DNA of 32,158 nucleotides, from contig JAENXD010000009.1 in assembly GCA_016649745.1 (NCBI GenBank), positions 1 through 32,158 on the forward strand. Direction: 5' to 3'. The position numbers and the translations under genes are program-made. The DNA is from Flavobacteriaceae bacterium. GTDB lineage: Bacteria > Bacteroidota > Bacteroidia > Flavobacteriales > Flavobacteriaceae. The notes under the pieces are model-generated. The model saw nothing but the letters and a program-made list of their open reading frames with translations, did no database searches and was not told where the DNA came from. Shown here piece after piece: positions 1 to 32,158 of this stretch; the stretch's first letter is position 1, and the number at the start of each line of letters is the position of its first letter.

Positions 1-147
1 GGTTTTTTGCTCAATTGAAGGCTTTTTTTAACTGCATAGCATCGCTACGGAGTTCAAAAAAGACAAAAAGTGAGTGAAAAATAACATTTTGTAGCCAATT
101 GAAAAAAGTTTAAACCAGTTCAATTATAAACTTTAAAACTTATTCGT

Positions 148-504
148 ATGTCACAATTTTTTCAAAGGTTAGACGAAGGTGGGCCATTTTTTATGTACCC
201 AATTCTTTTTGTACTTATTTTAATTATTATTTTAATTGTAAAAGGCATTATCAATAGGAAAAATGATAATTCAAAAACAATTTCTCTTATTTCGTCTTTT
301 GGTTTATTTATTGTTGCTTGGGGTTTTCTGGGGCAAACAATTGGATTAATAACAGCATTTGATTCTATTGAAGCTGTTGGGGATATCTCAATGGAAGTTA
401 TGGCAGGGGGGCTAAAAGTAAGCTTATTAGCTACTGTTTTTGGTATAGTTACTTTTTTAATAAGTAGAATTGGGATTATTGTATTAACGATATTAAAAAA
501 GTAA
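148..504 (+). CDS. Minimal MotA/TolQ/ExbB-family membrane protein
   Basis: This 118-residue protein has three predicted membrane segments, at about residues 15-35, 45-68 and 86-115. The central and last segments carry the glycine-rich pattern of the MotA/TolQ/ExbB proton-channel domain (GFLGQTIGLITAF, then GGLKVSLLATVFGIV). Family members energise outer-membrane transport or motility by forming an inner-membrane proton channel with an ExbD/TolR/MotB partner. This copy is about half the usual ExbB length, lacks the long cytoplasmic loop, and no ExbD-like gene is adjacent on its 3' side. The upstream 147 bases show no complete gene and could hold the tail of one lying outside the window. Family assignment is fairly sure; a true channel function is not. 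Confidence 0.75.
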   Translation: MSQFFQRLDEGGPFFMYPILFVLILIIILIVKGIINRKNDNSKTISLISSFGLFIVAWGFLGQTIGLITAFDSIEAVGDISMEVMAGGLKVSLLATVFGIVTFLISRIGIIVLTILKK

Positions 505-513
505 ATGAGGTAA

Positions 514-557
514 AATCGTCATTCTAAAATAATACTTAGGATGGCGATTGCCTTTTT
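514..557 (+). terminator. Probable intrinsic terminator after the ExbB-like gene
   Basis: AATCGTCAT at 514-522 pairs with ATGGCGATT at 541-549 (9 bp including one G-U), with an 18-nt loop, followed by a T-rich stretch (CCTTTTTAATTTT). It starts 10 bases after the stop codon. The long loop makes it only moderately convincing. Confidence 0.5.
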
Positions 558-574
558 AATTTTAGCTAAATTTG
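548..574 (+). promoter_or_regulatory. Candidate Bacteroidetes-type promoter for thiamine diphosphokinase
   Basis: TAAATTTG at 567-574 is a perfect match to the Bacteroidetes -7 box TAnnTTTG. TTG at 548-550 could be the -33 element, with a 16-base spacer that is slightly short. The box ends only four bases before the ATG at 579, so transcription from it would begin at or very near the start codon, giving a leaderless mRNA. Confidence 0.45.
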
Positions 575-578
575 CCCC

Positions 579-1187
579 ATGAATTCTAAAAAGGCATTTA
601 TTCTGCTAAACGGCGCGGAACCTTCAACATTTCCGGATTTATCAATTTATGATATTGTTTGCGCTATTGACGGTGCTTACAACCATTTTAAGTCGAAAAA
701 CATACAACCCGATTTGGTTACGGGAGATTTCGATTCCATCCATAAAATTCCAGACAATATTGAGGTCATTAACACACCCGACCAAAATTTTACCGATTTC
801 GACAAAGCGTTGAATATTTTAAAAGACAGGGGTTATATTCACATTGATGTTTATGGCGGAAGCGGAAAAGAGCACGATCATTTCCTAGGAAATATCAGTA
901 CAGCACTGCAATGGAAAAATAGCTTAAAAATTTCCTTTTTTGATGATTTCGGAACCTATTTTTTTATTGAAGAACATATTACTTTAACCAATGTAAAAGG
1001 CAAAAATATTTCATTGATTCCTTTTCCAATTGCCCACGAAATTTTTACGGAAGGATTGGTATATCCTATTAAAAATGAAACTTTGACCTTCGGAAAACGG
1101 GTTGGCACCAGAAACATAGCTTTTAACAATGATGTTCAAATTTCTTTCAAGGGCGGAGAATTATTGGTTTATATAAGCAACGTTTAA
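579..1187 (+). CDS. thiN: Thiamine diphosphokinase
   Basis: This 202-residue enzyme should transfer pyrophosphate from ATP to thiamine, making the cofactor thiamine diphosphate in the cytosol. Family signatures are all present: CAIDGA near residue 28, PDLVTGDFDSI near residue 45 with the Mg-binding acidic cluster, FTDFDKAL near residue 72, and YGGSGKEHDHFLGN near residue 93. The C-terminal half forms the beta-rich thiamine-binding domain. The length is normal. The gene follows a terminator, has its own candidate promoter, and lies 10 bases upstream of a small unknown gene on the same strand, so the two are probably co-transcribed. Confidence 0.92.
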   Translation: MNSKKAFILLNGAEPSTFPDLSIYDIVCAIDGAYNHFKSKNIQPDLVTGDFDSIHKIPDNIEVINTPDQNFTDFDKALNILKDRGYIHIDVYGGSGKEHDHFLGNISTALQWKNSLKISFFDDFGTYFFIEEHITLTNVKGKNISLIPFPIAHEIFTEGLVYPIKNETLTFGKRVGTRNIAFNNDVQISFKGGELLVYISNV

Positions 1188-1197
1188 AACAACTATT

Positions 1198-1473
1198 ATG
1201 GACAGAAAATTAAGACTGATTTGGGATTTTAGAGGGGAAACTGCTCTAAAAACTGCCGAACACCATTGCGTTCATTTGAAAGAGTTTGCTCAAATTGAAA
1301 AATTGCATTTTTATGAAATTGATTTTTCCGTCTTTTCAGAAATGCATGCGATTGCTTTTATTGTGGTGGATGAAATTGATATGAAAACCTATAGAGATGC
1401 GCTGAAGCCTCATCGGGGCGAAGTCGCCTTAATAGTATTCAGTAAACAGTTGCAGTTGGCAGTAGGAGTTTAA
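1198..1473 (+). CDS. Small conserved-looking protein of unknown function
   Basis: This 91-residue soluble protein has no signal peptide or membrane segment. It shows alternating beta/alpha character (LRLIWDFRG, then LHFYEIDF, then AIAFIVVDEIDM). It starts 10 bases after the thiamine diphosphokinase stop codon, suggesting co-transcription. The histidine- and acid-rich middle (AEHHCVHLKEF) is notable, but I recognise no catalytic motif. The last codons (QLQLAVGV) are encoded by a run of CAGTTGG-like heptads, so the native C-terminus may have been replaced by repeat sequence. I do not recognise the family. Confidence 0.65.
   Translation: MDRKLRLIWDFRGETALKTAEHHCVHLKEFAQIEKLHFYEIDFSVFSEMHAIAFIVVDEIDMKTYRDALKPHRGEVALIVFSKQLQLAVGV
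1447..1469 (+). repeat. CAGTTGG-type heptad repeat
   Basis: Successive units are CAGTTG, CAGTTGG, CAGTAGG and a partial AGT. They form the final codons of the 91-residue gene. The same kind of repeat, in opposite orientation, ends the convergent flavoprotein gene. Confidence 0.6.
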
Positions 1474-1573
1474 AGTCTAAATATTCCAGACTGAGAATAA
1501 AAATATTTCACAAGAAAATTGCTTTTTTGAAAAACAAAATTAAAAATCGAAAGTTTTTTAGGTATAAATAATC

Positions 1574-1607
1574 CAAACTGAATACTGCGACTGTTAGCTG
1601 TCAACTG
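1574..1607 (-). repeat. CAGTnnn heptad repeat at the 3' end of the flavoprotein gene
   Basis: Read on the minus strand the units are CAGTTGA, CAGCTAA, CAGTCG, CAGTATT and CAGTTTG. The stop codon (1594-1596) lies inside the second unit, so the last residues VDS are repeat-encoded. Confidence 0.6.
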
Positions 1608-2805
1608 ATTCTGCCACAATCCAACCGCCAGTCCAGGCATTTTGAAAATTAAATCCGCCAGTAACCGCATCAATATTTAGGACTTCTCCGGCAAAAAATA
1701 AGTTTTTATGCAGTTTGCTTTCAAAACGTTTAAAATTGATTTCTTTTAAGTCTATTCCTCCGGCAGTCACAAATTCCTCTTTAAAAGTGCTTTTTCCAGA
1801 TACTTTGAAGTTGCATTTTGTAAATTGAGTTGTTAATTCTTCCAATTGCCTGTTACTCAGTTGTGCCCATTGCGAATCGGGTGAAATTTGAGCAGCTGTA
1901 ACCAGTTTTTCCCACAATCGTTTTGGAATTTCTTCAAAAACAGAACGCAAAATCACTTGCTTTTTCGATTGCTCTTTTTTGGCAGATTTCAAATCATTTA
2001 AAACATTTTCAAATGATTTTGATAACCAATTGACCTCAATCTCAAATTGATAATCTTTTTGATAAAATTCCAAAGCGCCCCAGGCAGAAAGTTTTAAAAT
2101 ACCCGGTCCGCTTAATCCCCAATGCGTAATTAACAATGGCCCTTGTTCCGCCAATTTTGAATTCACAACATTCACCGAAGCTTTTGGAACGGAAATTCCC
2201 GGAATATCTTTTAATCTTTCATCAACAATATTGAAGGTAAATAGCGATGGAACCGGTTTTATTATGGTGTGTCCCAAACCTTCCAGCATTGCCCAAACCT
2301 TCGCATTACTTCCTGTTGCCACCAGTAAAAAATCGGCCGTAAAATTTTCGGAATTCGTTTTTACAATAAATTTATCGCCGCTTTTTTCAATGGCATCAAC
2401 CCTTGTGCTTATTTTAAGTTTTACGCCCGCATTTTTTGCGCTTTCCAAAAAACAATTTATAATCGTTTGCGAAGAATTGGATTCAGGAAAGATGCGATTG
2501 TCATCTTCAATTTTTAAAGGGATTCCTCTGTTTTCAAACCATTCCATGGTGTCGCCGGTCATAAATTGATGGAATGGTCCCAACAACTCCTTTTTGCCTC
2601 TTGGATAAAATTCAACCAATTCATTTGGAGTGAAACAAGCGTGACTCACATTGCAGCGGCCACCACCCGAAACTTTTACTTTTTGCAACACATTATTGCT
2701 TCCTTCTAAAATAATAACTTCCAAATCCGGGTGTATTTCTGCAGCATTTATGGCAGCAAAATATCCGGCCGCTCCTCCTCCAATAATTATAAATTGTTTC
2801 TTCAT
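1594..2805 (-). CDS. HI0933/YhiN-family FAD-dependent oxidoreductase
   Basis: This 403-residue flavoprotein belongs to the HI0933 (BaiN/YhiN-like) family, whose physiological substrates are mostly undefined. The N-terminal dinucleotide-binding motif IIIGGGAAGYFAA is followed by VKVSGGGRCNVSH, the family hallmark near residue 45. The C-terminus has VTAGGIDLKEI and FFAGEVLNIDAVTGGFNFQNA, which close the FAD site. The start is placed at the ATG at 2805, directly before the flavin motif. The frame stays open 37 codons further upstream, but that part runs into an inverted repeat and does not resemble the family. It lies on the same strand as, and downstream of, the GHMP kinase. The extreme C-terminus is formed by a heptad repeat. 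Confidence 0.9.
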   Translation of the reverse strand: MKKQFIIIGGGAAGYFAAINAAEIHPDLEVIILEGSNNVLQKVKVSGGGRCNVSHACFTPNELVEFYPRGKKELLGPFHQFMTGDTMEWFENRGIPLKIEDDNRIFPESNSSQTIINCFLESAKNAGVKLKISTRVDAIEKSGDKFIVKTNSENFTADFLLVATGSNAKVWAMLEGLGHTIIKPVPSLFTFNIVDERLKDIPGISVPKASVNVVNSKLAEQGPLLITHWGLSGPGILKLSAWGALEFYQKDYQFEIEVNWLSKSFENVLNDLKSAKKEQSKKQVILRSVFEEIPKRLWEKLVTAAQISPDSQWAQLSNRQLEELTTQFTKCNFKVSGKSTFKEEFVTAGGIDLKEINFKRFESKLHKNLFFAGEVLNIDAVTGGFNFQNAWTGGWIVAESVDS

Positions 2806-2843
2806 CTTTAATTTTACTATAAATACCCCACTTTTAATATTTT

Positions 2844-2929
2844 CGTCATTCTGAGGGATAACTTGTTTCAGAATCTCATCATATTGGGCGTAAATCATTA
2901 TGAGAACCTGAAACAAGTTCAGGTTGACG
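2844..2929. repeat. Imperfect inverted repeat between flavoprotein and kinase genes
   Basis: The left arm (2844-2878) and right arm (2900-2929) are complementary around shared cores such as ACTTGTTTCA and TGAAACAAGT. The left arm has a 6-base extra GGGATA. The resulting RNA would form a long hairpin in the leader of the flavoprotein mRNA. It resembles the dispersed CGTCATTCTGA...TTTCAG intergenic repeats I know from Flavobacteriaceae genomes. Confidence 0.7.
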
Positions 2930-2958
2930 TATTTTTCTTTAAATATTCCTGATAAATT

Positions 2959-3909
2959 TTATAACACCATTTCTTTAAAAGGTATCACCGTAGAAAAACC
3001 TTTTTGATTAAAATAATTTGGGGTATCCTCATTTCCGGTGGCCAATATAAAATCGCCTCCCCAAGCGCCCAAGCTTTTTGTTTGTCCAAAATAATCAGGA
3101 AATAATTCAGCCTGAATCAGCTTTAATTGAATTGTTTTTGAAACGATTAATTCATGTTCCTTCATTAATTTTTCAAAATCTTCCAATTTTTCACAGATTA
3201 AAAAAGCTTCAGATAATTCAGATATTTGTTTGAGTTCTGAAGTCAAATTTCCTTTCAGTTTTTTATAGCGTTCAATACCTTCTCGGCTATTTTGTTTTTT
3301 ATTCAAATGCACAAAATACAGCTGATCAATGAAAGTCAGATTGAAATTCACTTCTTCAACAACAATTTCTGTATTGTGTTTCGTAAATAAAATGGGCGCA
3401 TTGTGTTGTGCGCAAGCAATATCGTAACCGCTTCCTCCAAAAGTGTTTTTCAATAATTTGTATGGATTCACCTTTGCCCAATTTGAGATATTATTTATTA
3501 AAGTAGAAGATGTTCCCAATCCCCAATTTTTAGGAAAATCCAGATTTGTTTTTACCAAAAATCCCCCTTTGGAATTTAAAAATGCCGGATTTAACTTTCG
3601 GGTTTCCAATAATATTTCTCTCAAGTTTTCAGCAACGGTATCTTTTCCGCCGTCTTCGCCTGAGTCATACGTGGCGTTTGTCAATCGCAATTTGGGCAAA
3701 TTGAAAGTGGCTTCGAGCCAGCATTCGCCTTTATCAGAAAAACTTTGCCAAATCAATTGCGGTTCATTTATTGGTTCAACAACCAAATCTTGTCCGTATT
3801 TGGTTGGAACCGCCAAAGCTTTTGCGCCGTCCAGCACAAAATATTCGCCGCTTAATAATAATTTTCCGTGGCTTCGGCTCCGCTCAGCCACCTTTTGATT
3901 TTCTTTCAT
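2959..3909 (-). CDS. GYDIA-family GHMP kinase (mevalonate-pathway type)
   Basis: This 316-residue protein is a GHMP-superfamily small-molecule kinase. GKLLLSGEYFVLDG near residue 15 is the N-terminal substrate/ATP motif, NWGLGTSSTL near residue 128 is the phosphate-binding loop, and FGGSGYDIACAQ near residue 157 contains the GYDIA signature that names the flavobacterial subfamily. The adjacent HMG-CoA reductase gene suggests it phosphorylates a mevalonate-pathway intermediate, probably mevalonate; this is inference. Its first 14 residues (MKENQKVAERSRSH) are unusual because AERSRS is encoded by a dispersed DNA repeat that runs straight into the conserved GKLLL strand. The start at 3909 is the only ATG close to the domain. 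Confidence 0.88.
   Translation of the reverse strand: MKENQKVAERSRSHGKLLLSGEYFVLDGAKALAVPTKYGQDLVVEPINEPQLIWQSFSDKGECWLEATFNLPKLRLTNATYDSGEDGGKDTVAENLREILLETRKLNPAFLNSKGGFLVKTNLDFPKNWGLGTSSTLINNISNWAKVNPYKLLKNTFGGSGYDIACAQHNAPILFTKHNTEIVVEEVNFNLTFIDQLYFVHLNKKQNSREGIERYKKLKGNLTSELKQISELSEAFLICEKLEDFEKLMKEHELIVSKTIQLKLIQAELFPDYFGQTKSLGAWGGDFILATGNEDTPNYFNQKGFSTVIPFKEMVL
3870..3892 (-). repeat. AERSRS repeat copy 1, inside the kinase start
   Basis: This is a 23-base copy of the dispersed repeat with core CTGAGCGGAGCCGAAG on the minus strand. It is read in frame as VAERSRSH at the N-terminus of the GYDIA kinase. Confidence 0.85.
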
Positions 3910-3977
3910 CAGATATTTTTTCTTATCGGCTCCGCTCAGCCACCTTTTGATTAATTTTCATAAGATATTCTTTCCTG
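3874..3977 (-). repeat. 52-bp tandem duplication containing the kinase start codon
   Basis: The first unit (3874-3925) and second unit (3926-3977) match at 45 of 52 positions, and the first 27 bases are identical. Each carries a repeat copy and an ATG on the minus strand (3909 and 3961). From 3961 the frame reads MKINQKVAERSR and then stops. From 3909 it reads on into the kinase. Confidence 0.75.
3926..3944 (-). repeat. AERSRS repeat copy 2 (partial)
   Basis: This 19-base copy has the same orientation as copy 1 and lacks the last four bases. It lies just upstream of the kinase start and is part of a 52-bp tandem duplication. Confidence 0.8.
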
Positions 3978-3981
3978 TTGT

Positions 3982-4320
3982 TCATTTTTCTCGCTCAGGT
4001 GGCTGAACGGAGCCGAAGCCATTTTTGTGATGAGATTCATTTTGACACTCTGAAAACTTTTCCAAATCACTATAATTATCTTCAATCAATGCTTCTTTCT
4101 TTTTTCGACTCCAACCTTGTATTTGTTTTTACCTATAAAAAGCTTCATCAATTCTCTGAAATTCTTCATAATACAATAAAATAACGGGTAATCTTTTTGC
4201 GGTATGATTAGCTCCATTTCCATTTTGATGCTGCTCCAAATGGATTTTAAGATTCTTGGTACTTCCCGTATAATAGGAACCATCAGAACATTCCAATATG
4301 TACATGTAACCTTTTATCAT
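3982..4320 (-). pseudogene. GIY-YIG endonuclease-like gene with in-frame stop
   Basis: The reading frame starts MIKGYMYILECSDGSYYTGST, a clear GIY-YIG/URI domain (YIL...YYTG). It is interrupted by TAA at 4129-4131 after 63 codons. The same frame continues past the stop with KQIQGWSRKKKEALIEDN, exactly the expected C-terminal half, to a TGA at 3982. The stop occupies the position where relatives have the catalytic Glu (FYREKQIQGW). The catalytic Arg of the TxNLxxRL helix is His27 (codon 4240-4242). Both catalytic residues are therefore lost. The tail of the old frame (NGFGSVQPPEREK) is encoded by repeat copy 3. The intact family is thought to act as a small nuclease of unclear role. This copy is very probably dead, though a 63-residue product is possible. 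Confidence 0.82.
3998..4020 (+). repeat. AERSRS repeat copy 3 (opposite orientation)
   Basis: This 23-base copy has one mismatch (CTGAACGG for CTGAGCGG). On the minus strand it is read as GFGSVQPP at the end of the broken GIY-YIG frame, a different frame from copies 1 and 5. Confidence 0.85.
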
Positions 4321-4349
4321 AGTTTTTTCCTCAATTTAACTCTCCATAT

Positions 4350-4370
4350 TGGCTGAGCGGAGCCGAAGCC
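4350..4370 (+). repeat. AERSRS repeat copy 4 (intergenic)
   Basis: This 21-base copy lies between the HMG-CoA reductase stop codon and the GIY-YIG start, 20 bases from copy 5 and in the same orientation. Confidence 0.85.
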
Positions 4371-4376
4371 AATTTA

Positions 4377-5675
4377 TTAATCACCTTTCTGGTGGCTGAG
4401 CGGAGCCGAAGCCAACTTTTTATACGCTTCAACCACAGCATTGTGCGTAATTGTTTTATGTTCAAAATAATCAATCAAAAATTCCTTTTCCTTTTTACTC
4501 GCGCCCAATTGTTTAATAATATTGGTCAGGTGCATCTTCATATGTCCTTTTTGGATCCCTGCAGTTGTCAATGCCCGTAAAGCGGCAAAATTTTGCGCCA
4601 AACCTGCTACCGCAATAATTTCCATCAATTCTTTTGCTGAAGGATTTCCCAACAATTGCAAGGATAATTTCGATAAAGGATGCAAGGAAGTTAAGCCGCC
4701 CACAGTTCCCACTGCCAAAGGAATATCAATCCAAAATTTAAAAATTCCATTTTCTATACTGGCATTTGTCAAACTTTTATATTTTCCGGATCGTGCAGCA
4801 AATGCGTGGACTCCAGCTTCAATGGCCCTAAAATCATTTCCTGTGGCAATCACAACGGCATCAACGCCGTTCATAATTCCTTTATTATGTGTAACCGCAC
4901 GGTGAGGTTCCGCATTCGCAATTTGTATGGCCTGCACAAATTTTTGGGCCAATGCTTCTGAATTTTCAGCGTATAAATCTTCCACATTACAGCTCACTTC
5001 CGCGTGAACCAAACATTCCGGAACATAATTGGACAAAATGCTCATCACAATTTGAATGTCCTCTTTTTGAAATTCCTTTGCAATCACTTCCAAACAAGAA
5101 TTTATAAAATTGGCGCCCATACTGTCGGCAGTTTCAAAAGTAACATGCAACTGATAATAATTTTCAAGTTCAGCTGTTTTATCGCGCAATTCAATAGTTA
5201 AAATACCGCCACCACGTTTTCGCATGTTTTTGGTAATTGCTTCGGTGACTTTATATAGAATTTCTTTTTTTGAATTAAAATAATTTTCAAGGGCCGTTTT
5301 ATCGCCTTCATACATAAAATGTACTTGTCCAATTTTTGTTGAAGAAATTACTTCAGCTTTAAATCCGCCTCGTGTGCTCCAAAATTTCGCCACCAAAGAA
5401 GCTGCCGCCACCACAGAACTTTCTTCAATAACCATTGGAATGGTATATTTTTTTTCGTTAATTACAAAATTGGGTGCAACACCAAATGGCAAATAATAAT
5501 TGGATAAAGTATTTTCAATAAAATCGTCATGTAAATTCTGCAATATTTCATTCGAATTCCAATATTGCAACAAAACCTGTTTTGCTTTCTTGTCATTATT
5601 AAAAAACCTTGAAATTAGCCAATCTATTTTTTCAAGCTTATTCAACTTTGAAAATCCGTTAACGCTTTTTGACAT
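4377..5675 (-). CDS. mvaA: Class II (degradative-type) hydroxymethylglutaryl-CoA reductase
   Basis: This 432-residue enzyme interconverts HMG-CoA and mevalonate. In these bacteria it serves isoprenoid synthesis by the mevalonate route despite the 'degradative' name. Visible signatures are VIEESSVVAAAS with the catalytic Glu, DSMGANFIN, HNKGIMNGVDAV followed by ATGND (the catalytic Lys and Asp, 16 residues apart as in the Pseudomonas mevalonii enzyme), GTVGGLTSLHPLSKL, and QKGHMKMHL with the catalytic His. The start is placed at the ATG at 5675 (MSKSVNGFSKL). An ATG seven codons upstream sits on the predicted transcription start. The C-terminus KKLASAPLSHQKGD is repeat-encoded and unlikely to be ancestral. 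It probably shares an operon with the downstream minus-strand kinase. Confidence 0.93.
   Translation of the reverse strand: MSKSVNGFSKLNKLEKIDWLISRFFNNDKKAKQVLLQYWNSNEILQNLHDDFIENTLSNYYLPFGVAPNFVINEKKYTIPMVIEESSVVAAASLVAKFWSTRGGFKAEVISSTKIGQVHFMYEGDKTALENYFNSKKEILYKVTEAITKNMRKRGGGILTIELRDKTAELENYYQLHVTFETADSMGANFINSCLEVIAKEFQKEDIQIVMSILSNYVPECLVHAEVSCNVEDLYAENSEALAQKFVQAIQIANAEPHRAVTHNKGIMNGVDAVVIATGNDFRAIEAGVHAFAARSGKYKSLTNASIENGIFKFWIDIPLAVGTVGGLTSLHPLSKLSLQLLGNPSAKELMEIIAVAGLAQNFAALRALTTAGIQKGHMKMHLTNIIKQLGASKKEKEFLIDYFEHKTITHNAVVEAYKKLASAPLSHQKGD
4391..4413 (+). repeat. AERSRS repeat copy 5, inside the HMG-CoA reductase 3' end
   Basis: This full 23-base copy is read on the minus strand as ASAPLSHQ, forming the C-terminus of HMG-CoA reductase. 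Confidence 0.85.
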
Positions 5676-5700
5676 TTTTAAATAGAATTTATGCACACCA

Positions 5701-5734
5701 CAAAGGTAATTTAATAAATATAAATTACTGCAAA
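5701..5734 (-). promoter_or_regulatory. Bacteroidetes-type promoter for HMG-CoA reductase
   Basis: On the minus strand TTTG (5734-5731), a 22-base spacer and TACCTTTG (5708-5701) match the -33 TTTG / -7 TAnnTTTG pattern. Transcription should begin near 5693-5696. This leaves about 20 bases of leader before the ATG at 5675 and argues against the ATG at 5696 unless translation is leaderless. Confidence 0.55.
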
Positions 5735-5825
5735 TTCACATATTGTTAATTTTAATGACATTTTTCATACGTGATTTGCTAGAAATTTCTTAAACTTGGC
5801 AATAATTTCAAGAACTCTCAATTTA

Positions 5826-7988
5826 ATGAAAAAACTACTTATTGCTTTTATTGCCATCACCTCTTTGGCAACGGCGCAAAAAAAGGACATCACGCTGGAC
5901 GAAATTTGGAATGGCACTTTTAGGACAGAGCGCATGAATTCATTAAATTCAATGAATGGTGACTTTTATTCCTTGCTCAATTTTGACAGAAACACCAAAA
6001 GTACCACTGTTGATAAATACAGTTATGCTACTTTGGAAAAAGTCGAAACCATTGTAAACAGCAAAGATTTAAGCGAAATCAACTCTTTTGAAAGCTACGA
6101 TTTTAACAATGACGAAACCAAACTAATTTTAGGAACCGATTCTGAACCTATTTACAGACATTCAAGTTTGGGTGTTTTTTACGTATATGATTTGGCTTCA
6201 AAATCATTGCAGTTAATTGATGAAGAAAAAATTCAGGAACCAACTTTTTCTCCCGACAGCAAAAAAGTGGCCTATGCCAAAAACAATAATATTTTTATTA
6301 AAAATTTAGAAACCAACGAAGTGGTTCAGATTACTTCCGACGGTAAAAAGAATCATATCATTAATGGTATTTGTGATTGGGTTTATGAAGAAGAATTTTC
6401 GTTTGTCAGGGCTTTTGAATGGAGCGGAGACAGTAAAAATATCGCATTTTTAAGGTTTGATGAAACCGAGGTTCCAACCTTTTCCATGGACATTATTGGT
6501 GAAGATTTATACCCAACACAACAGGTTTTTAAATACCCGAAAGCAGGCGAAAATAACTCAGTGGTAACCTTGCATCTTTATAATGTTTCAGCAGGAAAAA
6601 CCGTAAAAATTGAGCTTGGAAAATATGAATACATTCCAAGAATTAAATGGACAAATAATCGGGAAATCTTGTCTGTCATCACTTTAAACAGGCATCAAAA
6701 TGATTTAAAATTATATGCGGTAAATGCCGTAAATTTTACCTCAAAAATTCTGTTGAATGAAGTCGACAAAGCATATGTGGACATTCATGATAATTTAACT
6801 TTTTTAACCGATAACAGTTTTATCTGGACAAGTGAAAAAGACGGATTTAACCATATTTATCATTATTCAAAAGAAGGAAAACTTATCAATCAGGTGACAA
6901 AAGGAAACTGGGAAGTAACTAATTTTTATGGCGTAAATGAAAAAAATAAAACTGTTTATTATCAATCGGTTGAAGATGGTTCCATTAATAGAACTGTGTA
7001 TTCCATCAAATTAAATGGAACGGACAAAAAACGTTTAACAAATGCTTCCGGTACAAACGAAGCCTCCTTCAGCAAAAATTTAAATTACTTCATCAATACT
7101 TTTTCTGATGCCAATACACCTCCTATTTATACACTTTATAATGGTGACGGGAATTTATTGAAAGAAATTTTAAATAACAATGTGCTTTCTAAAGAATTAG
7201 GAAATTATACTATTTCTGAAAAAGAATTCTTCACCTTAAATACTAAAAACGGGGAGTTTAATGCCTGGATGATAAAACCTTTAAATTTTGATGCCAGTAA
7301 AACATATCCTTTATTTATGACCCAATATTCTGGTCCGGGATCACAATCGGTCAGCAATACTTGGAATAGCTCGAATGATTATTGGTATCAGTTTTTAGCA
7401 CAAAAGGGTTATATTATAGTTTGTGTTGACGGGAGAGGAACTGGCTTTAAAGGTGCCTATTTCAAAAAAGTTACTTATAAAGAATTGGGAAAATATGAAG
7501 TCCAAGACCAAATTGCATCTGCAATAGAATTAGGCAAAAGACCTTATATTGATGCAAGTGAAATTGGAATTTGGGGATGGAGTTACGGCGGGTTTATGTC
7601 GGCAAACTGTTTGTTTAAAGGAAATGACGTTTTTAAAATGGCCATTGCTGTTGCACCAGTGACAAGCTGGCGTTTTTATGATTCCGTTTACACAGAACGT
7701 TATATGCAAACGCCTCAAGAAAATGCAAGTGGCTATGATGAAAATTCACCGTTAAATTTCGCCGACTTTTTAACAGGAAATTTCTTATTGGTTCACGGAA
7801 GTGGCGATGACAACGTGCATTTTCAGAACACCATGCGGTTGACAAATGCCCTAATTAAAGCAAACAAGCCCTTTGATCAAGCTATTTATCCTGACAGAAC
7901 TCATGGAATTTATGAAGGTAAAAATACCAGATTACATTTATATGAAAAAATGACTAGATTTATCGAAGAAAATTTAATCAGAAAATAA
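5826..7988 (+). CDS. Secreted S9 peptidase, dipeptidyl peptidase IV-like
   Basis: This 720-residue serine peptidase probably removes N-terminal X-Pro or X-Ala dipeptides in the periplasm. The chosen ATG at 5826 begins a signal peptide (MKKLLIAFIAITSLATA, cleavage before Gln). Codons upstream of it do not resemble a protein start. An N-terminal beta-propeller (about residues 40-460) contains WVYEEEFSFVRAFEWS, which includes the Glu pair that binds the substrate amino terminus in DPP-IV. The C-terminal alpha/beta-hydrolase domain has GWSYGG (nucleophile Ser), GSGDDNVHFQN (Asp) and DRTHGIY (His). It is followed 29 bases later by a peptide transporter gene, supporting a role in peptide use. Confidence 0.93.
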   Translation: MKKLLIAFIAITSLATAQKKDITLDEIWNGTFRTERMNSLNSMNGDFYSLLNFDRNTKSTTVDKYSYATLEKVETIVNSKDLSEINSFESYDFNNDETKLILGTDSEPIYRHSSLGVFYVYDLASKSLQLIDEEKIQEPTFSPDSKKVAYAKNNNIFIKNLETNEVVQITSDGKKNHIINGICDWVYEEEFSFVRAFEWSGDSKNIAFLRFDETEVPTFSMDIIGEDLYPTQQVFKYPKAGENNSVVTLHLYNVSAGKTVKIELGKYEYIPRIKWTNNREILSVITLNRHQNDLKLYAVNAVNFTSKILLNEVDKAYVDIHDNLTFLTDNSFIWTSEKDGFNHIYHYSKEGKLINQVTKGNWEVTNFYGVNEKNKTVYYQSVEDGSINRTVYSIKLNGTDKKRLTNASGTNEASFSKNLNYFINTFSDANTPPIYTLYNGDGNLLKEILNNNVLSKELGNYTISEKEFFTLNTKNGEFNAWMIKPLNFDASKTYPLFMTQYSGPGSQSVSNTWNSSNDYWYQFLAQKGYIIVCVDGRGTGFKGAYFKKVTYKELGKYEVQDQIASAIELGKRPYIDASEIGIWGWSYGGFMSANCLFKGNDVFKMAIAVAPVTSWRFYDSVYTERYMQTPQENASGYDENSPLNFADFLTGNFLLVHGSGDDNVHFQNTMRLTNALIKANKPFDQAIYPDRTHGIYEGKNTRLHLYEKMTRFIEENLIRK

Positions 7989-8017
7989 ACTAATATTGAA
8001 CTCTAAATAATTAAAAC

Positions 8018-9517
8018 ATGAAAGAAATACCGTTTAGAAAACATCATCCAAAAGGATTGTATACTTTGTTTGCCACCGAAATGTGGGAAAGATTTAGCTA
8101 TTATGGAATGCGCGCCTTATTGGTACTGTATCTTACTGCTGAATTAGTCAATGGTGGTTTTGGTTTAGGAAGACAAGAAGCCCTTGAATTGTATGCAATC
8201 TTTACAGGATTGGTTTATTTAACACCTATTTTAGGAGGCTGGGTATCTGATAAATATTTTGGACAACGGAAAACAGTTTATATTGGTGGTTTAGTTATGG
8301 CCGTTGGGCAATTTTTATTGGCTGCCAGTGCTTTGCTATACCAAACTACTCAAACAAGTTCTGATAGTCGTCAGTTCTTATTTAATTTTGGATTAGGAGT
8401 ACTTATTATTGGAAATGGATTCTTTAAACCAAATATTTCTACAGTAGTTGGTGAATTCTACAATAATAATGATCCAATGAAAGATTCTGCTTTTAACATC
8501 TTCTATTTAGGAATAAATTTAGGAGCAATTCTTGGTACTTTTATTGCCGGTGGTTTAGGAGAAAGTGTAGAATGGGGTTATGGATTTTTAGCAGCAGGTG
8601 TTGGTATGATTTTAGGAGTACTTTGGCTTAAAATGAGAGAAAACACACTAGAATATTATGGATTACCACCAAACTCTCCTGAAGACAAAACTATATTAGA
8701 TAGTAAAGATTGGATAACTATTTTTATTTGGATGATTGGTTTAATTGTGAGTACTTATCTTTTGATGTACTTATGGGGTATATTACCAGAGATTGTAAAA
8801 ACAATTATTACTTATGGTGGTTTTGCAGCAATCATTTTGGGATTAGCTTACACCATTACAAAAGGCACAAATGGTGCTGATGAATGGAGTAGAATGGCGG
8901 TAATTATTGTATTGGCAATTTTTAATATTGTTTTCTGGGCTGGTTTTGAACAAGCCGGAGGTACATTTAGTTTATTTGCTAAAGATAACACAGATAGAAT
9001 GATGTTTGGTTGGGAAATGCCAGCAACTTGGTTTCAAAATGTTAATTCATTTGCCATTTTAATATTTGCCTCTATATTTTCTATAATGTGGATATGGTTA
9101 GACAAAAAAGGGTGGAATCCTAGAACACCAATGAAGTTTGCATTAGGTTTTTTCTTAGGAGCTATTGCCTTTTTTGTGATGACACAAGCCCAAGTCATTG
9201 CGGATACGGGTATTAAAATTTCACCTTGGTGGTTGGTTTCAGTATATGTTCTGCTAACTTTAGGTGAACTAATGCTTTCTCCTATAGGATTATCAATGAT
9301 TACAAAATTAGCACCACCTAAATTAGTTTCAGTTGTAATGGGATTATGGATGGCTAGTTTTGCTGCTGGAAACTTTATGGCAGGTATGCTAGAAGGAATT
9401 CTTAAAAAGTTTGATTATCCACTATACCCATTTATTATGTGGGTGATGATTATTATTGGAGTTATAACGGTTCTAATCTCTCCATTGTTAAACAAAGCGA
9501 TGAAAGGAATCCACTAA
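8018..9517 (+). CDS. POT-family proton-coupled peptide transporter (first of three)
   Basis: This 499-residue inner-membrane transporter of the POT/PTR2 group of the major facilitator superfamily imports di- and tripeptides with protons. The first helix carries EMWERFSYYGMRALLVLYL, containing the ExxER proton/peptide-coupling motif. GGWVSDKYFGQRKT is the helix 2-3 loop, FYLGINLGAILGT is the PTR2 signature, and GFEQAGGTFSLFAKD lies in the central region. It uses a compact fold with 12 to 14 helices. The gene lies 29 bases after the S9 peptidase and ends at a terminator, so peptidase and transporter probably form one operon. Confidence 0.93.
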   Translation: MKEIPFRKHHPKGLYTLFATEMWERFSYYGMRALLVLYLTAELVNGGFGLGRQEALELYAIFTGLVYLTPILGGWVSDKYFGQRKTVYIGGLVMAVGQFLLAASALLYQTTQTSSDSRQFLFNFGLGVLIIGNGFFKPNISTVVGEFYNNNDPMKDSAFNIFYLGINLGAILGTFIAGGLGESVEWGYGFLAAGVGMILGVLWLKMRENTLEYYGLPPNSPEDKTILDSKDWITIFIWMIGLIVSTYLLMYLWGILPEIVKTIITYGGFAAIILGLAYTITKGTNGADEWSRMAVIIVLAIFNIVFWAGFEQAGGTFSLFAKDNTDRMMFGWEMPATWFQNVNSFAILIFASIFSIMWIWLDKKGWNPRTPMKFALGFFLGAIAFFVMTQAQVIADTGIKISPWWLVSVYVLLTLGELMLSPIGLSMITKLAPPKLVSVVMGLWMASFAAGNFMAGMLEGILKKFDYPLYPFIMWVMIIIGVITVLISPLLNKAMKGIH

Positions 9518-9552
9518 AACATGACAACAAATCAATTATTTTAATAAAAAAG

Positions 9553-9584
9553 AGCTCAGGTAATTAATTACTTGGGCTTTTTTA
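9553..9584 (+). terminator. Intrinsic terminator after the first peptide transporter
   Basis: AGCTCAGGTAA (9553-9563) pairs with TTACTTGGGCT (9568-9578): 11 bp with two G-U pairs and a 4-base TTAA loop. It is followed by a T-run and preceded by an A-run. It separates the first transporter from the next two. Confidence 0.8.
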
Positions 9585-9602
9585 TTTAAAACTCTTATAA
9601 TT

Positions 9603-11057
9603 ATGAAATTTACACAAGTATTTAAAACGTTTCCGAAAGCATTTTGGGTAGCCAACACCATGGAATTATTTGAACGTTGGGCGTGGTATGGTTTATTTGC
9701 CGTTTTGGCTTTATACTTAACCAATTCGACAGATGAAGGAGCTCTCGGGTTTACTCAAAGTCAAAAAGGCGCCATCATGGGTACCGTTACCGGAATCTTG
9801 TATTTACTTCCAATCATAACAGGCGCATTGGCCGATAGGATTGGGTATAAAAAAATATTAATTATCGCTTTCATAATACTGGGATCCGGCTATCTTTTTA
9901 TGGGACAGGTAACATCTTATAATCTGGTATATCTTGCCTTTTTATGGGTTGCATTGGGTGCCGCATTATTTAAACCAGTGATTTCAGCAACCATTTCAAA
10001 AACTACAGATGACTCAACATCTTCCATTGGTTTTGGAATTTTTTATATGATGGTAAATGTTGGAGGTTTTATTGGCCCAATATTTTCATCAAAATTAAGG
10101 GAAGCATACGGATGGAAAATTGTTTTTTTCATGGCAGCTTCCGCTATTGCGGTTAATTTACTTTTAGTATTGTTCTTTTACAAAGAACCTGATAGAGAAA
10201 AAACCACTGAAACTTTATTGCAAACTGTTAAAACATCCTTAAAAAATATTTTTACAGCTTTATCCGACATGAAACTGACTTTATTTTTATTAATAATGGT
10301 AGGGTTTTGGACAATGTTCAATCAGTTGTTTTATACACTTCCAAACTTTATTGACCAGTGGGTAAATACAAGCATTATTTATGATTCAATTTCAAATATT
10401 TCTCCAGGATTAGCGGCAGCTATTGGCACAAATGAGGGTACAATTGCCCCGGAAATGATGGTTAATTTAGATGCACTCTCGATTGTTCTTTTCCAAATTC
10501 TTATTTCTACATTGGTTATGCGACTAAAACCTTTGAATGGAATTATTACAGGAATTATTGTAAGTTCAATTGGTATTGGATTAGCATTTAGCACAGGAAA
10601 CGGCTTTTATGCAATTTTAGGTATTTTCATTTTTGCATTAGGAGAAATGGCCAGTTCTCCTAAATTTACAGAATATGTTGGTAAAATTGCTCCAAAAGGA
10701 AAAGAAGCATTGTATATGGGAACCTCATTTTTACCTGTAGCCGCAGGGAATTATATTACAGGATTTTTATCTGGTGACGTTTATCAAGCCTGGTCAGATA
10801 AAATAAGTCTGTTACAAATAGAAGTTGCCAAAAGAGGGTTGGAAATTCAGGCGATTGGAGATGGGTTTACACAAAACGATTATATTGCTAAAGCTGGAGA
10901 ATTAATGGGCATGAACGATCAGCAATTAACTGATTTTTTATGGACGAGCTACAACCCTTCCAAAATTTGGATATTGTTTAGTGCAATAGGTGTTTTTACA
11001 GTTATCTGTTTGTATTTCTATGACAAATTAGTTATTGGAAAACAACCTCAAGTTTAA
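9603..11057 (+). CDS. Divergent POT-like MFS peptide transporter (second of three)
   Basis: This 484-residue membrane protein is related to, but clearly different from, its two neighbours. It keeps the ExxER motif (MELFERWAWYGLFAVLALYL), GALADRIGYKK in the helix 2-3 loop and a PTR2-like FYMMVNVGGFIGP. It lacks the FEQAGGT segment found in the other two. An extracytoplasmic loop near residues 250-285 (YDSISNISPGL...EMMVNLD) and another near 395-445 are longer than usual. The divergence could mean a different substrate range. It starts 85 bases after the first transporter's stop codon, behind a terminator, and 12 bases before the third, so the second and third share an operon. Confidence 0.85.
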   Translation: MKFTQVFKTFPKAFWVANTMELFERWAWYGLFAVLALYLTNSTDEGALGFTQSQKGAIMGTVTGILYLLPIITGALADRIGYKKILIIAFIILGSGYLFMGQVTSYNLVYLAFLWVALGAALFKPVISATISKTTDDSTSSIGFGIFYMMVNVGGFIGPIFSSKLREAYGWKIVFFMAASAIAVNLLLVLFFYKEPDREKTTETLLQTVKTSLKNIFTALSDMKLTLFLLIMVGFWTMFNQLFYTLPNFIDQWVNTSIIYDSISNISPGLAAAIGTNEGTIAPEMMVNLDALSIVLFQILISTLVMRLKPLNGIITGIIVSSIGIGLAFSTGNGFYAILGIFIFALGEMASSPKFTEYVGKIAPKGKEALYMGTSFLPVAAGNYITGFLSGDVYQAWSDKISLLQIEVAKRGLEIQAIGDGFTQNDYIAKAGELMGMNDQQLTDFLWTSYNPSKIWILFSAIGVFTVICLYFYDKLVIGKQPQV

Positions 11058-11069
11058 ATTTTTATATGA

Positions 11070-13100
11070 ATGGATAAATCAAGAAACGATTTTTTTAAAA
11101 CACAGGTTTTAGGGCATCCGGCCGGACTTTTTGTGTTATTTTTTACAGAAATGTGGGAGCGCTTTTCATTTTATGGAATGCGTGCATTATTGGTGCTTTT
11201 TTTAGTGAGCGCTTTAGGAATTGGCGGATGGGATTGGCCACGTGAAAATGCTTTGGCATTGTATGGAACCTACCTTGCATTGTTATACTTAACGCCCATC
11301 ATAGGAGGAACTTTAGCTGACAAATACCTTGGAAACAGACGCGCCATTATTATTGGAGCATTAATTATGACTTTAGGTCATGCAAGTATGGCGGTTGAAT
11401 CCAATCCGTTTTTTTTATATTCAGGTTTAGGATTATTAATTATCGGAACCGGTTTTTTCAAACCAAATATGACATCTTTCATTTCTGTACTTTACAAAGA
11501 TTTTCCAGAGAAAAAAGATGGTGCTTACACCATTTTTTACATGGGCGTAAATGCCGGAGCTTTTTTAGGCATTATGCTTTGCGGGTACATGGGCGAAATG
11601 CTTGGCTGGAGTTGGGGCTTTGGTTTGGCAGGAATTTTCATGCTGTTGGGCTTGCTTCAATTTACTTTGGCTCAGGGAATTTTTGGCGATGTTGGAAAAA
11701 AACCTAACAAAGAAGACAAAACCATTAAAATAGATGATCAAACTGAAATTGAAGACCAATTAAATCCGTTTACTTTAATAGATAGAATTCTTATTATTAT
11801 CATAGCCCTAGCTGGTTTAATCTGGGTAATTAATGATCCATTATCCAAAATTGGAGCCGTTAATTTTTTGAAATTTGGGGGAACCGATTATTCGAGTACC
11901 ACCATCATCATTACGCTCATTCTATTTTTATACCTGTTGGGTTCAAGAATTATAAGGTACAGTGCAGTGACAAGAGATAAAATGTTTGCTGTGGTTATTT
12001 TTGCATTTTTCATTATTTTCTTCTGGGCTTCATTTGAACAGGCTGGCGGTTCTATGAGTATTTTCGCAAAAGATTACACAAGCAGAATATTATCCGGAAA
12101 TTCAGCAATGATTTTTAATATTGTTGATGTTATCATAACCGTTGTGCCCGTTGCAATTATTACCTGGGTACTCTTTTTATTTTTCAAACAAACTTTTAAA
12201 AAATATTTGTTGGCAAATATGGTATTGGGATTTAGTTTTATGATTATTTGGGGATTGATAATTTGGAAAGTCAATACCAATTTTAATACTTATTCTTATG
12301 AAATAAGTTATCAAACCTATCAAATTACCGAAACCAATGAAAATGGTGAAGAAACAGTAAAAGATTTTGCGATAACCGCAGGAACCGTTATCCCGGAAAA
12401 TGCAATTTTGGTCGAAAATACAACCGTAATTAGAACCGCAAACGATTTTGTGCAAAACGATAAAATCGCCATTATTGATATTGATAAAAAAGGGGAAAGT
12501 TATAAATATTTAACAACCGAACAGGCCGAATTGATCAATACGAATATTGCGGCGACCGTTGTGCAAAAAAAAGACAATGAAATTCAAATTCCGGCCACTT
12601 GGTTTTTAATTTTAAACTCCTTATTTATCATAGCTTTTGCCCCTTTATTTTCTAAATGGTGGGAAAGCAAATACAATCCGAAACCCGCAAATAAATATGC
12701 TATTGGTTTATTTTTTCTGGGAGTCGGTTTTGCATTTCTGGCCTATGGCGCAGCAGGAATTCCGCAAGGTGCTAAAACAGCATCGGTAAGCATTATTTGG
12801 CTGATACTCGCTTACCTGTTTCATACGTTGGGAGAACTTTGTGTGTCACCGGTTGGACTCTCTTATGTGAGTAAATTGGTGCCGGCGAGAATGATTGCTT
12901 TTATGTTTGGTGTTTGGTATTTGGCGTTGGCCATTGGGAACAAAACATCTGGACAAATGGGTGCTATGATTGACATTGTTACAGAGAAATATGACATCTC
13001 GACTTTCTTTTTAATATTTACATTTGTGCCAATTATTATTGGTCTAATTGCATTATCGTTAAATCCAGTTTTGAAAAAATTAATGCACGGGGTAAAATAA
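11070..13100 (+). CDS. POT-family peptide transporter with large insertion (third of three)
   Basis: This 676-residue transporter matches the first one at both ends: EMWERFSFYGMRALLVLFL near residue 24, GGTLADKYLGNRRA, FYMGVNAGAFLGI, and FEQAGGSMSIFAKDYTSRI near residues 324-340. The two sequences part after SGN (residue 344) and rejoin at IPATWFLILNS (residue 507). The roughly 160 extra residues contain two hydrophobic helices (about 349-372 and 383-400) and a soluble segment (about 401-505) with beta-like, Thr/Asn/Glu-rich sequence. Two added helices keep the topology in register and place the new domain outside the membrane. The core motifs are intact, so transport is expected. The role of the added domain is unknown. 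Confidence 0.9.
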   Translation: MDKSRNDFFKTQVLGHPAGLFVLFFTEMWERFSFYGMRALLVLFLVSALGIGGWDWPRENALALYGTYLALLYLTPIIGGTLADKYLGNRRAIIIGALIMTLGHASMAVESNPFFLYSGLGLLIIGTGFFKPNMTSFISVLYKDFPEKKDGAYTIFYMGVNAGAFLGIMLCGYMGEMLGWSWGFGLAGIFMLLGLLQFTLAQGIFGDVGKKPNKEDKTIKIDDQTEIEDQLNPFTLIDRILIIIIALAGLIWVINDPLSKIGAVNFLKFGGTDYSSTTIIITLILFLYLLGSRIIRYSAVTRDKMFAVVIFAFFIIFFWASFEQAGGSMSIFAKDYTSRILSGNSAMIFNIVDVIITVVPVAIITWVLFLFFKQTFKKYLLANMVLGFSFMIIWGLIIWKVNTNFNTYSYEISYQTYQITETNENGEETVKDFAITAGTVIPENAILVENTTVIRTANDFVQNDKIAIIDIDKKGESYKYLTTEQAELINTNIAATVVQKKDNEIQIPATWFLILNSLFIIAFAPLFSKWWESKYNPKPANKYAIGLFFLGVGFAFLAYGAAGIPQGAKTASVSIIWLILAYLFHTLGELCVSPVGLSYVSKLVPARMIAFMFGVWYLALAIGNKTSGQMGAMIDIVTEKYDISTFFLIFTFVPIIIGLIALSLNPVLKKLMHGVK

Positions 13101-13162
13101 ATTTAAAAAACTTTGTAAATTTGGCAACATTATTGCGTCGAACATACAAAGAAATAAAATAA

Positions 13163-13708
13163 ATGAAGATGAAAAAAATACTTATTTTAACGATAACTTT
13201 ATTTAGCCTGTCACTTTCTGCACAACAAATTAATTGGATGAGTTTTGAAGAAGCTGTTAATGCACAAAAAGTTACGCCTAAAAAAATATTAGTTGATGCC
13301 TACACCATTTGGTGCGGACCTTGTAAAATGTTAGATAAAAACACTTTCTCCAATCCTGATTTAGCTGCGTACATGAACAAAAACTATTATGCTGTGAAGT
13401 TTAATGCTGAAGGAAATGAAACTGTTAATTTTAAAGGCAAGAAATATACCAACCCTGGTTTTAATCCCAACTCAAAAGGAAGAAACAGCGCACATGAATT
13501 GTCGGCATTTTTTGGTGTAAGAGCCTATCCAACATTATTGTTTTTAGATGAAGAAACCAACTTCATAACCCCTTTAACAGGTTATAGAACCCCAAATCAA
13601 TTGGAACTTTATTTAAAAATGTTTAAAAATGACGATTATAAAAATTTAAAAACACAAGAAGAATTCAATGCATATTCTTCCAATTTTAAATACGAATTCA
13701 AAGAATAA
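13163..13708 (+). CDS. Secreted thioredoxin-fold protein with CGPC active site
   Basis: This 181-residue periplasmic or lipid-anchored thioredoxin-like protein has a signal peptide (MKMKKILILTITLFSLSLSA, cleavage before Gln). The active-site motif WCGPCKML is near residue 50, and the cis-proline loop RAYPTLLFLD is near residue 118. Between them an insertion rich in Gly, Asn and Lys (about residues 77-110) is longer than in classical thioredoxins. The redox-active cysteines suggest it reduces or isomerises disulfides of exported proteins. TAAATTTG at 13116-13123 could be a -7 promoter box, but no clear -33 element is present. It lies 62 bases after the third transporter and converges with comEC. 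Confidence 0.88.
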   Translation: MKMKKILILTITLFSLSLSAQQINWMSFEEAVNAQKVTPKKILVDAYTIWCGPCKMLDKNTFSNPDLAAYMNKNYYAVKFNAEGNETVNFKGKKYTNPGFNPNSKGRNSAHELSAFFGVRAYPTLLFLDEETNFITPLTGYRTPNQLELYLKMFKNDDYKNLKTQEEFNAYSSNFKYEFKE

Positions 13709-13713
13709 TTGAC

Positions 13714-15759
13714 TTATTTATTGAGAACAAAAGCTCCTTTTTGCAAAGTATTGTGAAAAGGAGTTTTATTATTAAGACAAACTAGTTCCCAATCTTCCAA
13801 ATAACTTTTATAATTTGAACCATCAGCAATAATTAATTTCGGGTGGAGATTTTTAAGCAACCTTTCCAAGTTTATTTTTGGTGATTGTTGCAATACAACA
13901 ATTGTTGGATTAACCGAGTTAAAGCTGTAAATCCCCAAACTATCTACCATTAAAATAGTTTCATTTTTAAACACGTACAGATTTTTTATTTTTTCTGAAG
14001 GAAGAATTTCGTTCAATCCTGACCCAACCAAGTAGGCAATTTTAAAATTTGAACTCCTTTTTAATGAATCTGCAGAAGTATGGAATATAATTTTATTCCC
14101 CGTTCTTTTTCCAATTGTGCTTGCCTTGCTTTCATTAAAAACAATAAATTCATTCATTGATTGTGCCATATATTTTTCAAAAATAAAAACAGTTTGAATG
14201 AATACAATTGAAATTAACACAAGCACAAATCGATAAAAAACCTTCTTTTCAACCCATTTTAGTCCAAAAAATAAAAAGGCGTAAAGCGCAACCATCAACA
14301 AAAATGACATTGAAATTTGTTGTATGATAAAAATTTCCTGATGAGCAATCCAACCTACAAATTTATTCATTTGCTGAATGATAAAAATGTAACCATCTGC
14401 TAAAAATTGAGGCATCATTTGTAAAACGGAAAGTGCCATGATTCCAATTCCTAAAGTTAAAACAACTCCCAAAAACGGAATAATCACCAAATTAGAGATA
14501 AAAAATAATCCGGGAAACTGATGAAAATAATACAGGCTCAAAGGCAAAACGCCAATTTGGGCAGCCATTGAAACCGTCAACAATTGCCATAATTTATCTA
14601 AAAACCATAACTTCGGTTTCCATAACTGATACAATTTTGGCTGAATCCATACAATTGAAAAAACGGCCATATAACTTAATTGAAATCCGACTTCAAACAA
14701 ATAATACGGATTAAACAACAGCAAAAAGAACATCGAAATAACCAATGTTTTATAGACGCTTGAAGGTCGATTTACAAACATGGCAATGACAATTGCTGTA
14801 AACATTCCCACAGCCCTAACCACGGAAGCTGATAAACCGGCAAGTATGGCATACATCCATAAAATAATTATAATAGCCAGAGTTGCCGTTAATTTTCCGT
14901 GTTTAAAATAATGTAATGGCTTAAAAACAGCCGTTAAAATCAGCAAAATAATGCCGATGTGCAACCCTGAAACCGCCAAAATATGAATAGCTCCCGCACC
15001 TGCATAACTTTGCTGCAATTCACTAGTAATATATTGCCTCTGGCCCAAAAGCAGTGCATTTACTACTGCCAATTCATCGTTTTTGAACCCATAGTAAATT
15101 AATGCTTCCGTTATTTTCTCTCTTACAATGGCAGCAATGCCCTTTATAGTTTGTTTGGTTTTCGGCAATCTTAAAAATTGGGAATGAGCCCCAGAAATCT
15201 GATGGTGAATTTGTTGCTGCTGTAGGTATTTTTTATAATTAAAACCATAAGGATTTAAAGGTTCAGCGATTAAATTGAAAACCATCTTAACCGCCAAATT
15301 ATCATCGACCTGCAATTGCCTTTTTGTACTGTCTTTTTTAATGTTTACTAAAATTTCGCCTACAGATTTTTTGCCGTTAAACTCATATACCTCCGCTTCA
15401 TATTTGTTGTAATAGGCTGTGGATTTTAGCAAACGCTCAATTGAAATTAAAGCTGAAAAAGGCTTATTTGTTGAAAATTGAAGTTCTTTAGAATAATGTT
15501 TTTCGTTGTTTAACTGATTTTTAAACGTAATTGAGCCCCAACCAATAAAAAAGGAAAGCAAAAAAACCAAAACGGTGAATAAGAACGGTGTTTGAAATTG
15601 TTTGTTGCTATGAAAATATATTGCGGTGAATAGGAGTATTAATCCACCAAAAACCAGAACCAATTGGTTTGGGGAAATGCTAAAATAATTTCCAAAGAGA
15701 ATACCGACTATTAAAAAGAAGGTAAGTTGCGCAGGTATAAATTTCAAAAACTTTATCAT
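13714..15759 (-). CDS. comEC: ComEC/Rec2-family membrane protein lacking the metallo-beta-lactamase domain
   Basis: This 681-residue polytopic protein corresponds to the DNA-uptake channel of natural transformation. The N-terminus (about residues 1-190) has two membrane helices and a DUF4131-like beta-rich domain. Residues about 215-490 form the competence membrane domain with the signature GAIHILAVSGLHIGIILLIL. The last 170 residues sit where other ComEC proteins carry a metallo-beta-lactamase-like nuclease domain, but the HxHxDH metal motif is absent and the segment is shortened. DNA-channel function is plausible, while strand degradation would need another protein. It is convergent with the thioredoxin gene, with 5 bases between stop codons. 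Confidence 0.9.
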   Translation of the reverse strand: MIKFLKFIPAQLTFFLIVGILFGNYFSISPNQLVLVFGGLILLFTAIYFHSNKQFQTPFLFTVLVFLLSFFIGWGSITFKNQLNNEKHYSKELQFSTNKPFSALISIERLLKSTAYYNKYEAEVYEFNGKKSVGEILVNIKKDSTKRQLQVDDNLAVKMVFNLIAEPLNPYGFNYKKYLQQQQIHHQISGAHSQFLRLPKTKQTIKGIAAIVREKITEALIYYGFKNDELAVVNALLLGQRQYITSELQQSYAGAGAIHILAVSGLHIGIILLILTAVFKPLHYFKHGKLTATLAIIIILWMYAILAGLSASVVRAVGMFTAIVIAMFVNRPSSVYKTLVISMFFLLLFNPYYLFEVGFQLSYMAVFSIVWIQPKLYQLWKPKLWFLDKLWQLLTVSMAAQIGVLPLSLYYFHQFPGLFFISNLVIIPFLGVVLTLGIGIMALSVLQMMPQFLADGYIFIIQQMNKFVGWIAHQEIFIIQQISMSFLLMVALYAFLFFGLKWVEKKVFYRFVLVLISIVFIQTVFIFEKYMAQSMNEFIVFNESKASTIGKRTGNKIIFHTSADSLKRSSNFKIAYLVGSGLNEILPSEKIKNLYVFKNETILMVDSLGIYSFNSVNPTIVVLQQSPKINLERLLKNLHPKLIIADGSNYKSYLEDWELVCLNNKTPFHNTLQKGAFVLNK

Positions 15760-15791
15760 AGCAGGATAAAGTTAATCAAAAAAATAAAAGA

Positions 15792-15809
15792 ATATGATTT
15801 TCATCATAT
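15792..15809. promoter_or_regulatory. Inverted repeat ATATGAT-TTTC-ATCATAT
   Basis: A perfect 7-bp inverted repeat with a 4-base centre lies in the region between the divergent comEC and the secreted-protein gene, 33 bases upstream of the comEC start. It is a candidate operator. Confidence 0.35.
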
Positions 15810-15830
15810 CATTTTTAAACCTAAATGTCT

Positions 15831-15844
15831 GTAACAATTGTTAC
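15831..15844. promoter_or_regulatory. Perfect 14-bp palindrome GTAACAATTGTTAC
   Basis: This uninterrupted palindrome lies in the same divergent intergenic region, a typical size and symmetry for a dimeric repressor or Crp/Fnr-type binding site. Its regulator cannot be named from the window. Confidence 0.4.
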
Positions 15845-16001
15845 TAACTGACTTTTATCACTATTGACAACTTCGATTAAAGGTAATTTTGATTGATTTA
15901 TAAATTTTAACATTGTGAAATGAGCCTAATGAAATGCCGTACAATAGCATTGAAACTATGCAAATTCAATAAAAACTATAAAAACAATTTAAATTTACAT
16001 T

Positions 16002-16889
16002 ATGAAAAATATCTTTATCAGCCTTATTTTTATTTTAATTTTCAGCACAGGATCGTTCGGACAAGATTTGTCTCCTTATATTAAAATTGGCGAAACAACT
16101 GAAAGTATGCAACAGGCATCAGAAAAAATTACAGAAGCTTTACAAAACAATTCATTTACAATTTTAGGTTCTTACAATCCTCCAAACAAAAGCACTTTAA
16201 AAGTAATCGCATTTACAAGAACCGATTTAAAAAACACGGTTGTTAAAGTTACAGACAGAGGTGCACTTGCTGCAGTATTTAAAGTAGGTTTGGTTTCAAA
16301 AAACGGAAAAACAACCATGTCATATACGAATCCGGAATATCTTTTAAGAGCCTATTTGGCCGATAATTACAACACTTACAAAAGTACATTTCAAAAGTTT
16401 GACGCCGATTTAAAAGCCGCTTTTTCAACAGTTGGCAATGAATTTAAACCTTTTGGAGGAACTGTGAAAGCAGAAAATTTAAAAAAATATCATTATAAAA
16501 TAATGATGCCTTACTTTACAGATCCAATTACACTTAATGAGTTTTCATCATTTGAAGAGGGATTAAAAATAATAGAAGCCAACCTAAAGGCTAAAAAAGG
16601 AGCAACAACGCTCGTTTATAAATTGGTATATGAAAAAGAAAATATTGCTGTATTCGGCATTGGCTTACAAAGTAAAGAAAAAGGAGAATCTTATTTCTTG
16701 CCAATTATTGGAGAGGACAACATTGCCGCAATGCCTTATGAAATTATTTTACAGGGAAAAAAAGCAACGATGCTTGCAGGAAAATATAGATTGGCGTTAC
16801 ATTGGCCTGAATTAACCATGGGAACTTTTATGAAAATTATGGGTACTCCTGGCGATATAGAAGATACTTTAGAAGCTGTTTGCGAGTAA
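16002..16889 (+). CDS. Secreted protein of unknown function, two-half architecture
   Basis: This 295-residue protein has a signal peptide (MKNIFISLIFILIFSTGSFG, cleavage before Gln) and no further membrane segment, so it is probably periplasmic. Two halves look alike in layout. In each, a helix after the start of the half leads to beta strands (LKVIAFTR in the first, IAVFGIGL in the second) and then a hydrophobic proline- or tyrosine-containing strand. This is loosely reminiscent of DUF302-type domains, but I am not sure of that. No catalytic motif is evident. The ORF ends in front of a strong terminator, so it is a single-gene transcription unit, and two palindromes lie upstream. Confidence 0.75.
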   Translation: MKNIFISLIFILIFSTGSFGQDLSPYIKIGETTESMQQASEKITEALQNNSFTILGSYNPPNKSTLKVIAFTRTDLKNTVVKVTDRGALAAVFKVGLVSKNGKTTMSYTNPEYLLRAYLADNYNTYKSTFQKFDADLKAAFSTVGNEFKPFGGTVKAENLKKYHYKIMMPYFTDPITLNEFSSFEEGLKIIEANLKAKKGATTLVYKLVYEKENIAVFGIGLQSKEKGESYFLPIIGEDNIAAMPYEIILQGKKATMLAGKYRLALHWPELTMGTFMKIMGTPGDIEDTLEAVCE

Positions 16890-16912
16890 TTTTACATAAA
16901 CAAATTAACTTT

Positions 16913-16950
16913 AAAAACGCTGAGATATTTATTTATTTCAGCGTTTTTTT
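16913..16950 (+). terminator. Strong intrinsic terminator after the secreted-protein gene
   Basis: AAAAACGCTGA (16913-16923) pairs perfectly over 11 bp with TCAGCGTTTTT (16938-16948) across a 14-base AT-rich loop, and the T-run continues to 16950. It isolates the following lysine aminomutase operon from upstream transcription. Confidence 0.88.
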
Positions 16951-17127
16951 ATATAAAAAATTCAATTCATTTACTTATTAATTCATTTTTAACACCTTTA
17001 ATACCAATAAGATACTGTCTGATTTTTTTTCATTTTTACAATCTGGCAAAATAAAGATTATTTTTTTACTTCCCCTTTGAAATATTTCGTAAATTTATTT
17101 GTTAATTTAAACTTAATTTATTAAACT

Positions 17128-18390
17128 ATGAATGAACTGTTACCTGAAGAATGCGAGCCTCCCCTAGTGCAGGATTTATCTTCTTCTGAACTTGTTTTAG
17201 GAACAAATTCAACAAAAAAACAATCCTATACTGAAGCTGAATTATTAAATTCAGACTTTGACGTTATCAGCGAATCGTCAAAATATTTTCGCAACACTTA
17301 TTTTCCGAATGTGCCCGATAAAAAATGGAGCAGTTGGAAATGGCAAATTCAAAACAGTTATACTAGTTTTAATGAACTTTCCAAAGTTTTAGACATCAGC
17401 AGTATTAGTGATGACGATGATTTTTTGACTAAAGCAAAAAAATTACCGCTCAGAATTACACCTTATTACGCAAGTCTTTTTGAAGGAAAACCAACAAATT
17501 ACGCATTAATAAAATCTGTAGTCCCTTCTAAACTTGAATTTATAGTTTCTGAAGGAGAAGAGGAAGATCCTTTACATGAAGAAAAAATGTGTCCAACTGA
17601 AAATTTGGTACATCGTTATCCAGATCGAGTTTTGATGCTCTCGACTGGATTTTGTTCGGTCTATTGCCGTTACTGCACACGTTCTCGAATGGTGTCAAAA
17701 GATCAAAAATCATACAGTTTTAAAGTATGGGAAAAGTCTCTTCAATATATAAGAAATACACCAACCATTAGAGATATTGTAATTTCTGGTGGAGACCCTT
17801 TAACATTACCAGACAAACAGTTAGATTATTTATTATCCGAATTGCGTGCCATACCACATGTGGAAATTATTCGTTTGGGAACCAAAGTTCCTATGGTTTT
17901 GCCACAACGTATAACACATAATCTGGTAAATATGATTAAAAAATACCATCCTGTATTTATGAGTGTTCATGTTACACATCCTGATGAATTTACGCCTGAA
18001 GTGAAAGAAGCATGTACAAGAATCGCAAATGCTGGTATTGTAATGGGAAGTCAAACCGTTTTATTACAAGGTGTAAATGATGAAGTTGGTATTATGAAGG
18101 ATTTAATGCACAAAGCGTTAATGTCTAGAATTAAACCATATTACATTTACCAATGCGACCCAATTCCAGGATCTTCCCATTTTAGAACTCCGGTAAGTAA
18201 AGGTCTTGAAATAATTCAGGGGTTACGTGGTTTTACAAGCGGTTATGCAATTCCTCATTTTGTGATTGATGCCCCAGGTGGAGGCGGTAAAATACCGTTG
18301 CTCCCTGAATATTATCAAGGTCGTGAAGGAGATTATGTGGTAATGAAAAATTTTGAAGGAAAAACCTATAAATATTACGATCCGGAATAA
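17128..18390 (+). CDS. kamA: Lysine 2,3-aminomutase (KamA-family radical SAM enzyme)
   Basis: This 420-residue enzyme should convert L-lysine to L-beta-lysine using S-adenosylmethionine, a [4Fe-4S] cluster and pyridoxal phosphate. The cluster motif is C176-x3-C180-x2-C183 (GFCSVYCRYC). D344 (YQCD) and D381 (VIDAPGGGGK) correspond to the two aspartates that hold the lysine side-chain amine in the clostridial enzyme, and K388 to the PLP lysine. The intervals from C176 to D344 (168), D344 to D381 (37) and D381 to K388 (7) equal those in Clostridium subterminale, as I remember its numbering (C125, D293, D330, K337). It has about 50 extra residues at the N-terminus. Its stop codon overlaps the next start (TAATG), so the products are translationally coupled. 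Confidence 0.93.
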   Translation: MNELLPEECEPPLVQDLSSSELVLGTNSTKKQSYTEAELLNSDFDVISESSKYFRNTYFPNVPDKKWSSWKWQIQNSYTSFNELSKVLDISSISDDDDFLTKAKKLPLRITPYYASLFEGKPTNYALIKSVVPSKLEFIVSEGEEEDPLHEEKMCPTENLVHRYPDRVLMLSTGFCSVYCRYCTRSRMVSKDQKSYSFKVWEKSLQYIRNTPTIRDIVISGGDPLTLPDKQLDYLLSELRAIPHVEIIRLGTKVPMVLPQRITHNLVNMIKKYHPVFMSVHVTHPDEFTPEVKEACTRIANAGIVMGSQTVLLQGVNDEVGIMKDLMHKALMSRIKPYYIYQCDPIPGSSHFRTPVSKGLEIIQGLRGFTSGYAIPHFVIDAPGGGGKIPLLPEYYQGREGDYVVMKNFEGKTYKYYDPE

Positions 18391-20150
18391 TGGCAATTTT
18401 TAAAATCAGAAAGATTACAGATCCGTATCTTCCATCGAATGATATGGCAATAAATCAGGTATTTAGCATTCTAAGAACTCATTTTCCTTCTGTGAAGGAG
18501 GATAAAATAAATGAGATCTTGGAGCAAATGAAAGATCCTTTGAAATATAAATTTTCTTCAAATTTATTTGTTGCCGAAGATGGAAAATCAAATGTGAAGG
18601 GATTTGCAATTTTGTTTTATATGCCTGATAAAAATTTCTTTTATTTAGATTATATAGCTGTGAAACCCGGCAAAATATCTTCTGGTGTTGGCGGCGCCAT
18701 TTATGAACGGCTAAGAGAAGAAGCACAAATGCATAAATCATTAGGTATTTTTATGGAATGCCTTCCAGACGATGAAAAATTGTGTAAGGACAAAACAGAA
18801 ATTAAACAAAACCAAGCAAGACTTGCTTTTTATGAACGTTATGGCGCGCGTCCAATTATTGGAACTAAATACGAAACAAATGTCAATCCGGAAGATGATT
18901 GTCCGCCGTACCTTGTTTTTGATGATCTAGGAAATGATATCAGACTTTCTTCAACAGATGCAAAAAAAATTGTAAGGGCTATTTTAGAACGAAAATATCC
19001 AACGTATTGTCCTGAAAATTATATAAAAATGATTATGTCTTCCATAAAAGACAATCCCATAAATTTAAGAGAATTTAAATACATCGTTAAGGAAAGACCT
19101 GTTGAAATCAGCGCTGCTGTTAAAGATGAAATAGCTTTAATAATTAACGATAAACACGATATTCATCATATAAAAGAAGTTGGTTATATTGAATCTCCTG
19201 TAAGAATAGGCAGCATTTATAAAGAAATTGTAAAATTAAACGCCTTTAAAACACGACCTTCAAGAGGCTATTCTGACAAATATATAACGCAGGTACATAA
19301 TCCAAAATATTTTAACTATTTTAAAACGGTTTGTGATAAACTTCCACCGGGAAAATCAATTTATCCGTATGTTTTTCCTGTTAGAAATGCTACGCGACCT
19401 CCAAGTGATTATACAGTTTTAGCAGGTTATTACTGCATTGATACATTTACTCCGATAAACAAAAATGCTTTTTTAGCAGCGCGATCGGGCGTGAATTGTG
19501 CTCTAACTGGAGCGGAATTATTATTGGAGGGTTATCATACTTCTTATGCCTTGGTCAGACCTCCTGGTCATCATGCGGAACGAGATGTATTTGGTGGATT
19601 TTGCTATTTCAATAATGGGGCAATTGCTGCAAATTTTCTTTCAAAATTTGGAAAAATAGCCATTTTGGATATTGACTATCATCATGGAAACGGGCAGCAA
19701 CAAATATTTTATGAGAGAAAGGACGTTTTTACGGTTTCTATACACGGAAATCCTTCTTTTGCATATCCATATTTTTCAGGATTTGCTGATGAAAAAGGAG
19801 AAGGTGAGGGAGAAGGTTTCAATTTAAATTATCCGCTAAAAGAAGCCTTAACAGGTGAAGAATATCTTTCTCACCTTAAAAAAGCCATTAAAGTCATTAA
19901 AGAATTTAAACCTGCATACCTGATTGTAAGTTTAGGATTTGACCCAGCCAAAGGTGACCCAACGGGAACTTGGTCATTAAAAGCATCAGACTTCAAAAAT
20001 AATGGAGCAGAATTTGGAAAACTTCCTTATCCAATATTATTTGTGCAAGAAGGAGGGTATAAAAATAGAACGCTGGGTATAAATGCACGTAATTTTTTTG
20101 ATGGATATTTGTCAACCAGAATATTAAAAAATAATAAAATTAAAGCATGA
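18390..20150 (+). CDS. GNAT acetyltransferase fused to histone-deacetylase-like amidohydrolase
   Basis: This 586-residue two-domain protein is cytosolic. Residues 1 to about 200 form a GNAT N-acetyltransferase with the acetyl-CoA strand-loop FYLDYIAVKPGKISSGVGG and a C-terminal AFYERYGARP motif. Residues about 270-586 form a class II HDAC/acetylpolyamine-amidohydrolase domain: RPPGHHAE with H394 and H395, DIDYHHGNG with zinc ligands D429 and H431, GDP with zinc ligand D523, and EGGY with catalytic Y557. Both active sites look intact, so one chain could both add and remove acetyl groups. It overlaps kamA by one base and the next gene by four. The likely substrates are beta-lysine-derived amines (inference). 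It is not a typical AblB, which is a stand-alone acetyltransferase. Confidence 0.9.
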   Translation: MAIFKIRKITDPYLPSNDMAINQVFSILRTHFPSVKEDKINEILEQMKDPLKYKFSSNLFVAEDGKSNVKGFAILFYMPDKNFFYLDYIAVKPGKISSGVGGAIYERLREEAQMHKSLGIFMECLPDDEKLCKDKTEIKQNQARLAFYERYGARPIIGTKYETNVNPEDDCPPYLVFDDLGNDIRLSSTDAKKIVRAILERKYPTYCPENYIKMIMSSIKDNPINLREFKYIVKERPVEISAAVKDEIALIINDKHDIHHIKEVGYIESPVRIGSIYKEIVKLNAFKTRPSRGYSDKYITQVHNPKYFNYFKTVCDKLPPGKSIYPYVFPVRNATRPPSDYTVLAGYYCIDTFTPINKNAFLAARSGVNCALTGAELLLEGYHTSYALVRPPGHHAERDVFGGFCYFNNGAIAANFLSKFGKIAILDIDYHHGNGQQQIFYERKDVFTVSIHGNPSFAYPYFSGFADEKGEGEGEGFNLNYPLKEALTGEEYLSHLKKAIKVIKEFKPAYLIVSLGFDPAKGDPTGTWSLKASDFKNNGAEFGKLPYPILFVQEGGYKNRTLGINARNFFDGYLSTRILKNNKIKA

Positions 20151-21124
20151 AAATTGGAATAACGTATGACCTAAGATCAGATTATTTGAGCCAAGGTTAT
20201 TCTATGGAAGAGACTGCTGAATTTGACAAAGAAAGTACCATTGAAGGAATAGAGCTAGCCATTCAAAAAGCCGGACATAAAACAGAGCGTATTGGACATG
20301 CACAAAGTTTAATGAAAGCACTTTTAGAAGGAAAAAAATGGGATTTAGTCTTTAATATTGCTGAAGGGTTGTATGGTGAAGGACGTGAATCTTTGGTTCC
20401 TGCCCTACTCGATTATTACAAAATACCTTATGTTTTTTCCGGTCCTGTAACTTTAGGCATCTCTTTAAATAAAGCTTTTGCGAAACAAATTGTAAAAGAA
20501 AACGGTGTAAACACTCCCGCTTTTAAGGTGATTTCTCAACTTTCTGATATGCAAAATATTAACCTTCAATACCCTCTTTTTGCAAAACCAATTTCAGAAG
20601 GAACAGGCAAAGGAATTGATGCTAAATCTGTTATAAATTCAGTAGAAGAATTACAAAAGGTTTGCACAAATTTACTTTCAAAATTCAATCAGCCTGTTTT
20701 GGTGGAAGAATATTTGCCTGGCAGAGAATTTACCGTGGGGATTTTGGGAAGTGGTGAAGATGCATTTGTGCCAGGTGCTATGGAAATTGTATATAAAGAA
20801 GACACTCATAATTTTTATTCCTATGAAAATAAAGAAAATTTTGAAAGACATATTGAGTATGTTGCTGTCACTGGAGATTTATTGGAACAATGTAAATTTG
20901 TAGCTTTAAAATCTTGGAAATCATTAAATTGTTTGGACGGTGGCAGGGTTGATGTTAAAATTGACCGCTTTGGGAAGGTCAGTTTTATTGAAGTGAATCC
21001 ATTAGCTGGATTGAATCCTATCATTTCTGATTTACCAATTCTTTGCGGTTTAAATAATTTCTCCTATCAGGAAATAATTAATGAGATTTTAAAATCGGCT
21101 ATAAAAAGAAATTTCAACACATGA
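20147..21124 (+). CDS. ATP-grasp ligase, D-Ala-D-Ala-ligase-like (first of two)
   Basis: This 325-residue protein has the ATP-grasp layout. An N-terminal domain carries DLVFNIAEGLYGEGRESLVPALLD, the D-Ala-D-Ala-ligase-type HxEG-like segment with IPYVFSGP. A central domain has nucleotide-binding FAKPISEGTGKGI and VEEYLPGREFTVG. The C-terminal catalytic core is GGRVDVKID...FIEVNPLAGLNP with Asp, Glu and Asn as Mg ligands. Such enzymes join a carboxylate, activated as acyl phosphate, to an amine. The genuine peptidoglycan ligase is normally encoded in the cell-wall gene cluster, and here the gene overlaps an amino-acid-modifying gene by four bases (ATGA). A biosynthetic ligase acting on beta-lysine or a derivative is the most economical reading, but unproven. 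Confidence 0.88.
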   Translation: MKIGITYDLRSDYLSQGYSMEETAEFDKESTIEGIELAIQKAGHKTERIGHAQSLMKALLEGKKWDLVFNIAEGLYGEGRESLVPALLDYYKIPYVFSGPVTLGISLNKAFAKQIVKENGVNTPAFKVISQLSDMQNINLQYPLFAKPISEGTGKGIDAKSVINSVEELQKVCTNLLSKFNQPVLVEEYLPGREFTVGILGSGEDAFVPGAMEIVYKEDTHNFYSYENKENFERHIEYVAVTGDLLEQCKFVALKSWKSLNCLDGGRVDVKIDRFGKVSFIEVNPLAGLNPIISDLPILCGLNNFSYQEIINEILKSAIKRNFNT

Positions 21125-22086
21125 TAAAAAAAATTGTAATACTTCACAATCAAGTACTTACCAATAATCCTGACGAGATGGATGTTATCAATCAAAGAGA
21201 TTTGGTAAAAAAAGCCTGTGAAAATTTGAATTATCAAGTTAGCTGCTTAACCGTTGGCAATGACGTAATTGCAGATATAGAAAGGGTTAAAACAGAAAAA
21301 CCCGATGTTGTTTTTAATCTTGTTGAAGCAACTTGGGGAATGGGAGAGCTCATTTACGTAGTACCAGCTATTTTAAATGCCTTTAAAATACCTTATACAG
21401 GTGTTCCTTTAGACGCTTTATTTGTAACAACCAATAAAGTTTTGGCAAAAAAATTGATGCGTTTTAACAAGCTTCCAACAGCTGATTTTTTCTCCATAAA
21501 TGAACTTAATCAATTAAATCCTGTAAAAACATATATTGCAAAACCTATTTGGGAAGAAGCTTCTGTTGGTATTTCAACCGATTTTATTTTTAATACTTCT
21601 GAAATTGATACACTTCAAAAAATTAAACGATTCCCTAATTCTCATTATTTTGTGGAAGAATTTATTGATGGAAGAGAGTTCAATGTAAGTATGTTAACAG
21701 CTAAAAACGGTGTTGAGGTTTTGCCACCAGCCGAAATTATATTTTCTGAATATTTTGATGATAAACCAAAAATTGTAGGGTATGAAGCAAAATGGAACGA
21801 GGATAGCGAAGAATATAAACAAACAAACAGGGTTTTTGGGACTTTAGAAACCAATCGAAAACTTGAAGAAAACTTAATAGCTATTTGTAAAAAATCTTGG
21901 AAAGCATTTAACTTAAAGGGCTATGCAAGAATTGATTTCAGAGTAGATACAAATGATAATGTATTCATATTGGAAATTAATGGAAATCCGTGTATTGCGC
22001 CAGATAGCGGTTTTGTAGCTGCCGCCAATTTTGCAGGTTATAGTGTTGACATAATGATTCAAAGAATTTTAGAAGAATTAAACTAA
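21121..22086 (+). CDS. ATP-grasp ligase, D-Ala-D-Ala-ligase-like (second of two)
   Basis: This 321-residue ATP-grasp protein overlaps the preceding ligase by four bases. Homologous landmarks are DVVFNLVEATWGMGE, IPYTGVPLDA, IAKPIWEEASVGI, VEEFIDGREFNV and the catalytic core YARIDFRVD...FILEINGNPCIAP. Differences from its partner, such as EATWGMGE against EGLYGEGR in the substrate loop and NPCIAPDSG against NPLAGLNP at the active-site end, show that it is not a recent duplicate and probably binds a different donor or acceptor. The two ligases could act in sequence or as a heteromer. It is the last gene of the overlapping set, and a repeat-filled gap follows. Confidence 0.88.
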   Translation: MIKKIVILHNQVLTNNPDEMDVINQRDLVKKACENLNYQVSCLTVGNDVIADIERVKTEKPDVVFNLVEATWGMGELIYVVPAILNAFKIPYTGVPLDALFVTTNKVLAKKLMRFNKLPTADFFSINELNQLNPVKTYIAKPIWEEASVGISTDFIFNTSEIDTLQKIKRFPNSHYFVEEFIDGREFNVSMLTAKNGVEVLPPAEIIFSEYFDDKPKIVGYEAKWNEDSEEYKQTNRVFGTLETNRKLEENLIAICKKSWKAFNLKGYARIDFRVDTNDNVFILEINGNPCIAPDSGFVAAANFAGYSVDIMIQRILEELN

Positions 22087-22144
22087 AAATATGAAACGAG
22101 CATGCTAAAAAGTTTATCACCCAAGGTAATGACAAATAGCAAAC

Positions 22145-22161
22145 CTACCTGCGGCAGGTAG
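22145..22161. repeat. Short GC-rich palindromic repeat (CTACCTG-CGG-CAGGTAG)
   Basis: A perfect 7-bp stem with a 3-base loop in otherwise AT-rich DNA. It is similar in sequence to the palindrome at 28592-28607. Confidence 0.7.
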
Positions 22162-22220
22162 CATGACTGTGCTGAGCGCGGTTACTGAGCGAAGTTGAAG
22201 TAGAGTCGAAGTATGACCGT
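22162..22220 (+). repeat. Dispersed intergenic repeat with CTGAGCGnAG...GAAG core
   Basis: GCTGAGCGCGG and CTGAGCGAAGTTGAAG (22185-22200) are followed by AGTCGAAG and flanked by ATGAC-type ends. The 16-base core matches the AERSRS repeat core at 13 of 16 positions, so the two repeat types are probably related. Confidence 0.6.
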
Positions 22221-22237
22221 TAAAAAAATATAGACAC

Positions 22238-22714
22238 ATGAAATTTAGAAAGCAATTAAAAGAAAGTGATATTCTTGCGGTAAAAGAAATATTGAATTCA
22301 ACAGGTTTTTTTTATGATTTTGAGGTTGAAATAGCTGCTGAACTTGCGCAGGAAAACTTTGCCAAAGGCGAAGAATTAAGCGGTTATATTTTTATTATTG
22401 TTGAAAAAGACCGCAAACCGGTTGCTTTCGCCTGTTATGGAAAAACGCCTTGTACCGCTGACAGTTTTGATTTGTATTGGATAGCAGTTCATCAAAATCA
22501 GAAAGGTAGCGGTATTGGAAAAATATTGATGAAAATGATAGAAGAAGATGTTAAAAAATTAGGAGGCAAAAACATTTGGATAGAAACCGCTGGGAGAATA
22601 TTATATAACCCAACTCGTAAATTTTACGAAAACTATGGATGTGAACTTATTGCTGAATTACCAGAATTTTATGGAAAAGATGATAGTAAAATAATTTATT
22701 TATTAAAAGTTTAA
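22238..22714 (+). CDS. Stand-alone GNAT-family N-acetyltransferase
   Basis: This 158-residue acetyltransferase shows the GNAT pattern: N-terminal beta-alpha substrate region, FDLYWIAVHQNQKGSGIGKIL with the acetyl-CoA pyrophosphate loop (QKGSGIG) near residue 91, and a C-terminal RKFYENYGCELIAEL strand. The acceptor amine is unknown. It lies on the same strand 151 bases after the second ATP-grasp gene. The gap is filled with dispersed repeats, so membership in the same operon is uncertain. A role in the beta-lysine pathway is plausible, since Nepsilon-acetyl-beta-lysine is a known osmolyte made by an aminomutase and an acetyltransferase. A hairpin follows its stop codon. Confidence 0.88.
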   Translation: MKFRKQLKESDILAVKEILNSTGFFYDFEVEIAAELAQENFAKGEELSGYIFIIVEKDRKPVAFACYGKTPCTADSFDLYWIAVHQNQKGSGIGKILMKMIEEDVKKLGGKNIWIETAGRILYNPTRKFYENYGCELIAELPEFYGKDDSKIIYLLKV

Positions 22715-22717
22715 ATA

Positions 22718-22789
22718 GTGTTTGGTTGGAAATAGACGAATTTTATAAAATGAAACAGCTTTAATTTTGCTGTATTTCCGACCAGACAC
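22718..22789 (+). terminator. Long hairpin between convergent GNAT and lpxB genes
   Basis: GTGTTTGGTTGGAAATA (22718-22734) pairs with TATTTCCGACCAGACAC (22773-22789) over 17 bp, with two G-U pairs in the plus-strand RNA. A small inner hairpin (ACAGC/GCTGT) lies in the loop. There is no good T-run, so it may protect or process the 3' end of the GNAT mRNA instead of being a classical terminator. Confidence 0.6.
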
Positions 22790-22792
22790 TCA

Positions 22793-23896
22793 TCAGCCTA
22801 CAATTAATTCTGCAACTTTTTTGGAAGCGCCTTTGCCTCCAAGCTTTTTCTCCAAATCGTAATAATCTATAAACATCACAGCACGTTCATAGCCGTCAAG
22901 AATTTTATGAAGCTCCAATTCTAAATTTTTTTCGTTAAAATCGTCCTGAATCAATTCTTTTACAACCTCTTTATCCATAATTAGATTTACCAGTGAAATA
23001 TATTTTAATTTCACCAAGCGCTTACCAATTTCATAAGAAGCCCTACTGGTTTTATAACAAACAATTTGAGGAATTTTAAACATGGCCGTTTCTAATGTAG
23101 CCGTACCGGAAGTCACAATAGCCGCATAGGAAACAGACAGCAAATCGTACGTTTTGTTGGGCACAAATTTCACATTGTCTTTGCCTATAAATTGCTTGTA
23201 AAATTCAAAATCCTGACTTGGAGCCCCAGCAATCACAAATTGAAAATCAGGAAATTTATCGACTATATTTAGCATGACCGAAAGCATTTTTTTAATTTCC
23301 TGTTTTCTGCTTCCTGGCAATAGCGCAATAATAGGTTTTTTGCTCAATTGGTGAGCTTCCCTAAAGGTATTTTCATCAACTTGTGTTCTACTGGAAATAG
23401 CATCAATTAAAGGATGCCCCACAAAATGTACCGGAAAGTTGTGCTTTTTTTCATAAAAATCCTTTTCAAAAGGTAAAATCACATACATTTCATCCACATC
23501 GCGTTTAATAATTTTAATGCGATTTTCTTTCCAGGCCCAAATTTGAGGAGAAATATAATAATGGACTTTAAAGCCAACTTTTTTGGCAAATTCAGCAATT
23601 CGCATATTAAATCCGGGATAATCTATCAGGATTAAAATATCGGGTTTAAAGTTTGAAATATCACTTTTACAAAAGGCTAGATTTTTAAATATTTCACTAA
23701 GATTCATAACAACTTCGGCAAAGCCCATAAACGCCAATTCGCGATAATGTTTCACCAAAGTGCCGCCAACTTCCTGCATTAAATCGCCACCCCAAAATCT
23801 AATTTCAGCAGATGAATCTTTCTCCATCAATGCCTTCATTAAATTGGACCCATGCAAATCTCCTGAAGCTTCGCCAGCAATAATGTAGTACTTCAT
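22793..23896 (-). CDS. lpxB: Lipid-A-disaccharide synthase
   Basis: This 367-residue peripheral inner-membrane glycosyltransferase (GT19 family) joins UDP-2,3-diacylglucosamine to lipid X, forming the lipid A disaccharide. Signatures are YYIIAGEASGDLHG at the N-terminus, LAFMGFAEVV near residue 53, DYPGFNMR, YYISPQIWAWKENR near residue 117, HFVGHPLIDAI, and LLPGSRKQEI near residue 193. The C-terminal part has TSGTATLE with the nucleotide-sugar site. Length is normal. It is the third gene of the surE operon, starting 7 bases after its neighbour's stop codon. Confidence 0.96.
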   Translation of the reverse strand: MKYYIIAGEASGDLHGSNLMKALMEKDSSAEIRFWGGDLMQEVGGTLVKHYRELAFMGFAEVVMNLSEIFKNLAFCKSDISNFKPDILILIDYPGFNMRIAEFAKKVGFKVHYYISPQIWAWKENRIKIIKRDVDEMYVILPFEKDFYEKKHNFPVHFVGHPLIDAISSRTQVDENTFREAHQLSKKPIIALLPGSRKQEIKKMLSVMLNIVDKFPDFQFVIAGAPSQDFEFYKQFIGKDNVKFVPNKTYDLLSVSYAAIVTSGTATLETAMFKIPQIVCYKTSRASYEIGKRLVKLKYISLVNLIMDKEVVKELIQDDFNEKNLELELHKILDGYERAVMFIDYYDLEKKLGGKGASKKVAELIVG

Positions 23897-23903
23897 TTTG
23901 TGT

Positions 23904-24188
23904 TTACTTAGAAAATAATGTTAACAATAATACGATAAATGCAATTAAAAAAGTTTCCATTAAAACGCCTCTGGCCCTATAAACTTGTTTCTTTTTTAAA
24001 AATACAAAAAATACAAAAAAGTTTGCAAGTGCACCCATCACCAAAACTTTTCCTTCCAAATTTCCTTCTTTAATAAGTGCTAAACTTTCATAAAAATCAT
24101 ACGTAGAAAAGAATTCAATAAAAAGAAAACAACCAAATGAAGTTGCCACAACAGCCACCATAAAACCTATTAACATTTCCTTTTTCAT
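23904..24188 (-). CDS. Small membrane protein of unknown function
   Basis: This 94-residue protein has three hydrophobic segments (about 5-25, 47-63 and 74-92), joined by short charged loops (ALIKEGNLEGK, LKKKQVYRARG). I recognise no motif. It sits between surE and lpxB with 30 and 7 bases of spacing, so it is very probably co-transcribed with them and may be connected to envelope biogenesis. Confidence 0.75.
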   Translation of the reverse strand: MKKEMLIGFMVAVVATSFGCFLFIEFFSTYDFYESLALIKEGNLEGKVLVMGALANFFVFFVFLKKKQVYRARGVLMETFLIAFIVLLLTLFSK

Positions 24189-24218
24189 GATATAAATTTA
24201 ATTAATTAAACGCTGAAA

Positions 24219-24983
24219 TCATAAATTCCAACTGTTTAATTTTTGCAAAAAATGATGTGCCGTTAAATCAAATTGAACGGGAACTACAGAAATATAATTA
24301 TTTGTCAATGCCCACTCATCCGTATCTTCGCCCTTATCCATATTCACAAATTTTCCTGTGAGCCAATAGTATGTTTTTCCCTGCGGATTTGTTCTTTTAT
24401 CAAATTCTTCCACCCAATTTGCACGTGCCTGCCGACTAATTTTAATTCCCTTAAAAGTTTCGTTTTTTGGAAAATTTACATTGAGTACAACACCATCGGG
24501 CAATCCGTTTTCCAACACATTTAAGGCAATTTTTTTGATGTATTTTTTTAAAGGCTCAAAATCGGCATTCCATGAATAATCGAGCAATGAGAACCCAATC
24601 GCTGGAATACCTTCCACTCCAGCTTCCACAGCAGCGCTCATGGTGCCTGAATAAATGACATTAATTGATGAATTTGACCCATGATTTATCCCGGAAACAC
24701 ATAAATCCGGTCTTCTGTCTAAAATTTCACTTACGGCTAACTTTACGCAATCTGCAGGTGTTCCTGATGATTGATACTCTTTTTGGGGTCCGTCATCAAT
24801 TTTTATTTCATTGCAGTACAAAGTTTCATTAACGGTAATAGCATGTCCCATACCACTTTGCGGACTATCGGGAGCTACCACAACCACATCTCCAATTTCA
24901 TTCATTACAGAAATTAAGACTCTAATTCCCGGAGCTGTAATTCCATCATCATTGGTGACTAAAATCAAAGGCTTTTTATTCAT
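24219..24983 (-). CDS. surE: 5'-nucleotidase SurE (stationary-phase survival protein)
   Basis: This 254-residue metal-dependent nucleotidase dephosphorylates nucleoside monophosphates. The N-terminus carries the metal site (LVTNDDGITAPGI), followed by DSPQSGMGHAIT, SSGTPADCVKL and SGINHGSNSSINVIYSGTMSA with further metal ligands. The start is ambiguous between two adjacent ATGs (24986 and 24983). The second is chosen because it directly precedes NKKPLILVTNDDG, and a TTG-N18-TAAATTTG promoter lies just upstream. It is the first gene of an operon with the small membrane protein and lpxB. Confidence 0.95.
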   Translation of the reverse strand: MNKKPLILVTNDDGITAPGIRVLISVMNEIGDVVVVAPDSPQSGMGHAITVNETLYCNEIKIDDGPQKEYQSSGTPADCVKLAVSEILDRRPDLCVSGINHGSNSSINVIYSGTMSAAVEAGVEGIPAIGFSLLDYSWNADFEPLKKYIKKIALNVLENGLPDGVVLNVNFPKNETFKGIKISRQARANWVEEFDKRTNPQGKTYYWLTGKFVNMDKGEDTDEWALTNNYISVVPVQFDLTAHHFLQKLNSWNL

Positions 24984-25001
24984 CATTTTTAAATTAAGCA
25001 A

Positions 25002-25031
25002 CAAATTTAGGCTATTTTATTTGCTTACAAT
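25002..25031 (-). promoter_or_regulatory. Bacteroidetes-type promoter for the surE-lpxB operon
   Basis: On the minus strand ATTG (25031-25028), an 18-base spacer and TAAATTTG (25009-25002) fit the -33 / -7 consensus very well. The -7 box ends 18 bases before the surE ATG. Confidence 0.65.
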
Positions 25032-25287
25032 AAATTAAAATTTAACATTTTGTAAAGTGAAATTAAATCATTATTTCTTTATTATTGCATTGAGCAAACA
25101 GGAAATTACCTGAAAAATTTACAGGGCCAGCTAAATTTGACATCGTACAGTTTTTAGTTAAAATAGTGATAAAATATTCGAAGCCCTAGAAAAATTTATA
25201 AAAAAAGGTTAAATTAGATGTCTAACTAAAAAATGGCACTATTATGGTAGTTGCTAAAAAACATAATAATAAATATTGAAACGACAG

Positions 25288-27402
25288 ATGATGATTAGAA
25301 AATTTAAATTTTTATTGCCTTTGCTTTTTGTTTTAAGCTTACTGACAAGCTTTCACACAACTGCAAATACTGACCCGAAAGATAAAGTTTTATTAACTAT
25401 TTTAAAATATGTGTTGGTGCAGGGTCATTATGAACCTCAGCAAATTAACGATGCGTTTTCTATAAAGGTTTATGATGAATTTTTGGAGAGACTGGACCCT
25501 TCTAAAAGGTATTTTCTACAGTCGGATATTGATGAATTTTCAGCTTATAAAACGAAAATTGATGACGAGATTAACAATGAAGATTTAACATTCTTCTATT
25601 TAGTTTATGAACGTTTTGTGCAACGCACCGAAGAATCTAAAACCTATTACAAAGAAATTTTAGCGAATAAATTTAATTTTGAAATTAACGGTGAAACATT
25701 AAACATAGATTCTGATAAAATTCCCTATTCCAAAACTAAAAATGAGTTGGTAAACCTATGGAATAAGCAATTAAAGTATAATGCACTTACACGTTACTAT
25801 GACAAAATAAGTGATGAGGATGACAAATACAAAGCAGACAGCACCTATGTTAAAAAATCAATGGATGCGCTTGAAATTGAAGCACGAGAAGCTACTTTAA
25901 GCAGCATGAATGATCTTTATGATCGGATTGACGAACTTACTTATTCCGATTGGTTTTCAACTTATGTGAATTGCATTGCCGAAACATTTGACCCACACAC
26001 CACTTATTTTGATCCAAGCGTAAAAAAACAGTTTGATATTTCCATGGCAGGAAAATTAGAAGGTATTGGCGCACGTCTTCAAAAGAAAAATGATTATACC
26101 AGAGTTGATGAATTGATTTCCGGTGGTCCAGCTTGGAAATCGGGCGAATTGGAAGTTGGTGATCTCATTATAAAGGTGGCTCAGGGAAATCAAGAACCTG
26201 TTGATATTGTGGGGATGCGTTTAGACCATGCCATTGAATTTATTAAAGGCAAAAAAGGAACAGAAGTAAGATTGACCCTTAAAAAAATAGACGGCTCCAT
26301 TAAAGTCGTTTCAATTATTAGAGATATTGTTGAACTTGAAGAAACCTTTGTGAAATCAAGTATTCTTAAAAAAGATGGCAGAACTTTTGGTGTCATTAGT
26401 TTACCTAAGTTTTATATTGATTTTGACGAAAAAAACTTCAGAAACTCAGCAACAGATATGGCTCAAGAAATTGAACGTTTGAAAAAAGAAAATGTTGAAG
26501 GGATTTTATTGGATTTAAGAAATAATGGTGGCGGTTCACTTCAAACAGCGATTGAAATTAGTGGTTTATTTATAAACAAAGGTCCAGTAGTACAAGTAAA
26601 ATATCGTGACAGAAATGCCGATGTTAAAAATGATACCGATCCTAAAATTCAATGGAGCGGTCCTTTGGTGGTTTTGGTCAATGAGTTGTCGGCTTCCGCA
26701 TCTGAAATATTTGCCGCAGCCATGCAAGATTACCACAGAGCCATAATTATAGGTGGTAAACAAACCTATGGAAAAGGAACTGTTCAAAGTGTTTTGGACT
26801 TAAATAAATACCATAATTTAGATGAAGATTTAGGCGCATTAAAAATCACAATCCAAAAATTCTACAGAATTAATGGAGGCTCTACACAAATGGAAGGTGT
26901 ACATTCTGATATTATGTTGCCAGACAGATACAGTTATTTGGAAATTGGAGAACGTGATATGAAAAATGCTTTAAAATTCGATAAAGTTGCTCCGGCAAAT
27001 TATGCACTTTGGAACAATTATGAAAATTATGACTTGGCAATAAACAATAGCAAAAAACGAATTGAAAATAATAAATATTTTAAATTAATTGACGAGAATG
27101 CAAAATGGCTGAAAAGTTCACAGGATGAAAACTTGGTTTATTTAAATATTGACGATTATAAAAAAGATTTGGAAAGCCATAAAAATGAATCCTCAAAATA
27201 TAAAGAAATTGGCGAATACACCTCCAATTTAACTTATACATCTCCATTTTATGAAAAATCTTTGTTAGAAGCCGATAAGGATTTAGCCGAAAAACGTGAA
27301 GCCTGGCATACGAATTTGAAAAAAGATATTTATGTTGAAGAAGCTTTAAACGTGCTCAGCGAATTAGAAATAAAACCACAATATCAATTGGTGAAAAATT
27401 AA
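25288..27402 (+). CDS. prc: Carboxy-terminal processing (tail-specific) protease, S41 family
   Basis: This periplasmic serine protease, 704 residues from the chosen ATG, degrades or trims proteins from their C-termini. Two adjacent ATGs (25288, 25291) precede a signal or anchor sequence (IRKFKFLLPLLFVLSLLTSF). A TTG four codons upstream is also in frame but less likely. A long N-terminal domain (about 35-220) leads to a PDZ domain (GIGARLQKKNDYTRVDELISG...LEVGDLIIKV). The S41 catalytic domain has GILLDLRNNGGGSL, VNELSASASEIFAAAMQDY with the catalytic Ser, and QTYGKGTVQS with the catalytic Lys. A DUF3340-like C-terminal region follows. It is divergent from the surE operon. Confidence 0.94.
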   Translation: MMIRKFKFLLPLLFVLSLLTSFHTTANTDPKDKVLLTILKYVLVQGHYEPQQINDAFSIKVYDEFLERLDPSKRYFLQSDIDEFSAYKTKIDDEINNEDLTFFYLVYERFVQRTEESKTYYKEILANKFNFEINGETLNIDSDKIPYSKTKNELVNLWNKQLKYNALTRYYDKISDEDDKYKADSTYVKKSMDALEIEAREATLSSMNDLYDRIDELTYSDWFSTYVNCIAETFDPHTTYFDPSVKKQFDISMAGKLEGIGARLQKKNDYTRVDELISGGPAWKSGELEVGDLIIKVAQGNQEPVDIVGMRLDHAIEFIKGKKGTEVRLTLKKIDGSIKVVSIIRDIVELEETFVKSSILKKDGRTFGVISLPKFYIDFDEKNFRNSATDMAQEIERLKKENVEGILLDLRNNGGGSLQTAIEISGLFINKGPVVQVKYRDRNADVKNDTDPKIQWSGPLVVLVNELSASASEIFAAAMQDYHRAIIIGGKQTYGKGTVQSVLDLNKYHNLDEDLGALKITIQKFYRINGGSTQMEGVHSDIMLPDRYSYLEIGERDMKNALKFDKVAPANYALWNNYENYDLAINNSKKRIENNKYFKLIDENAKWLKSSQDENLVYLNIDDYKKDLESHKNESSKYKEIGEYTSNLTYTSPFYEKSLLEADKDLAEKREAWHTNLKKDIYVEEALNVLSELEIKPQYQLVKN

Positions 27403-27443
27403 TTTTAAAATAGTGTAACTTTACAGTTGTAAAGCAATAACTA

Positions 27444-27896
27444 TTGAAAACCAAAGCAAATTCATTATCCGCACTGGCACTCCAGAAGTATAAAAAAATT
27501 ACTGCTGGAGTGCTTGGTTTTTGGTTTGTTGTTTTATGTGCTTTAACAGCAATATTTGCCTACATTTTAGCACCCGACAACAGTAGCAATGCCAACCAGA
27601 TGCATTTGGAAATTCATTCGAAAAAACTGGGTTTTGAAGTTTTAATGCTGACCATTCCTTCAGAAAAACTAATAAATCTATCTTTCTTCAATCTTGTTTT
27701 ATTCGGTAAAAAAAATCCACAAACTGAAATTCCGATTTCAAATTATAGCGTTTCTGTAACTGACTTAACAATTTATACCTATACTGAAAATAATGCGGTC
27801 AGTTTAACAAGGACTTTTCCACTTTCAAAATTTCAAGGAAAAAACATTTCAACCTTTTTTTACAATAGGTTTATAAAAACAAAACTTAAGCCCTAA
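27444..27896 (+). pseudogene. N-terminal remnant of an ABC transporter permease (OppC/DppC type)
   Basis: This 150-residue frame begins with TTG and has no nearby ATG. It reads SLSALALQKYKKITAGVLGF, a membrane helix (about 22-44) and then LAPDNSSNANQMHLEIHSKK and FFNLVLFGKKNPQTEIPI. This matches my memory of the amino-terminal part of flavobacterial OppC/DppC-like permeases, which carry a periplasmic insert after the first helix and continue into LGTDKFGRD and five further helices. Here the frame stops after TFFYNRFIKTKLKP, and the next gene starts 26 bases later, so the permease core is missing altogether instead of being frame-shifted. It could still make a one-helix protein with a periplasmic domain. 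It follows the protease by 41 bases. Confidence 0.6.
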
Positions 27897-27922
27897 TTTA
27901 GTCCCTTCAAAAAAAATATTTA

Positions 27923-28372
27923 ATGAATTTCGAAATAACCTTCAAAACAAAATGGTCAGATTTTGACCCAAACCGTCATATGCGTCATACAGCCTATAAT
28001 GATTATGCCGCAGAAGTCAGAGTTCGTTTTTTTCAGGAACACGGACTCTCAATCAACGAATTTGCCAAACTGAATATTGGTCCAATTTTATTTAAAGAAG
28101 AAACTTCATTCTATAAAGAAATTCATATTGGTGAAAACATTACCGTTAAAATGGAATTGGAAGGTATTTCAGAAGGCATCGAACGCTGGCGATTCAAACA
28201 TCATATTTTTAATGAAGCGGGTAAACTAGCTGCAGAAATAAAAGTATATGGCGCCTGGATAGATTTGGTTAAACGAAAACTAACCGCACCTCCTCAAAAA
28301 TTTGTGACCATCTTTGATGGCCTTCCTAAATCGGAAAATTTTCAAGAAATTTTGTTGAAGAGTGAAAAATAG
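27923..28372 (+). CDS. Acyl-CoA thioesterase, 4HBT hot-dog fold
   Basis: This 149-residue single hot-dog-domain protein probably hydrolyses an acyl-CoA in the cytosol. The segment WSDFDPNRHMRHTAYNDYAAEVRVRF contains the family's catalytic Asp and the conserved His-x-x-x-x-x-Tyr helix start, and IGPILFKEETSFYKEIHIGENI matches the strands that follow. Length and layout are normal for the YbgC/FcbC-type group. The specific substrate cannot be inferred. It lies downstream of the permease remnant on the same strand. Confidence 0.88.
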   Translation: MNFEITFKTKWSDFDPNRHMRHTAYNDYAAEVRVRFFQEHGLSINEFAKLNIGPILFKEETSFYKEIHIGENITVKMELEGISEGIERWRFKHHIFNEAGKLAAEIKVYGAWIDLVKRKLTAPPQKFVTIFDGLPKSENFQEILLKSEK

Positions 28373-28726
28373 AAAGGCAACATATACAATTATTACTAAA
28401 ATATTTAAAAGTAAAAAATGATAATTTTAAGATAATATTTCTAAAAAATTCTTGTAATTTTCTTCAAATAAAAAAACAAACAGTATATGATTAATACCAA
28501 TTAAACATTCAAATATCGCATAAAATTTGTTTCTTTTCAGCTCATTTGTCGTCATAAAATGAAACCGGAGCTTAGGCTGTGCTTAGACCAGCCTGCCGAC
28601 CGGCAGGTTTTATTTCTAAACTGAACTAAAAATAATTCAAATTTTTAATACAACATTTAAAAATTCAATAGGTATAATTATTCATAAATAAAACCTACCC
28701 ATATAAAAATTATAAAATCAAGGAAT
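28373..28726. other. 354-base intergenic region
   Basis: No coding sequence is visible here. The region is AT-rich apart from a GC-rich palindrome at 28592-28607. No convincing TAnnTTTG promoter box was found before the aldo/keto reductase gene, but AAGGA five bases upstream of its ATG is an unusually clear Shine-Dalgarno-like sequence for this window. Confidence 0.6.
28592..28607. repeat. Short GC-rich palindromic repeat (CCTGCCG-AC-CGGCAGG)
   Basis: A perfect 7-bp stem with a 2-base loop, followed by TTTTATTT. It resembles the palindrome at 22145-22161 and is probably a dispersed REP-like element. It could also end transcription from the thioesterase operon, although it lies 220 bases downstream. 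Confidence 0.65.
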
Positions 28727-29695
28727 ATGAAAAAACAGCAACTTGGTAAAAGTGATTTAATTCCCTCAAGATTAGGGTTAGGATGTATGGGAATGTCTGA
28801 ATCGTATGGAAAACCTGACGATAAAGAATCATTGGCAACTATACAAGCAGCTCTTGAAATGGGGTTGAATTTTTTTGATACTGCTGATGTTTACGGAAAT
28901 GGACATAACGAAATATTTGTGGGAAATGCACTAAAAGATGTGCGTAAAAATGTGGTTTTGGCTACTAAGTTTGGCTTTTTACCAAATGAAAGCGGTATTT
29001 GCGGTACTCCTGAATATGCTAAAAAAGCTTGTGATGCCAGTTTACAAAGATTAAAAACAGATTATATAGATTTGTATTATTTGCATCGAATAGACAAAAA
29101 TGTACCAATAGAGGAAACAATTGGCGCTATGGCAGATTTAGTAAAAGAAGGAAAAGTTAGGTATATAGGACTTTCAGAAGTTTCTGCGCAAAGTTTAAAA
29201 AAAGCACATGTCATACATCCCATTACTGCGGTACAATCTGAATATTCTGTTTTGGTGCGAAATGTTGAAACGGAAATTTTAGATACTTGCCGTGAACTGC
29301 AAATAGCACTTGTTCCTTATAGTCCACTTGGAAGAGGATTTTTAACAGGTAAAATAAAAAGCACCGATATATTTGACAAGGATGATTACCGAAAAGATAT
29401 TCCGCTTTTTCAAGGAGAAAATTTTAAATCCAATTTACTTATTGTGGAAGAATTGGAAAAAATTGCTGCTGAAAAAAAATGTAAAACAAGTCAAATTGCA
29501 CTTGCATGGTTGGTTACCCAAGGCACCGATATTTTTCCAATTCCCGGGACAAAGAGAAGAACTTATCTCACTGAGAATATACAATCCTTGGAAATTATTT
29601 TAACTGATAATGATTTAAAGAGAATAAATAAAGTATCTCAAAAAGTTCGTGGAAACAGAAAAAACGATTTTGGAATGAAACTTCTCAATAAATAA
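28727..29695 (+). CDS. Aldo/keto reductase
   Basis: This 322-residue NADPH-dependent oxidoreductase has a TIM-barrel fold and probably reduces aldehydes or ketones. [13 protein letters not shown] marks the N-terminus, and the catalytic tetrad is complete: D51 and Y56 ([10 protein letters not shown]), K81 (LATKFGF) and H120 ([11 protein letters not shown]). [13 protein letters not shown] and [16 protein letters not shown] form the cofactor-binding C-terminal part. The physiological substrate is unknown. It is convergent with the glycyl-radical activase gene, with 32 bases between stop codons. Confidence 0.94.
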
Positions 29696-29727
29696 AAAGC
29701 CTTTTATTTAAGTTCAATATCTTCAGA

Positions 29728-30636
29728 TTACCCACCTACAGAGGCAGTAATTCCATAATTTTTAAAAACTGAAATTATTTCATTAATTTCAGTTTTGGCA
29801 GGAGCTTCAAAAACCTCAAAATTAGTTGAATTCCCTAATTTTAAATGCTTGTTCTCTGCAATATTATGATAAGGCAATAAATTTACAATTGTTCTGTTTC
29901 CTTCCAAAGAATTTATAAATTTTGCCGTTTCTTCAATATTTTCTTTTGAAGTATTTACATCTTTAATCAGCGGAATTCTAAAAATAAGTTCACAATTTGT
30001 TTTTGCCAATGCAACAATGTTTGAAAGAATTTTTTCATTGTTTACGCCTGTAAACTTTTTATGTATTTTGGAATCCATCACTTTTAAATCAATCAAAAAA
30101 AGTTCAGTGTGTTTGGCAATTTCTAAAACAATTTCTTGATTGGCAAAAGCTGTTGTATCCACAACTCGGTGATACATTCGTTTTCCGCATTCTTTCAATG
30201 CTTCAATTAAATATTCTGAATGCATTAATGGTTCTCCTCCAGAAAATGTAACACCTCCACCCGACTGATCGAAGAAAATAGCTTCATTATCTATCTTTTT
30301 CATTAATTCGAAAATTGGAACGGCAGCACCTAGCATTTCAAATGCTTTGGTTGGACAAACCTCAGCGCATTTACCACATAAATTACAAATATTGTAATCG
30401 GTAACAATTCCTTCCGGAGTCATTTTTAAAGCATCATTTGGGCAATTTTCAACACAACTTAAAGTACCAATACACTTTTTGGCATTATACATTTTCTGCA
30501 CTTTTGGCGATATGCTTTCAGGATTATGGCACCATTGGCATTGTAAATTACAACCCTTAAAAAATACCGTTAACCGTATTCCCGGCCCATCATTAATAGC
30601 AAATTTTTTAATATCAAAAATTAATCCTGTACCCAT
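29728..30636 (-). CDS. Glycyl-radical-enzyme activating protein (radical SAM)
   Basis: This 302-residue activase installs the glycyl radical on the partner enzyme encoded immediately upstream. The radical SAM cluster motif is C29-x3-C33-x2-C36 (KGCNLQCQWC). A ferredoxin-like insert with two additional cysteine clusters (CIGTLSCVENCP and CNLCGKCAEVCP, about residues 55-110) is typical of activases for non-pyruvate-formate-lyase glycyl radical enzymes. GGGVTFSGGEPL is the SAM-binding GGE motif. Its ATG directly abuts the stop codon of the enzyme gene (30637), indicating coupled expression. The pair requires anoxic or very low-oxygen conditions to work. Confidence 0.94.
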   Translation of the reverse strand: MGTGLIFDIKKFAINDGPGIRLTVFFKGCNLQCQWCHNPESISPKVQKMYNAKKCIGTLSCVENCPNDALKMTPEGIVTDYNICNLCGKCAEVCPTKAFEMLGAAVPIFELMKKIDNEAIFFDQSGGGVTFSGGEPLMHSEYLIEALKECGKRMYHRVVDTTAFANQEIVLEIAKHTELFLIDLKVMDSKIHKKFTGVNNEKILSNIVALAKTNCELIFRIPLIKDVNTSKENIEETAKFINSLEGNRTIVNLLPYHNIAENKHLKLGNSTNFEVFEAPAKTEINEIISVFKNYGITASVGG

Positions 30637-32158
30637 TTAAAATGATTCATTTTCAGTTCTATCAATAACTTCTTGTTGTAAATCGGCATTCATATCATTA
30701 AAATAATCGCTATAACCTGCCATACGCACCAATAAATCTTTATAATCTTCCGGATTTTCTTGAGCCGCAAGTAAAGTTGCAGTATCTACAATATTGAACT
30801 GTATATGATGTCCACCCAAAGCAAAGTAGCTTCTAACCAATTGCCCTAATTTTACAATATCTTCATCACGTTTTAACAAACTTGGCAAAAAACGCTGATT
30901 TAATAATGTTCCGCCCGACTTAACTTGATCTATTTTAGTTAACGATTTTATAACTGCGGAAGGTCCGTTGGTGTCACAACCGTGTGATGGTGAAGTTCCG
31001 TCAGAAATTGATTTGTACGCTAAACGCCCATTTGGTGTTGCTCCCATTACTTTACCAAAATACACATGGCAAGTCGTTGATAACATATTTATATGAAATG
31101 TTTCTCCTTTAGTATTTGGCTGTCCATCAATTGCGCTGAATAAATCATTATAAACTTGTAAAGCAATAGCATCTGCATAATCGTCATCATTTCCATAAAA
31201 AGGTGTATTGTTAATAATGGTTTGACGCATAATTTCTTCGTCTTTAAAATTCCTTGAAATTGCATTTAAAAGTGCTTCCATTGAAAAAGTTTTATCTTCA
31301 AAAATGTGTTTTTTTAAGGTTGACAAACTATCTGTAACTGTTCCTAAACCGGTGCACTGAATATAATTGGTGTTGTATCTTGGCCCTCCATTGTAATAAT
31401 CTTTTCCTTTGGTAATGCAATCTTCAATGACCACAGACAAGAATGTTGCAGGACTGTATTTTGCAAACATTCTATCTATATAATTGCTCACCAAAACTTT
31501 TTGATTTACAATATAATTCAGTTGTTTTAAGAAAGCATTGTATAATTCCTCATAGGTTTTAAATTCTCTTGGATCTCCAGTTTGAATACTTACCTGTTTG
31601 TTAGTTAATGGATTAACGCCATTATTCAACGTAATTTCAATAATTTTCGGTACATTTAAGTAACCCGTTAAAATATAGGCTTCTTTTCCGAAAGCACCAA
31701 CTTCAATACAACCACTGCAACCTCCCTCTCGCGCATCTTCTAAAGATTTTCCCTGACGCAACATTTCCTGAATATAAATATCCGGATTAAAAATAGAAGG
31801 ATACCCGTGTCCTTGCCTAATTACTTTACAGGCTTCTTTTAAAAATCGGTCGGGAGTTTTTGAACTAATATGTACAGAATTTCCCGGTTGAAGCACATGC
31901 AATTCTTCAACAATTTCAAGCATTATATAAGAAACTTCATTAACACCATTTGAACCGTCACGTTTAACTCCTCCAATATTTATGTTTGTAAAATCATTAT
32001 AAGTGCCACTTTCTTTGGCTGTAATTCCAACTTTTGGAGGCGCAGGATGATTGTTAACTTTAATCCAAAAACAACTTAATAGTTCTTTTGCTTCCTCTCT
32101 TGTTAAAGTTCCTTTATTTAGTTCCCTTTCATAAAAAGGAGTTAAATGCTGATCAAAA
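30637..32158 (-). CDS. hypD: Glycyl radical enzyme, probable trans-4-hydroxy-L-proline dehydratase (partial)
   Basis: The frame remains open to the window end; the first ATG inside it (31923) is internal, so the gene's 5' part lies outside. About 507 residues are visible. The thiyl cysteine motif GGCSGCIE (Cys codon 31708-31710) and the C-terminal glycyl-radical motif RMAGYSDYF (Gly codon 30715-30717) are both present. Counting from the cysteine as 434, Glu falls at 436 and the Tyr of ILTGY at 450, the positions I recall for the hydroxyproline dehydratase active site. The adjacent-cysteine pair of pyruvate formate-lyase is absent. The enzyme would dehydrate trans-4-hydroxyproline to pyrroline-5-carboxylate. 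Family membership is very sure; the substrate is likely. Confidence 0.85.
   Translation of the reverse strand, partial: FDQHLTPFYERELNKGTLTREEAKELLSCFWIKVNNHPAPPKVGITAKESGTYNDFTNINIGGVKRDGSNGVNEVSYIMLEIVEELHVLQPGNSVHISSKTPDRFLKEACKVIRQGHGYPSIFNPDIYIQEMLRQGKSLEDAREGGCSGCIEVGAFGKEAYILTGYLNVPKIIEITLNNGVNPLTNKQVSIQTGDPREFKTYEELYNAFLKQLNYIVNQKVLVSNYIDRMFAKYSPATFLSVVIEDCITKGKDYYNGGPRYNTNYIQCTGLGTVTDSLSTLKKHIFEDKTFSMEALLNAISRNFKDEEIMRQTIINNTPFYGNDDDYADAIALQVYNDLFSAIDGQPNTKGETFHINMLSTTCHVYFGKVMGATPNGRLAYKSISDGTSPSHGCDTNGPSAVIKSLTKIDQVKSGGTLLNQRFLPSLLKRDEDIVKLGQLVRSYFALGGHHIQFNIVDTATLLAAQENPEDYKDLLVRMAGYSDYFNDMNADLQQEVIDRTENESF

What the first reader, a model, noticed from the sequence alone, without database searches (positions are those of the whole stretch)
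17128..22086. Four-gene overlapping cluster likely builds an unknown beta-lysine-derived compound
Seen: kamA, a GNAT-deacetylase fusion and two ATP-grasp genes overlap by 1, 4 and 4 bases, start after a strong terminator, and all keep their catalytic motifs. Known: lysine 2,3-aminomutase makes beta-lysine; ATP-grasp ligases of this type form amide or peptide bonds; Nepsilon-acetyl-beta-lysine is a known osmolyte made by only an aminomutase and an acetyltransferase. Inferred: with two ligases and a deacetylase added, the cluster probably makes something larger, such as a beta-lysine dipeptide or amide. I know of no described pathway with this set.
Basis: partly seen in the sequence, partly recalled or inferred. 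Interest (0 to 1): 0.88.

Follow-up and report, generated by a model that had tools for sequence, protein, structure and literature searches.

The report
Widespread beta-lysine peptide pathway, product unknown
A set of genes that very likely turns lysine into beta-lysine, joins it to other molecules and adds or removes acetyl groups is shared by distantly related bacteria, and its product is not yet known.

Summary
The cluster is real; coordinates and overlaps are as stated. It is a five-gene unit: a second GNAT gene (GN2, 22238-22714) belongs to it. A fusion-directed scan gave 64 loci. In 42 of 64 the fusion, kamA, both ATP-grasps and GN2 lie together, a few with a broken or cut-off gene. 12 carry the fusion alone; 9 of those genomes clearly hold two or more of the other genes elsewhere. 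A four-gene core without the fusion (kamA, two Ddl-like ATP-grasps, GN2) is commoner: in 247 Bacteroidota-phylum genomes 35 of 43 GN2 loci are tight clusters. So the conserved thing is a core pathway with an optional GNAT-deacetylase add-on. KamA keeps its lysine-site residues, the ligases reach no D-Ala ligase cut-off shown, and the deacetylase domain is acetylpolyamine-type with changed specificity residues. Best reading: an N-acetylated beta-lysine peptide or amide, possibly a compatible solute, whose acetylation the fusion adjusts. Product and role are inferred. Ten searches of an open-licence paper library listed no paper whose title or abstract start described this gene set. Structure prediction never ran.

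The parts
16913..16948 (+). terminator-like hairpin after the upstream gene, before the cluster
   Evidence: fold -18.3 kcal/mol, z -7.5, 0 of 200 shuffles as good; sequence
17128..18390 (+). kamA: lysine 2,3-aminomutase-like radical SAM/PLP enzyme
   Evidence: TIGR00238 336 bits over cut-off; TIGR03820 447 bits, under the 525 cut-off; 2a5h E 5e-123; active-site residues aligned
18390..20150 (+). GNAT-deacetylase fusion (accessory gene); GNAT about residues 1-235, acetylpolyamine-amidohydrolase-like domain about residues 267-569
   Evidence: Pfam; PDB best hit 9gkz acetylpolyamine amidohydrolase; 64 related loci
20147..21124 (+). gA: Ddl-like ATP-grasp ligase A
   Evidence: Dala_Dala_lig_C 4.9e-26; under all Ddl cut-offs shown; profile A6
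21121..22086 (+). gB: Ddl-like ATP-grasp ligase B
   Evidence: Dala_Dala_lig_C 1.4e-20; under all Ddl cut-offs shown; profile A2
22087..22237 (.). spacer with a palindrome; only 5 bp at this place in the nearest relative L047
22238..22714 (+). GN2: second GNAT acetyltransferase, conserved member of the core
   Evidence: best PDB relative 2r7h, 3e-56; beside gA/gB in most fetched relatives

Best explanation
The cluster is a small-molecule pathway. KamA isomerises L-lysine to beta-lysine (inferred from conserved active-site residues). The two Ddl-like ATP-grasp ligases use ATP to form one amide bond each, building a small peptide or amide that contains beta-lysine (inferred from family). GN2 acetylates one amine of the precursor or product as part of the core route. 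The fusion is an optional module: its GNAT end puts an acetyl group on an amine and its acetylpolyamine-amidohydrolase-like end takes one off, so that charge can be set or a protecting group removed. The most likely use is a cytoplasmic compatible solute or similar stress metabolite, working like N-epsilon-acetyl-beta-lysine or N-acetylglutaminylglutamine amide. Shown: gene content, co-conservation and intact active-site residues. Inferred: every reaction, the product and the role.
For: Co-conservation: 42 of 64 fusion loci carry all components on one locus, in three gene orders (24, 10 and 8 loci). 9 of 12 fusion-alone genomes clearly hold two or more core genes elsewhere, 1 has a weaker pair, 2 only weak matches. 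35 of 43 GN2 loci in 247 Bacteroidota-phylum genomes lie with two ATP-grasps and kamA, and all 39 genomes with a strong KamA also have GN2 and a gB-like gene. Fusion and GN2 co-occur in 10 of 11 fusion genomes among 148 of the phylum of G581 (P 4e-5, kinship ignored). KamA lysine-site residues the same in 23 of 23 rows. GN2 lies in one open frame with the deacetylase in 11 of 64 loci, a Rosetta-stone link. Weak pointers to the role: mechanosensitive-channel genes within 3 kb in 4 loci; the one PDB profile hit of the fusion GNAT is a putative streptothricin acetyltransferase, E 6e-4 (that such enzymes acetylate a beta-lysine moiety is recalled).
Against: No metabolite or assay was seen. KamA falls under the AblA equivalog cut-off in 6 of 6 proteins scored. 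No Rfam match lies in the window. The channel-gene signal is small, the search model was built from those same genes, and two of the four loci (L065, L091) hold the fusion without the core beside it. The nearest relative L047 (a MAG) has only a 55-residue kamA remnant beside otherwise present genes. L099 has no kamA and L110 no gA within the stretch searched. Three of 43 GN2 genomes lack a KamA match at 1e-130. Habitat of the core-only genomes is not known here.
Confidence: 0.45

Rival explanations
1. Protect-ligate-deprotect route: a GNAT acetylates the side-chain amine of beta-lysine, the ligases couple it unambiguously, and the fused deacetylase removes the acetyl group, so the product carries no acetyl from that step.
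For: An acetyltransferase and a deacetylase on one chain would be futile on one substrate, which favours different substrates before and after ligation; conserved active-site residues; GN2 in one frame with the same chain in 11 of 64 loci.
Against: The core occurs without the fusion in most GN2 genomes sampled (fusion in 11, GN2 in 47, of 148), so deprotection is not needed in general.
Confidence: 0.2
2. Plain N-epsilon-acetyl-beta-lysine osmolyte pathway in which GN2 replaces AblB, the ligases serving an unrelated step.
For: KamA + GNAT is the known recipe (passages of PMC3543383 and PMC12776343). None of the 15 genomes with the best AblB matches (11 over cut-off) is among the 43 GN2 genomes; no AblB match in the window's genome.
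Against: gA and gB travel with kamA and GN2 in most loci. The non-overlap is weak (about 2.6 expected) and follows lineage.
Confidence: 0.12
3. Secreted secondary metabolite (antibiotic or metallophore) with a beta-lysine side group, as in streptothricin.
For: Beta-lysine occurs in antibiotics (recalled); weak GNAT hit to 3pp9; patchy spread of the fusion.
Against: The core is common and in two loci read sits beside recG. No Pfam family reached more than 4 of 99 or 4 of 105 neighbours scanned, so no shared exporter or regulator stands out, though transporters and sensor kinases do occur singly (first 25 families shown in each).
Confidence: 0.1
4. Modification of a macromolecule (for example translation factor or cell wall) with beta-lysine.
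For: EpmB, used for EF-P, is a KamA relative (245 bits, under its cut-off).
Against: EpmB cut-off not met; both ligases are Ddl-type, which act on small molecules (recalled); two ligases and GNATs are not part of the EF-P system (recalled). EF-P genes were not examined.
Confidence: 0.07
5. Lysine fermentation plus unrelated neighbours.
For: Lysine 2,3-aminomutase starts lysine fermentation in some bacteria (recalled).
Against: The ligases and GN2 are co-conserved with kamA; no shared neighbour family known from lysine fermentation was among the first 25 families shown. Fermentation genes were not searched for in whole genomes.
Confidence: 0.03

Closest known systems
N-epsilon-acetyl-beta-lysine pathway (AblA + AblB)
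   Same: aminomutase plus GNAT acetyltransferase on lysine (inferred here)
   Different: KamA below the AblA cut-off, no AblB match in the genome, two ATP-grasps and a deacetylase fusion added
N-acetylglutaminylglutamine amide (NAGGN) pathway, AsnO + Ngg
   Same: acetylation plus non-ribosomal peptide bond for an osmolyte (passages of PMC8070244)
   Different: different inferred building block and no AsnO-like domain among the five genes
D-alanine-D-alanine ligases (Ddl)
   Same: sequence superfamily and ATP-grasp core
   Different: under every curated Ddl cut-off shown; substrate-site positions differ; separate Ddl in the genome
Acetylpolyamine amidohydrolases (cluster 4 of Graf et al. 2024, PMC11532494)
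   Same: RPPGHH, EGGY, Zn ligands, and the FPVR part of the L2-loop aligned
   Different: Glu106 position is Ser/Pro/Ala/Thr in 62 of 64, PIS is PTG in 62 of 62 covered, L1 region shorter in the alignment, fused to a GNAT
2r7h, 'putative D-alanine N-acetyltransferase'
   Same: GN2 family, E 3e-56
   Different: the name is the depositors' and marked putative; here the gene sits with kamA and ligases below the Ddl cut-offs

Membership tests
AblA lysine 2,3-aminomutase (TIGR03820) | curated score cut-off 525.4 | tested here: not met
   447-489 bits in the window protein and 5 relatives; some of the 5 were given as matched stretches, not whole proteins
AblA lysine 2,3-aminomutase (TIGR03820) | FeS cysteines, PLP lysine and lysine-site residues aligned with 2a5h (residue roles recalled) | tested here: met
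   same in 23 of 23 rows
AblA lysine 2,3-aminomutase (TIGR03820) | C-terminal cysteine tail (Zn site, recalled) | tested here: not met
   window protein ends one residue after the alignment, at 2a5h position 368 of 416
D-Ala-D-Ala ligase | curated Ddl cut-offs | tested here: not met
   (25 of 40 and 25 of 30 matching models shown)
D-Ala-D-Ala ligase | D-alanine as substrate | not testable with these tools
   needs an assay
Acetylpolyamine amidohydrolase (cluster 4) | catalytic HH, Zn triad, EGGY and RPPGHH motifs | tested here: met
Acetylpolyamine amidohydrolase (cluster 4) | polyamine specificity residues (Glu106; PIS or PEG) | tested here: not met
   against the text: Ser/Pro/Ala/Thr at the Glu106 position in 62 of 64, PTG in 62 of 62 covered; the paper notes His106 in PsApaH, so Glu106 is not universal in the family
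NeABL pathway | AblB (TIGR03827) | tested here: not met
   no match in G000 at E 1e-3; genome 78% complete
NAGGN pathway | AsnO and Ngg genes | tested here: not met
   no such domains in the five genes; rest of the genome not tested

The most novel reading that the evidence does not exclude
A previously undescribed, cross-phylum class of non-ribosomal beta-lysyl peptide metabolite is made by a conserved kamA-ATP-grasp-ATP-grasp-GNAT core, and an add-on enzyme that is both acetyltransferase and deacetylase on one chain switches its charge by adding and removing acetyl groups.
Probability: 0.3. Interest if true: 0.82.

Novelty: new variant of a known kind. Interest (0 to 1): 0.62.

Why it matters
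If true, bacteria of several phyla make a metabolite family not found in the papers searched, by a four-enzyme route that can be moved into a laboratory host. A GNAT fused to an HDAC-type deacetylase, found almost only with this route, would be a compact acetylation switch for a small molecule. It would also give candidate functions to proteins now named only 'D-alanine-D-alanine ligase', 'KamA family', 'D-alanine N-acetyltransferase' and 'histone deacetylase family'.

Tried and rejected
D-Ala ligase reading: rejected as unlikely. EF-P modification by EpmB: cut-off not met. Plasmid origin: tblastn of the fusion against the plasmid collection found 129 records, none covering 80% of the query; the 20 listed rows cover 48-54%, the deacetylase half. 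Phages were not searched. Riboswitch: no Rfam match in the window. AblB exclusion test: 0 of 15 overlap, weak. Neighbour scan: 209 proteins of 150 aa or more, at most two a side within 4 kb plus inner ones, were selected from 63 loci (L100 left out); I dropped 5 of them (L061 and L062, flanking genes like those of L059) and scanned 99 + 105 = 204. In the first set amino-acid permease and mechanosensitive-channel families were commonest (4 of 99 each), in the second PAS domains (4 of 105); in GC-rich loci some of these ORFs may not be genes. Channel check: L064, L065, L070, L091 within 3 kb (312 kb of flank), 0 beyond (350 kb), with a model made from those same four; the fourth Pfam member of the first set was not identified. 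Plasmid loci of distant gB or GN2 relatives showed other gene sets. Paper searches; I saw listings (titles, abstract starts), and none named this gene set. The library holds only open-licence PMC papers, and the term 'lysine 2 3-aminomutase' had no occurrence in any listed paper, so one search is weak.

Limits: the 64 loci come from a scan seeded with the peptides NDKHDIH and N[DG][ME][AE]I[NK]QV of the fusion, so loci lacking both are missed and the conservation of NDKHDIH is by construction. L100 is the same contig as G570 (L046). Many loci are MAG contigs. Of the six partly filled loci without a kamA match, five start inside or less than 700 bases before gA or gB; L099 does not. Of the 42 full loci, five have a broken or cut-off part: kamA in L047 and L095, deacetylase in L058 and L106, gB in L097. 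The KamA threshold (1e-130, query from L133) was my choice; the window's own KamA falls outside it and was added by hand. The gB-like matches can include other Ddl-like genes.
Full report
What is there. They encode a KamA-family enzyme, a GNAT-deacetylase fusion and two Ddl-like ATP-grasp proteins. A hairpin with a T-run lies between the upstream gene and kamA. The window is contig C56 of a genome of 3.1 Mb, 78% complete; the closest locus found is an uncultured Lutibacter MAG, 92% identical in the fusion.

Rarity near home. In 199 genomes of the same family only the window's genome has a full-length fusion match; the other 84 matching genomes match only part of the deacetylase half, at far lower score. 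In 395 genomes of the phylum there is one more full-length match, G570, 57% identical, with kamA, both ligases, fusion and GN2 in a row.

Wider conservation of the fusion. A profile-guided scan of genome contigs gave 64 loci with titles naming Bacteroidota, Desulfobacterota-type bacteria, Planctomycetota, Acidobacteria, Calditrichota, Proteobacteria and others. Scored with tblastn, 42 of 64 hold KamA, both ligases, GN2 and both halves of the fusion; five of these 42 have a broken or cut-off part, two of them kamA (L047, L095). Ten more hold part of the set and 12 hold the fusion alone. Three gene orders occur in the 42 (24, 10 and 8 loci). In 11 of 64 loci GN2 lies in one open frame with the deacetylase, giving a GNAT-deacetylase-GNAT chain of about 750 residues. 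Of the 12 genomes with a lone fusion, 9 clearly carry two or more core genes elsewhere, 1 (G587) has a weaker tandem ATP-grasp pair, and 2 (G590, G591) show only weak matches. A tree of the fusion mixes phyla at several starred branches, which is compatible with transfer, but many rows are MAGs and the tool warns that this is no proof.

A four-gene core without the fusion. Searching with gB led to loci with gA, gB, GN2 and kamA in a row and no fusion, two of them read in full and both beside recG. In 247 phylum genomes, 47 have a gB-like match, 43 have GN2 and 39 have a KamA of this type; 35 of 43 GN2 loci have two ATP-grasps within 3 kb and kamA within 6.5 kb (the window's own locus counted with its kamA added by hand). 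In G274, G317, G327 and G425 the three genes occur but lie apart. GN2 was also found in 47 of 148 genomes of the phylum of G581 (a Desulfobulbaceae MAG) and in 12 of 99 of the phylum of G586 (a Planctomycetota MAG). Of the fetched loci, 27 of 30 and 9 of 12 have gA or gB beside GN2; 17 of the 47 were not fetched. In the 148 genomes the fusion is in 11, and 10 of these have GN2 (P 4e-5 by a hypergeometric test that ignores kinship). So the fusion is an accessory to the core, not the reverse.

What the proteins can do. KamA aligns with lysine 2,3-aminomutase 2a5h over 363 residues. The residues aligned with its FeS cysteines, PLP lysine, carboxylate-binding arginine and two lysine-site aspartates (roles recalled) are unchanged and the same in 23 of 23 rows. 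It scores below the AblA equivalog cut-off, as do five relatives tested, and lacks the C-terminal tail, so by that model it is close to AblA but not a member; no tree of KamA was made. The ligases belong to the Ddl superfamily but pass no Ddl cut-off shown; a separate Ddl passes it. Positions that in E. coli DdlB belong to the D-Ala site (recalled: Ser150, Tyr216; placed by the alignments) read Thr (20 of 22) and Glu (19 of 22) in gA, and Ala (21 of 22) and Trp (22 of 22) in gB. The deacetylase domain is closest to acetylpolyamine amidohydrolases and keeps RPPGHH, the Zn ligands and the EGGY tyrosine in every row that covers them. Against the survey of bacterial deacylases (PMC11532494; abstract, sections 6 and 16 and passages seen), the Glu106 position is Ser, Pro, Ala or Thr in 62 of 64 and the PIS motif is PTG in 62 of 62 covered, so a related but different small acetylated amine is likely. 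The four passages found in that paper's main text for GNAT and fusion (ATP-grasp and aminomutase: no occurrence) did not mention a GNAT-deacylase fusion; its supplements were not seen. The fusion GNAT has one weak PDB match, a putative streptothricin acetyltransferase. GN2 matches 2r7h strongly.

Role. Direct evidence is thin. MscS-type channel genes lie within 3 kb in four loci, at 48 and 97 bases from the nearest matched gene in L070 and L091, and a sodium/calcium exchanger follows GN2 in L053. The known beta-lysine solute is an osmolyte, and Na+ riboswitches are associated with some ablA genes (passages of PMC9337991), but no Rfam match lies in this window. I therefore hold the osmolyte role at about 0.3 and the beta-lysine amide chemistry at about 0.6.

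Results against. The nearest relative has lost all but 55 residues of kamA while keeping the other genes, with the downstream flank still syntenic; as a MAG this may be real decay or assembly error. L110 lacks gA and L099 lacks kamA in the stretch searched. Three of 43 GN2 genomes lack a strong KamA match, and G721 has the fusion without a GN2 match. All reactions are inferred.

Verdict. A genuine, strongly co-conserved metabolic module of unknown product: four core genes plus an accessory acetylation enzyme.

Noticed in passing
window 22087-22237: About 150 bp between gB and GN2 with palindrome CTACCTGCGGCAGGTAG, where L047 has 5 bp; looks like a small inserted repeat element, though no second copy of its motifs was found in the window.
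   Followed up: partly
L047:504-782: kamA reduced to a 55-residue N-terminal match in the nearest relative, other cluster genes present.
   Followed up: partly
L076:6199-6723, L085, L086, L087, L089, L094, L097, L104, L105, L110: A cysteine-cluster small protein family beside the cluster in ten loci, mostly just before gA; the L086 member matches PF03692. A possible further pathway part.
   Followed up: partly
L069:11332-12051, L076:11371-12180: Related genes directly after GN2; the L076 one matches C39-type peptidase.
   Followed up: no
L135 (Thioflavicoccus mobilis plasmid pTHIMO01): SbnA, an ornithine cyclodeaminase-type gene, a diaminobutyrate transaminase and a Ddl-like ATP-grasp next to a KamA-family gene on the other strand; a different small cluster.
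   Followed up: no
L047:2-313, L058:3-896, L076:16016-17488: Related ORFs lie near the cluster; the L076 one has a nitrilase-type domain.
   Followed up: no
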